A stretch of 64,000 nucleotides of DNA. Origin: Methanoregula sp. Lineage in GTDB: Archaea; Halobacteriota; Methanomicrobia; Methanomicrobiales; Methanospirillaceae. The notes beneath the pieces are model-generated. The model did no database searches. It worked only from the letters and a program-made list of their open reading frames with translations, and was not told where the DNA came from. The translations under genes were made by a program, and so were the position numbers. Below are positions 1-64,000 of the stretch, piece by piece; the first letter of the stretch is position 1, and every line of letters begins with the position of its first letter. The DNA lies in NCBI GenBank assembly GCA_030694985.1, contig JAUYTV010000009.1:1-64000 (forward strand). The letters run 5' to 3'.

Positions 1-411
1 GAGACCTGCTCCCATCCGGGCTCTATACGGGCTTGGATTACCCATTTTCATCCGGTTTGACCGGCCTTATTGGGTGTTTTTCAGGGATGATTTTAGAACT
101 GCCCTCAAATATCAGGTCGATCGTGAAATGAACGGTTTTGGTGCGGAAAAAACCGGCCTTAACAGACCCTATTGGATTGAATCCGTTTTTCCGGATGGCC
201 TGTAACCCGTTATGGTGGACAAAAATGAATGAAACGACCCTTTTATCCCCACATGGATGGTTGGCGGTTTCATCACCGCATTCACCGCAGGCCGGGGGAT
301 ATTCCAGTGGGCAGGTTTGGAGTGACTATTCTTTCAGCAAGGAAAGTTTGAGTGCAGGATCATGTATTCAGGTCGGGCAATGATCCTGTGGAAACATGCG
401 AATAATGGAAT
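1..411. other. Left-edge stretch without a recognisable gene
   Basis: Nothing convincing is encoded here. The only open frame (about 81 codons, plus strand, 138-383) has no family resemblance and no ribosome binding site. The stretch lies downstream of the large sensor kinase, which is transcribed leftward and ends at 412, so it probably holds that gene's 3' flank and a further gene beyond the window edge. Confidence 0.5.
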
Positions 412-3400
412 TCAAAGGTGACCGGATACCGGACATTGCCCGGCAAACCGATACTTCCCTTCAGGCACGGATATCTCAAACCGTGCCCCTTTTCCGTAAA
501 CACCGGTCTCTTTAATCGTGCTGCCAGTGATGGAGAGGATCTCTCTTACCAGGAAAAGTCCAAGGCCGGTATTCTTTCCAACGCCACGCTCGAAGATCTT
601 CTCCTTCTCTGCTGCCGGAACCCCACTACCGTTGTCCTCGACAATCACCAGAATCCTGTCCGGCTCCCGCTCACAGCGAATAGTGATCTCCGTTATCCGG
701 TCGCCATGCCGGATCGCATTATCAAAGAGGTTGAAAAAGACCCGTTCCAGCATCGGGTCGGTAAACACCTCGACTCCCCTGCAGGTGCTGGAGAACTTTA
801 CCGGTACCCGGCTTTCAACATTGGCGATGACCTCCTCAACCGAGATCCAGACCGGCGCTTTCACCCCCAGTTCCTGGTACGTCCGGGTGAACTCGATCTG
901 GCGGGCAATAGTGTCTGCAGCAGTAAGGATCTTGGCAAGGTAATCTGCAATGACCGGGTCGCCTTTTTTCATAGCGGCGATCTGGGCAAAGCCCTGCAGG
1001 ATGGTGAGCTGGTTGGCAACATCATGCCGGGTGATGCTGTTTAAGAGATTGAGTTTGTGGTTGGCTTCGATGACCGCCTGCTCTGCATTTCGCCGTTCCG
1101 TGATATCTTCAAGGGTTTCAACGGCTCCTATAATGGTTCCCTGGGTATCCCTGATGGGGGCGGCAGTAAAATTCAGCCATTTTCCTGATGCACCCATGGT
1201 AGGGAAGAAGTCAGTTGCTTCATAGGCGCCCTCAACCAGCCGGGAACTTCTGAATTTTCCACCATACAATTTTGGAATCTCATCGTTTTTTTCATCCACA
1301 AGAAGATCTGCAAGCACCGGTCGTTTTTGTGGATAGAACGCCCGCCACTGTTGATCGGTTCCAACGATATCTTCAGCCTTAATCCCGCTGTAAACCTCTA
1401 TCGCCTTGTTCCAGGAGATGACCTTATGGTTCCGATCAATAACAAACTGGAGCACCGGTGACCCTTGCAGGATCGAACTTAACCGGGCTTCGCTCTCGCA
1501 CAATGCATCCTGCGTAATCCGGCGTTTACTTATATCCCGGCAAAGGGTGAGAATCCGCACTGCATCACCGTATGGTAAGACCGTGGCATTGATCTCAATG
1601 GGGATGATAGTGCCAGAGTCATTGACATAATCTATCTCAAGATTACGAATGTACCCGTCCCTTATGCACTGACTGACCGCTACTGCATTCTTATCTTTCT
1701 CGTACTCAGCAGTCCACTCGATCACGCTCCTGCCGGCAATCTGCCCGAGGTTCCTATGTCCGCTCAGGCGAATGTACTCCGGGTTCGCATCCAGCACCAG
1801 ACCCTGATCGTCAATGATCACAAAACCGGTGCCGGTTGTCTCGACAAGCGTGCGGTATTTCTCCTCACTCTCGTGCTGTGCCTCTTCGGCAAGTTTCTGC
1901 CCGCTGATATCACGGAGGTGCTCAATGATGAACTGAATATCTCCCGAATCATCAAGAACCGGATAGCTCCTCACATCAAGCCACGCATTAATTTCCTGTA
2001 CATATTTCTGCACCATAGCCGGTTTTTTGGTACGGTATGTTTCAGAGGTTGCACAGATCTCGCAGGGTGCATCATGACCGATCAGTTCAAAGCATCTCTT
2101 TCCCGCCACTTCACCGTGGTTTTTCCCTACCATCGCATACCCTGCGGCATTGTACCTGATGATCCCGTGGTGAAGATCCTGTACCCCGAGCACATCCGGA
2201 ATTGCATTGAACAAGGTCTCCAGCATCGCACTCTTCTCCCGTAGCGCTGCCTCACTGTTCCGTATCGCCTCTTCGGCAAGCTTCCGCTGCGTGATGTCGA
2301 GCAGTACACCGCTGTATACCAGTTCCCCTTGCCGGGCAACAGGACGCGATATTCCCTGGAACCAGATCTTCTCACCGGATGGTTTGATGAACCTGCCCTC
2401 AAAATTCCATGGCTGACCTGCTTTGACTACCTCAATAATAGACTGGAGAAACGCCTCGCGGTCACGGGGATCCACGTATTCGGTAAACCAGGCGAAAAAG
2501 TCCTGTGTTGTGTTGTCGAGCCCGAAGACCTCCCCGGCACGGCTGCTGACATAGTAAACCCCCATGCTTCCATCCGGCCGGGCATAGAACTGGTAGACAA
2601 CGCCCGGTACCGTGCTGGCTATCTCCTCGAGCTGCTCCTGGCTCTTCTGCAGGTTTCCCTGTACCGCAACCAGCTCATCAAACTGGCCCCTGAGCTCTTC
2701 TTCAGATGCTGTGAGCTGTTCGTGGGCAGACCGGAGTTCTTCTTCTGCCCTCTTGCGTTCGGTAATATCAAAGAAAGCCGCCGCCATCGCACCAGGCCGG
2801 ATCTGGAATGCCGAAACGGAGAATGCCCCGTGGATCGTCCCCTTATCATAAATCACCTGGTCGGTATTCCATGAGTCCCCCGTCCGGGCTACCATACGGT
2901 ACTTATCGGGAACTTCCGTGTCTACAAGCCCTGGGAAGGCCTCTTCAATAGTCCGGCCGATAAACTGACTGTTGTCAACACCAAGGATCGCATCAGCCGC
3001 AGGGTTTGAACCGGTAAAAACGAGTGAGCCATCATCATGAAGTTCATAGAAATGCATGCCAAACGGGGAGAACTCTATGACGTTCCGGTATTTTTCCTCG
3101 CTCTCCCGCAATGCTTCTTCTGCCTTCTTCCGCTCGGTAATATCTTCAATTACCCCATCGAAATATTCAATCTCACCATTTGGACCGCGAACCGCTATTG
3201 CCGAGAGACTTGCCCAGAACAGTTCCCCGGTTTTCTTTTTCATCTGGACCTCGACATTTGCCAACTTGCCCTCGTGTAGCAGCCGATCAGATAAGATTTT
3301 TCTCATTGCAGCGTCAGCATAATTGTCTGCAACCGGAGTCTGCATGAACTCCTCAATAGAGTCAAAACCATGCATACTGGCAATGATCGGGTTTACCATG

Positions 3401-5118
3401 ATCCTCCTTCCGGACGGACCGGGAGTTGTACGGAATAACCCTGCCGGCAGGTTTTGCATGAAGTTCGTCTGCTTTGCCTGCTGCTCGAGGAGAGTATTTT
3501 CCATTCGTTTGCGATCGGTGATATCAAGAGCAGTAAAGGTCACACCGGCTGCATGGTTCTCCGGATCCAGCGGGGTTGAACTGAGCAGGATATCTCTGAT
3601 ATCCCCGTCTTTTTGCTGCCAGCGGGTCTCAACAGTCCCGGTGCCGGATTTTTGGATCTGTTCATATTTATCCTGGCCCACGCGTTCAAACTCTTCATCA
3701 TCGGAATAAAGGATGCGGGCACTCTTACCAATCAGTTCCCCTGCTGAATATCCGGTCATCTCACAGAGCCGGTCGTTGGCCCTAAGCAGGACGCGGTTCG
3801 AGACCAGCCCGATCCCGACCGGCGCTGCCCGGAAGATGCTGGCAAGCGTTGCCTCACTTTCGTGGAGTGCGTTTTCTGCTTTCTTTCTGTCAGATATATC
3901 GATAACTATTCCCCGGAAGCCAGTCAGGTCCCCGTTTTTATACACAGGATCGGAATAGATGAGGGCCGTAAATGTGCTGCCATCCTTTCTCTTTAACGTA
4001 AATTCCGGGGACTCATAGGGCTCTCTGTTGATAATTTTCCTGATATTTTCCCTGATACAGGAATGCTGCAAGGGATCAACCACCGACAGAGCATTGAATC
4101 CCTGTGCCACATCATCGGGTGTATATCCTAAAGCGATGTATCCCTGCCGGTTCACAAACGTGATAATAAGATTACGGTCCATCTCAAAGACAATCTGGGG
4201 AAGGAGCTCAGCAAGTTCACGGTATTTCGCCTCGCTCTCGGCCTGCAAAACGAGCTGTTCGCGGAGTTCCCCCTCACTTGCCGTGATCTGCTCGCACGCA
4301 GCCTGTAGTTCATCTTCTGCCCTCTTTTGTTCGGTTATGTCGCGAATGGCTTCAATCGCACCGACAACCTCACCCTGGCTGTTATAAAGAGGACTGGCCT
4401 TACCAACGAGCGTAACCTCCCTGCCCTGAAGGCGGGGCAGGTTGGTGTCGGCAATCAGGACATCCTTTTGCCGGATGATATTTGAGTATTTCTGTTCAAT
4501 GACTTCAGAAGGTTCAAAGATCAGGTCAATAAGAATTGGCCGCCGTTCACCATAGAAGGGAAGGGCGTACTCGTGATCCCCTTTCCCAAGCATCATTTCA
4601 GCAGACAGCCCGGTCATCTCATCGATCGCACGGTTCCAGGCAATGATCACTCCTTCACGGTTTATGGCAAAGGTTGCATCCGGGAGAAAGTTGATGATAT
4701 CAGCAAGGCGCTTCTCAGATTCCCTGAGAGAGTGCTCCGCCTGCCTCCGTGCCAGGGCCTGCCGGATCTTGTGCGAGAGTTCAGCAAACTGTGGTTTGAC
4801 ATCTCCTCCTTTCTGGAGATAGAAGTCTGCTCCGTTGTTGATGGCCTCAATCACGACATCTTCACGGCCACGCCCGGTGAAGAGAATGAACGGGATATCC
4901 CCAAACCGCTCGCGGACGATCTTTAAAAATGCAATCCCGTCCATCTCCGGCATCTGGTAATCCGATACAATGACGTCATAGGATGGAAATGCTGGAGATG
5001 CGAGCGCATCGATTGCCGATAATGCTACATCTACCCGGAATTCCAGAGTTCGTTCTAAGAAGAGCTTGCCCAATTCGAGGAGGGCCGGTTCGTCATCAAC
5101 GTATAGTACGGAAAACAT
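412..5118 (-). CDS. Receiver-(PAS)9-histidine kinase, 1568 aa
   Basis: A soluble multi-sensor signalling protein. Residues 1-125 form a receiver domain with the acidic pair D8/D9 and a likely phospho-acceptor D53 in VSDYQMPEMDG. Nine PAS units follow; most start with an SExxxR/L-type helix and close with a DITxRKxAE-type linker. The seventh PAS contains a CxxxxxxxxxxCxxC cluster that could bind a metal, haem or iron-sulfur group. The C-terminal transmitter has an archaeal-type H-box (SITRHDVANQL, H1365), an N-box (NLFDNAIRHG), a G1 box (DNGSGVP) and a G2 box (GLGLFL). No membrane segments are evident, so it should sense cytoplasmic signals. No separate response regulator lies beside it; output may go through its own receiver or a distant partner. 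The start ATG at 5118 puts the receiver exactly at the N-terminus. The ligands are unknown. Confidence 0.93.
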   Translation of the reverse strand: MFSVLYVDDEPALLELGKLFLERTLEFRVDVALSAIDALASPAFPSYDVIVSDYQMPEMDGIAFLKIVRERFGDIPFILFTGRGREDVVIEAINNGADFYLQKGGDVKPQFAELSHKIRQALARRQAEHSLRESEKRLADIINFLPDATFAINREGVIIAWNRAIDEMTGLSAEMMLGKGDHEYALPFYGERRPILIDLIFEPSEVIEQKYSNIIRQKDVLIADTNLPRLQGREVTLVGKASPLYNSQGEVVGAIEAIRDITEQKRAEDELQAACEQITASEGELREQLVLQAESEAKYRELAELLPQIVFEMDRNLIITFVNRQGYIALGYTPDDVAQGFNALSVVDPLQHSCIRENIRKIINREPYESPEFTLKRKDGSTFTALIYSDPVYKNGDLTGFRGIVIDISDRKKAENALHESEATLASIFRAAPVGIGLVSNRVLLRANDRLCEMTGYSAGELIGKSARILYSDDEEFERVGQDKYEQIQKSGTGTVETRWQQKDGDIRDILLSSTPLDPENHAAGVTFTALDITDRKRMENTLLEQQAKQTNFMQNLPAGLFRTTPGPSGRRIMVNPIIASMHGFDSIEEFMQTPVADNYADAAMRKILSDRLLHEGKLANVEVQMKKKTGELFWASLSAIAVRGPNGEIEYFDGVIEDITERKKAEEALRESEEKYRNVIEFSPFGMHFYELHDDGSLVFTGSNPAADAILGVDNSQFIGRTIEEAFPGLVDTEVPDKYRMVARTGDSWNTDQVIYDKGTIHGAFSVSAFQIRPGAMAAAFFDITERKRAEEELRSAHEQLTASEEELRGQFDELVAVQGNLQKSQEQLEEIASTVPGVVYQFYARPDGSMGVYYVSSRAGEVFGLDNTTQDFFAWFTEYVDPRDREAFLQSIIEVVKAGQPWNFEGRFIKPSGEKIWFQGISRPVARQGELVYSGVLLDITQRKLAEEAIRNSEAALREKSAMLETLFNAIPDVLGVQDLHHGIIRYNAAGYAMVGKNHGEVAGKRCFELIGHDAPCEICATSETYRTKKPAMVQKYVQEINAWLDVRSYPVLDDSGDIQFIIEHLRDISGQKLAEEAQHESEEKYRTLVETTGTGFVIIDDQGLVLDANPEYIRLSGHRNLGQIAGRSVIEWTAEYEKDKNAVAVSQCIRDGYIRNLEIDYVNDSGTIIPIEINATVLPYGDAVRILTLCRDISKRRITQDALCESEARLSSILQGSPVLQFVIDRNHKVISWNKAIEVYSGIKAEDIVGTDQQWRAFYPQKRPVLADLLVDEKNDEIPKLYGGKFRSSRLVEGAYEATDFFPTMGASGKWLNFTAAPIRDTQGTIIGAVETLEDITERRNAEQAVIEANHKLNLLNSITRHDVANQLTILQGFAQIAAMKKGDPVIADYLAKILTAADTIARQIEFTRTYQELGVKAPVWISVEEVIANVESRVPVKFSSTCRGVEVFTDPMLERVFFNLFDNAIRHGDRITEITIRCEREPDRILVIVEDNGSGVPAAEKEKIFERGVGKNTGLGLFLVREILSITGSTIKETGVYGKGARFEISVPEGKYRFAGQCPVSGHL

Positions 5119-5291
5119 CCGACATATCCTATAGTATGCTCAAGAACATTAATGGTATATAAATCAGCCTAAACCAAGCGGGTGAAAGGATTATTTGCAG
5201 GAACGGGAATATTAACCGTACCAGTCCACTTAAAAATGCAGGTAAATGACGGATATGGACGGATTTATTAAAAAAATGGAGTGACCAGACC

Positions 5292-5864
5292 ATGGAATTC
5301 AAAGGAAGCAAGACCGAAAAGAACCTGCTTGCCGCATTTGCCGGTGAGTCGCAGGCAAGGAACCGCTACACCTTCTTTGCAAGCGCAGCAAAAAAGGAAG
5401 GATACGAACAGATCGCGAGCCTCTTCTTACAGACCGCTGAAGAAGAAAAAGAGCATGCGAAACTTTTCTTTAAGCAGCTCAAAGGCGGAGATGTTGAAAT
5501 TACCGCAGCCTACCCGGCAGGTATGATCGGAAAGACTAAAGAGAACCTTGCCGCAGCAGCTGCCGGCGAGAATATGGAATGGGGCACACTCTACCCGTCC
5601 TTTGCAGCCACTGCAGAAAAGGAGGGATTTAAGGAGATCGCTCACCTCTTCAAACTGGTAGCAAAGGTAGAGGCGCACCATGAATCGCGGTATGCAAAAC
5701 TTCATGCAAACTTTGAGAAGGGGGCCGTCTTCAAGGTGGAGACTCCCGTGAAGTGGTACTGCCGGAACTGCGGTTTTGTTGAGAGTGGAAAATCCGCTCC
5801 CACGAAATGCCCGGTCTGCGATCACCCGCAGGCGTATTTCGAGATTGCGGCTGATAACTACTAA
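5292..5864 (+). CDS. rbr: Rubrerythrin
   Basis: Peroxide-reducing non-haem diiron protein of anaerobes, 190 aa. The N-terminal ferritin-like four-helix domain shows the diiron ligands: E19 in AFAGES, E52xxH55 in EEEKEH, E93 in AAGENMEW and E127xxH130 in VEAHH. The C-terminal rubredoxin-like domain has C157-x2-C160 and C173-x2-C176 for one Fe(SCys)4 site. Length and domain order are standard. It is a monocistronic gene next to the divergent sensor kinase. GGAGTGA lies just upstream of the chosen ATG, and a run of seven T follows the stop. The likely role is protection from H2O2 and oxygen in the cytoplasm, with electrons from rubredoxin or NADH. The assignment is secure; the physiological electron donor is not visible. 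Confidence 0.97.
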
Positions 5865-6363
5865 CTTTTTTTAGGGGAAAACAGGTTTTGTGACAGTCCA
5901 CCCTTCCTGTTTTCACCTGCTCAAAAATTGATCCAGAACGCCAATCCATTGCAGAAAAAATGCCAGAACGTCATATCATCGATGCAGGCTCGTTTTCCCC
6001 TTCCTGTAGTTTAGACCATTTCCGGTCCCGATCCTCTCTCCAAACAGCTCCAAACAGGCCGGTTTTTCTCGCGCTAAAACCTCCGGTTCCCTATTCAGAG
6101 ACCAAAACAGAGACATCCAAAAAAACAACCCCAAAAACCCTCCATACAGGCCGGTCGACCACTCACCATTTCCGGGAAACGGGACCCGTTTTGGCCCTGG
6201 ATGGTTCCTTTTTGAATACTTTGGGAGATAGTCTCGATACAAGATCCAAATCCTTGCGGAATGAGAACAGTTTATTTCGGATTTTTTCCCATTTACCCAA
6301 AGAGTTTTTCGTGTTACAGGTTCAGATCCGGAAATTTTCCGGTCAGGATCTAAAAAAAAATCT
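5865..6363. other. Non-coding stretch with an IS21-like end fragment
   Basis: About 500 bp between convergent genes. I see no credible gene: the frames that run through it have no family features. Positions 5920-5947 carry a 28-bp sequence that recurs, with two differences, at 63107-63133 near the other end of the window (TGATCCAG followed by A/G and CGCCAATCC). Such motifs resemble the multiple terminal repeats of IS21-family elements, so this may be a decayed end. The remainder is AT- and C-rich without clear structure. Confidence 0.45.
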
Positions 6364-7032
6364 TTACCTGATCCATCCCATCCGCACCCACCGCTCGTAC
6401 TCTTCTGTGCGGAAATCACGGTTCCCGATTACGAGATCTTTGAAAAATTCCCGGTTGCCGGTAATCTCTTCTTCCTGCGCTGGATCAGAAAAGCCATTCC
6501 TGATCGCATCTGCGAGTTTTTTCCCGAGCGCCCGTGCGGAAATTTCCGCTGCATCAAAAGTTTCTGCATTCCCACCCGTTGCAACACTTAAGCCACCCAC
6601 CGCAATCACGCCAAGATAATTCAGCACATGGTTCTGGTATGCCACCACCTCATCGCCTCCAGACGTGTGCGTTGTCGCAACCGAGCAGCCATATTTCCCT
6701 GCAAGCAGCTGGTAGTGAATTGCATCCGCAAGCCGGTCAAAGAAAATTTTCATCTGGCCAGATACATTATCAATGTAAACCGGTGAGGCAAACACAATAC
6801 CGTATGCTTCCTTCATCCGCTCAAAAACCAACGGGACATCATCGTCATTAACACATACACCATTGAGCGAGCAGGCATCGCAGGCAGTGCAGGGCATGAC
6901 CCGCAAGTCACAGAGATCGAGCATCTCGGTCTCTGACCCGGCTTCTGCTGCTCCTTCAAGTACAAAGCCGGCAAGTCTTCGCGTTGTGCTGCGAGTGGTG
7001 AGGGGACTCCCGTGTATGGCGAGGATTTTCAT
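6364..7032 (-). CDS. Iron-sulfur flavoprotein (NADPH-dependent FMN reductase fold)
   Basis: A flavodoxin-fold protein of 222 aa. The N-terminus MKILAIHGSPLTT is the FMN-phosphate loop of the NADPH-dependent FMN reductase family. Residues 48-60 hold the compact motif C48-x2-C51-x2-C54-x5-C60, which is the 4Fe-4S signature of methanogen iron-sulfur flavoproteins (Isf). Isf proteins carry electrons between ferredoxin and acceptors such as oxygen or peroxide. FASPVYIDNVSGQMKIFFDR is the usual dimer/flavin segment. I placed the start at 7032 because a longer reading would add 21 residues before the flavin loop that match nothing. It is a single gene, and its proximity to rubrerythrin fits an oxidative-stress role, although the two genes are convergent and not co-transcribed. 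Confidence 0.88.
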   Translation of the reverse strand: MKILAIHGSPLTTRSTTRRLAGFVLEGAAEAGSETEMLDLCDLRVMPCTACDACSLNGVCVNDDDVPLVFERMKEAYGIVFASPVYIDNVSGQMKIFFDRLADAIHYQLLAGKYGCSVATTHTSGGDEVVAYQNHVLNYLGVIAVGGLSVATGGNAETFDAAEISARALGKKLADAIRNGFSDPAQEEEITGNREFFKDLVIGNRDFRTEEYERWVRMGWIR

Positions 7033-7152
7033 GGTATTGTGGCTCCGGGTAAAGAGAATAGGGTGGCGGGGATTATTATGCCAGTGGATGGACATGACCC
7101 TGGATAGTCATAGGTATTTCAGGGGGAAAAACACCGGATTTCTCTGTTTTAT

Positions 7153-7242
7153 CCGTTGGAGATTTGCGATTTTTTTGTCACAGTCACTTCCGGATTGCAA
7201 AACCCCCTTTGAAACCTGCGGGAGTTTGTGTCATTTTCACGG
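7153..7242. repeat. Imperfect direct repeat, left copy, flanking vapBC
   Basis: About 90 bp matching 8060-8146 in the same orientation. Identical runs include GTCACAGTCACT, TTGAAACCTGC and GGAGTTTGTG, with small substitutions and a 3-bp length difference between copies. The two copies bracket the VapBC module and nothing else. No protein-coding potential is shared between the copies. Confidence 0.75.
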
Positions 7243-7273
7243 GTCAGCCAAAACCCGCTAAATTGGCCGGCCG

Positions 7274-7669
7274 TTATCCATGCAACCGCACGATCCCGTC
7301 AACCTTGTCGAAGTCCGAATCGAACGAAAGAATCCGGTTAATATTCTTCGTATCCATGACTGCAACAGAGACTGCATCCGATACGGACAGGGTCCCGTCA
7401 TACCGCAGGAAAACCGCCATACCCCTCTTTAAGATCTGCTCATCAGCAAATACGATTTCACAGTTGTCAATAAAATAATGATAGAGCCGCTCCCCGGCTT
7501 TCCCACCGCTGCGCCGGCCTATGATCGTCACGGATTCAGAAAGGATCAGATCTGATATCACGACCTTCTCTCCGACAATTGAGGGCAATAGGCTCTTTCC
7601 CTTTTCATGCCACTGATCCTGCCGGTCCGCAAGCGCGATGAAAAAAGATGAATCGGCAAGGATCATCAT
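7274..7669 (-). CDS. vapC: VapC-type PIN-domain ribonuclease toxin
   Basis: A PIN-domain endoribonuclease of 131 aa, the toxin of a type II module. The acidic metal-binding residues expected of the fold are visible: D6 in ILADSSFF, E45 in ILSES, D98 in SVSDAVSVAVM and D117/D119 in SFDSDF. Length is normal for VapC. It is translationally coupled to the antitoxin: its ATG at 7669 overlaps the antitoxin TGA (ATGA). A second in-frame ATG follows immediately. The family cleaves tRNA or rRNA and is inhibited by the partner; the RNA target here cannot be read from sequence. The module sits between two imperfect 90-bp direct repeats. Confidence 0.92.
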   Translation of the reverse strand: MMILADSSFFIALADRQDQWHEKGKSLLPSIVGEKVVISDLILSESVTIIGRRSGGKAGERLYHYFIDNCEIVFADEQILKRGMAVFLRYDGTLSVSDAVSVAVMDTKNINRILSFDSDFDKVDGIVRLHG

Positions 7670-7890
7670 TCACCGGACTGGGCCCGCTTCTTTTCGCTCA
7701 CGGAATCCCCGCCAACACTGATCATGCCGCAGATTCCGTCAAGCGTCTCTTTTTTGCGGGGATGAATCGTGATGACTCCCTCCCGGACGTCCCACAAGAG
7801 TGTATCGCCCGGCCCGAGATCCAGCAGTTTCCGGATCTCTGCCGGGAGAACAGTCGAGTTTCCATCAGATATTTTTGTTTTACTTGCCAT
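7666..7890 (-). CDS. vapB: VapB-type AbrB/SpoVT antitoxin
   Basis: A 74-aa DNA-binding antitoxin. The N-terminal half reads as a SpoVT/AbrB swapped-hairpin domain (TKISDGNSTVLPAEIRKLLD, then LGPGDTLLW), and the acidic/basic tail after residue 45 should bind VapC. I chose the ATG at 7890: AAGGAAG lies six bases upstream, whereas the ATG two codons earlier abuts that site. The stop overlaps the vapC start. A palindrome in the promoter (7920-7940) is a likely autoregulatory operator. No frame damage is visible, so the pair looks intact. Confidence 0.9.
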   Translation of the reverse strand: MASKTKISDGNSTVLPAEIRKLLDLGPGDTLLWDVREGVITIHPRKKETLDGICGMISVGGDSVSEKKRAQSGE

Positions 7891-7901
7891 ACGCATCTTC
7901 C

Positions 7902-7940
7902 TTAGTAATACCTGTTCACTTAGTAAACATATATTACTAA
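7902..7940. promoter_or_regulatory. Probable vapBC operator/promoter
   Basis: Positions 7920-7940 read TTAGTAA, seven bases (ACATATA), TTACTAA: a perfect 7-bp inverted repeat whose spacer is TATA-like. A further half-site TTAGTAAT lies at 7902-7909, between the palindrome and the vapB start. AbrB-type antitoxins normally repress their own promoter through such sites; that this is the bound sequence is inference. Confidence 0.6.
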
Positions 7941-8059
7941 TAAATATTGGGGGCGAAGGGGCTCCTGCCTATATGAGAAGGCTTTGCAGATAGTATGAGA
8001 AATCAACTTTGTTAAGTATCTTCAGTTCAGATCGAAAATCCTCACTTTAAAAAAAAATT

Positions 8060-8146
8060 CCATCGGAGATCTGCGATGTCGGTCACAGTCACTCAAGGAT
8101 GGCAAAAAACCCTTGAAACCTGCTGGAGTTTGTGCCATTTTTCCGG
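8060..8146. repeat. Imperfect direct repeat, right copy, flanking vapBC
   Basis: The partner of 7153-7242. It lies between the vapBC promoter and the methyltransferase gene. The rest of 7941-8193 holds no gene that I can see, only AT-rich sequence near the promoter and an A-tract just before this copy. Confidence 0.75.
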
Positions 8147-8193
8147 AACAACCGTTGGGCGCCCTTGGTTATATTGCATGAGGCTGCTGCGGC

Positions 8194-8883
8194 TCATTTC
8201 TGCCGGGCGTGGGTAATTCTTAACATCTCGTGCCCGTTTTTTAAGAAATCATAACGGGTCGGTTCGATCCGGACCACAAGACCGGATGCCCGGACCCGGT
8301 CCATGAGTTCATCAAAATACTCCGCCCGCTGGCCGTTTGTGTCCACAACGGGAAAAATCCTCACCTCTTCTGAGACCCTTGCCATCTCATGGATTGACTG
8401 CAGATGAAAGGTGAGCCCGAGCGAACTGTACAAAAAGAGGAGATGGGAACAGAGACAAAGGTCAAAGTGCCGGTTGCGGAACGGGAGAGCAGGAAGCGTT
8501 GCCGGAATATAACGGCCTTGAAAAAGACCGGCCTTGTAATCTTTGCAAAACTCCTGCATAGCGCTCATCCGCACCTGCTCAAGCTCATCAGGTGTGCGGA
8601 TGGTCTTCCAGACAAAATTCTGCATATTATTTTTAACCTGCTGCATCACTTCATCGCGGGCTGCAAGGATCGCCTGCTCGATCTGGTTGGAGGAATACAT
8701 GTACAGCGGATCACAAGACACAACATAATGCCCCTGTTCATGCATACGGGCATTGAAACCCGCAGGACCGTCCCCGCACCCGATAATGGACCGTTTTAAA
8801 TCATCAGCAGAGAGGTTGAACATCGCCACATACTCGTCAAACGATCTTCCCCAGGGAACAACTGATTTCAGGATAAAGGTCAT
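8194..8883 (-). CDS. SAM-dependent methyltransferase-like protein
   Basis: A 229-aa protein with the outline of a class I methyltransferase: a glycine-rich motif I (IIGCGDGPAGFNA, about residues 33-46), an acidic motif II (VVSCDPLYMYS), a helical insert of about 60 residues, then a motif IV/post-I region (FDLCLCSHLLFLYS) and the C-terminal strand region (VRIFPVVDTNG). The motif I GCGDGP resembles class I enzymes annotated as type 11. The substrate is unknown. It stands alone with an ATG at 8883, and a spacer of about 200 bp separates it from the ABC exporter on the same strand. Confidence is good for the fold and nil for the substrate. Confidence 0.75.
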   Translation of the reverse strand: MTFILKSVVPWGRSFDEYVAMFNLSADDLKRSIIGCGDGPAGFNARMHEQGHYVVSCDPLYMYSSNQIEQAILAARDEVMQQVKNNMQNFVWKTIRTPDELEQVRMSAMQEFCKDYKAGLFQGRYIPATLPALPFRNRHFDLCLCSHLLFLYSSLGLTFHLQSIHEMARVSEEVRIFPVVDTNGQRAEYFDELMDRVRASGLVVRIEPTRYDFLKNGHEMLRITHARQK

Positions 8884-9081
8884 GCCTGATTACGTGTTGG
8901 GCGCCATGGATTAATAGAAATACGGGAGATAATATGCCTATTTTTTCCAATTCTCAATGGAGCTTTTTTTTAAAAGTCGGACCCCACGGGTAGCAGCCCC
9001 CACGGGGAAATTGCCGTGCGGTTATTTTGCAGGTTTAAAAAAACAGGATTATGGATATCACCCCACTGCAATTCTGGGGGC

Positions 9082-10875
9082 TCACTCCATTACGATTCCC
9101 GACAGCTTCCCACGGAACTGGCTCATGTAGAGATCAAAGTAGAATCCTTTCTTCATCATCAGCTCTGTGTGTGAGCCACGCTCAATGATTGCACCTTTGT
9201 CGATGACAAGGATCTGGTCAGCGTGCCGGATAGTCGAGAGCCGGTGGGCGATGATGAACGAGGTCTTGTCCTTCTGGAGCGCAAGCAGCCCCTCCTGGAT
9301 CAGTTTTTCTGTCCGGGTGTCCACGTTGCTTGTTGCTTCGTCAAGGATGAGCATGCGGGGGTTTGCCACGATCGCACGGGCAATCGTGAGCATCTGCCGC
9401 TGGCCCTGGGATAAGTTTGTCCCGCCATCGACAAGGATGGTTTGGTACCCTTTCGGTTGCTGGAGGATGAAATCATGGGCATTTGCCTGCCGGGCTGCCT
9501 GCACACATTCCTCGTCTGTTGCCGATTCGCGGGCATACTTCAGGTTTGCCATTATCGTATCAGAGAAGAGGAACGGTTCCTGCTGCACCTGCGCGATCTG
9601 GATCCTGAGCGTATCCTGCTTTACTTCCCGCACGTCATTGCCATCAATGCGGATCGCCCCGTTCTCGATATCATAGTACCGGGTTAAGATATTGATGATC
9701 GTGCTCTTGCCGGCACCTGTCGGGCCGCAGAGCCCAAAAACCTGCCCCGGGCGGGCATGGAACGTGTTGTCCGTCAGGATCCGCCGCTCCGGAATATATG
9801 AAAAGTCCACGTGGTCAAAGATCACATCCCCGTCAACTGCCGGCATTGCCGGTGCATTTTTCCGGTCATCCACACCGGGCTTCTGGTCCAGGACTTCAAA
9901 GACGCGGGATGCTCCCACGATCGCATTCAGGATCTGGGCATACGATGAGAAGATGGTAGTAAATGCGCCAAGCAGGCTGAACGAAAAACCGATGAATGCA
10001 ATCAGGGTACCTATCTCAGCCATACCCTCCATCACCATAATTCCCCCGACAAGGAGGAGAATGACAATTACAATGGTGGTAAAGATGTTGGATACCTGCT
10101 GGCTGATGAGCGCAGAGAACTGGGCTTTTTCACCGATATCGGCAACCTTCCGGCTCATTGCAGAGAACCGCCGGGACGCTGCTTCTTGCTGGCGGCAGGC
10201 AATCACGGTCTTTGAGCCGGAGATCCACTCCTCGGCAAACCCGTTTAAGTCCCCGGTCTTTTCCTGCAGCAGCACAAACGCAGGGCCGGATGTTTTTGTT
10301 ATCAGCCACGAGGCTCCGACAAGAGCAAGAACTACAATATAAGAAAGGATTGTTAAGGACTGGTTGACAAGCAGCATGACAATGCTGGTGATGATGATAG
10401 TCATGATCGCCTGGCCGGTCTGGAGCGAGCCGATGCTGATGAACTGCTCGATCACCTGGGTGTCATTTGTCACCCGGCTCATCAGTTCTCCGATCGGGCG
10501 ACGGTCAAAGAAGCCCAGAGACATCTTCTGGATGTGAGAAAAGAGGTCAATGCGAAGCTGGTAGAGGGCATCTTGCGAGATGTTCGAGAGCAGCTTCTCA
10601 GAGATCGCTCCCGATATCCAGATAATTATTGCTCCTGCAAACAGCCAGATGATGATCTGGTATAATGGTCCAACCGGCCCTGGTCCGGCTGATATGATGT
10701 TGGTTGCAGCCCCCATCAGGAGGGAGAAGATCGCTTCGATCAGGGCAAATACTGCCATTAAGAAGATGACCAGAGCCAGTTTCAGTTTATGGGGACTCAT
10801 GTATCCCATGAACCGTTTCACTGTGGGGATCATTGACGGCAGGGAATCATCTTGCGGAACCTGCAGGGCCTTCAT
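9082..10875 (-). CDS. ABC exporter half-transporter, catalytic Walker B subunit
   Basis: A type IV (B-family) ABC exporter subunit of 597 aa: six transmembrane helices in residues 1-330, then a nucleotide-binding domain. Walker A is GPTGAGKST, the signature is LSQGQRQ and Walker B is LILDEATSNVD with the canonical catalytic glutamate. The signature departs from LSGGQ. The partner gene overlaps it by 4 bp and has the complementary defects, so the two form a heterodimer with one competent and one degenerate ATP site. It would export lipids, peptides or drugs; the substrate cannot be predicted. The ATG at 10875 lies inside the upstream partner gene, indicating translational coupling. Confidence 0.93.
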   Translation of the reverse strand: MKALQVPQDDSLPSMIPTVKRFMGYMSPHKLKLALVIFLMAVFALIEAIFSLLMGAATNIISAGPGPVGPLYQIIIWLFAGAIIIWISGAISEKLLSNISQDALYQLRIDLFSHIQKMSLGFFDRRPIGELMSRVTNDTQVIEQFISIGSLQTGQAIMTIIITSIVMLLVNQSLTILSYIVVLALVGASWLITKTSGPAFVLLQEKTGDLNGFAEEWISGSKTVIACRQQEAASRRFSAMSRKVADIGEKAQFSALISQQVSNIFTTIVIVILLLVGGIMVMEGMAEIGTLIAFIGFSFSLLGAFTTIFSSYAQILNAIVGASRVFEVLDQKPGVDDRKNAPAMPAVDGDVIFDHVDFSYIPERRILTDNTFHARPGQVFGLCGPTGAGKSTIINILTRYYDIENGAIRIDGNDVREVKQDTLRIQIAQVQQEPFLFSDTIMANLKYARESATDEECVQAARQANAHDFILQQPKGYQTILVDGGTNLSQGQRQMLTIARAIVANPRMLILDEATSNVDTRTEKLIQEGLLALQKDKTSFIIAHRLSTIRHADQILVIDKGAIIERGSHTELMMKKGFYFDLYMSQFRGKLSGIVME

Positions 10876-12644
10876 GCTGCTTTTCCCCCTACAATCCCTT
10901 TTCCGAGCTGGGAATCATAGATCTCCTTATACTGCGAACTTGTCCTGAGCAGGTCTTCGTGGCGCCCGTTTGCAATGATCCGGCCGTTTTCCAGAAGAAT
11001 GATCCGGTCAGCTGAGATCACCGTGCTGATCCGTTGTGCGATCAGCAGTTTTGTGACCCCGGCAAATCTATGGTTGATCGCGTCCTGGATCCGGGCTTCG
11101 GTTGCCACATCGCAGGCACTCGTGCTGTCATCAAGAATCAGGATCTTTGGGTCTGCGGCAAGAGTTCTTGCGATCGCAAGGCGCTGACGCTGGCCACCGG
11201 AGAAGTTTGCACCGTGTCGTGCCACAGATTCGTCGTACTGCTGGGGAATGTTCCGAATAAACCCGTCAGCATCCGCGTCTGTGGCTGCTGCGATAATATT
11301 TTCTTCTGACCGGTTTTCTGTGGCAAACAGGAGATTATCACGAATCGTACCGGAGAAGAGGTTGGGCTGCTGGAGGCAGATACCGACAATTCCCCTCAAT
11401 GTATTCTGCGGGATCTTCTTTACATCGGTCCCGTCGATGGTAATCTTTCCTGAAGTGACCTCATAAAACCGTGGGACAAGGTGAACGAGCGTTGATTTCC
11501 CGGAACCTGTGGGGCCCAAAAAACCGATCGTCTCTCCGGGTTCTGTTGAAAAACTGATATCCTGCAAGACGAGCGGGCCGGGTTTTCCATCAGGCGCAAT
11601 ATACCCAAAGCTGACATGGTCAAAGACCAGCCGGCCTTTCACAGATTTCAGATCAACGGCAACCGGCTGATCGCTGTCCTGAACATCTGCAACCGTATCG
11701 AGCAGCTCAAGGATCCGGTTTAACGACGGCCGTGCAGCAGAGATGGCCGGAAGCACCGTCCCAAGGATCATAAATGGCATGATGAGGAGGAACATGTACT
11801 GGACTGCTGCAATCACTTCTCCTGTGGAAAAACCCGTTCCTTCGAGCACCGATATTCCGCCAATATAGAAAATCGCGGCAAGGGCGATATTGACGGTTAA
11901 GAGCATTGTTGGGATCAGGACTGCGATATAGGACTGGGCGCGTAAAGATGCTGCCTTTACACTGCCGGCAACAGAAGAGAAGCGTTGGTTTTCGTACTTC
12001 TGGCGCACGAATGCCTTGACTACGCGGATTCCTGCCATATTTTCCTGCAGGGTGTCGCTCATTGCATCGTACTTCTGCTGCCGCACAGCAAAGACCGGCA
12101 GTACAAGCCAGAGATAGATGCCAAGCAGTGCGGAGAAGATGATCAGCAGTGCGACCATGAGCCAGAGCAGGGACGGGGATCGTATTGCGATCAGCAGGAT
12201 GGTGATGATGAGCATAATGGGAACGAGCGGGAGGTTTAAGATGCCCTGCTGGATGGCGATCTTGATGTTCTGGACGTCATTTGTCAGCCGGACGAGAAGG
12301 TCAGATGGACGCATCCGGTCGATGTTGCCAAACGAGAGGGTCTGGATCCGGTTGTATGCCTGTATCCTGAGGTGGTGGGCGGTCCTCTCAGAGAACTTGA
12401 CTGCAATGAACGTGTTGGCAACCTGACATGCCGCTGCGGCAAGGGTAAAGACCAGCATGTAACCCCCATAATGGATGACCATCGAGAGATTATTGCCACT
12501 GATGCCCTGGTCGATCAATGTTTGCGAGAGCGCCGGAATTGCCAGCGTGCCGATCGCGCCACCGATCGTCAATAGTATGGAGAGCAGCAGCCATTTCCGG
12601 TTCGGCTTCCACATCACAAAGAGGCGATTCATTCCTTTTCTCAT
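10872..12644 (-). CDS. ABC exporter half-transporter, degenerate-site subunit
   Basis: A 590-aa membrane-NBD fusion and the first gene of the exporter pair. The N-terminal transmembrane domain has helices near residues 20-40, 60-80, 135-180 and 245-300. The NBD has Walker A GPTGSGKST, the intact signature FSGGQRQRLAIA and Walker B LILDDSTSACD, in which the catalytic glutamate is aspartate. That replacement defines the degenerate site of known heterodimeric exporters such as TM287/288. Its intact signature serves the other subunit's Walker motifs. The ATG at 12644 begins MRKGMNRLF; the stop overlaps the next start by ATGA. Confidence 0.93.
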   Translation of the reverse strand: MRKGMNRLFVMWKPNRKWLLLSILLTIGGAIGTLAIPALSQTLIDQGISGNNLSMVIHYGGYMLVFTLAAAACQVANTFIAVKFSERTAHHLRIQAYNRIQTLSFGNIDRMRPSDLLVRLTNDVQNIKIAIQQGILNLPLVPIMLIITILLIAIRSPSLLWLMVALLIIFSALLGIYLWLVLPVFAVRQQKYDAMSDTLQENMAGIRVVKAFVRQKYENQRFSSVAGSVKAASLRAQSYIAVLIPTMLLTVNIALAAIFYIGGISVLEGTGFSTGEVIAAVQYMFLLIMPFMILGTVLPAISAARPSLNRILELLDTVADVQDSDQPVAVDLKSVKGRLVFDHVSFGYIAPDGKPGPLVLQDISFSTEPGETIGFLGPTGSGKSTLVHLVPRFYEVTSGKITIDGTDVKKIPQNTLRGIVGICLQQPNLFSGTIRDNLLFATENRSEENIIAAATDADADGFIRNIPQQYDESVARHGANFSGGQRQRLAIARTLAADPKILILDDSTSACDVATEARIQDAINHRFAGVTKLLIAQRISTVISADRIILLENGRIIANGRHEDLLRTSSQYKEIYDSQLGKGIVGGKAA

Positions 12645-12870
12645 TTAACCACCCGTCCGGGATTGTTTGTACCTGAATGATAGCGTTTTAGGTTTTAATC
12701 GTTCCGGTTATTTTCCCACTCTGGAACCAGGAACCGGTTATCTGTAAAAAAAGATCGTCGCTCAGGCAACACCCGGCCGAATTGGCACCTTTAAGGAGCT
12801 TGGGAAATGTCCTTAAAAGTGGAACGGGATTTCGTTTTCCCGGACTTAAAAGGCAGATAAAAAAAGAGAG

Positions 12871-13098
12871 TTAATTTTTTTTGGGGGGTTTTTCATCATG
12901 ATGGATTAATCTGCATTTGTTGACACACTCCCAGTTCTCTGGCAGGTACTTCCCGTCAGCACCGGGTTTCATCACCGCATTGTGCTTTGCCCCGCAGACA
13001 AGGCATTCCATAAGCCCTGCAGATTCGTCTACTACCTTCATCACATGCTCTTTTTTTGTCATGCTTTCTATCTCGATCCGCTTTGGGGATAAATCCAT
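12871..13098 (-). CDS. Small cysteine-containing protein, unknown
   Basis: A 75-aa protein (63 aa if translation starts at the second methionine, 13062). It contains C-x2-C (MECLVCGAKHN) and, about 25 residues later, C-x3-C (WECVNKC), an arrangement that could bind zinc. I do not recognise the family. The sequence is charged and non-repetitive and ends with a lysine-rich tail. It follows the ABC exporter on the same strand but lies upstream of it, separated by 226 bp that I read as an ordinary intergenic region with oligo-A/T tracts. Confidence 0.6.
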   Translation of the reverse strand: MDLSPKRIEIESMTKKEHVMKVVDESAGLMECLVCGAKHNAVMKPGADGKYLPENWECVNKCRLIHHDEKPPKKN

Positions 13099-13352
13099 TG
13101 AATGAAGAATCGGAGCAGGTTAAAAAAATCCGCATATGAACGATCGATACGCATTTTTTTTTAATTTTTCCCATTGATTTTTATGAATGGTTACTTCATG
13201 TCATACATCCAATACCTATGTGGTGACTCGTTCACAGAATACCTGCCAAACGGCGATGCACAAAATATACATGGATGCTACGGTGTCTTTGAACAATCCT
13301 TTGCATGGCAACGGTATTTTGTAATCTGTTATTCCTATTACGAGGTTGAATT

Positions 13353-13622
13353 ATGGAAGCTATATCCTTTGAAGCCCCGCAAGTCTTTGTGCCTGATCCC
13401 ATTCATATCCACATTCTTCAGGCAGTCGGCGATAAACAGGGTTGCCACATAACCCATGTAGTTCAGCAGCTTCTCGCCAATCATGGTGAGAGCAGTATCA
13501 GATCAAACATTCGTATCTTACTGTCCAAGCGATATCTCGATGGAGGTAAATCCAGCAGTGAGATTATTCTCAGGCTCACATCGAGTGGCCGTCTTCTGCT
13601 CCAGAAAGCACCAATCAGCTGA
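13353..13622 (+). CDS. Small winged-helix-like protein
   Basis: An 89-aa protein. PIHIHILQAVGDKQGCHITH, followed by a helix, SSIRSNIRILLSKRYLD and the wing-like EIILRLTSSGRLLLQ, matches the layout of a winged helix-turn-helix (a recognition helix containing SIRSNIRIL). GAGGTTGA precedes the ATG at a good distance. It could be a stand-alone DNA-binding regulator. The 250 bp upstream (13099-13352) contain an overlapping frame of about 90 codons that I reject; otherwise they are AT-rich with nothing identifiable. Confidence 0.6.
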   Translation: MEAISFEAPQVFVPDPIHIHILQAVGDKQGCHITHVVQQLLANHGESSIRSNIRILLSKRYLDGGKSSSEIILRLTSSGRLLLQKAPIS

Positions 13623-13725
13623 TCAACTCTTCCCTACCCCCAAGGGATAAGCCCCACAGCACCTTTTTTTTAATTGTTCGTGTTCAGCCGGTTTTAAAAA
13701 CAGACGCCGCTGGTTCATGTACAAG

Positions 13726-14076
13726 TCAGGGCAGGGTTACAAAAATCTGCCGCCAGGGTTTCCTGCCAATGGCCCGGGTCTGGTGTCCTTTTCCGGTAAG
13801 GTCCTCTGCAAGAAGGACATCTCCCTTGCCAAACCTGCGTTTCTCGCCACTGCCCGCTTCGATCTCGGCTTGACCGTCCAGTGTCACCACGTACTCCCGG
13901 CACACCACATTATGCCATGGATAGATGTAGCCGGGCGGAATCTCCCGGAAAAAAACTGCCTTTGCTCCGATCGGTTCGGAGAACAGCCCTAATGGTCCTT
14001 TAGGATCGAAAGGCACCTCTATATCTTCAAAATACGAGTGATTGTCCAGTCCGGTATAGAGTCGTATGATCTTCAT
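13726..14076 (-). CDS. Cupin-domain protein
   Basis: A single-domain cupin of 116 aa. The start was placed at the ATG at 14076 (MKIIRLYTGL), because the longer frame would overlap the peptidase gene by about 90 bp. The double-stranded beta-helix motif 1 is partly recognisable (PPGYIYPWHNVVCREYVVTLDG, with one histidine and an acidic residue), and motif 2 is the GDVLLAEDLTGKGH segment with a histidine. The segment GEKRRFGKGDVLLAEDLTGKGHQ is typical of small cupins that bind a metal and a small molecule. The role is unknown. Its start lies 56 bp after the stop of the C39-like peptidase, so the two may share a transcript. Confidence 0.75.
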   Translation of the reverse strand: MKIIRLYTGLDNHSYFEDIEVPFDPKGPLGLFSEPIGAKAVFFREIPPGYIYPWHNVVCREYVVTLDGQAEIEAGSGEKRRFGKGDVLLAEDLTGKGHQTRAIGRKPWRQIFVTLP

Positions 14077-14132
14077 GGGACTTTTCCCTGATACAATCGT
14101 GTACCGGAAAAGGGAAAAACCAATGCTTTCTC

Positions 14133-14894
14133 TCAGGATGGATGGGTGGTGTTGCCAGGCACCACGACCACATACGCCCGGTTCCTCATATTCTCCGGGA
14201 AATAGTGGGCATCGAACCACATGGCATCAAACTCCCCGTAGTTGAAGTAGGTGATCCCGTCAACCCGGTCATCATGGCAGTCCACAGAATCGGCAAAGAT
14301 GATCACATCATCCCATACGGTTTCTGTGCCCCTTGTATCATAGCCGACAACCACCACCCAGTGCCCACCCCAGTCTATCCATTCAACGATCGTGGGGATG
14401 CCATTTCTTAAGTTCTCGCGGAGCATCTCGCTGCTTCCTCCTGTTCCCCATGTAGCGTTCATTCCATTGCGGGTAAACCATCCAGCCATCTGTTCCGGGT
14501 TTGTGCCGATCGTCTCAGAGGTGTTCATCTCGTTACCTACGCGGAGTTCATCTGCATCCGTATTCTTTAACGGTTGCCCGTACCAGGACATCACAGTCAT
14601 TGCAGCAACCGGCCCACAGCTGTAGTTGGTCACCTGCTGTCGGAAACTCTTGAGGGGGAGGACTGTGAGATTATTGTCAGATTTCAGCGTATCGAAATCG
14701 ATGCCGGTATAATAGTGTGGCCCGGGCAGTTGTGTATCAAGGGCGTATTTCACATCACCTGTCAAAGAACTGGTGGCAGGTGCGGGTCTGAGTGCAGGGC
14801 CGGTAAGAATCATGGCCACAGCCAGTACTACGATGAGACCACAGATGCTGGCAATGACAAGAAGGTGAAGCGGGCGCATGGTAAAAATCCTCAT
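14133..14894 (-). CDS. Secreted or membrane-anchored C39-like cysteine peptidase
   Basis: A 253-aa protein. Residues 8-32 form one hydrophobic N-terminal segment (signal peptide or anchor). The rest is a papain-like C39 fold: catalytic C93 in NYSCGPVAAMTVMSWYG, histidine H178 in WGGHWVVVVGYD and aspartate D202 in IIFADSVD. This layout matches stand-alone C39-like domains that lack an ABC transporter. It would act outside the membrane, cutting peptides or an unknown amide. The gene overlaps the preceding AN1-type gene by 4 bp (ATGA), so the two are translationally coupled. The target is unknown; the catalytic triad appears intact. Confidence 0.82.
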   Translation of the reverse strand: MRIFTMRPLHLLVIASICGLIVVLAVAMILTGPALRPAPATSSLTGDVKYALDTQLPGPHYYTGIDFDTLKSDNNLTVLPLKSFRQQVTNYSCGPVAAMTVMSWYGQPLKNTDADELRVGNEMNTSETIGTNPEQMAGWFTRNGMNATWGTGGSSEMLRENLRNGIPTIVEWIDWGGHWVVVVGYDTRGTETVWDDVIIFADSVDCHDDRVDGITYFNYGEFDAMWFDAHYFPENMRNRAYVVVVPGNTTHPS

Positions 14895-15226
14895 CCGGTA
14901 TGATATCTGCTGAACACCAGCCAGGCAATCCCAAGAAGGATCAGGACAATAATTGCCATCATGATCTTAATGTACGGGGTCCCTGCACCCACCTTCTTCT
15001 TTGCTTTGCCTTGCAAATCCGCGATGTAACCGCTACCCGCGGGTGTTGCCCCCACCGTCTTTTTTACGGCTATGCCTGCGGCCGGACGGGGTTTACTGTT
15101 CCACAACCCGATATTTACGCAGGTGTGGTTGGGCGGCAAACGGCAGTCGGGGCAGTATTTCCCCCCGCAGTACTGGCAGGAGAACGGGAGCACAACTTCG
15201 TTTCTGCAGTGATCGCACCGGGTCAT
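14891..15226 (-). CDS. AN1-type zinc finger protein with a C-terminal membrane anchor
   Basis: A 111-aa protein. Residues 4-36 hold an AN1-like zinc finger (C4-x2-C7-x9-C17-x2-C20-x4-C25-x2-C28, then H34 and C36). A linker of about 50 residues leads to one transmembrane helix near residues 86-105 and a short basic tail (SRYHTG). AN1 fingers in archaea are small and of unknown role; in eukaryotes they bind proteins of the ubiquitin/proteasome system. Coupling by ATGA overlap to a secreted peptidase suggests a membrane-linked protein-quality or processing pair, which is inference. Confidence 0.8.
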   Translation of the reverse strand: MTRCDHCRNEVVLPFSCQYCGGKYCPDCRLPPNHTCVNIGLWNSKPRPAAGIAVKKTVGATPAGSGYIADLQGKAKKKVGAGTPYIKIMMAIIVLILLGIAWLVFSRYHTG

Positions 15227-15334
15227 TACCCTTTTTTGTTGACTGCCCGGGCATTAAGAATTCTGCTTTGGGCAGACTGTAAAAAAATCACCCGGTCTTC
15301 AATATCCTGAACCTCAAAGAGGGAGGAATTCTTG

Positions 15335-15868
15335 TTAAAGATGGATAAACGGCAACACACTCGCATGTGCAAAGGCAATGAACGCAAACCCGGCCAGGAC
15401 AATGACAAAGAATCCGGTCGAGACTACGCTCTTGATCGTACGAGAGCGATGTGCCGCTTTGTGGAGATCCTCCCATGCATGGGACTCAAAGAGGTGGAGG
15501 AGGAGCGTGCAGAAGAGGTAGGTTGCATACATGGCCAGCACCACCCCGCAGACAAGTCCCCAGTTGAACACTGCCGCAACAAGACCCCAGATGCCTATGG
15601 CAAGGTTGGCATACCCGACCTCAAGCTGGAACTCCTTATGCTCCTGCCGCCACCCCATCCGGATCTGGTCGGACTCGTAATAGACGGAGTGCCGGACAAA
15701 ACTGATGATTCCAACGAAGCCGGCAAGGATTGCAGTTACGATCCTGATGGCTAACTCAATGTTGATAAAAAGATAAAAAATACCAATAAATATCCCGATC
15801 ATGGATATGACCAGGGTCGCTCCCATCAGAAGCGAGGCCTCATGCGCTGTCGGTTGTGCTGCTCCCAT
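15335..15868 (-). CDS. Four-helix integral membrane protein, unknown
   Basis: A 177-aa membrane protein with hydrophobic segments near residues 13-35, 38-58, 88-125 (probably two) and 147-170. A conserved-looking cytoplasmic or periplasmic loop, YYESDQIRMGWRQEHKEFQ, lies in the middle. It resembles archaeal and bacterial membrane proteins of the DUF6790 type, but I hold that only weakly. The ATG at 15868 is the only reasonable start. It precedes the AN1 gene by about 110 bp on the same strand. No enzymatic motif is visible. Confidence 0.65.
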   Translation of the reverse strand: MGAAQPTAHEASLLMGATLVISMIGIFIGIFYLFINIELAIRIVTAILAGFVGIISFVRHSVYYESDQIRMGWRQEHKEFQLEVGYANLAIGIWGLVAAVFNWGLVCGVVLAMYATYLFCTLLLHLFESHAWEDLHKAAHRSRTIKSVVSTGFFVIVLAGFAFIAFAHASVLPFIHL

Positions 15869-15979
15869 AATTCTCCCTCATAATTCGTTCTTGTAGGTGA
15901 ATGACTCATACAGGGAGAAAAACCCTGCGAAAAAAAGAATCAAACGACTTATGCCCATTAGTGCCGGAATACTTAGGAT

Positions 15980-16345
15980 ATGGGGCGTTACCAGCAGGGC
16001 GATGTCATACTTGCACCCGTTGCTTTTGAGGAGCGGGGGGGCGCAAAGACACGCCCGGCCATTGTGATCTCAGCGGCTGAAAACGGCGAGGTGCAGATCT
16101 GCCCGGTCAGCAGCCACCCGCCAACGGATGCACCCTGTATACCGATCTCGCTTAACGATTTTTCCGATGGAGGGCTTGACCTTTTTGAGGAGAGCTATGT
16201 TCTTACAACCCGCATCCGCACTATCCGAAGCGGTGAAGTAGTAGGTAAACGGGGCAGGCTTACAAAGGAGTGCATTGCCTCAGTTATTGCTAAAACGCCC
16301 GGACAGAAAGCAAAAAGCACAGATACAAAAAAGAGGTCCGGGTAA
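15980..16345 (+). CDS. PemK/MazF-family toxin-like protein without a neighbouring antitoxin
   Basis: A 121-aa protein. The N-terminus MGRYQQGDVILAPVAF, followed by the KTRPAIVIS strand, is the characteristic start of the MazF/PemK fold. The later region (VLTTRIRTIRSGEVVGKRGRL) is the usual strand and dimer segment. MazF enzymes cut single-stranded mRNA. No AbrB- or RHH-like antitoxin frame is visible immediately upstream or downstream, unlike a classic mazEF pair. The basic, lysine-rich tail (KAKSTDTKKRSG) is extra. It may be an orphan toxin, have a distant partner, or have lost toxicity. Confidence 0.8.
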   Translation: MGRYQQGDVILAPVAFEERGGAKTRPAIVISAAENGEVQICPVSSHPPTDAPCIPISLNDFSDGGLDLFEESYVLTTRIRTIRSGEVVGKRGRLTKECIASVIAKTPGQKAKSTDTKKRSG

Positions 16346-16408
16346 TTTTTCCCAAGGGATAATGCGCTGTGAAAATATGGGTTTACGTAAAAAAACCACA
16401 GGCCCTTT

Positions 16409-16924
16409 CTAGTCCCTGAGATAAAAACGCCATTTGCAGAACAGTTCCTTGGGATGGGGATCGGGGGGGGCAAACACACATTCCACGCAGATGCGTTCAT
16501 CGATCATCTGTGCAAAGCTCGTGAACTCAGCCCGGTGCATCTCGCGGCAGACATACTCTCCCTCCCCCCGTTTGAGCCGTGCCTCCTGTGTAGGGCAGGA
16601 CGGCACGGTGATGATCACTTCATCTGCTTTCTCCTCAATCACATAATCGACAATAATCGCCCACGGGAACAAACGGAGCGCTTTAACAAAACCGGATAGT
16701 CCTTTTTCAGTTATAGTAAACCGCCGCATGAGATCCTTTGCCGCCATGCCCCCGGCTTTGCCCCACACCTGCTCGTTTAACTTCTCTGCCACGGGCTGGC
16801 CATAGTGTTCTGCAACATAGATGAACCAGAACGCATCAACAACCCGGTAGTGCCAGAGCAGGAATTCCAGGTACTCGCGTTTCTTTTCATCCGTCATCCG
16901 GTCAAAAATTGCAGGGTTTGTCAT
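16409..16924 (-). CDS. DUF6125-like protein with conserved cysteines
   Basis: A 171-aa soluble protein. [23 protein letters not shown] at the N-terminus, with [11 protein letters not shown] and the C-terminal cysteine-containing half ([21 protein letters not shown], then [14 protein letters not shown]), resembles archaeal DUF6125 or L-2-amino-thiazoline-4-carboxylate hydrolase-like proteins, often found in methanogens. Function is unknown. The cysteines could bind a metal or cofactor. It is transcribed divergently from the adjacent methanopterin gene with about 110 bp between, and convergently with the MazF-like gene. Confidence 0.6.
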
Positions 16925-17033
16925 AATTTGTCAGTGAGAAGGGTTGCCCGGCAAGGTAAAAGAGTGTACGGTGCCGGAAAAACCATAGTGGCCTGGCATT
17001 ACACTTATCAGTTCCTGCGATAAGGTTGTTGGG

Positions 17034-18566
17034 ATGGATATCTCGGATAATATCAGGGATATTGAAGAGACCGTTGGACGGTTATCGCGGGTACAGAAGA
17101 TCCTGCTTGGCACTGATGGCTCTGTTACGCAACTGCTGGAGTCGATCACGGGACACCCCGTTACGGTTAAGACGCTCGTGCAGGAGATTGTCCCCGCAGA
17201 TGCAGAGACCGCAGACCGGGTGGATGTTCGCGTGGGCGATCCGGTAAATCACCGTGTGGTCGAACTACGGGACAACGTGACAAACGAAATGCTGATCTAT
17301 GCGATATCCGAGACCCCGGTCGAGCGGTTGTCTCCTGCATTTAAAACCGACCTGTTGATGGCCGATATTCCAATCGGAAAGATCATAAAACAACATCATA
17401 TCGAGGCACGGCGCGAGATTATCTCTGCCCGTGTATCAGAAGCCACAAAAGAGACCCGCAGGATCTTCTCCATCTGCCCTCATGAACCCGTGCTCAGTCG
17501 CCAGTACCAGATCATCCACAACCACAAGCCCCTGATCTTCATCGAGGAGCAGTTCCCGTACAACCAGTTTCTTGATGAACGCAGGATCGTGGTCAACACC
17601 CCATCCCGGATCCATGTAAGCCTGATCGATATGCATGGCGGTTTAAGAAGAGTGGATGGCGGGATTGGTATCACGCTCGATGAACCGGCGATATTACTTG
17701 AAGCGCAGCAGAGCCCGGATATCCGTATAACTGGTTGCGATACTGCCACAAAGGAGCGGGTGAGCGGAATTGCTTTAGAGGTACTCCGGCAGATCCATGC
17801 CGGAGCCGGAGTTTCCATCACGGTTCGATCCCTCTACCCGGCTCATACCGGTCTTGGGAGCGGTTCGCAGCTGGCGCTTGCCACCGCCCGTGCGTGCTGC
17901 GAACTCTATGGCAAAAATCTGCCGGTGACAGAGCTTGCACAGATGGCAGGTCGTGGCGGCACATCAGGTATCGGGACAGCGGCCTTTGAATACGGGGGTT
18001 TCATCATCGATGGAGGACACCGTTTCGGGTCTGATGGTGATAAAAGAGATTTCAGGCCGTCATCGGCATCGCGGGGCATACATCCACCACCAGTCATCGC
18101 CCGCCATGACTTTCCAAAAGACTGGAAGATCCTGCTTGCCACACCGGACTTACCGGCAGGAGCGAGCGGGGCGATGGAGGCAGACATCTTCCGTAACCAC
18201 TGCCCGGTTTCCCTCAGTGAGGTGCAGGCGCTCTGTCACGAAGTGCTGATGCGGATGCTGCCCGGTATCGTGGAGCAGGATCTCGAAATGTTCGGCTCAT
18301 CGATCAACACGGTCCAGTCTCTCGGGTTCAAGAAAGTGGAGCTTGGCCTCCAGCCACCAGAAGTAACCGGGCTCCTTGAGGTTATGCGGTCTGCCGGGGC
18401 TGCCGGGGCGGGTATGAGTTCGTTTGGGCCAACCGTTTATGCAGTCGGGGAGTCCGGCATGAACGCGATCGGGCAGGCTGCACAGTCGTTCATGAAGGAG
18501 ACGGGAGGGGGTACTACGCTCATTACCACGGCCCGGAACAGCGGGGCGGTTATCCGGGTAGCGTAA
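17034..18566 (+). CDS. Chorismate lyase-like / RFAP (RFHP) synthase fusion, methanopterin biosynthesis
   Basis: A 510-aa two-domain protein. Residues 1-170 match the chorismate pyruvate-lyase-like DUF98 family (LLGTDGSVTQLLESITGHPV, then AISETPVERL and IGKIIKQHHIEARREI). Residues 183-510 match beta-ribofuranosylaminobenzene 5'-phosphate synthase, a GHMP-kinase-fold enzyme (TPSRIHVSLIDMHGGLRRVDGG; the glycine-rich YPAHTGLGSGSQLALA loop at 268-283; RGGTSGIGTAAFEYGGF). The second domain joins PRPP to a benzoate, releasing CO2, as the first committed arylation step of methanopterin. The first domain would make 4-hydroxybenzoate from chorismate, the substrate reported for methanogens. Fusion suggests channelling of the intermediate. 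In most methanogens the two are separate genes. Start ATG at 17034; the gene stands alone. Confidence 0.9.
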   Translation: MDISDNIRDIEETVGRLSRVQKILLGTDGSVTQLLESITGHPVTVKTLVQEIVPADAETADRVDVRVGDPVNHRVVELRDNVTNEMLIYAISETPVERLSPAFKTDLLMADIPIGKIIKQHHIEARREIISARVSEATKETRRIFSICPHEPVLSRQYQIIHNHKPLIFIEEQFPYNQFLDERRIVVNTPSRIHVSLIDMHGGLRRVDGGIGITLDEPAILLEAQQSPDIRITGCDTATKERVSGIALEVLRQIHAGAGVSITVRSLYPAHTGLGSGSQLALATARACCELYGKNLPVTELAQMAGRGGTSGIGTAAFEYGGFIIDGGHRFGSDGDKRDFRPSSASRGIHPPPVIARHDFPKDWKILLATPDLPAGASGAMEADIFRNHCPVSLSEVQALCHEVLMRMLPGIVEQDLEMFGSSINTVQSLGFKKVELGLQPPEVTGLLEVMRSAGAAGAGMSSFGPTVYAVGESGMNAIGQAAQSFMKETGGGTTLITTARNSGAVIRVA

Positions 18567-18627
18567 ACGGAAGCAGCTTTTTTTACTTCCAAAATTCCGG
18601 CCCGTAAATTTTTAAAAAAAAAATGGG

Positions 18628-20202
18628 TCAGGCCGGGTTTACTTCTGCAAACCATTTCCTGATCACGAGCGAGGCTGGTTTTTCCCGTACAGAGGATGAT
18701 TTCTCAAATGAGTACTTCGGGTTGAACCCGGGCTCTATCCAGTAACCCCAGGTGTACACACCACCAAGCCACGGCTCATCACGGGTGGACTTAAAAAACG
18801 CCTCATAGAGGTCTGCCTGTCCGATGAGATCCTGTTGGACAGAGGGGGCAGTTGCCATGGGTTCAAACCAGGCCTGTGCTGCCGCATGATCCCGGCTCTG
18901 GAAGGGGAGCAGGAAGATGAGCGGTTTTTTGTACTTTGCGTACAGGGGATCGAACTGCTTCCGGTTGAACCTGTCCATAGCCGCTTCAAGCTCCGGAAGG
19001 GACGGTCGTTCCTGATCCGAGAACCGGTTATAATAGTATATCGTGATGACATCGAGATCGTCTGCCCACGGAACCTGCGAGGCATGATCTGACCATTCAC
19101 TGGTAAAGAGCACCTGCGTCAGCTTCCCGTGATACACAGTCCGTACATTGGCAATCAGCTTACGCCACCGCTGTTCGTTGGCCGGGATCATTGCCCCATC
19201 GATCTGTTTCCCGAGCGCGAGCATCTCGATATTGTGCTTCTCTGCGATCTGCGCAGATTTCTGCATGAAAGATCCGAACTGTACAAACCAGCGATCCCAG
19301 TACGCATTGGCTTCCGGGTCGGAGGGGTTCTTTGAGAGCCGATCGGCCATCTCCTGCACGGTCTTTTGGCCCTGCGTCCACTTGTTCTCCTGGTATTTCA
19401 TGTACGCATCGTTGTCGGTCGATGGATACTCACCCGGCATGACGGTCCACTCAAGCTCCGTATATAGTGTAAATTTCAGTCCGCGCTTGTGGGCGGCGTC
19501 AGCCATCAACCCGATCGAGCTTTCATCCGCAGCACCCCAGAGCCCGACTGCTGCCTCATCAACGATCTCAGGAGCAGATGTATTTGCGTACGCCCAGTAA
19601 TAGTCATACGCAACCCACTCTCCGCCATCCTCTTTCATCGCATCGTACGTGTTCCAGAGATTGCCGGACTTAGCTGCGGCTGGAATATTTCCACCGCCAT
19701 CCATGATCGCGTGGCCTTTCTGGAATTGCGGCTTACGGACCATTGGGGTGTCCGTCCATGGGGCACCGGCTCTCAGCGAAGTGTTCGCAGAAAGGGTTTT
19801 TACCATATCCGCAGTGACCTTCCCCCCGGAAGAGAACGAGTACCGGATCTCGTCACCGGCCGTAATCCCGATACCGTTGTGCCGGTAGTAATAATCCGTA
19901 ACTTTCTCCATGGGGTACTGCTGCCCGTTGAGCGTGAGGGTTACCGGTTCCTTCGTAGCCGGGACCGAGGCTTCGACCGGGACAAAAAGCCGCGTCCCGG
20001 TTGCTACAGCAGGCACTTTTCCGTACTCCGGCTGCTGCGCAAAGGGTAGCGAGCTGATCCCCGGCGTTTGTCCCGGTACGGGGCACCACGGGGGCTGCGG
20101 CCACGGGCCGGCCGGTGGGCAGAAGCCAACCGCCGCCATGCCGATCGTTCCGACAACAATAACGGCGATCAGTAAAAGGATGATCTTTACTGCAACATGC
20201 AT
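18628..20202 (-). CDS. Secreted TIM-barrel glycoside hydrolase-like protein
   Basis: A 524-aa protein exported by a single N-terminal hydrophobic segment (HVAVKIILLLIAVIVVGTIG), followed by a Pro-rich linker and a beta-rich segment (60-130). The main part (from about 150) has the alternating strands and helices of a TIM barrel with motifs such as AADESSIGLMADAAHKRGLK, YTELEW, DDLDVITIYYYNRFSD and GGVYTWGYW. This is reminiscent of GH113-like or related glycosidase barrels. I cannot assign catalytic residues with certainty. It ends with a conserved SLVIRKWF-type helix. I place the start at the ATG at 20202; a GTG five codons upstream is possible. It probably acts at the cell surface on polysaccharide. 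Confidence 0.6.
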   Translation of the reverse strand: MHVAVKIILLLIAVIVVGTIGMAAVGFCPPAGPWPQPPWCPVPGQTPGISSLPFAQQPEYGKVPAVATGTRLFVPVEASVPATKEPVTLTLNGQQYPMEKVTDYYYRHNGIGITAGDEIRYSFSSGGKVTADMVKTLSANTSLRAGAPWTDTPMVRKPQFQKGHAIMDGGGNIPAAAKSGNLWNTYDAMKEDGGEWVAYDYYWAYANTSAPEIVDEAAVGLWGAADESSIGLMADAAHKRGLKFTLYTELEWTVMPGEYPSTDNDAYMKYQENKWTQGQKTVQEMADRLSKNPSDPEANAYWDRWFVQFGSFMQKSAQIAEKHNIEMLALGKQIDGAMIPANEQRWRKLIANVRTVYHGKLTQVLFTSEWSDHASQVPWADDLDVITIYYYNRFSDQERPSLPELEAAMDRFNRKQFDPLYAKYKKPLIFLLPFQSRDHAAAQAWFEPMATAPSVQQDLIGQADLYEAFFKSTRDEPWLGGVYTWGYWIEPGFNPKYSFEKSSSVREKPASLVIRKWFAEVNPA

Positions 20203-20246
20203 GGAGAAGACCTGCACTTCGTTAAAATAAATGAATTGTGATCGGT

Positions 20247-21137
20247 TTATTTCCCGATCTTGACCAGCATCTCTTCAAGCGACGGGTACCGGGAATCTAT
20301 CTTCTCAACCTTGCCTCCCGCTTCACCGATAAGGCCGGTACATTCGTTGAGCTCTGCCATATTTTCCGCATCACACACAAAGAGTCCCTCTTCCTGCCTG
20401 TAGGTTTTGGAGTGCCCGATGAGTGCCCCTGCATCCTTAATTGAGAAGAAGATCGCGTACGTAAGAGTGCCAAACTGCTCGCGCAGCTCTTTCATGGTGC
20501 CAAAGGCCACCACCTTCCCGCGCTTTAAGATCATCACCTTGTCACAGATCGCTTCCACCTGGTAGAGGTTATGCGCCGAGAGAACGATCGTCTTTCCCTC
20601 CTTTTTTAACGTGCGCAGGTAATCGGCAATGAACCGTGAGGTCATCGGGTCAAGACCGCTTGTGGCTTCATCATAGACAAGGAAACCGGGTTCATGGATA
20701 AGCGACCGGGCGATCGCTGTTTTGCGCTTCATCCCTTTTGAGAACTCTCCCAGTTTTTTGCCATCCGTTTCGAGCGAGAGCGCGGCAAAGAGCTGGTTCG
20801 ACCGGATGCGGATCTCCTGCGGGGAGAGCCCGTAAATCTCGCCAAAGAATGCGAGATAGTTCTCGGCAGTCATCGTCTCGTAGAGCCGGGATTCCTCAGG
20901 AAGGTACCCCAGATTCTCTTTAAGCGCAACCGGGTTTTTCACCACATCGATATCATTGATAAAAAGTTCTCCTGATGTGGGGGCAATCAGTCCCGAAATG
21001 ATCTTGAGCAGCGTGGTCTTGCCGGCCCCATTGTGCCCGATAATCCCGAAGATCTCACCGTCTTCAAACTCGAAGCTGACACCGTCCAGTGCCATAAAAC
21101 CATCAAAGTTTTTTAAGATATTGCGGCCGGTTATCAT
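20247..21137 (-). CDS. ABC transporter ATP-binding protein (ABC-2 type)
   Basis: A 296-aa cytoplasmic ATPase. Walker A is GHNGAGKTT at 34-42, the Q-loop region is NLGYLPEESRLYETMTAENY, the signature is FSKGMKRKTAIA (a KGM-type signature common in ABC-2 importers/exporters) and Walker B is FLVYDEATSGLDP. A C-terminal extension (210-296) is a regulatory or dimer region. It is transcribed divergently from two permease genes starting at 21433 and 23235; by family habit these three make one ABC-2 transporter. ATG at 21137. The substrate is unknown. Confidence 0.92.
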   Translation of the reverse strand: MITGRNILKNFDGFMALDGVSFEFEDGEIFGIIGHNGAGKTTLLKIISGLIAPTSGELFINDIDVVKNPVALKENLGYLPEESRLYETMTAENYLAFFGEIYGLSPQEIRIRSNQLFAALSLETDGKKLGEFSKGMKRKTAIARSLIHEPGFLVYDEATSGLDPMTSRFIADYLRTLKKEGKTIVLSAHNLYQVEAICDKVMILKRGKVVAFGTMKELREQFGTLTYAIFFSIKDAGALIGHSKTYRQEEGLFVCDAENMAELNECTGLIGEAGGKVEKIDSRYPSLEEMLVKIGK

Positions 21138-21329
21138 GCGTGACTGCCTTTTTAATCAAATGTGTGTGGAATCAAAGATATAGATTGGGATGGGGGCACC
21201 TGGTAGTGAAACTGGTGTTTGATGCCCCACAGACTTTTTTATTTTTAAACCGGTGGAACAATGGAGATTTTTTAGTTGCGGTTCTCCCTCTTTATGAGCG
21301 CGCAAACCGGAATTATCCTGTCAGCACCG

Positions 21330-21359
21330 AGTACTATTTGAACGATACCAAATACTACT
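21330..21359. promoter_or_regulatory. Inverted repeat upstream of the ABC-2 permease genes
   Basis: AGTACTATTTG (21330-21340), eight bases, then CAAATACTACT (21349-21359); the arms match at 10 of 11 positions. It lies 74 bp upstream of the first permease ATG and about 190 bp from the divergent ATPase start. It could be a repressor site, or a hairpin if transcribed. No other structure is visible in 21138-21432. Confidence 0.45.
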
Positions 21360-21432
21360 CTGTACTAAAACTTCCGCTGGTGTAACTGTATCTTTGCATT
21401 GCAGGAGAACCATTAAGGAGCCATACAAAAAC

Positions 21433-23238
21433 ATGGGCAGGCTTACCGACATCTTGACCATCGCGCGATGGGAAGTAAAGAAATCCTTTACCATGATGAG
21501 CCGGGAGGTACTGCCGTTTGCCGTTATTCTCTTCGTGCTGCTGGTAGCAGTTACCGGGTTTGCTGCCCAGAGCGGTATGCACTTGCAGGATGGCATGTAT
21601 GAAGTGGGCGTGGATGATCCACAGATTGCAGAGTTGATCGCAAGCGATGCCCGGTTCTCAGTGTACCAGACGGATGCGGCCACTCTTGGAAAGAACCGGA
21701 ATGCATTTGATTTAGTCATCATTAACGGGCAGTTGTATAACAGCCAGACAGAACGGGCAAAAGCGGCACAGAAAACACTCGAACGCGATTATGCCAAATA
21801 CGTCAACACAGTCTACAACCGGGAGACGGATCTCTTTGCCGCATACCCGCTCTGGATCGATGTGCAGACCGTAAAAAGCGAACTCACCTTCTTATCCACC
21901 CAGTCAGGCCAGTATGTTCAGGCAGCTCCCAGCCGAAAAGCACCGGTGCCTGAAGGAGAGATAAGCAATGTCCCCACACCTTCACCCGCACTGGATTTTA
22001 CCAAAGAGGAACTAAGGCAGGAACTGGTTAAGACCAATGCAAAGAACACCCAGATCTCGCGCTACACTGAAGTCCTCTCTTCTGAAAGCACGATGGGCCG
22101 GTTCAAGACCCCGTCACAGCTCTCGCCTCCGCTGCCGTTTGATTCGATCATCCTTGTCTTTGTCTTCATCTTCCCGCTCTACTTTACCTCGCAGTTCTTC
22201 ATGATGAGCATCATGAACGAGCGCATTGAACGCAAAGGCGAAGTCCTGCTCTCAACACCTGTTGCATCCTCTTCAATCATCCTTGGAAAGATGATTCCCT
22301 ATTTCATCGGGATGGTTGCCATCTGTGCCGCGCTCACGCTCTACGTACGGGCGCCACTGATCATCATTCTCCCCCTCATACCGGTCATCATATTCTTCCT
22401 TGCAAATGCGCTCCTGATAGGCATGCTCTCGCGCAGTTTTAAAGAACTCTCGTTCATCTCGATCTTCTTCTCGACAGTTGCTACCTCGTACCTGTTCTTT
22501 CCCAGCATCTTTGCAAACGTGCACGTCATCTCCCTCATATCCCCGCTGACGCTGATCGTCCTCTCGGTACAAGGCGCTCCCTGGACGGTCACCGACTACC
22601 TCTACTCCACTTCCCTCTTCTGGCTGACCGGAGCGGTGCTCTTCTATATCGGGATGAAGAACTTCAAAGAAGAGCGGCTCTTTTCAGAAAAACGGCTCCT
22701 GCCACGGTTCCGCGAGTTCCTCTCAGAGATCATGAACCGCCAGCACCCGTTTCTCTCTGTCTTTTTACTGACCGGGTTTACCATACCGTTTGTGTTCATG
22801 GTGCAGCTGATGAGCCTCACGCTCTTTTTTAACCTGCCCATGCCGTATTCACTTGTACTGCTCCTCATCTTTGCCGCACTGGTTGAGGAATGTGCAAAAG
22901 CAATCGGTATCTATACCCTCTTTGCCCAGGATCCGTCTTTTCTCACATGGAAGAACCTGCTCGCTGCCTGCGCTGCAACCGCTATCGGATTTCTGGTTGC
23001 TGAGAAACTGCTCCTCTTCATCACGCTGGCCCAGATCAGCGAATCGATCTTTGGCAGTATCCTTTTCCTGTCGTTAGGGGTACTCTGGATGCCGCTGCTC
23101 CTGCACTTTGTTGGTGTGCTAATCGTTGCGTGTTCGCTGAAGTTCTGGGGCAGAAAGGGTTTGGTTATCGGGATTGTGCTTGCCACTGTGGTACACTGCC
23201 TGTATAACCTCTACTTTATCCTGGGGTGGATTGGATGA
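21433..23238 (+). CDS. ABC-2 permease fused to a PrsW-type intramembrane protease domain
   Basis: A 601-aa membrane protein. Residues 1-400 are an ABC-2-type permease: an N-terminal cytosolic and TM region (WEVKKSFTMM, then a helix at about 25-45), a large extracellular domain (to about 235), then five to six helices including NERIERKGEVLLSTPVAS, the coupling-helix segment of the family. Residues 435-601 carry additional helices with E485-E486-x2-K489 (LVEECAK) and H588-x3-N592 (VVHCLYN), the catalytic signature of PrsW glutamic-type intramembrane proteases. I start at the ATG at 21433, preceded by AAGGAG. The C-terminal TGA overlaps the start of the second permease. Such a fusion suggests that transport and membrane proteolysis are coupled. 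Confidence 0.8.
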   Translation: MGRLTDILTIARWEVKKSFTMMSREVLPFAVILFVLLVAVTGFAAQSGMHLQDGMYEVGVDDPQIAELIASDARFSVYQTDAATLGKNRNAFDLVIINGQLYNSQTERAKAAQKTLERDYAKYVNTVYNRETDLFAAYPLWIDVQTVKSELTFLSTQSGQYVQAAPSRKAPVPEGEISNVPTPSPALDFTKEELRQELVKTNAKNTQISRYTEVLSSESTMGRFKTPSQLSPPLPFDSIILVFVFIFPLYFTSQFFMMSIMNERIERKGEVLLSTPVASSSIILGKMIPYFIGMVAICAALTLYVRAPLIIILPLIPVIIFFLANALLIGMLSRSFKELSFISIFFSTVATSYLFFPSIFANVHVISLISPLTLIVLSVQGAPWTVTDYLYSTSLFWLTGAVLFYIGMKNFKEERLFSEKRLLPRFREFLSEIMNRQHPFLSVFLLTGFTIPFVFMVQLMSLTLFFNLPMPYSLVLLLIFAALVEECAKAIGIYTLFAQDPSFLTWKNLLAACAATAIGFLVAEKLLLFITLAQISESIFGSILFLSLGVLWMPLLLHFVGVLIVACSLKFWGRKGLVIGIVLATVVHCLYNLYFILGWIG

Positions 23239-24314
23239 AAGCACGTCACTTGTCAATCATTGCAAAGAAAGAATTCCGGGGACTGTTCAATGAGCGCACG
23301 ATCCTGCTTGCCATCCTGCTCCAGCTCTTCATTGCCATGTTCTCATCGTTTCTCATGGTCGGGCTCACCTCCATGTACGATCCCTCCTCGCTCTCCAAGT
23401 ATTCGCGGCATAAGTACAACATCGCCTATGCAGGCAATGATTCAGCAGTGCTTAAATATCTCGAGAGCAGCCCGGACTTCCGGGTCTACTCTATGGATCT
23501 CTCTACCGGGGTTGCCGCGTTAAAAGAGCGAAAACTTTCAGCGGTGATCTACGTACCCGATACCTCCCCGGCAGCAGAAGAGCCGGTCAAGATCACGCTC
23601 TATACGCTTACTAATGATCTCCAGAGTGCGATTGTCGATGTGAAACTCAAGGATATTTTCTTGAAATACGAAAAGGATCTTCGTCTGATACGCGTAGACC
23701 GGCTCAGTGAACTACCGATCCCGATACAGGTCCCAAAAACCACCGGGGGCGGGGACTTCTACGAGTTCGTGTATGGGCTCTTGATTCCCCTGCTGGTCTT
23801 TATGCCGGCGATCATTGCATCCGCACTTGTCATTGATCTGATCACCGAGGAGTACCAGCATGAGACCTTAGAGACCCTGATCTCAACTCCGGTTACTTTC
23901 TCTGAGATGGTCTGGGGAAAAGTGCTGGCCTGTGAACTGCTGGTGCCGATCCAGGCCGGGGCGTGGCTGCTGCTCTTAATGGTTAATGGCATTGCGATCG
24001 AAAACGCCGGGCTGATCCTGCTGCAGGTTGTGGTCACCTCACTGATCCTGATCCTGCTTGGCGCCCTCACTGCGCTACACTACCGCGAGCGGACGGCAGC
24101 ACAGTTCATCTTTTCCACTGCACTCGTGGTAGTAATTCTCTTTGTACTGGCACTGCCCTCAAACCCGCTCAACATCCTCACCCGGCTTGCGGTCGGTACA
24201 GCCGGTCCAGAGCAATGGCTGGTACTTGCGGCAACCGGGGGTATCATCATTATTCTTGGGTACCTGACCCAGAAATATGCCGAAAAAGTCGGGAAATCGC
24301 ATCATACGGGATGA
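23235..24314 (+). CDS. ABC-2 type permease, second subunit
   Basis: A 359-aa integral membrane protein. The N-terminal helix lies after KEFRGLFNERTILLA, followed by a large extracellular domain of about 130 residues, then five helices from about residue 175. ITEEYQHETLETLISTPVTF is the typical ABC-2 coupling segment (compare NERIERKGEVLLSTPVAS in the first subunit). ATG at 23235 overlaps the first permease's TGA. It presumably heterodimerises with the upstream permease and is energised by the divergent ATPase. It lacks the EExxK/HxxxN protease motifs. Confidence 0.88.
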   Translation: MKARHLSIIAKKEFRGLFNERTILLAILLQLFIAMFSSFLMVGLTSMYDPSSLSKYSRHKYNIAYAGNDSAVLKYLESSPDFRVYSMDLSTGVAALKERKLSAVIYVPDTSPAAEEPVKITLYTLTNDLQSAIVDVKLKDIFLKYEKDLRLIRVDRLSELPIPIQVPKTTGGGDFYEFVYGLLIPLLVFMPAIIASALVIDLITEEYQHETLETLISTPVTFSEMVWGKVLACELLVPIQAGAWLLLLMVNGIAIENAGLILLQVVVTSLILILLGALTALHYRERTAAQFIFSTALVVVILFVLALPSNPLNILTRLAVGTAGPEQWLVLAATGGIIIILGYLTQKYAEKVGKSHHTG

Positions 24315-24430
24315 TGATTAAACCTTTTTTTCATCCTCTTAATGACGAAAAAATGATCGCAGACGGGGAGCATAAGGCAGGTTTACACTTCCCGTTCATT
24401 TCCGGTTCTGGAGTTTTAAAAAAAGGATAG

Positions 24431-24907
24431 TTACATGGATGATGTGATCATCGGTTGATCAATGGCTTTGTAGGTTTTTCCTGCGGTGGTCACAAAGACC
24501 TCGACCCGGTCATTTCCCCTGCTTCCCTGTATCACCAGTTCATCTCCGCGCCGTGGTTTTCGCTGGCCGTCATTCAGGTACTGCTGTATGACCTGCCCAT
24601 CAGATCGGGTTACTCTCATCATAACATTCTGAACATAGATCTCTCCTTTCCCACCATTATAAAGCAGGCGAAGAGAAAAGTCAGGACGTTCCTTGGTTAG
24701 CTGGAGGTCAACAAACTGTTCAGGGGGCAGCGTATCAACTGCGATGGGAGTTGCCACAACCGTTGCAATGGAGGAAGTTACCGTAGAGGGAATTTGTGTT
24801 GGAATGTCCACAGGTTTGATCTCAGCCTGTGTGGGACTCGTGCAACCCGCTGAGAGCGCACAGAGCATGAGCACGAATGCGGTCAGCAGGAACAGGGTGC
24901 TTTTCAT
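24431..24907 (-). CDS. Predicted lipoprotein, unknown
   Basis: A 158-aa protein with a 21-residue signal segment ending in lipobox LSAGC (C22). A Thr/Pro/Ser-rich spacer of about 35 residues precedes a compact domain (60-150) containing LLYNGGKGEIYVQNVMMRV, which looks like an immunoglobulin-like or transthyretin-like strand pattern. I do not recognise the family. It would be attached to the outside of the cell membrane. It is convergent with the ABC permeases. Confidence 0.7.
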   Translation of the reverse strand: MKSTLFLLTAFVLMLCALSAGCTSPTQAEIKPVDIPTQIPSTVTSSIATVVATPIAVDTLPPEQFVDLQLTKERPDFSLRLLYNGGKGEIYVQNVMMRVTRSDGQVIQQYLNDGQRKPRRGDELVIQGSRGNDRVEVFVTTAGKTYKAIDQPMITSSM

Positions 24908-25098
24908 GGTGATTGCTTTAAATTTGAATATATTTCTGATTTGTGCTCGGAAATGGTGCCACTACAAACCTGCCCATCCATGCATTATTTTTCCTTATCG
25001 CACACTTATGGGTGGGAAAAATGCATAAAATGACAGGAAAGAACAGTTAAATTAAAAAGGACACCCGGATTAACGTTATGTATCAGGAGTAACAGGGA

Positions 25099-25707
25099 AT
25101 GTTCTGTCCTAAATGTGGAAAAGAGACCGATGCATCGGGAAAATTCTGCCAGTGGTGCGGCTCAGATAACGCATCTCTTCCGGCAAAGCCCGTCATCGTT
25201 CCAGAAGAGATTGAGGGGCCCGAAATCGGGGTGTATGCAGGTCTCGGGCGGAGGTTTATTGCGTTTATTGTCGATATAATCCTCATCCTTCTTATTGGAA
25301 TTGTCACTATCACGTTCTTCTCATTGACAAACGGGATAAAATATGCATATTACCTCTCTGCCCAGAATGCGCCGATCTCTCAACTCACTGAGGCAGGCAC
25401 GGCAGATGCGGCACTCGCCCCCATCGTTGCTGCGCTTGGGATGCTCATCATTGTGATCCCGTGGGTATACTTTGCCGGGTTCGAGTCATCCCGCAGCCAG
25501 GCAACGCCCGGTAAAGTGCTGATGCGCATCATGGTGACCGATATGGAGGGCAACAAACCCACGTTTGCCCGGGTTACGCTCCGCCACTTTGGGAAATTTA
25601 TCTCGGCACTGATCATCTTTATCGGGTTTTTGATGATCGGGTTCACCAAGAAGCGGCAGGGGCTCCATGACAAGATTGGCCGATGCCTCGTGCTCCTTGA
25701 GGACTGA
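25099..25707 (+). CDS. Zinc-ribbon RDD-family membrane protein
   Basis: A 202-aa protein. An N-terminal zinc ribbon (C3-x2-C6, C17-x2-C20) is followed by an RDD domain: LGRRFIAFIVDIILILL at about 50-66 (first helix with the arginine-aspartate pair), a second pair of helices at 95-125, and the C-terminal RVTLRHFGKFI and RQGLHDKIGRCLV segments. RDD proteins are small membrane proteins of poorly known transport or regulatory function; the zinc-ribbon fusion is frequent in archaea. Start ATG with a CAGGAGTAACAGGG leader. Confidence 0.88.
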   Translation: MFCPKCGKETDASGKFCQWCGSDNASLPAKPVIVPEEIEGPEIGVYAGLGRRFIAFIVDIILILLIGIVTITFFSLTNGIKYAYYLSAQNAPISQLTEAGTADAALAPIVAALGMLIIVIPWVYFAGFESSRSQATPGKVLMRIMVTDMEGNKPTFARVTLRHFGKFISALIIFIGFLMIGFTKKRQGLHDKIGRCLVLLED

Positions 25708-25810
25708 ATCATTCCCTATAAGAATCCAATCATTTTTCACTGATAAAACAGTTTTTCAATGGCTTTTTTTTAAAGGTAATGTCTGATATCAGACCCTTAT
25801 AAAAAAATTG

Positions 25811-26065
25811 TTATTTGTACCGGATCTTCAGGCCGAGCAGCACAAGGATCAGGATAAACGTGATCCCATTTGCCGCAATAACGGGCAGTGACTCCATCCA
25901 GAACCCATAACAGATCCAGAGAAGTATTCCGGCTGCAAGAAGAATGAGCATGGCAAGCGAGAGATCCCTTGTCTCCTTAAGCTTCCACGCCCGCACTACC
26001 TGCGGTACAAACGCAGTCGTTGTGAGGATGCCGGCGATATAACCAACGATAACGATGGTATCCAT
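25811..26065 (-). CDS. SemiSWEET/PQ-loop sugar transporter
   Basis: An 84-aa three-helix membrane protein. AFVPQVVRAWKLKETRDLS is the PQ-loop with the conserved proline-glutamine of SemiSWEET transporters; helices lie at about 6-24, 36-56 and 60-80. Dimers form a sugar uniporter. The ATG at 26065 is clear. A dyad overlapping a TATA-like box lies 27-51 bp upstream. Confidence 0.87.
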   Translation of the reverse strand: MDTIVIVGYIAGILTTTAFVPQVVRAWKLKETRDLSLAMLILLAAGILLWICYGFWMESLPVIAANGITFILILVLLGLKIRYK

Positions 26066-26391
26066 GAACTTTTCTCCAACTAGTATTTTTCACACGACCA
26101 TTTATACCGGTCGTGTTTTCTTATATCGGAAGATGATGCAGAAAAAAAGGGGTGATTATATCAGACCATCACCGGCCCGGGTGTTGTTGGGACAATTGCC
26201 ACGGCATCAGGAGGGATGTATTGCCGTAATGCTGCTTCGTTCCATGATGCTGTCCAGCAGCGGTTCTTGGCCTTGATGCTATCCACAATTTTTCAAGTGT
26301 GTGTGCTGTGTTATCCAAGGTAGCTCCAGAATAATATAACAAAAGAACGATTAAAAAGAGAAAGGTGCGGGTGCGAGACGATCCGGAACGG
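26066..26391. other. Non-coding stretch with a dyad
   Basis: This 326-bp stretch separates the SemiSWEET gene from the quinone-reductase gene. It holds the dyad at 26092-26116 and, from 26160 to 26300, an unassigned sequence that is protein-like in one plus-strand frame (GPGVVGTIATASGG is readable) but lacks a start; I do not call it a gene. No other structure is visible. Confidence 0.5.
26092..26116. promoter_or_regulatory. Dyad overlapping a TATA-like box, SemiSWEET promoter
   Basis: ACACGACC (26092-26099), ATTTATACC, GGTCGTGT (26109-26116): a perfect 8-bp inverted repeat with a 9-base spacer that contains TTTATA. It lies 27 bp upstream of the SemiSWEET ATG. The arrangement suits a repressor that blocks TBP; a plain hairpin is the alternative. 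Confidence 0.5.
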
Positions 26392-26994
26392 TCAACGGGG
26401 TTCGGGCGGAAACGTCTCCCTCACGTGTTCCCGTACCTCAACAAGCCATTCCTTCCGCTGCTCTTCTGTGCTGGTGACAACAACGCCAAACATTTTACGG
26501 TAAAAGATCGGAACCCCACAGAATGAGACGATGCAGTCTTTCCATATTCGTTCGAGTGGATCGCCGAAGATTTCCTGCTCCCGCACCGCAGGTGTGTTTG
26601 AGGTATTTAAAACGATGACTGCTTTTGCCGCAAGGAGCCCGACGGGGATTCCTTCACCGGAATCCGTATCAGCAAAATGGTAGGCAACGCCGGGCCGAAG
26701 GACCCGGTCGATCCAGCCTTTCAGGATCGCAGGTGGCATACCCCACCAGTTGGGGTGAACAATAACGATGCCATCCGCAGCAGCGATCTCCATACAATGC
26801 TCTGCGACAAGCGGGGGTAGTGCCGCGTCGCGGGCAATCTCCAGGAGCGGCAGCAAGGGATCGAAATCCTCTGCATAGAGATCATGCACGGTAACCGAAT
26901 GGCCATCCTTTCGGAGTGTTGCCGCAGCCATATCCGCTATAGCGTGGTTGAAACTCCTTTCACCGGGATGGGCAAGAATGACTGAGATCTTCAT
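26392..26994 (-). CDS. NAD(P)H:quinone oxidoreductase-type flavodoxin-fold protein
   Basis: A 200-aa protein of the flavodoxin_2 (NQO/MdaB) family. MKISVILAHPGERSFNHAIAD is the FMN/FAD-binding first loop and HPNWWGMPPAILKGWIDRVL is the family's hallmark dimer/flavin helix. It should reduce quinones or related small acceptors with NAD(P)H by two electrons. I start at the ATG at 26994: a longer reading would overlap the upstream methyltransferase, and GAGGAAACT precedes this ATG. The gap to the methyltransferase is 7 bp, so the two are co-transcribed. Confidence 0.88.
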   Translation of the reverse strand: MKISVILAHPGERSFNHAIADMAAATLRKDGHSVTVHDLYAEDFDPLLPLLEIARDAALPPLVAEHCMEIAAADGIVIVHPNWWGMPPAILKGWIDRVLRPGVAYHFADTDSGEGIPVGLLAAKAVIVLNTSNTPAVREQEIFGDPLERIWKDCIVSFCGVPIFYRKMFGVVVTSTEEQRKEWLVEVREHVRETFPPEPR

Positions 26995-27001
26995 AGTTTC
27001 C

Positions 27002-27808
27002 TCATTTCCGTGCAGTGACCTTGAAGAATGTGTAGCAGAAGACCCCGTCCGGCTCGGCAGTGCGGTAGAGTGCTGCAACTCCCCGCTCCCATGCGCCCCT
27101 GCTCATCAGCCCCTGCTTCAGCACCTCAGGGCCGACCCCTTTAACCATGGCCGTAAAGGTCAGTTTCGTGAATCCCTCCACAAACCGTGGGCGGGAAGCA
27201 TCAACGTATACCATCCGCGGCGAAACACTGACATCCGAGTATCCCGCAGCGGCCACTAAGGGATAGAGCTGCCTGCCGATCAGTGCATTGCCCCCCACCT
27301 GTTGCTGGAGTTCCACAAGGCACTGCACCGCACGGCGGGCATCCTTGTTCTCCGGGTGGAAGAACGTAGAGCCGTGATCCCCTTCAATCACGGTGAGGGT
27401 CCCTCCTTCTTTAAGGAGTGGGCGGAGCTGTTCCAGAGCCCGCTGAGGCTCTGCGAGATGTTCCAGCACGAAACAGACAAATATGTGATCGAAACTTGCC
27501 GGTTCGAACGGGAGCAAGAAGATATCCCCCTGACGGAATGTCACATTGGTGATCCCTTCCTTACGGATCATCTCTTCCGCCCGTTTTATTGAGTCCTCTG
27601 AAATATCGAGAGATGTGATATAAGCATCGGGGCTGTTCCTTGCAAGGATCACGGTCTGGGCACCGATCCCGCAACCCGCTTCGAGCACCCGGGCACCGGC
27701 GGGGTAGCGGGTGTCATCATGAAGGAGCCCCGTGAGAGTCTGTGCCTGATCTGCGAGCCGCTCCGACTCGCGGGCTGAATAGCCGTGGACATACTTGTGG
27801 TGTGCCAT
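27002..27808 (-). CDS. Class I SAM-dependent methyltransferase
   Basis: A 268-aa protein. Motif I is ARVLEAGCGIGAQTVILA (about 40-57), motif post-I is YITSLDISEDSIKRAEE, motif II is GDIFLLPF and the FVCFVLEHL segment completes the Rossmann core; a C-terminal cap domain (170-268) holds the substrate pocket. It belongs to the UbiE/COQ5-like group by appearance. It is the first gene of a pair with the quinone reductase, which may mean a shared quinone-like or aromatic substrate (inference). ATG at 27808 after GAGGATT. Confidence 0.85.
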   Translation of the reverse strand: MAHHKYVHGYSARESERLADQAQTLTGLLHDDTRYPAGARVLEAGCGIGAQTVILARNSPDAYITSLDISEDSIKRAEEMIRKEGITNVTFRQGDIFLLPFEPASFDHIFVCFVLEHLAEPQRALEQLRPLLKEGGTLTVIEGDHGSTFFHPENKDARRAVQCLVELQQQVGGNALIGRQLYPLVAAAGYSDVSVSPRMVYVDASRPRFVEGFTKLTFTAMVKGVGPEVLKQGLMSRGAWERGVAALYRTAEPDGVFCYTFFKVTARK

Positions 27809-28014
27809 TTTTTTTAATCCTCATAAGCCCCACTGCAATTTGCAGGGGTTTATACCAGATATTGTACATTTTTGTTGGTTGCTGCACAAAAATGTACTGT
27901 AACCGAGTGGTGGGGCGGGACCATACGAATTGAGAGAAAAACAGTTACAAAAAAAATCATAGGGCCGGGTGTGAACGATTCAATGCCCAATACAAAAACC
28001 AACAGAAAGGAAAA

Positions 28015-28087
28015 GGCCGGGGCCGAGATTCGAACCCGGGTCGGAGGATCCACAATCCTCTAGGATGACCAACTACCCCACCCCGGC
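28015..28087 (-). tRNA. tRNA-His(GTG)
   Basis: A 73-nt cloverleaf on the minus strand. Acceptor stem GCCGGGG/CCCCGGC, anticodon stem GAGGA/UCCUC with loop UUGUGGA (anticodon GUG), T arm CCGGG-UUCGAAU-CUCGG. The discriminator is C73, which is diagnostic of tRNA-His. No CCA is encoded; four T follow. The base preceding G1 is T, so the essential extra G(-1) is not encoded. Confidence 0.95.
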
Positions 28088-28199
28088 AATTTGCCCTTTT
28101 ACATTTGCACTTGGTTCAGATTAATGTATCCATCTTTTGCTACGGGGTAATCCCTCTACTTAAAACCGTGGCTGGGGCCCGGTTACATGGGGGTTTAGT

Positions 28200-28346
28200 A
28201 CCCTATTCGCACGCTCCAGAGTGCAAGGTGACTATTAATAGGGTCGGATGTCCATTACATATCAGGTGGCTCTGAACGGTATTCCTTAAAAGTATGGCGT
28301 GAGAACGCACATGCGTATACGGGAAGCGGGACTTTTTTTCTCCCGC
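28200..28346 (+). promoter_or_regulatory. Structured upstream region of aIF5B
   Basis: Two inverted repeats precede the aIF5B gene. The first pairs ACCCTATT (28200-28207) with AATAGGGT (28237-28244) around an inner GCAC/GTGC stem, and its right arm overlaps a TATA-like CTATTAATAG. The second is GCGGGA (28326-28331), nine bases, TCCCGC (28341-28346), just upstream of the AAGGAGGGTGAGGG Shine-Dalgarno region. The rest of 28088-28381 shows no gene. Confidence 0.4.
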
Positions 28347-28381
28347 ACGGGAGCTAAAGAAACAAAGGAGGGTGAGGGTAT

Positions 28382-30160
28382 ATGGCGGGAAACCCGAAGA
28401 TCAGGACACCGATTGTCTGCGTTATGGGGCACGTGGATCACGGCAAAACTTCGCTTCTTGACCGGATTCGTGGTTCTTCGGTTGTAAGCTCAGAAGTTGG
28501 CCAAATCACCCAGCACATTGGTGCAACGATTGTTCCCATTGAAGCAATCCGTTCCATGAGTGGCACAATAGGAAAAATTCCCATCAATATCCCAGGACTG
28601 CTCTTCATTGATACACCGGGACATCACGCATTCACCACGCTCCGCGCCCGTGGCGGTGCACTCGCTGACATGGCAATCCTTGTCGTTGACATCAACCAGG
28701 GATTCCAGCCCCAAACGATCGAAGCGCTCCAGATCCTGCGCAACTGCAAGACCCCGTTCGTGATCGCAGCGACTAAGACCGATCGTATTCATGGCTGGAG
28801 AGTCTTTGAAAACGAGTCGTTCCTGTCATCCTTTGCTAAGCAGAACGACCGGGTACAGGGAATTGTGGAGAACAAAACCTATGAGGTGGTCGGGAAGCTC
28901 TCCGAACTTGGTTTTTCCGCGGACCGGTTCGATCGCGTTTCAGATTTCCAGCGCAACCTTGCAATCGTGCCTGTCAGCGCTCACACAGGAGAGGGGGTTT
29001 GCGATATGCTGATGGTCATGATAGGGCTTGCCCAGCGCTACATGGGAGATGCACTCACCCTCTCGGTTGACGGTCCGGGTGCCGGCACTGTGCTCGAAGT
29101 GAAAGAGGAACGGGGACTGGGAACCACACTGGATGTGATCCTGTACGACGGGACGCTCTCAATAGGAGATGAGATCGCTGTCGCAACGCAAAGCGATGTG
29201 ATCTTTACCAAGGTGCGGTCACTCTTAAAACCCCGACCGATGAAAGAGATCCTCATTGAGGACAGGTTCGAGCGCGAGAAGATCGTAGTTGCAGCAGCCG
29301 GAGTAAAAGTCACCGCACCTGATCTGGAGGGAGTGATTGCCGGCTCTCCGTTCTTTGTAGTGCGGGGCAACCGCGATGATATCCGGGCAAAGATCAAAAA
29401 GGAGATGACCGAGATCCACGTCAACCTTGCTGATGAGGGGATCGTGATTAAGGCTGACACTATCGGGGCACTTGAAGCGCTCTGCAAGGAACTTGAAGGC
29501 AAAGAGATTGGCGTAATGCGGGCAGAAGTCGGGCCGGTGAGCCGGCACGATCTGATCGATACCGAGACCATAAAAAACCCGGTATTCCGGGTCCTGCTCT
29601 CATTTAACACACCCCTGCTTCCCGATGTGGTGGAGATGATAAAAAACCCGCTGTATACGCAGGTAAAAATCTTTGAGGGGCGGGTGATCTACCAGCTTAT
29701 CGACCAGTACGTTGAATGGCGGGACGAGCAGAAACGACTGCAGGACAAGCAGCGGTTCGAGCACGTGATCATGCCAGCCAAGATCCGCCTCATGCCCGAC
29801 TGTGTATTCCGGCAGAGCAACCCTGCCGTTGTCGGGGTACGGGTTCTTGGTGGAAAGTTGCGCAATGATGTCAACTTAATCAAGCTGGACGGCAAGAAAG
29901 TCGGCCATCTCAAGAGCATGCAGCTCCGGCAGGAAAATATAAGGGAAGCAGATGCCGGACTTGAAGTTGCGATCTCGATTGAAGGGGCAACGATCGGGAG
30001 ACAATTAAACGTGGGAGATGACCTCTTTGTGGATGTTCCTGAGCGTCATGTGAAAGTGCTGGAGAAAGAGATGCTCAAGTCATTGAACACGAGCACACAG
30101 GAGATATTAGAAGAGTACACGTCGATGCGAAGGAAAACTGAACCCTTCTGGGCGAAGTAA
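28382..30160 (+). CDS. infB: Translation initiation factor aIF5B
   Basis: A GTPase of 592 aa that joins the ribosomal subunits at translation initiation. G1 is GHVDHGKTS at 16-24, switch regions follow, G3 is DTPG at 77-80, G4 is TKTD at 131-134, then domains II to IV. Archaeal IF5B is about 600 aa and lacks the long N-terminus of bacterial and eukaryotic forms; length fits. A strong AAGGAGGGTGAGGG lies just before the ATG. S6e follows at 160 bp on the same strand, a common archaeal pairing. Full length with no damage. Confidence 0.98.
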   Translation: MAGNPKIRTPIVCVMGHVDHGKTSLLDRIRGSSVVSSEVGQITQHIGATIVPIEAIRSMSGTIGKIPINIPGLLFIDTPGHHAFTTLRARGGALADMAILVVDINQGFQPQTIEALQILRNCKTPFVIAATKTDRIHGWRVFENESFLSSFAKQNDRVQGIVENKTYEVVGKLSELGFSADRFDRVSDFQRNLAIVPVSAHTGEGVCDMLMVMIGLAQRYMGDALTLSVDGPGAGTVLEVKEERGLGTTLDVILYDGTLSIGDEIAVATQSDVIFTKVRSLLKPRPMKEILIEDRFEREKIVVAAAGVKVTAPDLEGVIAGSPFFVVRGNRDDIRAKIKKEMTEIHVNLADEGIVIKADTIGALEALCKELEGKEIGVMRAEVGPVSRHDLIDTETIKNPVFRVLLSFNTPLLPDVVEMIKNPLYTQVKIFEGRVIYQLIDQYVEWRDEQKRLQDKQRFEHVIMPAKIRLMPDCVFRQSNPAVVGVRVLGGKLRNDVNLIKLDGKKVGHLKSMQLRQENIREADAGLEVAISIEGATIGRQLNVGDDLFVDVPERHVKVLEKEMLKSLNTSTQEILEEYTSMRRKTEPFWAK

Positions 30161-30262
30161 AAATGCGATTGACCGGAAATGACAAGAGGGTTTAATAGCG
30201 TATTAGTATAATAAAATGGGTACTTCTCATGTGTAGGCGATCGAGCCGGCAGTTCGAGACGT

Positions 30263-30289
30263 GAAAAATCCTAACAATCGGGTTTTTTC
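30263..30289 (+). promoter_or_regulatory. Hairpin in the S6e leader
   Basis: GAAAAATCC (30263-30271), eight bases, then GGGTTTTTT (30280-30288) can form a stem of about nine pairs including wobbles. It ends 17 nt before the AAGGAGAG ribosome-binding site of S6e. It might be a terminator after the aIF5B transcript or a ribosomal-protein control element. Confidence 0.35.
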
Positions 30290-30319
30290 CAAAAAAAAGA
30301 CCAATAAGGAGAGATTTGA

Positions 30320-30751
30320 ATGGTGGACTTAAAAGTCGTATTATCAGACCCAAAGACCGGTCGCGCCTACAATGTCGATGCCAGCGGTGGCGCGGCAGGG
30401 TCGATCGTTGGTAAGCGTATTGGCGATGAATTCGATGCAGCCCCGATCGGGCTTGCTGGATACAAGATCAGGATCACCGGTGGATCGGACAGGACCGGCA
30501 TCCCCGCAAAGAAGGGCATTCCGGGTGCAGGGCGCAGGAACCTGCTCCTTGCAGGTGGAATTGGGTTTCATCCCTCTATGGACGGGGAACGCAGGAGAAA
30601 GACCGTCCGCTCCAGTGAGATCACCCAGGATTTTGTGCAGATAAATGCAAGCGTAACTGCCTATGGAGAGAAAACTCTCGATGAACTCTTCCCGAAAATT
30701 GAAGGGGAGAAGGCTGAAAAAGCTGCGGCAAAAGCCCGCGGCAAAAGATAA
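30320..30751 (+). CDS. rps6e: Ribosomal protein S6e
   Basis: A 143-aa small-subunit protein. MVDLKVVLSDPKTGRAY, the GKRIGDEFDAAPIGLAGY strand, RITGGSDRTGIPAKKGI and GERRRKTVRSSEIT are standard S6e segments. The C-terminal tail (EKAEKAAAKARGKR) is basic. AAGGAGAG precedes the ATG. Length is typical of archaeal S6e. It sits just downstream of aIF5B. Confidence 0.97.
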   Translation: MVDLKVVLSDPKTGRAYNVDASGGAAGSIVGKRIGDEFDAAPIGLAGYKIRITGGSDRTGIPAKKGIPGAGRRNLLLAGGIGFHPSMDGERRRKTVRSSEITQDFVQINASVTAYGEKTLDELFPKIEGEKAEKAAAKARGKR

Positions 30752-30798
30752 GATACCAATTCTTTTTTTAAAGATTTTATCAAACGTAAAAAAAGGGA

Positions 30799-31332
30799 TT
30801 ACACCGGGAAGTTGACACTCACTTCGCCATACGCAGAAGTGTTCCTGGCAGACGTTAGTACCTTTCCGTTCTTGTAAATCTCAACGACAATCTCGTGACG
30901 GGTGGAGCCATCTTCCTTGTGAAATGTTGCTGATACAGCACCTGTATTGGCATTGAGCGGGAACACGCGATCACCGGAATTCCTCACTGTCACCATCTCC
31001 CCGTTTATCCCATAGGTTCCGGCAAAGCCGCCAATGTAGTTCACCCTGACAAAAGCCCCGTTGTCTGGAACAGTAGCAGTTGGTGCTTCTTTGATCAATT
31101 CCGGTTGTATACTTACGCCAGAAGCAGTCGTTGGCGGGACAGAAGAGCCAAAAGGTGCCTGTGTTGCCTGTACCGTGGTGCTTTGGACTGGCGCAGTCTG
31201 CACGCCGCTATTTCCACCGGTATTCCCGCCACCCATAAAAAACACGAGCGCCATCATTATCACTGCAACGACACCTGCAACTGCTGCAACTGCCACCCAT
31301 GGCTTGTCCCAAGGATCGTTTCTTCTCTTCAT
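30799..31332 (-). CDS. Single-helix anchored extracellular protein, unknown
   Basis: A 177-aa protein: basic N-terminus MKRRNDPWDKPW, one transmembrane helix (about 12-33), a Gly/Thr/Gln/Pro-rich spacer (34-85) and a small beta domain (90-177) with FVRVNYIGGFAGTYGINGEM and TSARNTSAYGEVSVNFPV. The topology predicts a short cytoplasmic N-terminus and an external domain. I do not recognise it; methanogens have many such anchored surface proteins. It is convergent with S6e. Confidence 0.7.
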   Translation of the reverse strand: MKRRNDPWDKPWVAVAAVAGVVAVIMMALVFFMGGGNTGGNSGVQTAPVQSTTVQATQAPFGSSVPPTTASGVSIQPELIKEAPTATVPDNGAFVRVNYIGGFAGTYGINGEMVTVRNSGDRVFPLNANTGAVSATFHKEDGSTRHEIVVEIYKNGKVLTSARNTSAYGEVSVNFPV

Positions 31333-31442
31333 TTAAGTCAACTCCGGATATCGTTGAGGATAGATCTTGAATAAATGGGCGAAATACTTTGTGCCCTGCT
31401 GATTTGGGATTTGATACAAGAGTTCGTTTTTAACGTGCGTGT

Positions 31443-31904
31443 TTAGCCATTCTTTACACTCTGCGTAAGCGCATCGGACAGATCCTCAAAGGGTACCCCG
31501 TATTTTTTTGCGAGAATAACAAGGGCTGCGGGAGGTAAAAGGTGATTATCAAATCCGTCCCTGATCAACCGGTTCATCTCTGCAACAATATCGGTCTCCG
31601 GCAGATTTGTGACATTTATTATCCGTCCGATCAGTACCTGCGTTGGATCATTGCGCTCAAATATGGAAGAGGTGGGCTTGAATCCGATAGGTATCGTAAT
31701 TGCTGAAAGATCAAAACGCGGAGCATACATCCCGTTTTCAAGGCTCATGAGACCCTCTTCTTCCGCACGCCGCAGGATCTGGTTTGCCTGATCGGTGCTC
31801 ATCCATTTCCGGTCGAGCGCGTAATAATAGACCAGCTCGTTCTTTCGCATACCGCTCTTTCGGGTATGCTTAAACGGTGCAGCGACCGTAACTTGCAGTG
31901 TCAC
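31443..31904 (-). CDS. DUF2240-family protein
   Basis: A 153-aa soluble protein. The N-terminus TLQVTVAAPFKHTRKSGMRKNELV and the later MSTDQANQILRRAEEEGL segment correspond to the archaeal DUF2240 family. The C-terminal helical part (ETDIVAEMNRLIRDGF and LPPAALVILAKKYGV) is characteristic. Function is unknown; the helical pattern suggests nucleic-acid or protein binding. Translation starts at a GTG (31904). A 9-bp gap to the preceding small gene and the nearby S8e suggest co-transcription with translation genes. Confidence 0.8.
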   Translation of the reverse strand: MTLQVTVAAPFKHTRKSGMRKNELVYYYALDRKWMSTDQANQILRRAEEEGLMSLENGMYAPRFDLSAITIPIGFKPTSSIFERNDPTQVLIGRIINVTNLPETDIVAEMNRLIRDGFDNHLLPPAALVILAKKYGVPFEDLSDALTQSVKNG

Positions 31905-31913
31905 TTTTAATAC

Positions 31914-32327
31914 CTAATCCAATAGAATTTTTTTCATATCGAGCGCATCTAACCCTTCACCACTGCCTTCCTTTGCAATATCGATATCCGTGCGGGACAC
32001 CTGATCGGTCAGGCGAATGTAAAAGACATCATTTGCTATGGGAACTTTTCCCCCGCCGCGCAGGGCAAGTTCAAGCACAGAACATTTCAAGTCTACAGCT
32101 TCTGTGATCACACCGGGTCGTAAAACATCAGGAGAGATCTCGCCAAATGTTGCCCGGTCAAGAGCAATTTCTATCCGGGTCTTGACCCGGACTAATTCTT
32201 TTCCGGTAGTCTTGGTTATCTCATGGTTATCCAGACCGGCAATATGCCTGAGCGTTTCGTTAAAAGGCATCCCCATCGCAAATGAGAGATCCACGCGCTG
32301 GGGGAAACGATAACAGATCCTTCGCAT
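31914..32327 (-). CDS. Conserved archaeal protein of unknown function
   Basis: A 137-aa protein that I cannot name. It is mixed alpha/beta: MRRICYRFPQRVDLSFAMGMPF at the start, VKTRIEIALDRATFGEISPDV in the middle and KVPIANDVFYIRLTDQVSRTDID near the end. A TTG five codons further upstream would also be in frame; the ATG at 32327 is preferred. It sits in tandem with S8e (50 bp upstream) and DUF2240 (9 bp downstream), all on one strand, so the three are probably an operon connected with translation or ribosome assembly, which is inference. Confidence 0.6.
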   Translation of the reverse strand: MRRICYRFPQRVDLSFAMGMPFNETLRHIAGLDNHEITKTTGKELVRVKTRIEIALDRATFGEISPDVLRPGVITEAVDLKCSVLELALRGGGKVPIANDVFYIRLTDQVSRTDIDIAKEGSGEGLDALDMKKILLD

Positions 32328-32377
32328 AGCTAGAGTATGCAAGTCTGAAAGAAAAAAGATTGCTGGTCTGATATTGA

Positions 32378-32755
32378 TTATTCGAGCAACACTGCGTTAA
32401 TAACGCCATCCTGGCCCGGGCGACTCATAATGCGGGCGTTTCCAATCTCTGTTTTGATAACTGCGCCCTTGGTGAGCAGGTTCCGCCGGACATAGTTCGG
32501 GTTTGCATCGTTCTTTTCAACCTTTTCGATCTTCACTTTTTTGGTTTCACCGTTTGTGGGGTTGGTCACGTTTGCAAAGGCTGCCCTGAGTGCCCTGACC
32601 TTGTCGTTTCCACCAAACGTTCGGATGATCTTCCTGCGGTCTTCTCCGATATGGGTATCTGCCGGTGCAAGACCGATTTCTGCTCTCCGCTTCATTGCTG
32701 CCGGACGGCGCCTGCCACCGGTTACCTTACGTACTGATTCTCCCTGCCACTGCAT
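32378..32755 (-). CDS. rps8e: Ribosomal protein S8e
   Basis: A 125-aa small-subunit protein of the archaeal/eukaryotic type. MQWQGESVRKVTGGRRRPAA, the GEDRRKIIRTFGGNDKVRALR region and the C-terminal RNLLTKGAVIKTEIGNARI-type strand are characteristic. Length is usual for archaeal S8e. It leads a probable operon with two small archaeal genes. The 190-bp stretch upstream to hypB is AT-rich and contains its promoter; no gene is seen there. Confidence 0.97.
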   Translation of the reverse strand: MQWQGESVRKVTGGRRRPAAMKRRAEIGLAPADTHIGEDRRKIIRTFGGNDKVRALRAAFANVTNPTNGETKKVKIEKVEKNDANPNYVRRNLLTKGAVIKTEIGNARIMSRPGQDGVINAVLLE

Positions 32756-32946
32756 GGTGTCACTCTCTATAAAATCTTCACGGAATAGACTTCCTCAAAG
32801 ATGGTGCTCTATATATTCCCTTCAGAATTATTTATAGTATTTCCCGATTGTTTTGTAGACAGACTTTTTTCTGAGCTCAGCCACTTTAAAGGAAATAATT
32901 TGTCAGGATTTTTCTGCTATCAGAATTTGTGAAAAAATACGATAAT

Positions 32947-33594
32947 TTATTTAAGGATACTCTCGAGTAAGGCTGCCACGCCATCACCGGTTTTTAAGTT
33001 TGTCCTGAACACGGGCATCGATGGATTGTACCGCTTGATATCCGATTGCATCCTGTCAAGGTTTGCCCCAACGAGCGGTGCAAGATCGACTTTGTTGATC
33101 ACGCCAATTGTGCAGTCCCGGAACATCATCGGGTGCTTGTTTACCACATCGTCTCCTTCTGTAGAACTCACCACAACGATCCGCTTCTCAGCACCGAGCC
33201 GGAAATCAGTAGGGCAGACCATGTTACCCACATTCTCAATGAAGAGCACATCGATATCATCGAGAGGGAGGTGGGCAATAGCGTGTTCAACCATATGGGC
33301 ATCGAGATGACATTCCTTGCCGGTATTTGCATTGAATGCCGGAATTCCCAGTGCAACAATCCGCTTAAAGTCATCGTCTCCGTATACGTCACCGGCAATT
33401 GCACCGGCCCTCAAATCTTTTTTATTGAGCAGAGGGACAAGGCGTTCGATGAGCGCAGTCTTACCTGAACCGATCGCACCAAGGAGATCAAATGCCCGGA
33501 CGCCGTGTGCCTTTAAGTGCTGTGCGTTCTGACCGGCCAGATTGTTGTTGACGTCGTACACATCCTTCTCAATCCTGACGTCGATATGATGCAT
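32947..33594 (-). CDS. hypB: Hydrogenase nickel-incorporation GTPase HypB
   Basis: A 215-aa GTPase of the SIMIBI class that hands nickel to [NiFe]-hydrogenases with HypA. P-loop GAIGSGKT at 39-46, the metal-binding TGKECHLDAHMVEHA segment (C and H of the G-domain zinc/nickel site), the IENVGNMVCP switch and the NKVDLAP G4 are all present. The N-terminal CxxCGC and His-rich tracts of some bacterial HypB are absent, as usual for archaea. Start ATG at 33594 (MHHIDVRIEKDVYDVNNN); a longer reading has no merit. No hypA or hydrogenase genes are in this window. Confidence 0.97.
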   Translation of the reverse strand: MHHIDVRIEKDVYDVNNNLAGQNAQHLKAHGVRAFDLLGAIGSGKTALIERLVPLLNKKDLRAGAIAGDVYGDDDFKRIVALGIPAFNANTGKECHLDAHMVEHAIAHLPLDDIDVLFIENVGNMVCPTDFRLGAEKRIVVVSSTEGDDVVNKHPMMFRDCTIGVINKVDLAPLVGANLDRMQSDIKRYNPSMPVFRTNLKTGDGVAALLESILK

Positions 33595-33649
33595 GTAACA
33601 TAATTGGGAGCGTACACTGTTTATACCTTGACCCACAAACCCTCCTGCA

Positions 33650-33925
33650 ATGGTGGAAGGGGAGTGTATACTATATCCCTGCTACTTCAATGCAGGGTAT
33701 TCACGCAGTGAGGGCAGGAGGGTTTCGGAAAGTCTGGCAGCCAAAGGACCGGTTCTTTCGGATATTGAACGCTCATTACGAAAGATTGGGGTAAAATACA
33801 GGGTTGAAGAGCACCACCACCCTGCACACTGGGAGCGCCATGAAGGCCGTGTTGTTGCTGAGTGGACGGATAAAAAAGAAGCGCTCATAAAAAAAGTAGC
33901 CCAGAAAATGGATAAGGGGCGGTAA
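33650..33925 (+). CDS. srp19: Signal recognition particle SRP19 subunit
   Basis: A 91-aa RNA-binding protein that organises the archaeal SRP RNA so that SRP54 can bind. CILYPCYFNAGYSRSEGRRVSESLA and the EEHHHPAHWERHEGRVVAEW C-terminal segment are the family signature. The N-terminus is normal and the length is near the archaeal norm. The gene is divergent from hypB (56 bp between starts) and only 4 bp from the PHP gene. Confidence 0.95.
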   Translation: MVEGECILYPCYFNAGYSRSEGRRVSESLAAKGPVLSDIERSLRKIGVKYRVEEHHHPAHWERHEGRVVAEWTDKKEALIKKVAQKMDKGR

Positions 33926-33929
33926 ACGG

Positions 33930-34574
33930 ATGTACGACCTGCACACCCACACGATTCTCTCTGATGGGGAGATGCTCCCGATTGAATTGATCCGGCGGAT
34001 GTCTGTGATCGGTTACACAACAGTTGCGATCACAGATCACGCGGACCATTCCAACACTGAAGAGATACTCACAGCCCTTGCCAAGGTCCGGGAATCTGCA
34101 GATATCTATGGGGTAAGACTGCTCTGCGGAGTTGAGCTCACCCATGTCCCACCAACACTTATCGCAGGTCTTGCAAGGTCTGCAAAGGAACTGGGGGCAG
34201 ATATTGTAATCGTTCACGGTGAAACAACTGTTGAACCAGTGGCTCCAGGTACAAACCATGCTGCCTGTGGATGCAAATACGTAAACGTGCTTGCCCACCC
34301 TGGACTCATCACGATTAAGGATGCACGGCTCGCTGCAAAGAACGGGATTGCCCTTGAGCTCACTTCACGGGGCGGGCACAACCGGACGAACGGTCACGTG
34401 GCACAGATCGCACAGGTGGCAGAATGCCAGCTCGTGGTTGACTCTGACGCGCATGCTCCGCACGATATTATGAGCGAACAGGCAAAATTTATCGTGGCAA
34501 AAGGGGCCGGACTGACCGATGAACAGTGCAGAGAGGTTATATCTTTAAATATCGAGCAGTTCCTTGGTTCCTGA
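33930..34574 (+). CDS. PHP-domain phosphoesterase
   Basis: A 214-aa metal-dependent phosphoesterase of the PHP superfamily. The motifs are in order: DLHTHTILSDG (residues 3-13), ITDHADH (about 35-41), CGVELTH (about 69-75), the NVLAHPG loop and DSDAHAP (about 169-175). The likely activity is histidinol-phosphatase-like or another small phosphate ester hydrolase; PHP proteins in archaea also process nucleic-acid-related esters. It overlaps no neighbour but follows SRP19 by 4 bp, so it is co-transcribed. The substrate is undetermined. Confidence 0.88.
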   Translation: MYDLHTHTILSDGEMLPIELIRRMSVIGYTTVAITDHADHSNTEEILTALAKVRESADIYGVRLLCGVELTHVPPTLIAGLARSAKELGADIVIVHGETTVEPVAPGTNHAACGCKYVNVLAHPGLITIKDARLAAKNGIALELTSRGGHNRTNGHVAQIAQVAECQLVVDSDAHAPHDIMSEQAKFIVAKGAGLTDEQCREVISLNIEQFLGS

Positions 34575-34622
34575 AAATTCTATTTATACTTTCACGGAAC
34601 ATTTAAATGCCGTGCTGTCGAA

Positions 34623-34630
34623 TTTATATA
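34623..34630 (+). promoter_or_regulatory. TATA box of gar1-tfb
   Basis: TTTATATA centred about 50 bp before the gar1 ATG, in the canonical archaeal distance for a short leader. The surrounding 34575-34676 stretch is AT-rich and contains no gene. Confidence 0.6.
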
Positions 34631-34676
34631 GATTACTAAATTATTTCAGTAATATTGTGTTTGTGGGGTTGTTCAG

Positions 34677-34901
34677 ATGAAGGTTGTTGGTCGAGCGATG
34701 AGCACCGTTGGCAGTCGGATGCTCATCATCCAGTGCGATGCCGGCCAACTACCCGCTTTATACAGCGAAGTGACTGACAAGCGGATGAAACCGGTGGGAA
34801 AGATCCTGGATCTTTTTGGCAATATAAAAGCACCTTACGCTGCAGTCCTCTGCCGGGAAAAATGCGCGGTTCTGCCCAATGAGAAACTCTTCGCAAAATA
34901 A
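34677..34901 (+). CDS. gar1: H/ACA RNA-protein component Gar1
   Basis: A 74-aa beta-barrel subunit of the H/ACA RNP that guides pseudouridylation of rRNA, working with Cbf5, Nop10 and L7Ae. The reading MKVVGRAMSTVGSRMLIIQC, the EVTDKRMKPVGKILDLFGNI signature (KRMKPVGKxxDxFG) and the APYAAVL strand define Gar1. It sits directly upstream of TFB with a 64-bp gap, a well-known archaeal gene pair. Confidence 0.94.
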   Translation: MKVVGRAMSTVGSRMLIIQCDAGQLPALYSEVTDKRMKPVGKILDLFGNIKAPYAAVLCREKCAVLPNEKLFAK

Positions 34902-34965
34902 GATCACAACAACACAAGTACATTGGTTTGTGCCATCAGAAAAAAATCAGTAACGGGGAAAGTGG

Positions 34966-35970
<1,005 letters not shown>

Positions 35971-36032
35971 TTCACATCATTTTTTTGCAGCCCTCTTGTC
36001 TCATGATGCGGCGACTGGCGTTAAGGGACAGC

Positions 36033-36073
36033 AACAACTAAATCTCCTGCGCTGGAAAATTGTATGCCACAAA
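36033..36073 (+). promoter_or_regulatory. Conserved block upstream of tRNA-Ala(CGC)
   Basis: A 41-bp segment matching 36606-36646 at 30 of 41 positions. It starts with AACAACTA and ends with TATGCC, R, CAAA, immediately before the tRNA. It carries the TATA-like region and start-site neighbourhood. The duplicate before the second tRNA shows that gene and promoter were duplicated together. Confidence 0.6.
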
Positions 36074-36076
36074 GGC

Positions 36077-36148
36077 GGGCTCGTAGATCAGGGGTAGATC
36101 GCTACGTTCGCAACGTAGAGGCCGCGGGTTCAAATCCCGCCGGGTCCA
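36077..36148 (+). tRNA. tRNA-Ala(CGC)
   Basis: A 72-nt cloverleaf: acceptor GGGCUCG/CGGGUCC with wobbles, D stem GAUC/GAUC, anticodon stem CUACG/CGUAG with loop UUCGCAA (anticodon CGC), T arm GCGGG-UUCAAAU-CCCGC, discriminator A73. No CCA is encoded. It lies downstream of TFB and 500 bp upstream of a second tRNA-Ala. Confidence 0.95.
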
Positions 36149-36359
36149 TTTTCCTGTTTTAAAAAAAAAACGGTCTGAAAAATTTTGGTCCTGAACGCAT
36201 GCTTTTTTGCATTATGATGGGTGCAAAACCCGACTGCGTTTTACACTTTTAAGATTTGTCACCGGGGTTTTTTTTAAGTGCCATTGGGAAAAGGTTGTGC
36301 AGGAACCACGGTAAACATCATAAAACTGTATCTTACAATTTCAAAAATGGACGAGTGAA

Positions 36360-36545
36360 TCATTTCTTCTGTTGCATAGATGCAACTTCACCTTCCAGCG
36401 TGGATTTGAGCTTCTCCAGCGCTTCAGAGAGATCGTTTGTTGTAGTGATGGTAAACGAGTTGTCACTCTTTGGGTCATGGTAGTTGACAACATATTCGAT
36501 CAGCCCGTCCTTTGTTTTCTTGGGTTCAATGATCAGCTTGGCCAT
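36360..36545 (-). CDS. Small conserved-looking protein, 61 aa
   Basis: A 61-aa acidic/basic protein between the two tRNA-Ala genes, on the opposite strand: MAKLIIEPKKTKDGLIEYVV, then FTITTTNDLSEALEKLKSTL and a short charged tail. It reads as a real small protein with a beta-beta-alpha pattern. I do not recognise the family. The rest of 36149-36656 is low-complexity AT-rich flank and the promoter of the second tRNA. Confidence 0.6.
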   Translation of the reverse strand: MAKLIIEPKKTKDGLIEYVVNYHDPKSDNSFTITTTNDLSEALEKLKSTLEGEVASMQQKK

Positions 36546-36605
36546 AATGTTTCATTGGAATATTTTATTTTCGTGATTCATCTGCCTTGCGGATCCCTGA
36601 TCAGT

Positions 36606-36646
36606 AACAACTATATGGGATAGACTGAAAAATAGTATGCCGCAAA
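36606..36646 (+). promoter_or_regulatory. Conserved block upstream of tRNA-Ala(TGC)
   Basis: The partner of 36033-36073 (30 of 41 identical), here with ACTATATGG as the TATA-like sequence. It is followed by ten bases before the tRNA instead of three. Confidence 0.6.
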
Positions 36647-36656
36647 TCATATTGAA

Positions 36657-36728
36657 GGGCTCGTAGATCAGGGGTAGATCGTCACGTTTGCAACGTGAAG
36701 GCCACGGGTTCAAATCCCGTCGAGTCCA
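36657..36728 (+). tRNA. tRNA-Ala(TGC)
   Basis: A 72-nt cloverleaf, first 25 nt identical to the CGC isoacceptor. Acceptor GGGCUCG/CGAGUCC, anticodon stem UCACG/CGUGA with loop UUUGCAA (anticodon UGC), T arm ACGGG-UUCAAAU-CCCGU, discriminator A73. No encoded CCA. Immediately 3' there is low-complexity sequence and no gene until 36935. Confidence 0.95.
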
Positions 36729-36934
36729 TTCGTTTTTGGTACAGTTTCATTTAAAGACCGTCAGGTCTTGCCGGGATCGAAGGGCAGAGCCCTCGCGCCA
36801 ATCACCATCAGGGAACGGGGATCCTCACGATGCGGGGATTGGATGTGGCACCTCCCATTCGATTGAATGACAAGGATCAGATTTACCCTTAAAAAATTGC
36901 AAAGAACTAAAAAAAACCTGCTGAAAATGCAGTT

Positions 36935-37378
36935 TTAATCAATCCAGTCGAGCAGGTGGCGGGACTTCTCCTGCTCACTCTTCTGGATGATCTTTGCTTT
37001 GACTTTTTTTACCGCTTCGGTTGCAGGAGACGACTGCTCGAACTGCCCGTAATCCATATAGTTGCGGGATATATGATCATCTGCTTCTACGGTAATCTCT
37101 TGTATGGGTGAATAAACCTCTTCAGACATTTCCATAGATGATGATTCCTGCCGGATATTCTGTTCAGGCACCAGAACCTGCGGGGTTTCCTGCATTATCA
37201 TTGGGGCCATGACAGGGATTGCGGGGGGTGCCGGCTTTGCAACCTGCGGGAGTGCAGTGGTCTGACTGTATACGCCCTGCGGAGAACCCGACCTGTACAG
37301 TAAGAAATCCACAAAATCTTCGATTTCCCTGCGATGTTCAGGGGACAACCGGTCCAGCTTGCTTTCCAGTGATTCCAT
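36935..37378 (-). CDS. Hypothetical protein with an N-terminal DUF2281-like helix
   Basis: A 147-aa protein. The N-terminal MESLESKLDRLSPEHRREIEDFVDFLLYR is the helical pattern of DUF2281/VapB-like N-termini. The middle (32-90) is Pro/Met/Gln-rich and probably unstructured; the C-terminus is charged and helical, ending HLLDWID. I cannot assign a function. It follows thiL by 71 bp on the same strand. Confidence 0.6.
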   Translation of the reverse strand: MESLESKLDRLSPEHRREIEDFVDFLLYRSGSPQGVYSQTTALPQVAKPAPPAIPVMAPMIMQETPQVLVPEQNIRQESSSMEMSEEVYSPIQEITVEADDHISRNYMDYGQFEQSSPATEAVKKVKAKIIQKSEQEKSRHLLDWID

Positions 37379-37449
37379 ACAGTGCCAGCGTATTTGCAGA
37401 GAAATGTCTCGTGTTGATCGTATTTAATGCGCCGGTAGTTTGGGCCGGA

Positions 37450-38313
37450 TTATTCCCACCGGTGCTGGTAACCGCGCTTTGCAATCGTTATGCCATCAGC
37501 AGTGACTGTTTTTTGTGCCACCACGGTCCCGATCACTGTTGAAGGAACTCCGGCAACAGGAAATTTGTCGGGGGAGAGCGTAAAGATCAGTTCGTAATCC
37601 CCACCGCCATGGAGCGCGAGTTCACGTGCCTGATCAAAGGGGATACACGGGGCAAGGGGCAATTTTGAAACATCAATCGCAAACCCGCACCCGTTGACAC
37701 TTGCCAGATCATAGAGCGAGAGGGCAATCCCGTCACTGTCATCCATCATTGCACTGACACCCGCCCGCCCGAGACGCTGGCCTTCTTCTACCCGGGGCTG
37801 CGGCTCAAAGAGGGCCTTTTCGAACTGGAGATACCCGTCAAGCCGTGCCTGCGCCTGACCGGGGGTTCCTGTGATGCAGACAAGATCGCCTGGTTTGGCA
37901 CCCTTCCGCCGCACAATATGGTCTTTATCAACCAGCCCCAGCCCGGTCGTTACCACGGTGAGCTCACCATGCCGGTCAATATCGCCACCTATGATGTTAG
38001 CACCATATTTTTTACAACAGTCCTGTGCCCCTTGCATAACACCGGACAGGGACCTCCAGTCATCCAAACCTACGGCAATAAGGAGATATTTCGGGGCCGC
38101 TCCCATACTTGCAATGTCAGAGAGGGTGACTGCTGCACTCATCCAGCCAGCCTGCCAGTCCGTCATTCCTTCTACAAAATCGGTAGTCCGGTGGAGCATG
38201 TCGGTTGTCACTACCAGGATCTGTTCACCACACGGCAACTCGGCACAGTCATCAAGGCATTTCTCACGCCCGACTACACCCATCACCACGTTTAAGAGCT
38301 CACGATCATCCAC
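37450..38313 (-). CDS. thiL: Thiamine-monophosphate kinase ThiL
   Basis: A 287-aa enzyme that phosphorylates thiamine monophosphate to the diphosphate cofactor. Features of the family: CLDDCAELP near the start, VTTDMLHRTTDFVEGMTDWQAGWMSAAVTLSDIASMGA, the GGDIDRHGELTVVTTGLG segment and the HGGGDYELIFTLS C-terminal motif. Translation starts at a GTG (38313) behind GGAGGTGAAG; the gene overlaps the end of DUF460 by 8 bp. Last gene of the Rio2-DUF460-ThiL cluster. Confidence 0.95.
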   Translation of the reverse strand: MDDRELLNVVMGVVGREKCLDDCAELPCGEQILVVTTDMLHRTTDFVEGMTDWQAGWMSAAVTLSDIASMGAAPKYLLIAVGLDDWRSLSGVMQGAQDCCKKYGANIIGGDIDRHGELTVVTTGLGLVDKDHIVRRKGAKPGDLVCITGTPGQAQARLDGYLQFEKALFEPQPRVEEGQRLGRAGVSAMMDDSDGIALSLYDLASVNGCGFAIDVSKLPLAPCIPFDQARELALHGGGDYELIFTLSPDKFPVAGVPSTVIGTVVAQKTVTADGITIAKRGYQHRWE

Positions 38314-40273
38314 TCTTCTTCACCTCCTTACCCCGTTCGCTCTTGTACTCCTTGAATATGTGCTCAATCATTTCCGTCTTTTTCTCCCGTTCATGCTGAA
38401 CCTGTACACCCTGCCACTGGATCAGGGCCTGATCAAGCGTCTCTTTCCCGCAGAGTCCCTGCTTACCCCGAACCTGAACCCCCGCTTCCTTATCATTAAG
38501 AAGGGGAACTCCGGCTTCGCGGAAGGAGGGAAAGAGCCGCGGATCACACTTTGCAAGAACCACAGACCCGGCAACCACCGCTTTAACCCGCATTTCAGCG
38601 AGATCCTTGACAACACTCCTACCCCAGCCATCGATACGGGTGACAAAGACAACATCTCCCTCATCGATTCCCACATCTTCAATGAGCCTTCTGATACCGT
38701 CTTTTGTCAGCGTGTCCATCACTTTTACCGGGACAACCTCGCCATCAATGGAGAGTTCAGCAAACTGTTTGATCCGTGCTAACCGTTTGGCAAGGTTCCG
38801 GTTATGGCGTTCCTCTTTTCGTAAATGCTTTTTTAAGCTCTGGATAGCCTCATCCTTTTTTACTACTTCTGCATCCTTTGCCAGTTCGGAGTCGCGGTTT
38901 GTCTGAACCTTCCGGATGCGTGCTTGCAGGCGGTGAATCTCGTAATTCTTGCTTTTGATCTCTTCTTGCAGTTCAGAAACAAACGTGCGAAGTCGCTTGA
39001 CCATGCCATCTAAGACCCGCACCCGTTCATCGTGTTTCTCATCGACACGGACCGGAGGGGGTTCCCGTTGGGGGGCAGGAGACGTGCTGCCATTCATCTC
39101 AATGAGAATGTGCTCCAACGACTGACCGCGGATCACCCGTGCCCGGACTTCATCGAGATCGTGACCCGGGGGAATCCGCTTTAACAGGTTCTGGAACTTG
39201 TGCCGGTACTGGCGGTATGCATCGAGAGCTGCCGATAGCGCGTCCCGCTCGTGATCATTCCCATACGAAAAGGGGGCAGAAAGCTCCAGCTTGGTCTCAA
39301 CACTCACATCCTGTTTCGGGGTATATGCAACAGCACTGAACGCCCGGCGGATCTTCTCAACAGAAAATGGCATATCCTGCACATCGGATGCAATGATTAA
39401 GGGTTTTCCGACTTTGTAGAGCGACTCGATCACATCTCCCATATTCATCTGCCGGGAACTCTGGAGGTGCAGGAGGTTCCCGTCGAGATCCAGTGCGGCA
39501 AAAGCGGTGGTAGTCCCGGGGTCAATTCCGACAATCAGGTAACGCGGCTTTCCTGATAGCGGGCGGTACTGGATCCGTTCGAGCCGTTTGCCATTGATTC
39601 GCACCTGCACATCGGAACCACGGCAGGTGGAAACGGGTACCTGGTCACGGGTAGTAAAGACCCGGAATACCACCCGGCTGCACCCGCCAAATGCCCGGGT
39701 CTCCTTCTTCTCATATCTCAGCCCGGCTGCGACAAGGGCCTGTTCAATCTCGCGCCCTTTGAGTTGCACGGCCCCGTGGATCTTACGCACGTAACGGTTC
39801 TGGCTCCATCCCCCCTTTCCTAACGAGCGGTGCCGGCTCACGATGATCTCGCTCTCGTTCTCAAACGCGATCACCTCGGCGCCTGCACCAAGAGAGGCAA
39901 CCTGTGCACTGGTCCTTGCTTCAGCAAAGGGATCGAAACGGTTGAAACTGATATTGTACCGGGCGGCAACTTTACCAAGCGTTTCCTTGCGCTCACCGCC
40001 GGTCACCTGAACCAGCCGGGTCTGCGGGGGTAACCCTTGTAAAAAGAAGTAGAGTTCCTTCTGGTCCGCAGCAATCTCCTGCAGGCTGTCCACAGCAAGG
40101 ATATCGGGTTGTTCCTCCTGGAGCATGCGAAAGAGCCGGAACAGCGAGACTTCGGATTCGCTCACGATCGTTGGGCCTTCCATCCGGATCAAGGCATAGA
40201 CCGGCCTTTTGGTGCGTGATCTTACCGATCCTTTGATGATATCGATGCCAAAGACACTCAGCCGGTCACGCAT
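38306..40273 (-). CDS. DUF460 archaeal RuvC-fold-like protein
   Basis: A 655-aa archaeal protein. The N-terminal 1-230 region is archaeal-specific; 245-360 has the RNase H/RuvC-like strand pattern (YLIVGIDPGTTTAFAALDLDGN); the middle coiled coil (about 410-500, KRLRTFVSELQEEIKSKNYE) is followed by a C-terminal 510-640 domain with DEGDVVFVTRIDGWGRSVVKD. The family is conserved in Euryarchaeota, with no known activity; a nuclease or nucleic-acid role is suggested by the RuvC-like fold. It overlaps the Rio2 end by 16 bp and thiL by 8 bp, so the three are translated together. Confidence 0.88.
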   Translation of the reverse strand: MRDRLSVFGIDIIKGSVRSRTKRPVYALIRMEGPTIVSESEVSLFRLFRMLQEEQPDILAVDSLQEIAADQKELYFFLQGLPPQTRLVQVTGGERKETLGKVAARYNISFNRFDPFAEARTSAQVASLGAGAEVIAFENESEIIVSRHRSLGKGGWSQNRYVRKIHGAVQLKGREIEQALVAAGLRYEKKETRAFGGCSRVVFRVFTTRDQVPVSTCRGSDVQVRINGKRLERIQYRPLSGKPRYLIVGIDPGTTTAFAALDLDGNLLHLQSSRQMNMGDVIESLYKVGKPLIIASDVQDMPFSVEKIRRAFSAVAYTPKQDVSVETKLELSAPFSYGNDHERDALSAALDAYRQYRHKFQNLLKRIPPGHDLDEVRARVIRGQSLEHILIEMNGSTSPAPQREPPPVRVDEKHDERVRVLDGMVKRLRTFVSELQEEIKSKNYEIHRLQARIRKVQTNRDSELAKDAEVVKKDEAIQSLKKHLRKEERHNRNLAKRLARIKQFAELSIDGEVVPVKVMDTLTKDGIRRLIEDVGIDEGDVVFVTRIDGWGRSVVKDLAEMRVKAVVAGSVVLAKCDPRLFPSFREAGVPLLNDKEAGVQVRGKQGLCGKETLDQALIQWQGVQVQHEREKKTEMIEHIFKEYKSERGKEVKKSG

Positions 40274-41115
40274 TGTATCGCATCCTCACGGTCATACGTA
40301 AGTTTGTATTTCCGTTTAAAATACGTAAGGATGTTATCAATATCCCGGTTAAGGGTGGTTTCTGCATTCGGATGAGAGATCTCTATCCACTGGGGCCAGT
40401 CGATGAGTACGCATTTGCCATCTTCCATTAAGATGTTGTATTCCGAGAGGTCGGAATGGATTATGCCTTCCTTGTATGCAATGCGGACATTTTCCAGGAT
40501 CTCATCGAGCACCTCGGCAGGAGCCTCCAACCGGCAGCGGTTGAGATTCATACCCTGGATAAGCGCCATTACCACGGTATGACGGTTCTGTGCAACAGGG
40601 AGCGGAACGCTGACTTTCGGGTGAAGAGCCACCAGCGCCTTATACTCCCGTTCGGCAGAGAGCTTCGATGCGATGAGCCATGGGCAATGCCCCCCTTCTG
40701 TCATATACTCCCGGTTGACCCGGGCTGAATTGAAGGATCGCCCCCCGATCCGGTGGAACTTTATCGCAACCGGCCCGAGACCAAGAGCCTCATAGACAAC
40801 CGATTCCTTGCCTTCACCAATCTGCGTTCCCAGCGCAGAGATCGTTCCTTTCCTTGTGAGACTTGCAAGTGCAAGCGTGTCATATCCCCCAAAAACAAGG
40901 GCATACCCATCGTAGGGTACCGGGTTGAACCGCACCATGCCCCATTCAATTAAGCGTGCCAACCGGTAATTCACTTCGGATTCTGCAAACCCGGTACTGG
41001 TTATCAACTGTTCAAGGGGAATCCATGCATAGCGTGACATCTGGCGCTCAAGCACCGAAAGAATAGTTTTTTCGTATTTATGCAGGGTGCGGATGTGTTC
41101 CGCAGAGACGGCCAT
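40258..41115 (-). CDS. rio2: Rio2 atypical serine kinase
   Basis: A 285-aa RIO-family kinase/ATPase that acts in small-subunit maturation. A winged helix occupies residues 1-85; the kinase has the nucleotide loop GEGKESVVYEA, the lysine in VAIKFHRIG, catalytic HSDLSEYNILM and the metal aspartate in VLIDWPQW. ATG at 41115 is chosen (MAVSAEHIRTL); 27 further codons upstream add nothing. It is divergent from the NcsA-like gene with about 110 bp between. Confidence 0.95.
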   Translation of the reverse strand: MAVSAEHIRTLHKYEKTILSVLERQMSRYAWIPLEQLITSTGFAESEVNYRLARLIEWGMVRFNPVPYDGYALVFGGYDTLALASLTRKGTISALGTQIGEGKESVVYEALGLGPVAIKFHRIGGRSFNSARVNREYMTEGGHCPWLIASKLSAEREYKALVALHPKVSVPLPVAQNRHTVVMALIQGMNLNRCRLEAPAEVLDEILENVRIAYKEGIIHSDLSEYNILMEDGKCVLIDWPQWIEISHPNAETTLNRDIDNILTYFKRKYKLTYDREDAIQCVTG

Positions 41116-41227
41116 AATCGTTAGAGTGGTTATGTGCCGGACTATAAAATCACTCCTTACTGCCACCAGAGACCATTTCATCAAAACCTTAAACATCTTT
41201 TGTCCTCCAATAAAAGTGAGTCAGAGC

Positions 41228-42121
41228 ATGAAGTGCAGCAAGTGTCTTCAGGATGCAATATTTTTCCAGCCCTATTCGGGGCTGCATCTCTGCGGTCAGC
41301 ACATTATTGCAGATGTTGAAGCCAAGGCAAAAAAGGTGATACGAGCTCACGGATGGCTCAAGAGCAGAGATCACATAGCAGTGCTTCTTTTTGGGGACCA
41401 GGGCGGCAGTGCGCTCCTGTATTTCTTAAAAAAACTCACGGAACAGCGCAGCGATATACGGATCACTGCTTTAATTATTACTGATAAAAAAAGCATTGGC
41501 AGCAACACTTTGCGTGCAAAGCATATCGCTGAGTGCCTGGATACAGAGTTTCTTGAAGTATCGCTATCAGAAGAATCCGAGTGCGGGGCAGGAACACTTG
41601 CGGCAAAAAACCCGGAGATCTCATCACTGCCAATGTTTCCCACATCCGATTCCATACTGCCCGACGGGATTGCACAAAAGCACGGAATCACAAAGATTGC
41701 ATGGGGACTTTGCCTCGATGATGCGGCAGGGGTAGTACTTGATCATATCATCCGGGGCGATGGGGAAAAACTGGTCCGGAACAGCTCCTTTGGAGATGCC
41801 ATTATCCGAATCTGTCCGTTCATTGCAGTTACTGCAGCAGAAATATCCCTGTATGCAGAACTCTGCGGATGTGGCAATGAAATGACCATCAATCCGGAAC
41901 CGGGAGATGGACTGCACAAGGACGTGAACGACATGCTGGACCACTATACAGATAACCACCCTGCAACAAAATATGCACTCCTGAATCTGGGAGAAAACCT
42001 CATGGGTCTCACAACAGGCATCGCAGGTCTCATCTATGCCTGTGAATGTTACGGGAAATACCAGCAGGGGATCTGCAATGACGGCTCAATCTCCATTGAG
42101 GTGACGAATGTCGCACGTTAA
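41228..42121 (+). CDS. NcsA/TtuA-like protein with a lost ATP-binding loop
   Basis: A 297-aa protein with the frame of the archaeal tRNA 2-thiolation enzymes (TtuA/NcsA). The zinc site is present: C3-x2-C6, C22-x2-H25. The later IAWGLCLDDAAGVVLDHIIRGD corresponds to the LDDEAQ segment. But the PP-loop motif SGGxDS is replaced by F55-G-D-Q-G-G, and the CSxCG iron-sulfur region reads FPTSD, so the cysteine is gone. It is therefore unlikely to adenylate or thiolate tRNA. The C-terminal cysteines (YACECYGKYQQGIC) remain. Start ATG at 41228. It overlaps the next gene by 14 bp. It may be a regulatory or structural paralogue. Confidence 0.75.
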   Translation: MKCSKCLQDAIFFQPYSGLHLCGQHIIADVEAKAKKVIRAHGWLKSRDHIAVLLFGDQGGSALLYFLKKLTEQRSDIRITALIITDKKSIGSNTLRAKHIAECLDTEFLEVSLSEESECGAGTLAAKNPEISSLPMFPTSDSILPDGIAQKHGITKIAWGLCLDDAAGVVLDHIIRGDGEKLVRNSSFGDAIIRICPFIAVTAAEISLYAELCGCGNEMTINPEPGDGLHKDVNDMLDHYTDNHPATKYALLNLGENLMGLTTGIAGLIYACECYGKYQQGICNDGSISIEVTNVAR

Positions 42122-42437
42122 ACAGGGCAGGATCTGGAGGGCGATCCGGAATTCTTTGGGCATCCAGATATCCATTTATTTCATAGCATTTGCACTGCTC
42201 ATTATTCTTTACACGTACATTTTCCACCTGTTTTATCCACTGCCGGGAAACAAATCCATCACATGGGCAAGTGCGCTTTTGTTTGTAGTCCAGTCTATGA
42301 CAACGGTCGGGTATGGTGAGATCCTCCCATTCAGATATCTCCATTATGCAGGAGCAGAAGAGATCGTTTTTGAAGGAGATGCCCTCATAGCAGTCGGGAA
42401 TACAGGACAGTTGAAAAAGTTCATTCATCGGGTATAA
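42108..42437 (+). pseudogene. Potassium channel with its middle deleted
   Basis: A 109-aa reading frame joins two ends of an ion-channel gene. Residues 20-45 are a transmembrane helix; residues 53-75 are a pore helix and K+ selectivity filter (TTVGYGE). Directly afterwards come RYLHYAG and the last strand-helix of a TrkA-C/RCK domain (EEIVFEGDALIAVGNTGQL), with the second transmembrane helix and the whole RCK nucleotide-binding region missing. The frame is intact across the junction. Full-length relatives would be about 250-350 aa. It sits between the NcsA-like gene (14-bp overlap) and nadE. It cannot form a normal pore subunit. Confidence 0.8.
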
Positions 42438-42453
42438 CAAAGAGGAAGCGCAA

Positions 42454-43218
42454 ATGGCAGCAGATCTTGGGTGCAGGTTGGGACAGATTGAACAGATGAT
42501 CCGGTACGCTTACTGGAACAGCGGGTGCACGGGTATTGTTCTTGGGGTGAGCGGGGGTATAGACTCTGCAGTAGCAGCAGCGTTCTGTTGCCGGGCGATT
42601 GGCCCAAAAAAAGTACTTGGGCTTTCTCTTCCCTCTGCAATCAGCAATCTTAAAGATTGTAAGGATGCGGCTACACTCTGTGCCCAGCTTGGCATGGAAC
42701 ACAGAGTTGTCAGTATCGAACCAATGCTTGAAGGATTTAAGACCATACCGGATTATTCCCCCTCACGTTACCTGACCGGGAACCTGATGGCCCGGATCAG
42801 GATGGCAGTTATTTATTATCATGCCAACTTAGACCACAGACTCGTCTGCGGCACATCCAACCGTAGCGAGTATATGCTCGGTTACTGCACAAAATTCGGA
42901 GATAACGCGGCTGATATCCAGCCAATCATCCACATGTACAAGGATGAAATCTATGAAGCTGCAAAGGAGCTGAAGATTCCGGATCATATCGTAAAAAAAG
43001 CCCCATCTGCCGGGTTATGGGAGGGGCAGAGTGACGAAAGCGAGATCGGTCTTTCTTACGCTGATATAGATGCATCATTAAGAGCCCTTGAACGTCACCA
43101 GTGGAAGGCAACAACACCAACTGAAGAAAAAGTCCTTGCACTGGTAAAGAAAAGTGAGCACAAGCGACTCTCAGCACCTGACCTTTTAGCCGCCCTGCAA
43201 AATTGCCAGAATATTTAG
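42454..43218 (+). CDS. nadE: NH3-dependent NAD synthetase
   Basis: A 254-aa enzyme that amidates nicotinic acid adenine dinucleotide to NAD with ammonia. The PP-loop is intact (GVSGGIDSAVAAAF, about 32-45), followed by LVCGTSNRSEYMLGYCTKFGD (the substrate loop) and KKAPSAGLWEGQSDESEIG. No glutaminase domain is present, as expected for the ammonia-dependent type. GAGGAAGCGC lies before the ATG. It follows the channel remnant by 16 bp. Assignment is secure. Confidence 0.97.
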   Translation: MAADLGCRLGQIEQMIRYAYWNSGCTGIVLGVSGGIDSAVAAAFCCRAIGPKKVLGLSLPSAISNLKDCKDAATLCAQLGMEHRVVSIEPMLEGFKTIPDYSPSRYLTGNLMARIRMAVIYYHANLDHRLVCGTSNRSEYMLGYCTKFGDNAADIQPIIHMYKDEIYEAAKELKIPDHIVKKAPSAGLWEGQSDESEIGLSYADIDASLRALERHQWKATTPTEEKVLALVKKSEHKRLSAPDLLAALQNCQNI

Positions 43219-43263
43219 CAATTGTCCCGACAAAAAAAGGCAACGGGAGAGCCCGTCCAAGCC

Positions 43264-44571
43264 TCACTTCTTCTTTCTCATTACACGTAAGTAATACCCG
43301 GCGCCAATAACAATAATTACGATAGCAACGAGTGCCGGAAGCATTGATACCAGACCGCTTGATGCAGGTTTTGGATCTACAGATACCGGTACTTTGAACG
43401 TATCTGATACCTGGCTGTTGTCGAGTGCATCCCGGTAGCGTATCTCAGCATCCAGCAGATAGGTCTTGATCACTGCATCATCTCCGGCATGTACCTGATA
43501 ACGGGCTGTCGCTGTTTCCCCGGGTTTTAAATCCCCAATATAACTGGTATCATCTGAACTGGTAAACGGATCAACTGCAGAGATCCGGGCCTGAGAATGA
43601 TAGGCTGTGGTATCACCGTTATTCTTGTACTCAACGTTAATCACGGTGTCCGAACCCTGAATGACACTGGCAGGTGATGAGGTTACTGAAAAAGAAAGTT
43701 TCCCCCCAATGGGAATGCCCACCGTATCTGTAGCGGATGTAACAATATCCCCGTCCCGGTTTTCATAGGTGACAATGACATCTAAGGGATAGGTCTGTTT
43801 TGCAGCATCGCCTGATACTGCCACCTTGTACCTGCAGGTAACAATTCCATTGCGCGGGAAGTCCCCGACAAAAACGCTGCTGTCGGTGGGGATGATCGGG
43901 CTTTGACCGTTACGAATGATCTTAACGGTTGCTTTCTTTCCGTCTTCAAACCCGATATTTTTTATTGTCAGGTTGAGATATCCGCCGCTCCCGACATTCA
44001 GGTTCTCTGGCACTGCTTCGATGACGTTGATCTTCACTTGGGGTTTGATCTTTATCGTCAGGGGGATTGTTTCACTTACAACGCGGTAGTGATTCTGAAG
44101 AGAATCCCCGGCACTATTGTCAGCGGATGCAAGGTAAGTGTACTGGATCGTAAGAGGGACCTGGTACTCCCCCATAGAGGCGTTGGAAAGGATTTTTGCC
44201 AGGATCGGGACTGTCACTAGCCCCTGAGTCTTGATATCACCGACATTCTTTGGATCAGATTTGATAATAATCGGTGCACTTCCCGGTGCGAGTCCGACCT
44301 TTACCATCATTGCGGTTGTAGGAAGAACATCACGCTCGATGGTGCCGGTTACATTAAATAACGAAAAGCCAAATTTGGTTGTGTTCACCCCACTGTTCCG
44401 TACAATGACATTTATGGTAACATCCTGTGACGGGATGAATTCATTAACACCCGAGATTGTTGCTGACATTTGAGGACTTGTACCCGGCTGGTAGTCTGTC
44501 ACACCCATCACCGGCATGATACCGATAAGCAACATTACGAGGAAGATAAGAATTTTTTTTGGATTTTTCAT
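43264..44571 (-). CDS. COG1361-type S-layer/CARDB repeat surface protein
   Basis: A 435-aa exported protein: signal segment 1-23 (KILIFLVMLLIGIMPVMG), then about 370 residues of beta-sandwich repeats (NVIVRNSGVNTTKFGFSLFN, NLTIKNIGFEDGKKATVKII, NVEYKNNGDTTAYHSQARIS), typical of CARDB/NPCBM-like or COG1361 domains, and a C-terminal transmembrane helix (about 407-428) ending in MRKKK. It would cover the outer face of the membrane. Its gene is divergent from a TrmB-type regulator across a 20-bp palindrome. Function: cell surface or adhesion/transport accessory. Confidence 0.8.
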   Translation of the reverse strand: MKNPKKILIFLVMLLIGIMPVMGVTDYQPGTSPQMSATISGVNEFIPSQDVTINVIVRNSGVNTTKFGFSLFNVTGTIERDVLPTTAMMVKVGLAPGSAPIIIKSDPKNVGDIKTQGLVTVPILAKILSNASMGEYQVPLTIQYTYLASADNSAGDSLQNHYRVVSETIPLTIKIKPQVKINVIEAVPENLNVGSGGYLNLTIKNIGFEDGKKATVKIIRNGQSPIIPTDSSVFVGDFPRNGIVTCRYKVAVSGDAAKQTYPLDVIVTYENRDGDIVTSATDTVGIPIGGKLSFSVTSSPASVIQGSDTVINVEYKNNGDTTAYHSQARISAVDPFTSSDDTSYIGDLKPGETATARYQVHAGDDAVIKTYLLDAEIRYRDALDNSQVSDTFKVPVSVDPKPASSGLVSMLPALVAIVIIVIGAGYYLRVMRKKK

Positions 44572-44583
44572 TGCCGATCACGT

Positions 44584-44603
44584 GTTGTTATTCTTATAAC
44601 AAC
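44584..44603. promoter_or_regulatory. Palindrome between the surface-protein and TrmB-type genes
   Basis: GTTGTTAT, TCTT, ATAACAAC: perfect 8-bp inverted repeat with a 4-base spacer, in the 57 bp between two divergent starts (44571 and 44638). It overlaps the likely promoter of one or both genes. A natural site for the divergent regulator; unproven. Confidence 0.6.
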
Positions 44604-44637
44604 ATTTAATATTGCAGAATATAAAGTCATGTTCCAT

Positions 44638-45417
44638 ATGAGATCCTCCTCACCCGACTCGGCAAAGGTTATTGACTGCCTCAAATCACTCGGTTTGACA
44701 AAATACGAGGCACTGGTATATATTGCTCTTTTAAAAGTGGTGAGCGCAACTGCCAGTGAGATCCATGAAATTTCCACCGTCCCGCGCGCATCCGTGTACA
44801 CTGTACTCGATCAACTCCAGGAAAAAAGACTCATATCCATAGCCCGTTCAACCCCCAAACGGTTTGCTGCTCTCTCCCCGGAGGAGGGTGTTGCAATAAT
44901 GATGAACAGGATCGAACGCGATGCTGCCGATGCCCGCGAGATCCTCTCATCTATCCACCGTGAACGAATCCGCCATGAGCAGAGCAGCGAGGAGCTGATA
45001 TGGAATGTCTATGGAATCGAAAACATAAGGAGGAAACTTACCGATATCATAACCGCTGCCAGCCACGACATACGGATCATTGCCCACCCCCAGATCATAT
45101 CACCGGAAATCAGAAAGATGCTAAAAGAAAGAGCAGAGCATGCAGATGTTGAGATTGTCACTAACCACTGGGAGGGGGGCGACAAAGGAAAAATGCGAGT
45201 CTATGTCAAGAAGCACCCGGAGATGCCCCGCGAACTAGACCGGGTCAAAGATCTGATGGCAGGTGGCATCTGCATTGTCGATAACCGTCGCGTACTGGTC
45301 ATACTGGGAACCGGAAAAGAGGATGCTGTGGCACTTTTCTCAGAAACAGAAGGGTTTGTCCGGTTCTTTTTGCGATATTACAGCCTGATCGGTGACTGGG
45401 CAAAAAAGCCGGAATAA
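44638..45417 (+). CDS. TrmB-family transcriptional regulator
   Basis: A 259-aa regulator. The N-terminal winged helix (SLGLTKYEALVYIALLKV, then TASEIHEISTVPRASVYTVLDQLQEKRLI at about residues 30-58) is the TrmB/HTH DNA-binding domain. A coiled linker (ERDAADAREILSSIHRER) is followed by a C-terminal phospholipase-D-like ligand domain (HDIRIIAHPQI, ADVEIVTNHWEGG and NRRVLVILGTG). TrmB proteins respond to sugars or other small molecules. The start was chosen at the ATG at 44638, preceded in the same frame by one at 44629. Divergent from the COG1361 protein, it probably regulates that gene and itself. Confidence 0.85.
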   Translation: MRSSSPDSAKVIDCLKSLGLTKYEALVYIALLKVVSATASEIHEISTVPRASVYTVLDQLQEKRLISIARSTPKRFAALSPEEGVAIMMNRIERDAADAREILSSIHRERIRHEQSSEELIWNVYGIENIRRKLTDIITAASHDIRIIAHPQIISPEIRKMLKERAEHADVEIVTNHWEGGDKGKMRVYVKKHPEMPRELDRVKDLMAGGICIVDNRRVLVILGTGKEDAVALFSETEGFVRFFLRYYSLIGDWAKKPE

Positions 45418-45434
45418 AAAAACGTTTTTACTTT

Positions 45435-46199
45435 TTAATAATCCCTGATCTCGTCCATCTGCCGGATGTCCATCAGACCCTTCATTGCCTGCGTCTGAAC
45501 CCACCGCCCCCCTTCCCGGATAGCCGCCATTGGATTCGTACCGCCAACGGCTGCAATGGCAACATACTGGGGGCTTACGGGCACTCCGAGAAGGGACAGG
45601 TTTGGCATACCCACTTCAAGGATACCAGAATAACTGCTGCTCGAAAGTTCGTCAAGCACACTTCCCACAAGGGGCTCTGCCTCCATATGGAACTCGCGGA
45701 TATTTGCAAGAATGTTGCCACTTCCCCGTCGCATAACATTGGTTACTGAGGTGGTCTTCTGGGAAATGAGCACCTGCAGCGGATCGATGGTCGTGTATTC
45801 GTACAGGATGATATGCGTAAAGCGGATCGGGGTCCGGTTCTCAATCTCTACTACGCCTCCACCAATCGGGTTAATCGGAATCCCCCGCCGGATCAAAAGC
45901 CCGTCAAAGGTGATGCTGCACATCGTGCAGATACCGGTTAAGCCTTTGGGGATCACAAAATCTGCAACCGTTTCACCGGAAGCAAAGAACTTAACCATCC
46001 CGCTGACACTGACACCGGTTTTGTTTGCATCTTTAAGTATGGATATCGCAAAATCAAGATCTTCGTTTTTTATCAATGAAAGATTGTACACAACCTTTCC
46101 TTCTCCCGCAACCGGATCGAATGTTACCTGAATGGCAAAATCTTCGATATTGTGGTTGACAAACTTCAGCGGGAGGGTCATTATACTAATCTCGGACAT
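45435..46199 (-). CDS. NrpR regulatory-domain (DUF128) protein lacking a DNA-binding domain
   Basis: A 254-aa protein equal to one NrpR regulatory domain (DUF128). LTGICTMCSITFDGLLIRRGIPINPIGGGVVEIENRTPIRFT and the SPQYVAIAAVGGTNPMAAIREGG ending are the hallmarks. In Methanococcus NrpR a winged helix precedes two such domains and represses nitrogen-fixation and ammonium genes until 2-oxoglutarate binds. Here there is no winged helix, which matches the NrpRII type of Methanosarcina that works with a separate NrpRI. A partner is not in the window. It is divergent from a 320-aa unknown gene. Confidence 0.78.
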   Translation of the reverse strand: MSEISIMTLPLKFVNHNIEDFAIQVTFDPVAGEGKVVYNLSLIKNEDLDFAISILKDANKTGVSVSGMVKFFASGETVADFVIPKGLTGICTMCSITFDGLLIRRGIPINPIGGGVVEIENRTPIRFTHIILYEYTTIDPLQVLISQKTTSVTNVMRRGSGNILANIREFHMEAEPLVGSVLDELSSSSYSGILEVGMPNLSLLGVPVSPQYVAIAAVGGTNPMAAIREGGRWVQTQAMKGLMDIRQMDEIRDY

Positions 46200-46203
46200 A
46201 ACA

Positions 46204-46221
46204 ATAGAAAAATTGTTCTAT
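46204..46221. promoter_or_regulatory. Inverted repeat between the NrpR-like and unknown genes
   Basis: ATAGAA, AAATTG, TTCTAT: 6-bp arms with a 6-base spacer, in the 41 bp between divergent starts. The published Methanococcus NrpR operator (GGAA, six bases, TTCC) has the same arm-spacer geometry but other bases. Candidate autoregulation site only. Confidence 0.4.
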
Positions 46222-46240
46222 AGAGTAGGGCAATTTATGT

Positions 46241-47203
46241 ATGATGGAACACGATATGCGGGAAAAAGCCAAGAATGCGATGCGACTCATTCTTGAAGCA
46301 GCACGGTATGAAGTTGAAGAGGTTGATGACCCTCTTGATCTTTCTGCAGTGCGTGACGGCACCTGCCTGCTGGTGCTCTGTTCGAACGAGAAGGATCTGA
46401 TCGAACAGTTCGACAAGACCAATTACAGTCTCATGATCGATGATCATGAGATGAACTGCAAGAAACTGTTGTTCACAATCGACAAAGCGATCACAACAGA
46501 GAACTGCATCCAGTGGGGTGTGGATGAGTTTGTGCGCTATACCGGTGAGGCGGTTCTTGCCGACATCCTCGATCGCGAACTGGGACTGGATCTCACTCCG
46601 GCAAAGGCCAAAAAAGCGGCGATATCTGCTGCAGCTGCTGCCGCAGCCAAAGAGCAGGAGCCTTCAGGTATCACGATACCTCATCTCCCGGTAAAAATCA
46701 CCGAGCAGGCGGCTATCCGCACCGCCGGGGTGCAGGGTGCAGCAAAACTTCGGTTCATCCCCCATTTCCTTTTCCACTATACGAGCAGCGGGGAGCAGGT
46801 GTACAAAGACCGCAGGATTCCCTTTGATGCCGATGGCTGGGGTGCAATCAATGCGATCAACGGGATAAAGATCGATCTCGATGGGAAGCTGGTTGAAGAT
46901 ACGGAGATTCCCGGCGGGGCTGAGGTCTGTGATTCACATATCCGGAAGGATGAAGCTTCCGAGCGGATCATCACTGAACTGATCGAACGGCTCACCCAGA
47001 AAGTCCGGATCAAGCAGGAGAAAGGCGATGCGATCTTCTATGAAGAGAAGATCTTAAAACCCGACAGGAAAAATATCACCATTGATTCAAAACAGATCTA
47101 TATCCCGGTCTGGCAGATACGGGGCAAGAAGATTGTCGAAGTGAACGCATTCACCGGCGAACTGCTCTCTGAACCAATGGACGAAGGCTGCGAAGTCTTC
47201 TAG
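46241..47203 (+). CDS. Conserved archaeal protein of unknown function
   Basis: A 320-aa soluble protein. The N-terminal part (10-110) looks like a mixed alpha/beta nuclease-like or regulatory fold (EAARYEVEEVDDPLDL, then CLLVLCSNEKDLIEQFDKTN). A poly-alanine linker (AAISAAAAAAAK, about 125-137) leads to a C-terminal domain with LRFIPHFLFHYTSSGEQVYKD and the closing KQIYIPVWQIRGKKIVEVNAFTGEL, which resembles a PepSY-like strand end. I do not recognise the whole. It is transcribed divergently from the NrpR-like gene, so nitrogen-related regulation is a possible but unproven context. ATG at 46241. Confidence 0.65.
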   Translation: MMEHDMREKAKNAMRLILEAARYEVEEVDDPLDLSAVRDGTCLLVLCSNEKDLIEQFDKTNYSLMIDDHEMNCKKLLFTIDKAITTENCIQWGVDEFVRYTGEAVLADILDRELGLDLTPAKAKKAAISAAAAAAAKEQEPSGITIPHLPVKITEQAAIRTAGVQGAAKLRFIPHFLFHYTSSGEQVYKDRRIPFDADGWGAINAINGIKIDLDGKLVEDTEIPGGAEVCDSHIRKDEASERIITELIERLTQKVRIKQEKGDAIFYEEKILKPDRKNITIDSKQIYIPVWQIRGKKIVEVNAFTGELLSEPMDEGCEVF

Positions 47204-47271
47204 AGCAAAAGGACCAGAGCGGGTCTCAATAGATAAGATCCCACTCTAATAAAAACCAGATTTTTCTCTTT

Positions 47272-48624
47272 ATGATTCAAAGAAATCCCATGATTGTCAT
47301 TCTGGGGGGCGGCCCTGCGGGAAGGATCGCATCAATCCGGCTCGCATCCGCAGGAGAAGAGGTCCGGCTTATCGAAGGCGGGGGTATAGGGGGTCAATGT
47401 CTCCATTTTGGCTGCATGCCCGTCTGTGCCTTAAACGATGTTGCCCGGACCATCCATTCAGTCAGGGAATTCCAGCGTCTTGGTTTAATCGATTCATCTC
47501 CCACGATTAATTTTCCCATGATGCTTGATGAAATGCATTCGATCCAGTCAAAGATCGCATCTGTGCTTGATAGCGAGACAAAATCTGCCGGCGTGGAAAT
47601 ACTTTACGGAAAAACCGGCAGGCTTGAGGGAAAGGCCGTCTTTCTGGATGACGAGAAGATCACTGCGGACACGGTGATCGCTGCTACCGGTTCCCGGCCT
47701 AATATTCCGGAAATTCAGGGCATTGATCTGCCACAAGTCTATACCCCTCATACATTGTCTGGCATGAGAGAGATCCCAGAAAAACTCTCAATTATCGGGG
47801 GAGGTGTGATGGCTGCAGAATTTGCGTTTATTTTCAGCACGTTCGGCAGTGAAGTGACCCTCCTGTGCCGGAGTACGTTTTTGAAAGATGCGGACAAACA
47901 CCTCCGGGCTCTGGCGATAAAAGAGCTAAAAAATGTTGAGATACGGGAGCATACACAGGTCCGGTCAATTGGCAGGAATAATGGAAGAAATTCCCTCACT
48001 CTGACAAAAGACGGGCAAACCTTATTGCATGAAGCAGACGCTGTCATGGTCGCCGCAGGACTCGTTCCGCGTTCTGAAATGCTCAACGGTATTAACAAAG
48101 GCCCGTCAGGTGAAGTTATCGTTAACGAACATATGCAGACCAGTGTTAAGGAAGTGTACGCCTGCGGGGATGTGATCGGACCTCCGTACCTTACCCCCGT
48201 TGCCCGGCACCAGGGTATCGTTGCTGCGGATAACATCCTCGGTATCCCCCGCACCATGGATTACCGGTTCATCCCGCAATCGATCAACCTCTCACAGGAA
48301 CTGGCATTCTGTATTCCCAAAACAGAGAGCATGGCGTCGCTTGCGATCCCGGGGCCAGCCGGCCCGGGTACGTTCTGGTCGGTGCCTTGTGGGAACACGG
48401 GACTTGCAAAGATTATGATAGATCCCGACAACGGTACGATTGGTGGCGTGTGCGCTGCGGGGCCGGGCGGCGGACTGATTGCAGGATACATGGCATTTCT
48501 TATGAGACGGAATTTTTCTGCCCATGACTTTGAAGAGTTTGTTGAAGTCCACCCCTCAACCGATGGCGTGTACGGGCTTTTAAAATATGCATCGGGGATG
48601 CTCAAAAAGAAGAAACGCGAATAA
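47272..48624 (+). CDS. FAD-dependent pyridine nucleotide-disulfide oxidoreductase
   Basis: A 450-aa flavoenzyme of the dihydrolipoamide dehydrogenase/mercuric reductase group. FAD site GGGPAG at about 12-17, redox disulfide C43-x4-C48 in GGQCLHFGCMP, NAD site SIIGGGVMAAEFAFIFSTFG, FAD motif YACGDVIGPPY, C-terminal dimer domain. The active-site C-terminal HxHPTxSE signature is altered (EVHPSTDG), so it may not be a true lipoamide dehydrogenase. No lipoyl-enzyme genes are adjacent. It could be a CoA-disulfide, thioredoxin or other disulfide reductase. An alternative start ATG lies six codons later. Confidence 0.87.
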   Translation: MIQRNPMIVILGGGPAGRIASIRLASAGEEVRLIEGGGIGGQCLHFGCMPVCALNDVARTIHSVREFQRLGLIDSSPTINFPMMLDEMHSIQSKIASVLDSETKSAGVEILYGKTGRLEGKAVFLDDEKITADTVIAATGSRPNIPEIQGIDLPQVYTPHTLSGMREIPEKLSIIGGGVMAAEFAFIFSTFGSEVTLLCRSTFLKDADKHLRALAIKELKNVEIREHTQVRSIGRNNGRNSLTLTKDGQTLLHEADAVMVAAGLVPRSEMLNGINKGPSGEVIVNEHMQTSVKEVYACGDVIGPPYLTPVARHQGIVAADNILGIPRTMDYRFIPQSINLSQELAFCIPKTESMASLAIPGPAGPGTFWSVPCGNTGLAKIMIDPDNGTIGGVCAAGPGGGLIAGYMAFLMRRNFSAHDFEEFVEVHPSTDGVYGLLKYASGMLKKKKRE

Positions 48625-48761
48625 TCAAGACGGTTTTTATTTTCTATTTTTTTTATTCGGGTTTGTCAGATGAAAACCAATTCAAGTTTTTTTAAACGAG
48701 TGCAAAAAGGTATTATTACCAACGGACTCGCATATTTACGATACATAGTATCGTACTCACC

Positions 48762-50306
48762 GTGGTGCTTTTAAAGATGACCGGTCCGCTTGAAAATGTT
48801 CCTTTTGAAATAACAAGGCTTGATAAAATCAATACACTCCAGGAAAAAGGGGTTGCAGTCTTTCCCCATAACTTCGATCGTAAGGATACCATTTCTGAAA
48901 TAAAAACAAGATATGCCGATATAACGCACGACAAAAGTGCGGAGAGTGTCACAACCGCAGGCAGGATCTATATCGTCAGAAACCACGGCAAGACTATCTT
49001 TGCCGATCTGGGTGACGAGTCAGGAAAGATCCAGCTCTACATACGGAAAAACGATCTGGGGGAAGAGCAGTTCGAGCTCTTCAACCAGTACATTGAACGG
49101 GGGGACATCATCGGGGTCTCCGGCCATGTCTTCCGGACAAAACTCGGCGAGATCACCATCTGGGTGGATACGTTTACTATACTGTGCAAAGCGGTCTGCT
49201 CACTTCCCGAGAAGTTCCACGGGCTCACTGACGTGGAGAAACGATACCGCCACCGCTACGTGGATCTCATCACAAATGAAGAGAGCCGGCAGACATTCCG
49301 GGACCGGAGCCGGATCGTTGCCATGATTCGCCGGTTCCTCGATGACAATGGATTCTTAGAGTTTGAAACCCCCATTCTCCAGCCGGTGTACGGTGGCGCA
49401 AATGCCCGACCATTCACCACCTTCCACCACTTCCTCGACCAGAAACTCTTCCTTAGGATAGCTCCTGAGCTCTACCTCAAGCGTCTCGTTGTCGGGGGAT
49501 TTGAAAAGGTCTTTGAGATCGCAAGGAACTTCAGGAACGAAGGGGTTGACACCAACCATAACCCGGAGTTCACGATGGTGGAGATCTACTGGGTGTACCA
49601 TGACTTCAACGACATGATGGGCTTTACTGAAGATATCATATCTTCAATCGTCCACGCAATGCACGCAAAGTACGAGATCCCCTATGGTGAGATTCCCCTA
49701 AATTTCGCAAAGCCGTGGAAGAAACTCTCCATGGCAGACGCAGTAAAGGAGTATGCAGGCATTGATATCTTTGCCCACAGCGTCGAAGAGCTCCGCTCAC
49801 TGGCACTGCAACACAAGCTGCCGGACTCCGGAAAGCCGCAATCCCAGCGGGAGTTCCTCGTCTTCTTCTTTGAAGGGCTTGTCGAAGAGAAGCTTATACA
49901 GCCAACGTTTGTCTACGACTTCCCGGTCGAGAACTCGCCGCTGGCAAAACGGCACCGGACCAAAGAGGGGTTCACCGAGCGGTTCGAACTCTTCATCCAC
50001 GGGATGGAAGTGGCAAACGGGTTCTCAGAACTCAACGATCCTGTCGACCAGAAGGCACGGTTTGAGGCGCAGGATGAGAAGCGGAGAATGGGCGATGTGG
50101 AAGCCCAGATGATCGATTACGATTTCATCAATGCCCTCGGGTACGGTATGCCGCCAACTGGTGGTGTTGGTATTGGTATCGACCGGCTCGTGATGCTGCT
50201 GACAAACAACAATTCCATCAAAGAAGTGATCCTGTTTCCCTCGATGAAGACGATTCAGCCGGGCGAAGAAGCAGGAGAAGAGAAAAAGCCTGAAGCGGGG
50301 AACTAA
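48762..50306 (+). CDS. lysS: Lysyl-tRNA synthetase, class II
   Basis: A 514-aa class IIb synthetase that charges tRNA-Lys. An N-terminal OB-fold (about 40-160, GRIYIVRNHGKTIFADLGDE) precedes the catalytic core with motif 2 (FRNEGVDTNHNPEFTMVEIYW) and motif 3 (GVGIGIDRLVML). Class II is the bacterial/eukaryotic type; many archaea use the unrelated class I enzyme. Starts at GTG (48762) or more probably at the ATG five codons further (48777). Full length, no defects. A T-rich sequence before the gene may end the flavoenzyme transcript. Confidence 0.95.
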   Translation: MVLLKMTGPLENVPFEITRLDKINTLQEKGVAVFPHNFDRKDTISEIKTRYADITHDKSAESVTTAGRIYIVRNHGKTIFADLGDESGKIQLYIRKNDLGEEQFELFNQYIERGDIIGVSGHVFRTKLGEITIWVDTFTILCKAVCSLPEKFHGLTDVEKRYRHRYVDLITNEESRQTFRDRSRIVAMIRRFLDDNGFLEFETPILQPVYGGANARPFTTFHHFLDQKLFLRIAPELYLKRLVVGGFEKVFEIARNFRNEGVDTNHNPEFTMVEIYWVYHDFNDMMGFTEDIISSIVHAMHAKYEIPYGEIPLNFAKPWKKLSMADAVKEYAGIDIFAHSVEELRSLALQHKLPDSGKPQSQREFLVFFFEGLVEEKLIQPTFVYDFPVENSPLAKRHRTKEGFTERFELFIHGMEVANGFSELNDPVDQKARFEAQDEKRRMGDVEAQMIDYDFINALGYGMPPTGGVGIGIDRLVMLLTNNNSIKEVILFPSMKTIQPGEEAGEEKKPEAGN

Positions 50307-50392
50307 ATTCATGGCTCATTTTCCGTTTTTGCAAACACAATCTGATGGTCTTTTTGTATAGTATAAGGGGTACCTCTACCTCTCATACCAGT

Positions 50393-50764
50393 TCATTTCC
50401 CGCCAAGCGCAGGACTTTTCGTTTCCCCGCCCTTTCCGCCCGCCATCGAACATCCTTCAGGAACATAATACCGCTTCCCGCCACTCAGGGCTTTTCCACA
50501 GAAGTCCCGGCATGTGGCCGGCCGGGTCTCGTAGATCGCACAACCCCACGTCTTTGTTCCGCTGCCATCAGGCTCCTCTTCGCGCAGGTGCCGGCACGGG
50601 GAGTCGGCAAGGAAATAACCGCTCTCTTCTTTGAGCCCACGCTCGCGAAGGTAATGCAGCTGGTGGGGTTTGCACTGCCAGACAAGGATGATGGGGAGCC
50701 AGCGGCAGCATTCACCGCAGCGGTTGCAGGTGCCGGTTGGCGGGACGGGTTGAGAAGGTTTCAT
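50393..50764 (-). CDS. YkgJ-family cysteine cluster protein
   Basis: A 123-aa protein containing the zinc/iron-binding YkgJ cluster: CNRCGECC near residue 13, CRHL around 57 and CAIYETRPATCRDFCG around 75-90. The domain is widespread in methanogens with no known activity; it may ligate a metal or an iron-sulfur cluster. The C-terminal 25 residues are Gly/Lys-rich. It is in tandem after rlmH with a 44-bp gap, so the two may be co-transcribed with the pgk/atp genes. Confidence 0.87.
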   Translation of the reverse strand: MKPSQPVPPTGTCNRCGECCRWLPIILVWQCKPHQLHYLRERGLKEESGYFLADSPCRHLREEEPDGSGTKTWGCAIYETRPATCRDFCGKALSGGKRYYVPEGCSMAGGKGGETKSPALGGK

Positions 50765-50808
50765 TGCAGTACCTCAGTGGGCCGGCATGACAAAACTTCC
50801 GGGTGGGG

Positions 50809-51288
50809 CTATTTGTGGTAAGGCTCGCCCCTGATTATCCGGAACGCCCGGTACACCTGCTCAATCAGAAGCAACCGGGCGAGGGGGTGGGTGAACGTCA
50901 TTTTTGAAATGGAGAGGCGCAGGTTGCTCCGGGCAATGACGAATGGAGAGAGACCAAGGTCCCCTCCGATCACAAACGCCAGCTGGTTCTGCCCGGAAAG
51001 TTCCCATTCACAGAACGATGCGGCCAGCTCTTCACTCGACCAGCTGAGCCCTTTGACATCAAGAGCGATAACGAATGAGCCGTCAGGGATCGCGGCAAGG
51101 ATGCGGTCGCCTTCCTTCTCCAGAGCAATTCTTTCAACGGATGGAGTGGCAGATGCCGGTCGCTTTTCTTCAGAGATTTCAACAATCTGAACCTTTGCGT
51201 AGGGTTGGAGACGTTTTACGTATTCTGCTATGCCGTCTTGCAGGTATTTTTCCTTGATTCGGCCAACAGCTATGACACGGATCTGCAT
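50809..51288 (-). CDS. rlmH: 23S rRNA pseudouridine-1915 methyltransferase RlmH
   Basis: A 159-aa SPOUT-class methyltransferase. MQIRVIAVGRIKEKYLQDGI, the FVIALDVKGLSWSSEE region, the trefoil-knot FVIGGDLGLSPFVIARSNLRLSISKMTFTHPLARLLLIEQVYRAF and the closing GEPYHK are family signatures; the final GxPYHK is the substrate loop. Common in bacteria, scattered among archaea such as methanogens. It lies downstream of pgk on the same strand (86 bp). Confidence 0.95.
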   Translation of the reverse strand: MQIRVIAVGRIKEKYLQDGIAEYVKRLQPYAKVQIVEISEEKRPASATPSVERIALEKEGDRILAAIPDGSFVIALDVKGLSWSSEELAASFCEWELSGQNQLAFVIGGDLGLSPFVIARSNLRLSISKMTFTHPLARLLLIEQVYRAFRIIRGEPYHK

Positions 51289-51374
51289 CCATCACCTGTG
51301 AATAACGTACTTGGCAGAATAAAGTATTAAACAACCGGTACCGGGCCTCATCGGGCACATGCGGTAAAAAAGAA

Positions 51375-52589
51375 TTATCCAAAAAATTTTTTGGACTGCT
51401 CCAGTGCATCAACCGCAGGGAGCTTTTTCCCGGTCAGGAACTCGATACAGGCTCCACCACCGGTTGAGATATGGGTAAAGTCCTTCTCGATACCGAGTTT
51501 TTCTATCACCACTGCGGTATGCCCCCCGCCTACAACGGAGAACTCAACCTTGGAAGCTGCCCTCAGCAATTCATAGGTACCGGTGGCAAAATCCACATCT
51601 TCAAAGACACCGGCCGGCCCGTTGAAGACCACGGTTCCTGCCTTTTTGATCTCCTGGACAAGGGTTGCAACTGCGTCCATGCCGAGATCTAATACGGGTG
51701 TATCGTCCGGTATCTTATCTATCGCATACTCAATACGGCGGTTATCCTGCCTTACGGCAACCGATTCTGGCATCACGACCCGGTCACGATAACGGAGAAG
51801 AATCTCTTTTGCCTTTTCGATCTCCGGCTGGTATTTGAGCTGGGCGATCAGTTGCGTGGAGGGTTTGCCGATATCGTGACCCGCGGCAATTAAAAAGACA
51901 TTGGCCACCACCCCTATAACGATGACCTGATCGGCAATCCCATTGTCGAGCACGTGCAGGGCAACATCAATGGAGTCGTCTACCTTAGTGCCGCCAAGCA
52001 CCATGCAGACCGGGCGGGGGGCTCCGGAGAATACTTTTGAAAGGGTGGAGACTTCCTTTTCCATGAGAAGTCCTCCCGCGGATCGCATGATCAGTGGAAG
52101 GCCTACAACTGTGGGTTGCGAACGATGAGCCGTTCCAAACGCATCATTGACAAAGACATCAGCCATTGCGGAGAGCTTCTTAACCAGGTGCGTCTTTTTT
52201 GCTTCTTCAGGTTTTAAGGTCAGGTTCTCCTCTGCATTGAACCTGACATTTTCAAGCATCAGCACTTCGCCAACTTTCATTGCATGCACGGCTTCCCTTG
52301 CATGCCGGCCAAAGATGCTGTCCACATAGGCAACAGGTTTTCCAAGCAGGTTTTCAAGCTTCTCGGCATGGGCTTCTAATGGAGTGAAATCTTTCTTACC
52401 GGGCCGGCTCTGGTGCGTGACGATGACGACACGGCTGTTTGAAAGGGCACGGATGGTGGGCAGGTGTTCCCGGAAACGTTTGTCATCTAAAATAAGATTG
52501 GAGGTGGGATCGATTGGAGAGTTAAGATCGAGCCGGAGGAGCACGGTCTTTTTCTCACATCCCAATTCCCTGATGGTTCCAATCGGCAT
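51375..52589 (-). CDS. pgk: Phosphoglycerate kinase
   Basis: A 404-aa glycolytic/gluconeogenic enzyme interconverting 1,3-bisphosphoglycerate and 3-phosphoglycerate. LRLDLNSPIDP, THQSRPG, the hinge and nucleotide segments (LGGTKVDDSIDVALHVLDNG, FNGPAGVFEDVDFATGTYEL) and the C-terminal GGGHTAVVIEKL are typical. It begins 17 bp after atpD, so it belongs to the ATP synthase transcript or is coupled to it. Start at the ATG at 52589. The archaeal type fits by length. Confidence 0.97.
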   Translation of the reverse strand: MPIGTIRELGCEKKTVLLRLDLNSPIDPTSNLILDDKRFREHLPTIRALSNSRVVIVTHQSRPGKKDFTPLEAHAEKLENLLGKPVAYVDSIFGRHAREAVHAMKVGEVLMLENVRFNAEENLTLKPEEAKKTHLVKKLSAMADVFVNDAFGTAHRSQPTVVGLPLIMRSAGGLLMEKEVSTLSKVFSGAPRPVCMVLGGTKVDDSIDVALHVLDNGIADQVIVIGVVANVFLIAAGHDIGKPSTQLIAQLKYQPEIEKAKEILLRYRDRVVMPESVAVRQDNRRIEYAIDKIPDDTPVLDLGMDAVATLVQEIKKAGTVVFNGPAGVFEDVDFATGTYELLRAASKVEFSVVGGGHTAVVIEKLGIEKDFTHISTGGGACIEFLTGKKLPAVDALEQSKKFFG

Positions 52590-52606
52590 TATTACCTCTT
52601 GAAAAA

Positions 52607-53236
52607 TTATGCAGTGTTCCGGGATTTGATCTTTTTCATCCGGAAGAGCTCTTCTCGTTCCATCTCATCAAGACGCATCTTGATAAAGTCCCGTGCTGCG
52701 GTGAGTTCCGGTATAACCTTATACTCCAGTGCATTGACACGGCGTTTGGTCTTTTCAATCTCATCGAGCAGGCGCTTCATTGTGGTCTCGATCTCAGCAC
52801 TCTCGATGATCGATTCTACGAGATCTTCAAACGCAGATGCAGTCTCATCAATCACCGTAGAGGTTCCAAGCACCCCATACCCGCGATCAACAAGACTCTT
52901 TTTAACCTTTGATGATTCGATCTGCGGAACGACAACCCCCATGATGTTCTTGCTTTTTAAGGTGATCTCGGGGACTTCTTTGACCGAGAAGGCAGCAGAT
53001 TTCACACCGATTGCACCTTCAACCGTGTTTGCCACTGCCATCATCTCGACTGCTTTTGCGTACTTACTGATGAGATCGCCCCGGGTGTCCTTTGCATTTT
53101 TTAAGATCTTGAAAAATTCAAGTATCAGTCCATCGCGCTTCATTTTAAGAATCTTATAGCCACGCTCCGAGAGCTGGATCTTCCGCTTTAAGTTGATCAG
53201 TTCGGAACGGGTTGGCTTGATATCGCGCAGGGCCAT
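52607..53236 (-). CDS. atpD: A-type ATP synthase subunit D
   Basis: A 209-aa central-stalk coiled-coil protein that transmits rotation between the A3B3 head and the membrane ring. The N-terminal KPTRSELINLKRKIQLSERGYKILKMKRDGLI and C-terminal RRVNALEYKVIPELTAARDFIKM helices are the hallmark of subunit D. It follows atpB with a 9-bp gap and precedes pgk by 17 bp. The final gene of the atp block proper. Confidence 0.97.
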   Translation of the reverse strand: MALRDIKPTRSELINLKRKIQLSERGYKILKMKRDGLILEFFKILKNAKDTRGDLISKYAKAVEMMAVANTVEGAIGVKSAAFSVKEVPEITLKSKNIMGVVVPQIESSKVKKSLVDRGYGVLGTSTVIDETASAFEDLVESIIESAEIETTMKRLLDEIEKTKRRVNALEYKVIPELTAARDFIKMRLDEMEREELFRMKKIKSRNTA

Positions 53237-53244
53237 TGTACTTC

Positions 53245-54633
53245 TTACTCCTTCTTTGCACCAGTGCGGAACTTCGGGTGGTACTTGTTGATGGTATCGC
53301 GGTCGATACGGGTCAGCTGTTCAACCGGTAATGTCGAGAGCAGATCCCAGCCGAGATTTAAGGTATCCTCAATCGTCCGGTCCTCATCTAATCCCTGGCG
53401 GACAAACCGGTTCTCGAAGAGATCAGCAAACTCCAGGAGCAGCCGGTCACGTTCGGAGAGGGCATCCTTACCAACGATAGCAACAAGGCCACGAAGATCG
53501 TTACCTTCTGCGTACCCGGCGTACATCTGGTCAGAAACCTTCTTATGATCCTCACGGGTTTTTCCTTTCCCGATACCGAGGTTCATCAGACGTGAGAGCG
53601 ATGGCAGAACGTTGATGGGCGGGTAGATACCCTTGCGGTGGAGATCCCGGTTGACCACGATCTGGCCTTCCGTGATATATCCGGTCAGGTCAGGAATTGG
53701 GTGAGTAATATCATCACCGGGCATGGTTAAGATCGGGATCTGGGTAACTGAGCCTTTCAGACCTTTGATCATACCGGCACGCTCATAGAGACAGGCAAGA
53801 TCCGTGTACATGTATCCCGGGTAGCCACGGCGACCGGGCACTTCTTCACGGGCTGCACCAATCTGACGGAGCGCTTCACAGTAGTTGGTCATATCCGTTA
53901 AGATAACGAGCACATGCATACCGAGCTCAAAAGCCAGGTATTCAGCGGTTGTCAGGGCAAGACGTGGCGTGATGATACGCTCGACTGCCGGGTCATCTGC
54001 AAGGTTTAAGAACACCACTGCACGTTCAAGAGCACCGGTGCGCTCGAAATCCTGCATGAAGTGGTTGGCTTCTTCTTTTGTAATACCCATTGCAGCAAAG
54101 ACTACCGCAAAACTCTCAGTTGAACCGGGCACTTTTGCCTGACGGGCGATCTGCAGTGCAACATTGTTGTGCGGAAGACCTGCACCCGAGAAGATCGGGA
54201 GCTTCTGGCCACGGACAAGCGTGTTGGTACCGTCTATGGTCGAGATACCGGTCTGGATGAAATCCGCCGGCATTCCCCGGGCGTATGGGTTGATTGCCGC
54301 ACCGGTAATGTCGAGACGCTTCTCCGGAACAATCTCCGGGCCACCATCTATCGGCTTACCGCCACCTGACAGGATCCTGCCAAGCATGTCTCTGCCAACG
54401 GGCATCTTGATAGTTTCTCCAGTGAAACGGACACCACTGTCCCTGCCGATACCTGCTGTAGTCTCAAAGATCTGGACAACGACCAGCTCATCGCTGGTGT
54501 CAAGTACCTGCCCGCGCTTGGTTGAACCATCGGCAAGGATGATATTGACAAGTTCTCCATACGCAATCGGTTCGGTCTTTTCTACAAAGACAAGCGGACC
54601 GGCAATTTTGCTGATCGTTCTGTATTCCTTCAT
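53245..54633 (-). CDS. atpB: A-type ATP synthase subunit B
   Basis: A 462-aa non-catalytic regulatory subunit of the A3B3 hexamer. [10 protein letters not shown] (the degenerate nucleotide loop), [33 protein letters not shown] and [32 protein letters not shown] are diagnostic, and no Walker A is present. Starts at the ATG at 54633 overlapping the end of atpA by ATGA. Length is usual. Confidence 0.98.
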
Positions 54634-56396
54634 GCTGCCGACCTCAGTGCATTGAATTCATCATCCATCTGCTTCTCGATCTTTGCAAGCTCGGATTTGT
54701 ACTCCTTGATGAACTTGACCTGAGGCAGTTCGTTCTTGGCCTTGACCGTGTTGATCTGGGTGGGGCTGACACCTGCGATCTGTGCCGAATACGCGAGATC
54801 TGCAAAGAGTTTGATAGCCTTCATCAGGTCGTACTGTTTCTTCATGTCACAGAACGTGTCGACCGCGTCGTACGCATTCTGCTGGAGGAAGATCTCACGG
54901 ATCATACGGGCAACTTCGATCGTCACCTGTTCTGATTCGGGAAGAGCATCTGAACCAACCAACTGCACGATCTCCTGTAACTCCGCCTCTTTCTGTAAAA
55001 CTTCCATGGCCCATGACCGGATCTTGTTCCAGTCGGGGGAGACTTCCTTGTCATAGTAGTCATGGAGGCTTTCGAGATACAGCGAGTAGGAGTTCAACCA
55101 GTTGATGGCCGGGAAGTGCCGGCGCTGGGAGAGCTTGGCGTCAAGCGCCCAGAAAACTTTGACAATACGCAGGGTGTTCTGGGTAACCGGCTCTGAGAAA
55201 TCTCCGCCCGGTGGGGAGACTGCCCCAATGACTGTGACTGAACCACGGGCACCATTTAAGGTCTTGACAAGGCCCGCACGCTCGTAGAACTCAGACAATC
55301 GTGCTGCAAGGTATGCCGGGTAGCCTTCTTCACCGGGCATCTCTTCTAATCGGGATGAGATCTCACGCATGGCTTCTGCCCAGCGGGAGGTTGAGTCTGC
55401 CATCAGCGAGACATCGTATCCCATATCACGGAAGTATTCCGCAATGGTGATACCGGTGTACACCGAGGCTTCACGGGCAGCGACTGGCATGTTCGAGGTG
55501 TTTGCGATGAGCACGGTCCTTTCCATCAGGGGCTTGCCGCTTTTTGGGTCTTCAAGGTGCGGGAATTCCGTAAGAACTTCCGTCATCTCGTTGCCACGTT
55601 CACCGCAGCCGATATAGACCACGATCTCGGCATCCGACCACTTGGCCAGCTGCTGCTGGGTAACCGTCTTGCCGCTCCCAAACGGTCCGGGAATTGCTGC
55701 GGTACCACCTTTTGCAATCGGGAAGAGCCCATCAAGAATCCGCTGACCGGTGATCAGCGGAATCGTCGGGTTCATCTTCTCTTTTACCGGGCGGGGGACA
55801 CGGACCGGCCAGCGCTGGATCATGGGGAATTCACGCCCGTCTTCGAGAATACAGATGATCTCGTCAACGGTGTAGTCGCCGCTCCTGATAGTCTTTACAA
55901 CCCCCGGCTTTTCTTTTGGGGGAAGCATGACCTTATGGACGATGTTGGTCTCCTGCACTTCGCCAAGGATTGCACCGGCCTCGATCTTGTCACCGGTTTT
56001 TACCAGTGGCTTGAATGTCCACTTCTTCTCGTGGGAAAGACCGGGCGCAGTTACACCACGCTCGATGAAGTTGCCCATCTTGTCCACAAGTACGGCAAGG
56101 GGACGCTGGATACCATCATAGATACTGGTCAGCAGACCCGGACCGAGTTCAACTGCAAGAGAAAGGCCGGTATTCGTGACCGGTTCACCGGGTCTGATAC
56201 CGGAAGTATCTTCATACACCTGAATGATAACATCGTTACCCTGGATCTTGATGACCTCTCCCATCAGCTCTTCTTTGCCGACCTTTACCACATCGTACAT
56301 GTGGGCGTCAAGGTTGACTGCCGTCACGACAGGGCCGGCGATTCTTTTCAGAACCCCTTCTTTTAATTCCTTTGATTGTTTGGTTTTTACTTCCAC
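54630..56396 (-). CDS. atpA: A-type ATP synthase catalytic subunit A
   Basis: The 588-aa catalytic subunit that makes or hydrolyses ATP. Walker A is GPFGSGKT, followed by [17 protein letters not shown] and the [32 protein letters not shown] catalytic segment, plus the family's 'non-homologous' insert. It starts at a GTG (56396) inside the 3' end of atpF (overlap 10 bp). Length 588 aa is typical. It contains no intein insertion, unlike some relatives. Confidence 0.98.
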
Positions 56397-56692
56397 AGAT
56401 CAACACCCACCGATCTCTTGATTCTCTCTCTCATGGACAGACCCCCTTCTTCCTCGCCACCGATCGCAATCACGGTCGGCTTGACAGAATTTTCCAGAGT
56501 CTCGCGAAGCCTGCGGGGTACTTTTTCCATGTCGCTGCTGTTGAGTACGAGAATGCCAACCTCGTTATCCTGCAGCACGCTGGTGATGTATTCATTGCGT
56601 TTTTCATCATTCTCGGCTGCATACGTTTTACGGATACCCGCAAGCCTGAACCCGAGAATGAACTCACTGTTACCGATAACTGCGATCTCCAT
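56387..56692 (-). CDS. atpF: A-type ATP synthase subunit F
   Basis: A 101-aa central-stalk protein with a small Rossmann-like domain ([21 protein letters not shown]) and the flexible C-terminal helix that regulates rotation and ATPase activity. Its stop is followed by atpA, which overlaps it by 10 bp; the start abuts atpC exactly. Confidence 0.95.
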
Positions 56693-57751
56693 TTACACCA
56701 CCAGGTATTCCGCTATCTTTTCGGAAGGCAGTTTTGACTCTTTTCCTCTGGCAAGCGCCCGGAGATTGAACACCTCGTACTTCTTCTTCTCGAGATAGAC
56801 AAGAATCGGATGAATAGAGATGGGATTGCGCTTTGACATCCGCTCCATCTGGTCCAGCTGTACGCGGGTGAGTCTGCTCTCAACATCGCGGATCGCTTTT
56901 TCATTTCTCAGCTCATCAAGAAGTGCAATGATTGACTTCTGGCGAATTTTTCCCTTGAGTGCATCGATAAATTCGTTCTGGTCCTTTATCGTATTCAGGG
57001 TAACAAAATCCGCTGCTGACAGCGTGCCTCCAAAAATATACATAGACCGGGCATCTTCTTCAAAAGTATCTGCACGCAGCCGGAATAAGGTCTTGACATT
57101 CTTGATATCAATTTCAAGCCGGATGAAATCAAGGAATAGTTTTCCTCCTTTGATTCCACTCTCCGCTTCAGCAATGATCTCTGAGTAGAACTGTTTGTAG
57201 AGCTCGTTTTCCAGCTGTGAATAGGAGCCACTTTCCTTTGAGAGAGGGTATTCACGTGCGAACACCTGAGGGTACATCCTGTACCCTTTAAGCATTTCCA
57301 CAATCTTGTCTGGACTTTCCTCAGCCAAAAGACGATCCAGTGCAATCCTGTCAAGACTTCCTGCAGGAATGAGGATCTCTTTGATCTTGCCGGTCTTTGC
57401 GCCCTGCAACCTGCCTTTTAGGATGGTGAGTACATTCTGGATATCCCAGCGATGGAGATATGCCCGGGTGAACTGCTTTAGGGTGCCCGGTGTGATCTCC
57501 TGGATTTTCTGGTATTCCTTTGCAAGGTTCCAGGAGAGTGCAACTTCAATAAGGTCAATCCCTTTGAACGTTGTCCCCAGCTCATCGATCTCCTGCTTGT
57601 AATCGGTTTCACCAATTAATCGTGTGATCTCGGGCAGGTTCATGTTGAGCATCCGCATATACTCCTCCTTTGGGAGCAGGGTTGTTTTTCTCACCCGCAT
57701 TCTTGTACAAATGTAGATGTACGGTGATGCACCAAACCTCATACCAGCCAT
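56693..57751 (-). CDS. atpC: A-type ATP synthase subunit C
   Basis: A 352-aa protein related to V-type subunit d, which caps the membrane ring and holds the central stalk. Helical throughout: LPEITRLIGETDYKQEIDEL and LEVALSWNLAKEYQKIQEITPGTLKQ-type segments, with internal threefold repeats. The gene abuts atpF with no gap. The N-terminal MAGMRFGASPYIYICTRMRVRK is normal for methanogens. Confidence 0.96.
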   Translation of the reverse strand: MAGMRFGASPYIYICTRMRVRKTTLLPKEEYMRMLNMNLPEITRLIGETDYKQEIDELGTTFKGIDLIEVALSWNLAKEYQKIQEITPGTLKQFTRAYLHRWDIQNVLTILKGRLQGAKTGKIKEILIPAGSLDRIALDRLLAEESPDKIVEMLKGYRMYPQVFAREYPLSKESGSYSQLENELYKQFYSEIIAEAESGIKGGKLFLDFIRLEIDIKNVKTLFRLRADTFEEDARSMYIFGGTLSAADFVTLNTIKDQNEFIDALKGKIRQKSIIALLDELRNEKAIRDVESRLTRVQLDQMERMSKRNPISIHPILVYLEKKKYEVFNLRALARGKESKLPSEKIAEYLVV

Positions 57752-57763
57752 GCATGTACCTCC

Positions 57764-58342
57764 CTATACGAACAGGATATCGGATGCATCTTTCAACCCG
57801 GATTCCCAGACCTTTGCAAGGAATGTGCGATAACTGTAATCAATCTGCAGCGCTGCTCCTTCACCTTCGATGAGAACCCCGCCATCGATGTTGACCGGAT
57901 CGCCCATCTTAAATCCCGCAAAATCGGGATTCTCAGCAATGATTGCCTTTGCTGCTGCCACATCTCTGGCATTGCAGTAGACCTTTCCTTTCGAGATCTC
58001 CTTTTTAGCTTCGGTGAGGAGTTTTTTAATCGCTTCCCGATGGAAGCTTTCAGGGAGTCCGGCAATCTCTTTTCTTGTCGCTTCGTAGACCTCGTCCAAA
58101 AGCGCCTTTTGCGAATTTAAGATCTCGCGTTTGCCAAGAAGGTTTGCTGCAGAGACATCCTGACCAATGATATGGGCGGCCTTTTTTCCAGACTCTGTCT
58201 CTGCGGCAAGTTTGATCTCTTCAACACGCTTTTGTGCAACTACCAGGATCTTTTCAATTTCCTGCTTTGACTCAGCCTGGATCCTTGCAGCTTCGCTTCT
58301 GCCTTTTTCCCTGATCTCTTCTACAACGGCTTCCAGTCCCAT
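57764..58342 (-). CDS. atpE: A-type ATP synthase subunit E
   Basis: A 192-aa peripheral-stalk subunit. The N-terminal long helix (AVVEEIREKGRSEAARIQAESKQEIEK) forms the coiled coil with subunit H, and the C-terminal alpha/beta domain contacts the catalytic head. The gap to atpC is 12 bp. Confidence 0.95.
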   Translation of the reverse strand: MGLEAVVEEIREKGRSEAARIQAESKQEIEKILVVAQKRVEEIKLAAETESGKKAAHIIGQDVSAANLLGKREILNSQKALLDEVYEATRKEIAGLPESFHREAIKKLLTEAKKEISKGKVYCNARDVAAAKAIIAENPDFAGFKMGDPVNIDGGVLIEGEGAALQIDYSYRTFLAKVWESGLKDASDILFV

Positions 58343-58354
58343 TGTCTGCTCCGT

Positions 58355-58627
58355 TTATACGAACAAGAGCAGGAGAGCGACGACCAGACCGAAGATAACA
58401 ATCGTTTCCGGAATAACGGTAAGCAGGAGAACCAGACCGAATACTTCCTTGTTTTCGGCTGTTGCACCTACTGCTGCAGTACCGATTGCCATCTCTGCAA
58501 GACCTGCACCAATACCGGTCATCCCTACTGCGAGACCTGCACCAAGTGCCTTCATTCCGAGCTGCGATGCCTTTACTGCTTCAACACTCATTCCAACGTC
58601 AATTGCTGTTACTAATTCTGCTGCCAT
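58355..58627 (-). CDS. atpK: A-type ATP synthase membrane-ring subunit K (c)
   Basis: A 90-aa two-helix proteolipid, the rotor ring. Helix 1 is GLAVGMTGIGAGLAEMAIGTAAVGA, helix 2 VFGLVLLLTVIPETIVIFGLVVALLLLF with the ion-binding carboxylate E74 (PETIVIFGL). A short hydrophilic tail precedes helix 1. One hairpin per polypeptide, not the doubled or tripled versions seen in some methanogens. H+ versus Na+ specificity cannot be decided by eye. Confidence 0.95.
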   Translation of the reverse strand: MAAELVTAIDVGMSVEAVKASQLGMKALGAGLAVGMTGIGAGLAEMAIGTAAVGATAENKEVFGLVLLLTVIPETIVIFGLVVALLLLFV

Positions 58628-58630
58628 AAT

Positions 58631-60598
58631 TTAATCCTCCGTAAATCTTCTTTTCATTCCAAATGGAACGTACTTAACGCCTCCACCTTTATAGAATTTG
58701 GTGAAGAATTCAACATAATGCAACCTGATTGAGTGGAGTCCTCCACCCATTATACCTAAGACTGTGTTGAGTGCATGTCCAAAAAGGAACACGACCAGTC
58801 CGGCAATGATGACGACAATACTGAAAATTGAAAAATTTTCCAACTGGGGTTGAATTAACATCCCAATGGCTATGAAATTGATAACCATCGCAATAGCTAC
58901 AGATGAGAACCCGACCGCAACAATACGGGCATACGATAATACATGTGAGATGATTGAAGGAAGTTCCACAACTTCAAGCACTGAGTCGCGTGCGATCAAC
59001 AAAATCCCCAGAACCGCAAGCACTAAACCGATAACTACACCGTAATTAACAATGGATACTACCGGTGGAAGCCCGGTTAAGTTTGGCATGAGCGGCAATG
59101 CGGCAATTGACCAGATGGCAATCAGAATACCCCACATGACCGCCAGCCAGCCAAAATTGGCCAGCATCGCTTTTGTCCGGTGCTCGCCATGGTCCTGCTG
59201 TGCATGGTTTATAATGCCAAGGATACGCCCGAGCGAAATATGCAAAACGCCGATCCAGATGGACAGGATCAACAGATCCGGAATCATCGGGCCATGCCCA
59301 CCATGCTCTGCTATAAGATGGCGGGAGGGCATGAGCGGTGTCAGTCCCGGAATTGCAAATCCAAGGAACTCACTAAAGAGCAGACCAAAGAAGATACTCG
59401 AAATGCTCGCATTCCTGAGCACGGTGAGCAAATACCGGCCTTCTTCACCCTTTAAGAATTTCCTGAGTCCCAGTGACATCGCAAGGAGAATCAACCCGTA
59501 CCCAACATCTCCAAGAATCAGCCCAAAGAAGATGGGAAATACGATCGAAACCATAAGGGTTGGATCGAGCTCGGTATATTTTGGCCGGCTGTACACGTCA
59601 ATGAGCACCTGTGTGGGTTTTGCAAATGACGGGTTGTTGTACTCAACAGGAACACTGTCGTGTTCAAAGTCGATCGGTAACACGGTGACATAGATCTTAC
59701 CTTCAGTTGCTTTGACAAGATCTGCAGTCACCGCATCAACACGATCAGATGGTACCCAGCCTTCTGCCACAAAAGTCTGCTTTGTTGTTGCAAACCGCAG
59801 CGGGGCTTCGTTCTGCTCCACTTCAGCTTTTAAAAATTCCTCGCAGGTAACCAGAAACCCGCTGTGTTTTGTCCGGACTGCTTCGAGTTTCTTAATGATC
59901 TCATCGAACTCCGTTTTCATGGTGGAGATCTCACCGGAATAATAATCGATCCGTGCCTGCGGAGTTCCGGACTCTTCTGGGATCTGTACGGGCTGGAATG
60001 CCGCCTCCTGCAATGCCCGTTCAACTTCGCTGCGCTCACCGGCAGGCGCGACAATAACAATGAAATTCTTGTCTTTGCCCGGTGAATACGACATTTCGCA
60101 GGGCACAGAGAGTTTTACTTCACGTGCTACATAACCAGCGAACACGACAAAGCCTGAATATCCCCGATACATGTCCAAATCGACCGGTACGGTAAGAAAC
60201 GGTCTGATCTCGGCAATTTTCTGCTCGTTCTCTTTTACCCTGGTATCCAGCTGTGAGCGCCTGACAATCAGATCCACAACTTCTTTTTCAAGAAGCGGGA
60301 GTTCGCGTTCAATTCTGGATTTCAATTCTGTACTGGTGCAGATCTTTGCTGAATCAATGTCATCTCCGTGGATAGAGGTGGCATTTTCTATTGCCCGTAT
60401 CTTGACGAGATCAACAGATGCTTCGCTTGCTCCTGAAAGAGGTGTGCCGATCTTAAAGCCCTCGTAACCCTCTGCCCGTGCTTCAACGAACTCTTCGATA
60501 TGAAACAGGCGATGGCGATAGAGTTCCGCAACAACCGGGGCCATCCGGTCCCGTGAAGCGACGATGAGCAACCGGCTCATCTGCTTAGGCGCTAACAT
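58631..60598 (-). CDS. atpI: A-type ATP synthase subunit I (a)
   Basis: A 655-aa stator subunit: a cytoplasmic N-terminal half (1-350) with coiled coil and a C-terminal seven- to eight-helix membrane half (about 355-650) with the DPTLMVSIVFPIFFGLILGDVGYG first helix and the SYARIVAVGFSSVAIAMVIN helix, whose arginine forms the proton path. Start at the ATG at 60598 (MLAPKQMSRLL), which overlaps the end of atpH by 14 bp. Confidence 0.96.
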   Translation of the reverse strand: MLAPKQMSRLLIVASRDRMAPVVAELYRHRLFHIEEFVEARAEGYEGFKIGTPLSGASEASVDLVKIRAIENATSIHGDDIDSAKICTSTELKSRIERELPLLEKEVVDLIVRRSQLDTRVKENEQKIAEIRPFLTVPVDLDMYRGYSGFVVFAGYVAREVKLSVPCEMSYSPGKDKNFIVIVAPAGERSEVERALQEAAFQPVQIPEESGTPQARIDYYSGEISTMKTEFDEIIKKLEAVRTKHSGFLVTCEEFLKAEVEQNEAPLRFATTKQTFVAEGWVPSDRVDAVTADLVKATEGKIYVTVLPIDFEHDSVPVEYNNPSFAKPTQVLIDVYSRPKYTELDPTLMVSIVFPIFFGLILGDVGYGLILLAMSLGLRKFLKGEEGRYLLTVLRNASISSIFFGLLFSEFLGFAIPGLTPLMPSRHLIAEHGGHGPMIPDLLILSIWIGVLHISLGRILGIINHAQQDHGEHRTKAMLANFGWLAVMWGILIAIWSIAALPLMPNLTGLPPVVSIVNYGVVIGLVLAVLGILLIARDSVLEVVELPSIISHVLSYARIVAVGFSSVAIAMVINFIAIGMLIQPQLENFSIFSIVVIIAGLVVFLFGHALNTVLGIMGGGLHSIRLHYVEFFTKFYKGGGVKYVPFGMKRRFTED

Positions 60599-60914
60599 GC
60601 AGCTGCTCCTTAAACCGCACAACCAGCAGCTGCACTGCTTTTGAAAGGTTCTTTTTTCCTTTCTCTTTCAATGCCGCTGCGCGCTCATTGCCACTTTTTA
60701 TGATTTCGGCGTGCTTAAGTGCTGCCTGGTGACGTGCTTCTTCCAGTTTCAGCTTTTTGTATTGTTCAGCATTACTCTGCGCTTTTGCAACCAGATTATC
60801 AGATTCGAGCTCAGCCTGGGAATGTTTATGCTTCTTCTCTTCCTGGGCCTTGCTGATCACCGATTGGTACTCTTCTTCAGCTTTCTTGATGTCTTGTAGG
60901 ACCTCAGTCTTCAT
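60585..60914 (-). CDS. atpH: A-type ATP synthase subunit H
   Basis: A 109-aa coiled-coil protein (DIKKAEEEYQSVISKAQEEKKHKHSQ onward), the partner of subunit E in the peripheral stalk. First gene of the operon atpHIKECFABD, with a GGAGGG ribosome site at 60919-60925 and a TATA element about 50 bp upstream. Confidence 0.94.
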   Translation of the reverse strand: MKTEVLQDIKKAEEEYQSVISKAQEEKKHKHSQAELESDNLVAKAQSNAEQYKKLKLEEARHQAALKHAEIIKSGNERAAALKEKGKKNLSKAVQLLVVRFKEQLHVSA

Positions 60915-60956
60915 CCAACCCTCCTCTCACGGCAGTACAATAGTTGGTGAAAAAAG

Positions 60957-60966
60957 GAATATATGT
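60957..60966 (-). promoter_or_regulatory. TATA box of the atp operon
   Basis: On the minus strand ACATATATTC, about 45 bp before the atpH ATG, with the GGAGGG site between. Together they give the usual archaeal leader length. The next 130 bp upstream hold no other gene. Confidence 0.6.
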
Positions 60967-61094
60967 ATTGTTATTTACGATCGGGATCGTGCCACTGGTT
61001 TTAAAAAATATTGCAATTTTGAAAATCTTATGCAAAGAGCAAGGAGTGAGCATCCTGAACAAAGCGAACAGTTCCAGACCAGCGACCGGAAAAA

Positions 61095-61330
61095 TTACCC
61101 AATATCATCCGGCTTCCGGATTTTGAGACCGGATACCCGGGAAAAATCCCGGTCATAGGTTACGATGGTTCCAATCGAATGCTCTTCCATGCAGGCAACG
61201 TGAAGAGCATCGTTTCCAAGAAGGCCCCCCTCCTGCATTATGGTAAACGATCGTTCAAACGTTGCGGGGAAAATACCCCCGACCCTCTCGCTTTCGTGCT
61301 CATGATAGGAGATATATGACTGTAAATAAA
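61095..61330 (-). pseudogene. 3' remnant of a PIN-domain (VapC-like) gene
   Basis: Reading the minus strand, an open frame gives GLLGNDALHVACMEEHSIG followed by TIVTYDRDFSRVSGLKIRKP and a stop at 61095. These are the last helices and strands of a PIN domain, with the metal aspartates in NDALHVA and TYDRDF. The N-terminal half with the first aspartate is missing: upstream the frame meets a stop inside the neighbouring gene. It is a truncated toxin gene with no antitoxin beside it, adjacent to the AbiEii-like gene. Confidence 0.7.
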
Positions 61331-61335
61331 ATGAA

Positions 61336-62133
61336 CTAAACCGATTTCACATTCTCCAGGAATTTGTTCACCTGGGCAGCTACGATTGATCGCTTGTATC
61401 GGGTTTCTGAAAATGTTTCAACACCAAAAGAGCCCGCAGAAGTTCCATCACGGAATTTTTTCTGTATCACCGCGAGTGAATTTCTTGTAAGATCTCTTTT
61501 TTCACTGGAGATCCCTTCCCGTGCGAAATTCTGGTTGAAGTAATGGGCTGCCTGTTCAGGTCCGCCGTTGTAGTGAGTCAGCGCGAAAATATCGTATGCA
61601 TCCTTTAAGTTTTTCCGGTTTCCCAGTGCCTGGCCTTTCAAAATGATCGATCCAGCTAAATCAAGAACGTTAAAAACTGTGCTATCGACACCGTTTTCAG
61701 GGAGTATTGTTTCGATCTTTTTTTGAAAATTAAAATCAAAGGCGATATCGGCACCCTCAAACATGAACGCCTCCAGATCGGGCTGGACCCTGAAATGATA
61801 GCCGAGCTCGCATTTATCGCACAGGAAATCGATATGAATTAAATAATAATTCCCGTCAAGCGGGGATTTTATTTTTCTTTCAAACCTGAAGTGGTTTTCC
61901 TCAACATATCCGAGATCGGTTACAATCTTTCTGATACTTTCATACCTGGGTAGGATGGTTGTCTTTAAGACAAGATCGATATCGACACTTCCGCAGTGCT
62001 CGAAATAATTCTCAGTAATAAAGTAAGGAGCCCATCCTCCTGACAGCACCATATCGTCCCGGTACGTGTGCAATGCGAGACCGAGCTCAAGGAGTGCTGA
62101 TTTTGAGGTTTCTGTGATTTCGCGCGAGTACAT
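61336..62133 (-). CDS. AbiEii/AbiGii-like nucleotidyltransferase toxin
   Basis: A 265-aa protein with the nucleotidyltransferase core used by type IV toxins: SGGWAPYF (residues 31-38), GSVDIDLVL (48-56, metal aspartates D51/D53), then the IDFLCDKC strand with the third acidic residue, and a helical C-terminal domain. AbiEii-type enzymes transfer nucleotides to tRNA or use GTP. It is preceded by an AbiEi-like gene with a 5-bp gap, in the antitoxin-toxin order. No frame damage. Part of a possible phage-defence or addiction module. Confidence 0.82.
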   Translation of the reverse strand: MYSREITETSKSALLELGLALHTYRDDMVLSGGWAPYFITENYFEHCGSVDIDLVLKTTILPRYESIRKIVTDLGYVEENHFRFERKIKSPLDGNYYLIHIDFLCDKCELGYHFRVQPDLEAFMFEGADIAFDFNFQKKIETILPENGVDSTVFNVLDLAGSIILKGQALGNRKNLKDAYDIFALTHYNGGPEQAAHYFNQNFAREGISSEKRDLTRNSLAVIQKKFRDGTSAGSFGVETFSETRYKRSIVAAQVNKFLENVKSV

Positions 62134-62138
62134 GATTC

Positions 62139-62846
62139 TTAATCCTGATATTTATCCCAGCGTTTTTGAATGATCTTCCACAGTTCATCAGCCGCTTCTC
62201 TGCCCCGGGCGGGATAGTTATACAGATCAACGTAGAGCTGAATGTCTGAAACTACCCTTATGCCATCAATCTCCTGTGCACCGTAAAAAATTCCGTTACC
62301 GGGAGCAATGGCAAATTTTACATTCCCGTTCTCTTCAACAGGCATAAGGTCCAGATCGTGTGCCAGTTTCCCGGCGTCTGATCCTTTCCATATGTACATA
62401 TGCGTGTTTGTCGGTCTGACAAAAGGTTCAACAAGCAGTGCGCCGGCAAGGCCGGTCAGTGCATACTCTCCGGGTTTTTGCCTTTTGAGTCTGCTCAAAA
62501 ATTTCAAAATATCCTGTTCACTGGTGTAGTATTCAACAAACGTGGTATTTGCAACAAAGTGGGAAAAAGTTGCCCAGCGTTTGAGCAAATCTTCCGGAGC
62601 CATGATCTTCAGTTCCGACCGGGCAGAAGCACGGAGTGCGAGACGCTGGCTGATCAATGTGTTTGATACCCGGGAGGTATATCCCAGGGCTGTGCCGGAT
62701 TCTTTTGCCAAATCCCTGAGCGCCCAGGTTTTTGGATAGCTGACAAGCAGTACGCGTAGGATATCGCTGGCTTTTTTCGAAAATATGTTTGCTACCAGAT
62801 CCGGGCCATGTTCACGATTCAATGGCTGTTCTTTTTTTGTGAACAT
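62139..62846 (-). CDS. AbiEi-like antitoxin with a winged helix
   Basis: A 235-aa regulator. A winged helix occupies about residues 25-80 (ILRVLLVSYPKTWALRDLAKE, ALGYTSRVSNTLISQRLALR). The C-terminal half carries the AbiEi-family end motif QLYVDLYNYPARGREAADEL. By family habit it represses its own operon and neutralises the nucleotidyltransferase. Its ATG begins within a TGTTC-T-rich-GAACA repeat that is duplicated 54 bp upstream, so operator and start overlap. Confidence 0.8.
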   Translation of the reverse strand: MFTKKEQPLNREHGPDLVANIFSKKASDILRVLLVSYPKTWALRDLAKESGTALGYTSRVSNTLISQRLALRASARSELKIMAPEDLLKRWATFSHFVANTTFVEYYTSEQDILKFLSRLKRQKPGEYALTGLAGALLVEPFVRPTNTHMYIWKGSDAGKLAHDLDLMPVEENGNVKFAIAPGNGIFYGAQEIDGIRVVSDIQLYVDLYNYPARGREAADELWKIIQKRWDKYQD

Positions 62847-62900
62847 AATATCTTATTCGGTATGTTCACTATTTAATCATTGTTCATTTTTTGTGAACAT
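62826..62900. promoter_or_regulatory. Duplicated operator of the AbiE-type module
   Basis: Two near-identical 21-bp sequences, CTGTTCTTTTTTTGTGAACAT (62826-62846) and its partner at 62880-62900, differ at only two positions. Each is TGTTC, seven to eight T/A-rich bases, GAACA. A third half-site, ATGTTCAC, lies at 62862-62869. An ATTAAATA TATA-like element sits between them. Confidence 0.65.
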
Positions 62901-63019
62901 AAATATTCGTGCCAGTTCCAAACCTCTATCGTGAGGTATTTTTATTGATTTATGTCACCGCACCACAGGAGACCTGCACTCCGCTCAACCCACTTCTCCT
63001 TCGGAGATCCTCTCTCAGT

Positions 63020-63150
63020 GAAGGGGTCACAGCCTCAACTCCGGCACAAATCCACCCAATTCCGGCACACGCATTTTAAAAAACTCCTGAATGATGTTTT
63101 CGCCAACTCAAAAATGATCCAGAGCGCCAATCCGAAATTGATCCACCCTA
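63020..63150. mobile_element. IS21-like terminal repeats without a transposase
   Basis: Two pairs of short direct repeats lie close together: CAACTCCGGCACAAATCCACC with AATTCCGGCACACGC, and CGCCAACTC-AAAATGATCC with CGCCAATCCGAAATTGATCC. Multiple terminal repeats of this kind (ATTCCGGCAC and TGATCCA-CGCCAAT) are typical of IS21-family ends. No istA or istB remains. A 27-bp piece recurs at 5920-5947. I read it as a collapsed or MITE-like remnant. The 62901-63019 stretch upstream shows nothing else. Confidence 0.4.
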
Positions 63151-63189
63151 TATAACAAAAAAGGGAATTTAGGAAATCGTCATTTCAGA

Positions 63190-64000
63190 TCCTGTTTGCC
63201 AAAAGGAGCCCGATTTAAAATATCGCATCCCTCCCGTAAGTCACATCTCCTAAAGAGGGTTTGTTATCGACGATGATCGATGGAGCCCGTAGGGGGGACT
63301 CCAAAAACAGGGGTTCCTTTCGTTTTGCCTGCTTAAACCCGATCCCAAGCGAGATCGTCTAGCCAATTGAGCCTATTTGCGCACATTTGACTCTCCGACG
63401 TTATTTTTTTGAATCCGGGCTCGCAGGAATAAGATAAAAATGAATTTACATCCATTTACCCCGAATTCCGCACATTTGCCGATCCCGGGTAAGACATACT
63501 CCGGATTGAAAACGCTAAAACGACCTCCATTTAACGAAAGGAGCCCGATTTGAAATATCGCATCACTCCCGAAAGTCACATCTCCTAAAGAGGGTTTGTT
63601 ATCGACGATGATCGACGGAGCCCGTAGGGGGGACTCCAAAACAGGGGTTCCTTTCGTTTTGCCTGCTTAAACCTGAACCCAAGCGAGATCGTCTAGCCAA
63701 TTGAGCCTAATTGCGCACATTTGACTCTCCGACGTTATTTTTTTAAAATCCGGGCTCGCAGGAAAGAGATAAAAATGAATTTACATCCAATTGCCCTGAA
63801 TTCCGCACATCTCCCGATCCCGGGTAAGACACACCCCCGATTGAAAACTCTAAAATGACCTCCATTTGCCAAACGGAGCCCGATTTTAAATATAACATCC
63901 CTCCCGTAAGTCACATCTCCTGAAGAGGGCTTGTCATCGACGGTGAACGACGGAACCCGGAAGGGGGACTCCAAAAAGGCCAAAAACATTTTCCCGACCC
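63190..64000. repeat. 335-bp tandem repeat array, right-edge truncated
   Basis: The sequence GGAGCCCGATTT recurs at exactly 63205, 63540 and 63875 and the whole 335-bp unit repeats with it: two full copies and 126 bp of a third, then the window ends. Copies differ by scattered substitutions. Each unit carries a minus-strand frame of about 85 codons whose amino acids are similar between copies (VLPGIG, CAEF and GCKFIFI are shared), but copy one is broken by a TAA and the frame in copy two opens without an ATG. The period is not a multiple of three, so it is not a repeat inside one protein. Purpose unknown. Confidence 0.75.

Follow-up and report, generated by a model that had tools for sequence, protein, structure and literature searches.

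A gene of Methanoregula joins a chorismate lyase-like domain to a beta-RFAP synthase domain, an arrangement that recurs in Methanomicrobiales

The analyzed stretch of Methanoregula DNA (64,000 nucleotides, called the window) contains one uninterrupted open reading frame in which a chorismate pyruvate-lyase-like domain is followed by a beta-RFAP (RFHP) synthase (RFAPS) domain (Table 1). The start codon is conserved, as all homologues compared in frame (5/5) open with MDISG(N/S)IRDIEE. The linker does not include a long spacer and is conserved in close relatives. The original prediction had given exactly these coordinates for the frame, and the boundaries it had proposed for both halves (residues 1-170 and 183-510) are close to the matched ones. 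The window lies on contig C36 of a genome of 2.49 Mb that is 96% complete (G000). The closest named records belong to Methanoregula and other Methanomicrobiales (six loci, 84-87% identity), and the order of the neighbours is mostly the same in six relatives, with the GH113 gene absent in some of them. The neighbours are unrelated to the fusion by family, i.e., DUF6125, a member of the PemK-like toxin family, DUF6790, a C39-like peptidase, a GH113 protein, and ABC transporter genes. Therefore, the evidence rests on the fusion and not on an operon.

Table 1. Features of the fusion locus and the paralog in the same genome.
Feature	Position	Strand	Remarks
Fused chorismate lyase-like/beta-RFAP synthase gene	17034..18566	+	single uninterrupted frame of 510 codons (510 aa), ATG start
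PF01947 chorismate pyruvate-lyase-like domain, residues 25-176	17106..17561	+	profile match
Short linker, about residues 177-185	17562..17588	+	interval between both domain matches
Beta-RFAP (RFHP) synthase domain, GHMP fold family, residues 186-506	17589..18557	+	profile match
PemK/MazF-like gene	15980-16345	+	PF02452, E 7e-9; in place also in relatives
GH113-like protein, 529 aa, adjoins the fusion	18628-20217	-	in some relatives only; gone together with the fusion in G167
RFAPS-like paralog, 359 aa	G000:C51:101222-102298 (locus L003 1363-2442)		N-terminus with RGGDLDLVEY

The domain assignments made for both halves by the original prediction are confirmed by family matches over cut-off and by matches to solved structures. 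The N-terminal domain matches PF01947 ("Chorismate pyruvate-lyase Rv2949c-like") with 93.9 bits (cut-off 22, E 1.2e-26, positions 1-143 of 149 of the profile) and the PDB entry 2nwi (E 2.6e-37), which we take to be a protein from Archaeoglobus. It is below the cut-off of the chorismate lyase equivalog NF037993 (cyano_chori_ly, 38.1 versus 175 bits) and is not filed there. UTRA (PF07702) matches the same domain with 25.5 bits (cut-off 23.8), over a part of the profile (58-113 of 141) that overlaps with the better PF01947 match. The C-terminal domain matches the equivalog NF040726 BetaRFA-P_synth (395.1 bits, cut-off 328, model positions 2-326 of 327), TIGR00144 (367.7 bits, cut-off 113.5), and the C-nucleoside synthase ForT (PDB 6yqq, E 2.6e-37, also 8aoz/8ap0). 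A structure prediction from seven near-identical sequences reached a mean pLDDT of 35 and was left unused.

Both halves of the fusion are under purifying selection, with dN/dS values against five relatives of 0.09-0.17 for the lyase half and 0.10-0.15 for the synthase half. In the lyase half, D28, G29, S30, T32, E36, T47, Q50, N72, R74, E124, R126, R127, R156, Y158, E172, and F174 show little or no variation across 48 fused and 35 stand-alone rows (numbering of the domain reference shifted by 8). R74 and E172 presumably match Arg76 and Glu155 of UbiC. Where a genome contributed duplicate loci, these were omitted from this alignment (L001, L102, L106, L135-L138, L140, L147), the residue alignments were made without lyase rows of less than about 120 aa and synthase rows of less than about 200 aa, and the 35 stand-alone rows include one genome twice (L101, L180) and a contig-end fusion fragment (L028). 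Another fold or missing binding residues, which the original prediction had named as grounds to give up the lyase assignment, were not encountered at the sequence level, and the family-invariant lyase residues are kept.

For the synthase half, the accessible part of the ForT paper names R19, H99, T106, R135, and S139 as PRPP-binding residues, which correspond to R192, H271, S278, R307, and S311 of the fusion (PMC8183095). Together with T310, K433, and E436, these are the counterparts of PRPP/substrate residues of ForT, as far as the available text of both sources describes them (PMC8183095, PMC9832568). R192, H271, R307, T310, S311, and E436 are kept in 47/47 fused and 48/48 stand-alone synthase rows, and K433 is present in 47/47 and 42/48, respectively. 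At position 278, 38 of the 47 fused rows have Thr and nine have Ser, and the 48 stand-alone rows uniformly have Thr. Arg26 of the M. thermautotrophicus enzyme MTH0830, which according to the accessible part of its description matters for the binding of 4-aminobenzoate, equals R206 of the fusion (kept in 95/95 rows), and its D19 equals D199 (kept in 94/95 rows) (PMC6787355). However, the ForT equivalent of R26, R33, is placed about 18 angstrom from PRPP in the available ForT text, and thus the exact role of R26 is disputed in print (PMC8183095).

In genome profile searches of G000, the fusion was the sole PF01947 match and the only canonical RFAPS. TIGR00144 had two matches, namely, the fusion (369 bits) and a weak paralog of 359 aa on contig C51. 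The genome retains Mch and the TIGR00284 enzyme.

The survey of fused and split architectures that the original prediction had proposed covered 232 genomes of the order Methanomicrobiales, of which 158 have PF01947 and 167 have TIGR00144 over the cut-off. Long fused frames turned out to be the rule, as 142 of the 150 PF01947 matches listed lie within open frames of at least 486 aa (hand count). The fusion architecture is common in Methanomicrobiales and is not peculiar to this genome. Two of the eight shorter matches are contig-end fragments (G125 and G070), and the closed genome G189, which belongs to the genus of the window, contains the lyase half alone (L181, G189:C1:814500-820500).

The high-quality set of the order comprises 135 genomes (at least 90% complete, at most 5% contaminated), and 28 of them have no canonical RFAPS by hand count, ten of which are single contigs (the 28 are G158, G167, G189, G126-G128, G148, G213, G214, G024, G025, G029, G030, G040, G043, G047, G050, G074, G080, G088, G103, G109, G111, G114, G115, and G119-G121). 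G070 was left out of this count because its gene runs off the contig end. PF01947 is likewise missing in 27 of the 28, the exception being G189. Six further genomes, all of the genus g25, contain RFAPS without PF01947, which indicates that the lyase is not always needed. These 27 and 6 genomes add up to the 33 that remain when the 102 genomes with PF01947 are subtracted from 135.

In one fusion-less genome of the genus of the window, G167, the syntenic region (L075) is collinear with the window, but the ABC ATPase gene comes right after the DUF6125 gene, and the fusion and the GH113 gene are gone. Masking as a cause of the missing genes was ruled out for G167, as the region is devoid of N and the other neighbours are in place. 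The interval of 153 bases contains a stretch of 25 bases that resembles fusion codons about 400-408 (23 of 25 bases versus the fusion gene of locus L004) and aligns to the same place in all seven fusion genes compared. Among dinucleotide shuffles, the score against L004 was reached in 0/1000, and the lower score against the gene of the window in 1/1000. The remnant is read as a probable deletion scar, which would indicate loss rather than ancestral absence. In G080 (99% complete), only a short decayed piece was found.

Pathway markers were searched in 24 of the 28 RFAPS-less genomes and in eight others. The dihydropteroate synthase-related (pterin-condensing) protein TIGR00284 was present in 32/32 (over cut-off in 24/32), and Mch was also present in 32/32 (over cut-off in 31; in G126 a partial match of 119 positions). 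Loss of the pathway in the fusion-less genomes was ruled out for these two markers, and their retention in the 24 RFAPS-less genomes suggests that production or use of the cofactor continues in these methanogens. It seems that the fusion is not indispensable for cofactor use and that the gene is naturally dispensable. Methanogens that have the tested downstream enzymes and lack any recognisable canonical RFAPS must rely on a different enzyme or take up a precursor.

A survey of 246 genomes of the phylum (at least 85% complete) found PF01947 in 135 and TIGR00144 over the cut-off in 228. RFAPS-family matches over the TIGR00144 cut-off (E about 1e-45) were also found in the families f13, f17, f20, and f22 and in the Haloferax volcanii control. 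Outside of Methanomicrobiales, fused frames occur in the families f21 (nine genomes) and f12 (three genomes), and elsewhere the lyase has a gene of its own. In three genomes of the family f7 (G232, G241, G250), the two genes share a strand, with the lyase downstream of RFAPS and a gap of about 105 bases separating their domain matches. This gene order, the reverse of that in the fusion, may be taken as an independent sign that the two proteins act together. Several lineages carry RFAPS without PF01947, and thus these must obtain the acid in some other way. The PF01947 matches of family f10 with "stops inside" were unusual at first sight, and their frames fit an alignment that runs onto the terminal stop.

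In the synthase tree, the fusions of Methanomicrobiales and f21 form one side of a branch (100/99.9). Neither a single origin that includes the f12 fusions (p-AU 0.171) nor an origin of the unfused g25 proteins within the fused clade (p-AU 0.181) was rejected, and resolution of the lyase tree is weak. The history may comprise a single ancient fusion, followed by splits and losses, or two fusion events. The tree behind the paralog branch lengths given below omits 21 further loci that are near-copies or duplicates, and the synthase tree leaves out 26 loci and all paralogs.

To our knowledge, only a few organisms have been studied, by means of extracts and enzymes, to learn whether the benzene ring of tetrahydromethanopterin comes from 4-hydroxybenzoate, made from chorismate, or from 4-aminobenzoate. 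White in 2011 reportedly worked on a methanopterin RHP synthase, and an alternative origin of aromatics has reportedly been studied in Methanococcus maripaludis. In its accessible part, the ForT paper calls the methanopterin enzyme RHP synthase, citing White 2011 (PMC8183095). PabB (TIGR00553), the candidate supplier of 4-aminobenzoate, was rejected, as it had no match over the cut-off in any of 57 genomes (28 RFAPS-less and 29 others). Therefore, among the enzymes recognised here, the lyase domain alone leads from chorismate to a benzoate, which favours 4-hydroxybenzoate as the putative substrate.

In 45 of the 57 genomes, TIGR00553 matched one chorismate-using synthase more weakly, presumably anthranilate synthase, and in three genomes the match was in two pieces. 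The anthranilate synthase-like gene of G189 appears in two frames. This match is absent from 8/28 fusion-less versus 2/27 fusion-bearing genomes (Fisher p 0.078), and likewise from G027 and G044 of the genus g25, which have RFAPS alone. The good-quality genomes without it are G091, G124, G027, G044, G213, G214, G050, G088, G115, G074, G025, and G029, and tryptophan auxotrophy is possible in them.

The fusion protein is probably a bifunctional enzyme that makes 4-hydroxybenzoate from chorismate and ribosylates it for the synthesis of tetrahydromethanopterin. The N-terminal domain would convert chorismate to 4-hydroxybenzoate with removal of pyruvate, and the C-terminal GHMP-fold C-riboside synthase would then couple this benzoate with PRPP, releasing CO2 and pyrophosphate. 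The predicted product is 4-(beta-D-ribofuranosyl)hydroxybenzene 5'-phosphate, or its amino analogue if 4-aminobenzoate were supplied, and it would be the earliest intermediate that is specific to the arylribitol arm of the cofactor. We infer these reactions, the 4-hydroxybenzoate substrate, and any benefit of the fusion, e.g., channelling or a fixed stoichiometry, from sequence comparisons. Both halves keep their conserved residues, the fusion comprises the sole canonical copies in its genome, and the linkage recurs. The original prediction had regarded the fusion as a genomic argument that the lyase product feeds RFAPS, and this argument is strengthened by the recurrence of the fusion, the reverse-order gene pair in f7, and the absence of PabB matches over the cut-off in the 57 genomes. 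Counted against the bifunctional reading are the RFAPS-less genomes that keep pathway markers, the lyase-free genus g25, the UTRA match, and the score below the NF037993 cut-off.

The UTRA match makes a binding-only role of the N-terminal domain conceivable, and the domain might be a catalytically dead sensor of chorismate or 4-hydroxybenzoate with the chorismate-lyase/UTRA fold, which would regulate the RFAP synthase. However, UTRA is just over its cut-off, while the PF01947 score is far higher, the residues that are invariant in stand-alone PF01947 proteins are also invariant in the fused ones, and in G189 the lyase half persists alone, which would not be explained for a regulator of a missing half. 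Such a sensor therefore seems quite improbable. The joining of two neighbouring genes by a sequencing or assembly error was refuted, as the same frame is present in six independent records and in most PF01947-bearing genomes of the order.

A further reading assigns the housekeeping role in methanopterin synthesis to the RFAPS-like paralog of the order, and would make the fusion an accessory C-riboside synthase. The paralog is widespread: in the phylum survey it was found (E at most 1e-30) in 52/246 genomes, namely, in 49 of the 50 Methanomicrobiales drawn, with one match each and 57-83% identity, and in three genomes of family f21. It is also present in 23 of the 24 fusion-lacking genomes searched, with none in G080. 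The equivalents of R192, H194, D199, H271, K433, and E436 are retained in 24/24 rows, and its pace of evolution is unchanged, with a branch of 0.039 in the fusion-less G167 versus 0.041 in G000. However, the paralog scores below both cut-offs (74 bits versus TIGR00144, 82 versus 328 bits for NF040726), it has Glu in place of Thr310, and it lacks the arginines equal to R206 (MTH0830 R26) and R307 (ForT R135) in 24/24 rows, the latter of which is reported in the available ForT text to be essential for PRPP binding (PMC8183095). In addition, a genus of family f21 (g68) has the fusion without the paralog, and thus the fusion must serve there. For these reasons, an accessory role of the fusion is regarded as unlikely. 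By homology the paralog is the only candidate substitute for the fusion, and by its residues it does not appear convincing. In 14/24 loci, the paralog is directly preceded by a conserved gene (e.g., L055 515-862, L047 2-415), which in the two loci scanned encodes a DUF2148 ferredoxin-domain protein. White's work reportedly needs an enzyme that converts the phenol to an aniline, and this Fe-S gene might bear on that step.

Beyond the bifunctional enzyme, a wider scenario is offered tentatively, and we consider it possible rather than probable. Methanomicrobiales might have two C-riboside synthases for one arm of the cofactor, the chorismate-fed fusion and the order-wide paralog, whose phosphate pocket would have been rebuilt. 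The paralog could replace the fusion, the fusion or either of its halves would have been dropped repeatedly, and the losers would use another aromatic acid or ribosyl donor.

The value of the fusion is that it makes a chorismate origin of the benzene ring testable and that it exposes methanogens that do without it. With both predicted activities on one polypeptide across the order, and with adjacent genes in f7, the chorismate route can be tested with one recombinant protein. In the open-licence literature, no related paper was found that links chorismate lyase or 4-hydroxybenzoate to methanopterin or RFAP synthase; the fusion may still have been reported, and sequence databases probably already display the two-domain architecture.

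The C-terminal half has well-known relatives. Beta-RFAP synthases described in the accessible part of one study are MJ1427 of M. jannaschii, MTH0830 of M. thermautotrophicus, and AF2089 of A. fulgidus (PMC6787355). The fusion matches the whole NF040726/TIGR00144 profile over the cut-off and keeps the substrate-binding Asp and Arg, but stand-alone RFAPS frames in the phylum have about 312-370 aa, whereas the fusion has the lyase domain in front. The C-nucleoside synthases ForT and PyfQ of formycin and pyrazofurin synthesis are homologous GHMP-fold C-riboside synthases that use PRPP and an aromatic acid that is decarboxylated, and their PRPP residues are conserved in the fusion. However, their substrate is a pyrazole dicarboxylate, and Ser21 and Gln266 of ForT are His194 and Glu436 in the fusion. 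The N-terminal half is far over the cut-off of the PF01947 family, which includes Rv2949c, 2nwi, and cyanobacterial chorismate lyases, and keeps its invariant residues, but elsewhere stand-alone PF01947 frames have about 160-220 aa, and the fused half scores below NF037993. The fusion is thus an unusual arrangement of two known enzymes.

Follow-up and report, generated by a model that had tools for sequence, protein, structure and literature searches.

A putative PrsW-type intramembrane protease domain joined to an ABC-2 permease in a conserved three-gene unit of Halobacteriota

The window, a stretch of 64,000 nucleotides from Methanoregula sp., contains a gene for an ABC-2 permease that continues at its C-terminus into a predicted PrsW-type intramembrane protease, flanked by the genes for an ABC transporter ATPase and a second permease. 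The following features were located:

20247..21137, minus strand: DrrA/NatA-like ABC transporter ATPase of 296 aa, transcribed divergently from the permease genes (PF00005, E 1.5e-28)
21138..21432: intergenic region that separates the ATPase gene from the divergent fusion gene (from the sequence)
21433..23238, plus strand: fused ABC-2 permease and PrsW-type intramembrane protease, 601 aa
21511..22653, plus strand: ABC-2 permease half, residues 27-407 (PF12698, ABC2_membrane_3, E 6.9e-11)
22654..22746, plus strand: charged cytoplasmic linker, residues 408-438 (mean of 5.3 K/R per sequence; short helices in the model)
22747..23223, plus strand: PrsW domain, residues 439-597, with five predicted transmembrane helices (PF13367, hhalign, model and APH-1 matches)
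22885..22899, plus strand: PrsW motif 1, E485-E486-x-x-K489, invariant in 114 of 114 homologues
22990..23007, plus strand: PrsW motif 2, F520xxxE524, then K525 (E524 and K525 conserved throughout, F520 replaced by Y in one)
23104..23106, plus strand: PrsW motif 3, H558, invariant but for one truncated contig
23194..23208, plus strand: PrsW motif 4, H588xxxN592, with D for N592 in a few homologues
23226..24314, plus strand: second ABC-2 permease, protease-free (PF12698, E 3.8e-18)

The reading frame of the fusion extends from the ATG at 21433 to a TGA at 23236-23238. This start was favoured over the upstream TTG at 21394, the conserved start of the orthologues being MGxLxDIxTIARWE. The permease half comprises a large outside domain (residues ~48-235) and a cytoplasmic coupling segment (~262-286), and the orthologue alignment revealed a strong conservation of the segment NERxxRKGExLLSTPV. 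The ATPase presents a Walker A motif (GHNGAGKTT), a signature motif (FSKGMKRK) and a Walker B motif (LVYDEATSGLD). The second permease starts at GTG 23226 or at ATG 23235, which overlaps the stop codon of the fusion as ATGA. A Pfam scan found no protease domain in it, in agreement with the initial annotation, which had described this permease as lacking the PrsW motifs. Both promoters are presumably located in 21138..21432. With PF12698 in both permeases, PF00005 in the ATPase and a conserved gene set, the system has the composition of an ABC-2 exporter. Two further genes of the window encode multidomain proteins: a protein of 1568 aa that combines a receiver domain and a histidine-kinase-type ATPase domain with many PAS domains (412-5118, minus strand), and a single chain of chorismate-lyase-like (PF01947) and GHMP kinase domains (17034-18566, plus strand), likely a fusion around beta-RFAP synthase.

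The initial annotation had read 21433-23238 as an ABC-2 permease with a C-terminal PrsW protease. Position and domain order were right, both halves being matched by Pfam, and the residues E485, E486, K489, H588 and N592 of the motifs EExxK and HxxxN had been numbered correctly. The motifs F520xxxE524 and H558 had been overlooked, thus four PrsW motifs are present and not two. PrsW of Bacillus subtilis carries E75E76xxK79, F110xxxE114, H138 and H175xxxD/N179 (PMC12943098). The spacing of motifs 1 and 2 is the same in the fusion and in this protein, 31 residues from lysine to phenylalanine. Conservation was followed in 114 homologues (92 aligned proteins and 22 more distant ones), all from the phylum Halobacteriota and ranging from Methanoregula to haloarchaea. 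Pairwise identity of the C-terminal domain is as low as 22 % among the 92 aligned homologues, with only 12 near-invariant positions, eight of which are motif residues. These eight were invariant in the aligned set except for one N592D exchange and one truncated contig. The genomes of the 22 additional proteins were picked with weight on weak profile matches, down to E 6e-28; all 22 retained the motif residues, with HxxxD in five and F520Y in one. The exchange of HxxxD and HxxxN in the fusions is the one that PrsW itself shows. Motif loss in orthologues, set beforehand as one of two tests of the assignment, was thus not seen in the 114 homologues. The second test, whether EExxK and HxxxN face each other in a predicted structure, was addressed indirectly by the model of the domain and its APH-1 matches (below). 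Motif 2 reads FxxxEK in all fusions versus FxxxEN in standalone archaeal PrsW proteins (L128-L157), a clean subfamily marker, and K525 in place of the asparagine perhaps has functional weight.

Pfam places the C-terminal domain at the margin of the family. Scanned alone, it was matched by PF13367 with 27.3-27.9 bits against a gathering cut-off of 23.5, and in a six-frame scan of the genome the fusion was the sole PF13367 match (26.4 bits). No match to PF13367 was obtained with the full 601-aa chain or with a 174-aa cut, and at E 0.01 the model matched only 28 of 58 fusion domains. A profile-profile comparison (hhalign) of the fusion domains with 30 standalone archaeal PrsW proteins gave a probability of 94.9 % (P 4.8e-8) across 155 columns, and the motifs were in register. 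This agreement of motifs is partly selected, as the standalone set was chosen by the four-motif pattern; its members already score ~146 bits or more against PF13367. The controls reached 0.3 % (second permease) and 0.6 % (ABC half). The PrsW fold asked of the C-terminal region is supported by a confident AlphaFold2 model of residues 428-601 (pLDDT 88.3, pTM 0.83), which placed APH-1 first in the PDB: the top three Foldseek matches were chains of APH-1 from gamma-secretase (best probability 0.95, TM 0.54; weak by E-value, 0.45, above 0.001). This match supports a PrsW/Rce1/APH-1 fold and is not proof of it. The PrsW superfamily includes APH-1 and is structurally similar to the type II CAAX protease (PMC4602095). 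A sequence search of the PDB matched no chain, and the C-terminal domain retrieved nothing useful from viral structures in Foldseek. The full-length AlphaFold2 model was moderate (pLDDT 70.8), does not fix the placement of the permease relative to the protease and gave weak ABC matches only in Foldseek. Judged by motif, profile and fold, the C-terminal domain is a member of the PrsW family, though a divergent one. The architecture of an ABC-2 permease joined to a PrsW-type domain and the fold of this domain are very likely correct, and the domain is probably an active protease.

The distribution of charges indicates how the domain may be oriented. Averaged over 92 proteins, the linker 408-438 contains 5.3 K/R and the loops TM8-9 and TM10-11 2.4 each, compared with 0.03 in TM7-8, 0.04 in TM9-10 and 0.3 in the C-terminal tail. 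The motif residues were assigned to TM8 (E485/E486), TM9 (E524), TM10 (H558) and TM11 (H588/N592); from the charge topology and the helix limits of the model they lie at a similar predicted depth, in the middle to outer half of the membrane. Since the inside loops are K/R-rich, the outside loops almost K/R-free and the linker inside, we infer an active site in the outer half of the membrane.

The initial annotation had also proposed a survey of the recurrence of the fusion with the same partners. The fusion recurs with matching ATPase and second permease across the phylum (95 loci). The ATPase gene adjoins the fusion in 89 of the 95 loci; four of the six exceptions lie at contig ends, only L029 and L096 are real exceptions. 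The second permease follows downstream in 92 loci, and the three exceptions are all cut by contig ends. The divergent ATPase, which had been regarded as a feature of the system, did not hold as such: the gene points away from the fusion in methanogen loci, but in most haloarchaeal-type loci (a label taken from gene order and a named Haladaptatus record) the two run in the same direction, thus divergence is no part of the system. A fourth conserved gene was not found, no further family being present in more than eight of the 48 loci compared after removal of shadow ORFs. The unit consists of three genes: the ATPase, the fused permease-PrsW protein and the second permease. A protein with a GH113-like domain (18628-20217, minus strand) is encoded beside the ATPase and is so placed in few Methanoregula loci only. 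In L126, a 982-aa ORF (6986-9934, minus strand) has ~300 residues ahead of the fusion. These could stem from an open frame that continues upstream, or the ATPase region could be fused in as well.

A scan of genome contigs yielded 62 loci, by title all from Methanomicrobiales (Methanoregula, Methanoculleus, Methanospirillum, Methanocalculus, Methanomicrobium and others). Profile searches detected the fusion in 156 of 199 genomes of the class and in 216 of 392 genomes of the phylum Halobacteriota (81 of 136 genera). Both halves are in a single ORF in all 32 loci from families outside Methanomicrobiales and in the 22 more distant ones. The two halves diverged in parallel (Mantel r 0.95; 0.88 among non-Methanomicrobiales), which fits an old, vertical co-inheritance. 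The system is generally single-copy and widespread in the phylum. Many relatives have separate canonical PrsW proteins; the genome of the window has none. Near-complete Methanomicrobiales genomes without the system (G009, G022, G028, G037, G063, G071 and others, many of genus g25) would be useful for a comparison of losses. Spread as a toxin or on plasmids was rejected, as only one match was obtained among 72,556 plasmids, on a haloarchaeal megaplasmid. A link to archaeosortase (PF09721) was not supported: the genome of the window has the fusion without a PF09721 match, and G063, G064, G071 and several others have PF09721 without the fusion. As the PF09721 model performs weakly on archaea, this evidence is not strong.

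A transporter and an intramembrane protease in one polypeptide with retained catalytic residues suggest that the two activities must be coupled. We propose that the system cuts membrane-embedded peptides and clears the products, a reading to which we assign a probability of about 0.45. The two permeases and the ATPase would form a heterodimeric ABC-2 exporter, with the PrsW bundle beside it and the active site in the outer membrane half. There PrsW would cleave hydrophobic or membrane-embedded peptides; candidate substrates are the leader or anchor segments that protein export leaves behind, or membrane segments that have misfolded. ATP-driven movement of the permeases may pull the substrate to the active site or expel the fragments. 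Such a role would resemble that of Eep/RasP with EcsAB/PptAB in Gram-positive bacteria, except that a single chain would unite protease and permease. In Staphylococcus aureus, the production and export of peptides derived from lipoprotein leaders requires Eep as well as EcsAB (PMC7157817), and in B. subtilis intramembrane proteolysis is inhibited when Ecs is lost (PMC2996298). This coupling is known in Gram-positive bacteria mainly from genetics (Ecs, RasP/Eep), and the fusion offers a single-protein model for it. The lack of a linked cargo gene and the generally single copy per genome favour a general pool of housekeeping substrates over one dedicated cargo; membrane-embedded peptides in general appear the likelier substrate, rather than one cargo or a sensor. 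A wider role, either in clearing the archaeal secretory pathway in general or as a missing protease of archaeal lipoprotein maturation, is a long shot. Exported proteins would then lose their leaders or anchors to PrsW acting from the outer side, and the ABC module fused to it would extract the remnants. Homologues of bacterial lipoprotein biogenesis components are not known in archaea (PMC12186497). Haloarchaea are genetically tractable, therefore the substrate question is directly testable.

Alternatively, a specific peptide or small protein may be exported, with PrsW taking off the leader or anchor, the part played by C39 peptidases in bacteriocin exporters. Exporter-tied proteases are a known solution for peptide maturation, and a gene for a small secreted protein whose start resembles a lipobox (LSAGC) and which has no Pfam family (24431-24907, minus strand) is present just downstream of the system in ~30 Methanoregula-type loci. 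However, neither this gene nor any small candidate occurs near the system in other genera, no cargo gene was kept in the neighbourhood beyond the three genes, and a widespread, generally single-copy system is unlike most dedicated peptide systems. A dedicated cargo is thus unlikely. The ABC module might instead sense a compound or envelope stress and gate PrsW, which would cut a membrane-bound regulator in a regulated intramembrane proteolysis. ABC modules with sensing and signalling functions exist (BceAB type), and PrsW of B. subtilis is the site-1 protease for the anti-sigma factor RsiW (PMC4602095). But no regulator gene is conserved beside the unit in the 48 loci compared. Moreover, the known PrsW target cannot apply in archaea, which are not known to have bacterial sigma factors, and a signalling function appears rather improbable. 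The PrsW fold could also be non-catalytic, binding or holding transmembrane substrates for the exporter in the manner of APH-1 within gamma-secretase. APH-1, a non-proteolytic scaffold, is the closest solved fold, and where standalone PrsW has asparagine directly after the motif-2 glutamate, the fusion has K525. A scaffold is expected to lose some motifs, whereas all four were retained almost without exception in 114 proteins, the HxxxD/N exchange included; such a role is distinctly improbable. Chance motifs in an ordinary long permease can be dismissed: EExxK and HxxxN are short patterns that arise by chance and the full chain had no PF13367 match in a default scan, but the invariance across homologues, rather than motif odds, the profile-profile match and the fold rule this out.

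Current annotation hides this probable protease, which is brought to light here: the RefSeq name of the Haladaptatus salinisoli orthologue is 'ABC transporter permease subunit', no NCBIfam model covers the permease-PrsW fusion, and no description of it was found in open-access papers. The domain shares with PrsW (PF13367; B. subtilis PrsW/YpdC) the four motifs, the helical register, a Pfam match above cut-off and a related fold. It differs by its position behind an ABC-2 permease, by FxxxEK instead of FxxxEN, by ~5 instead of ~8 helices and by a score of ~23-32 bits versus 90-160 bits for most standalone archaeal PrsW proteins. Other PrsW fusions are known. In PrsW-linked polymorphic toxins, a coupling of processing and export was likewise proposed, but PrsW is N-terminal to the toxin (PMC3482391), whereas the domain described here forms the C-terminus of a permease that has an ATPase partner, and a toxin is absent. 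The PrsW-PilZ protein LIC_20173 of Leptospira, also with catalytic motifs, has a partner domain of the cyclic-di-GMP-binding type (PMC12943098) and no transporter, in contrast to the fusion studied here. Eep/RasP and EcsAB/PptAB of Firmicutes likewise unite an intramembrane protease and an ABC exporter in one pathway (PMC7157817), but as separate proteins and with a site-2 metalloprotease (RseP/Eep) instead of PrsW in one chain. Among Pfam matches up to E 1, the permeases of the system had none to the EcsB family, thus the comparison with Ecs is by function only. Closest in design is ABC_perm_CPBP (NCBIfam NF041647), an ABC-2 permease with a C-terminal glutamic intramembrane protease of the Rce1/CPBP/PrsW group and a length of 636 versus 601 for the fusion. 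The fusion protein did not match this model (curated cut-off 435 bits), the second permease matched weakly and in the permease part only (47.9 bits), and no protein above the cut-off was present in a 60-genome sample of the phylum or in 14 control genomes. The fusion is thereby set apart from ABC_perm_CPBP as a different-family version, its protease being PrsW and not CPBP. The combination of an ABC-2 permease with an intramembrane protease is a known idea; new is a protease of a different family within the same wide superfamily.
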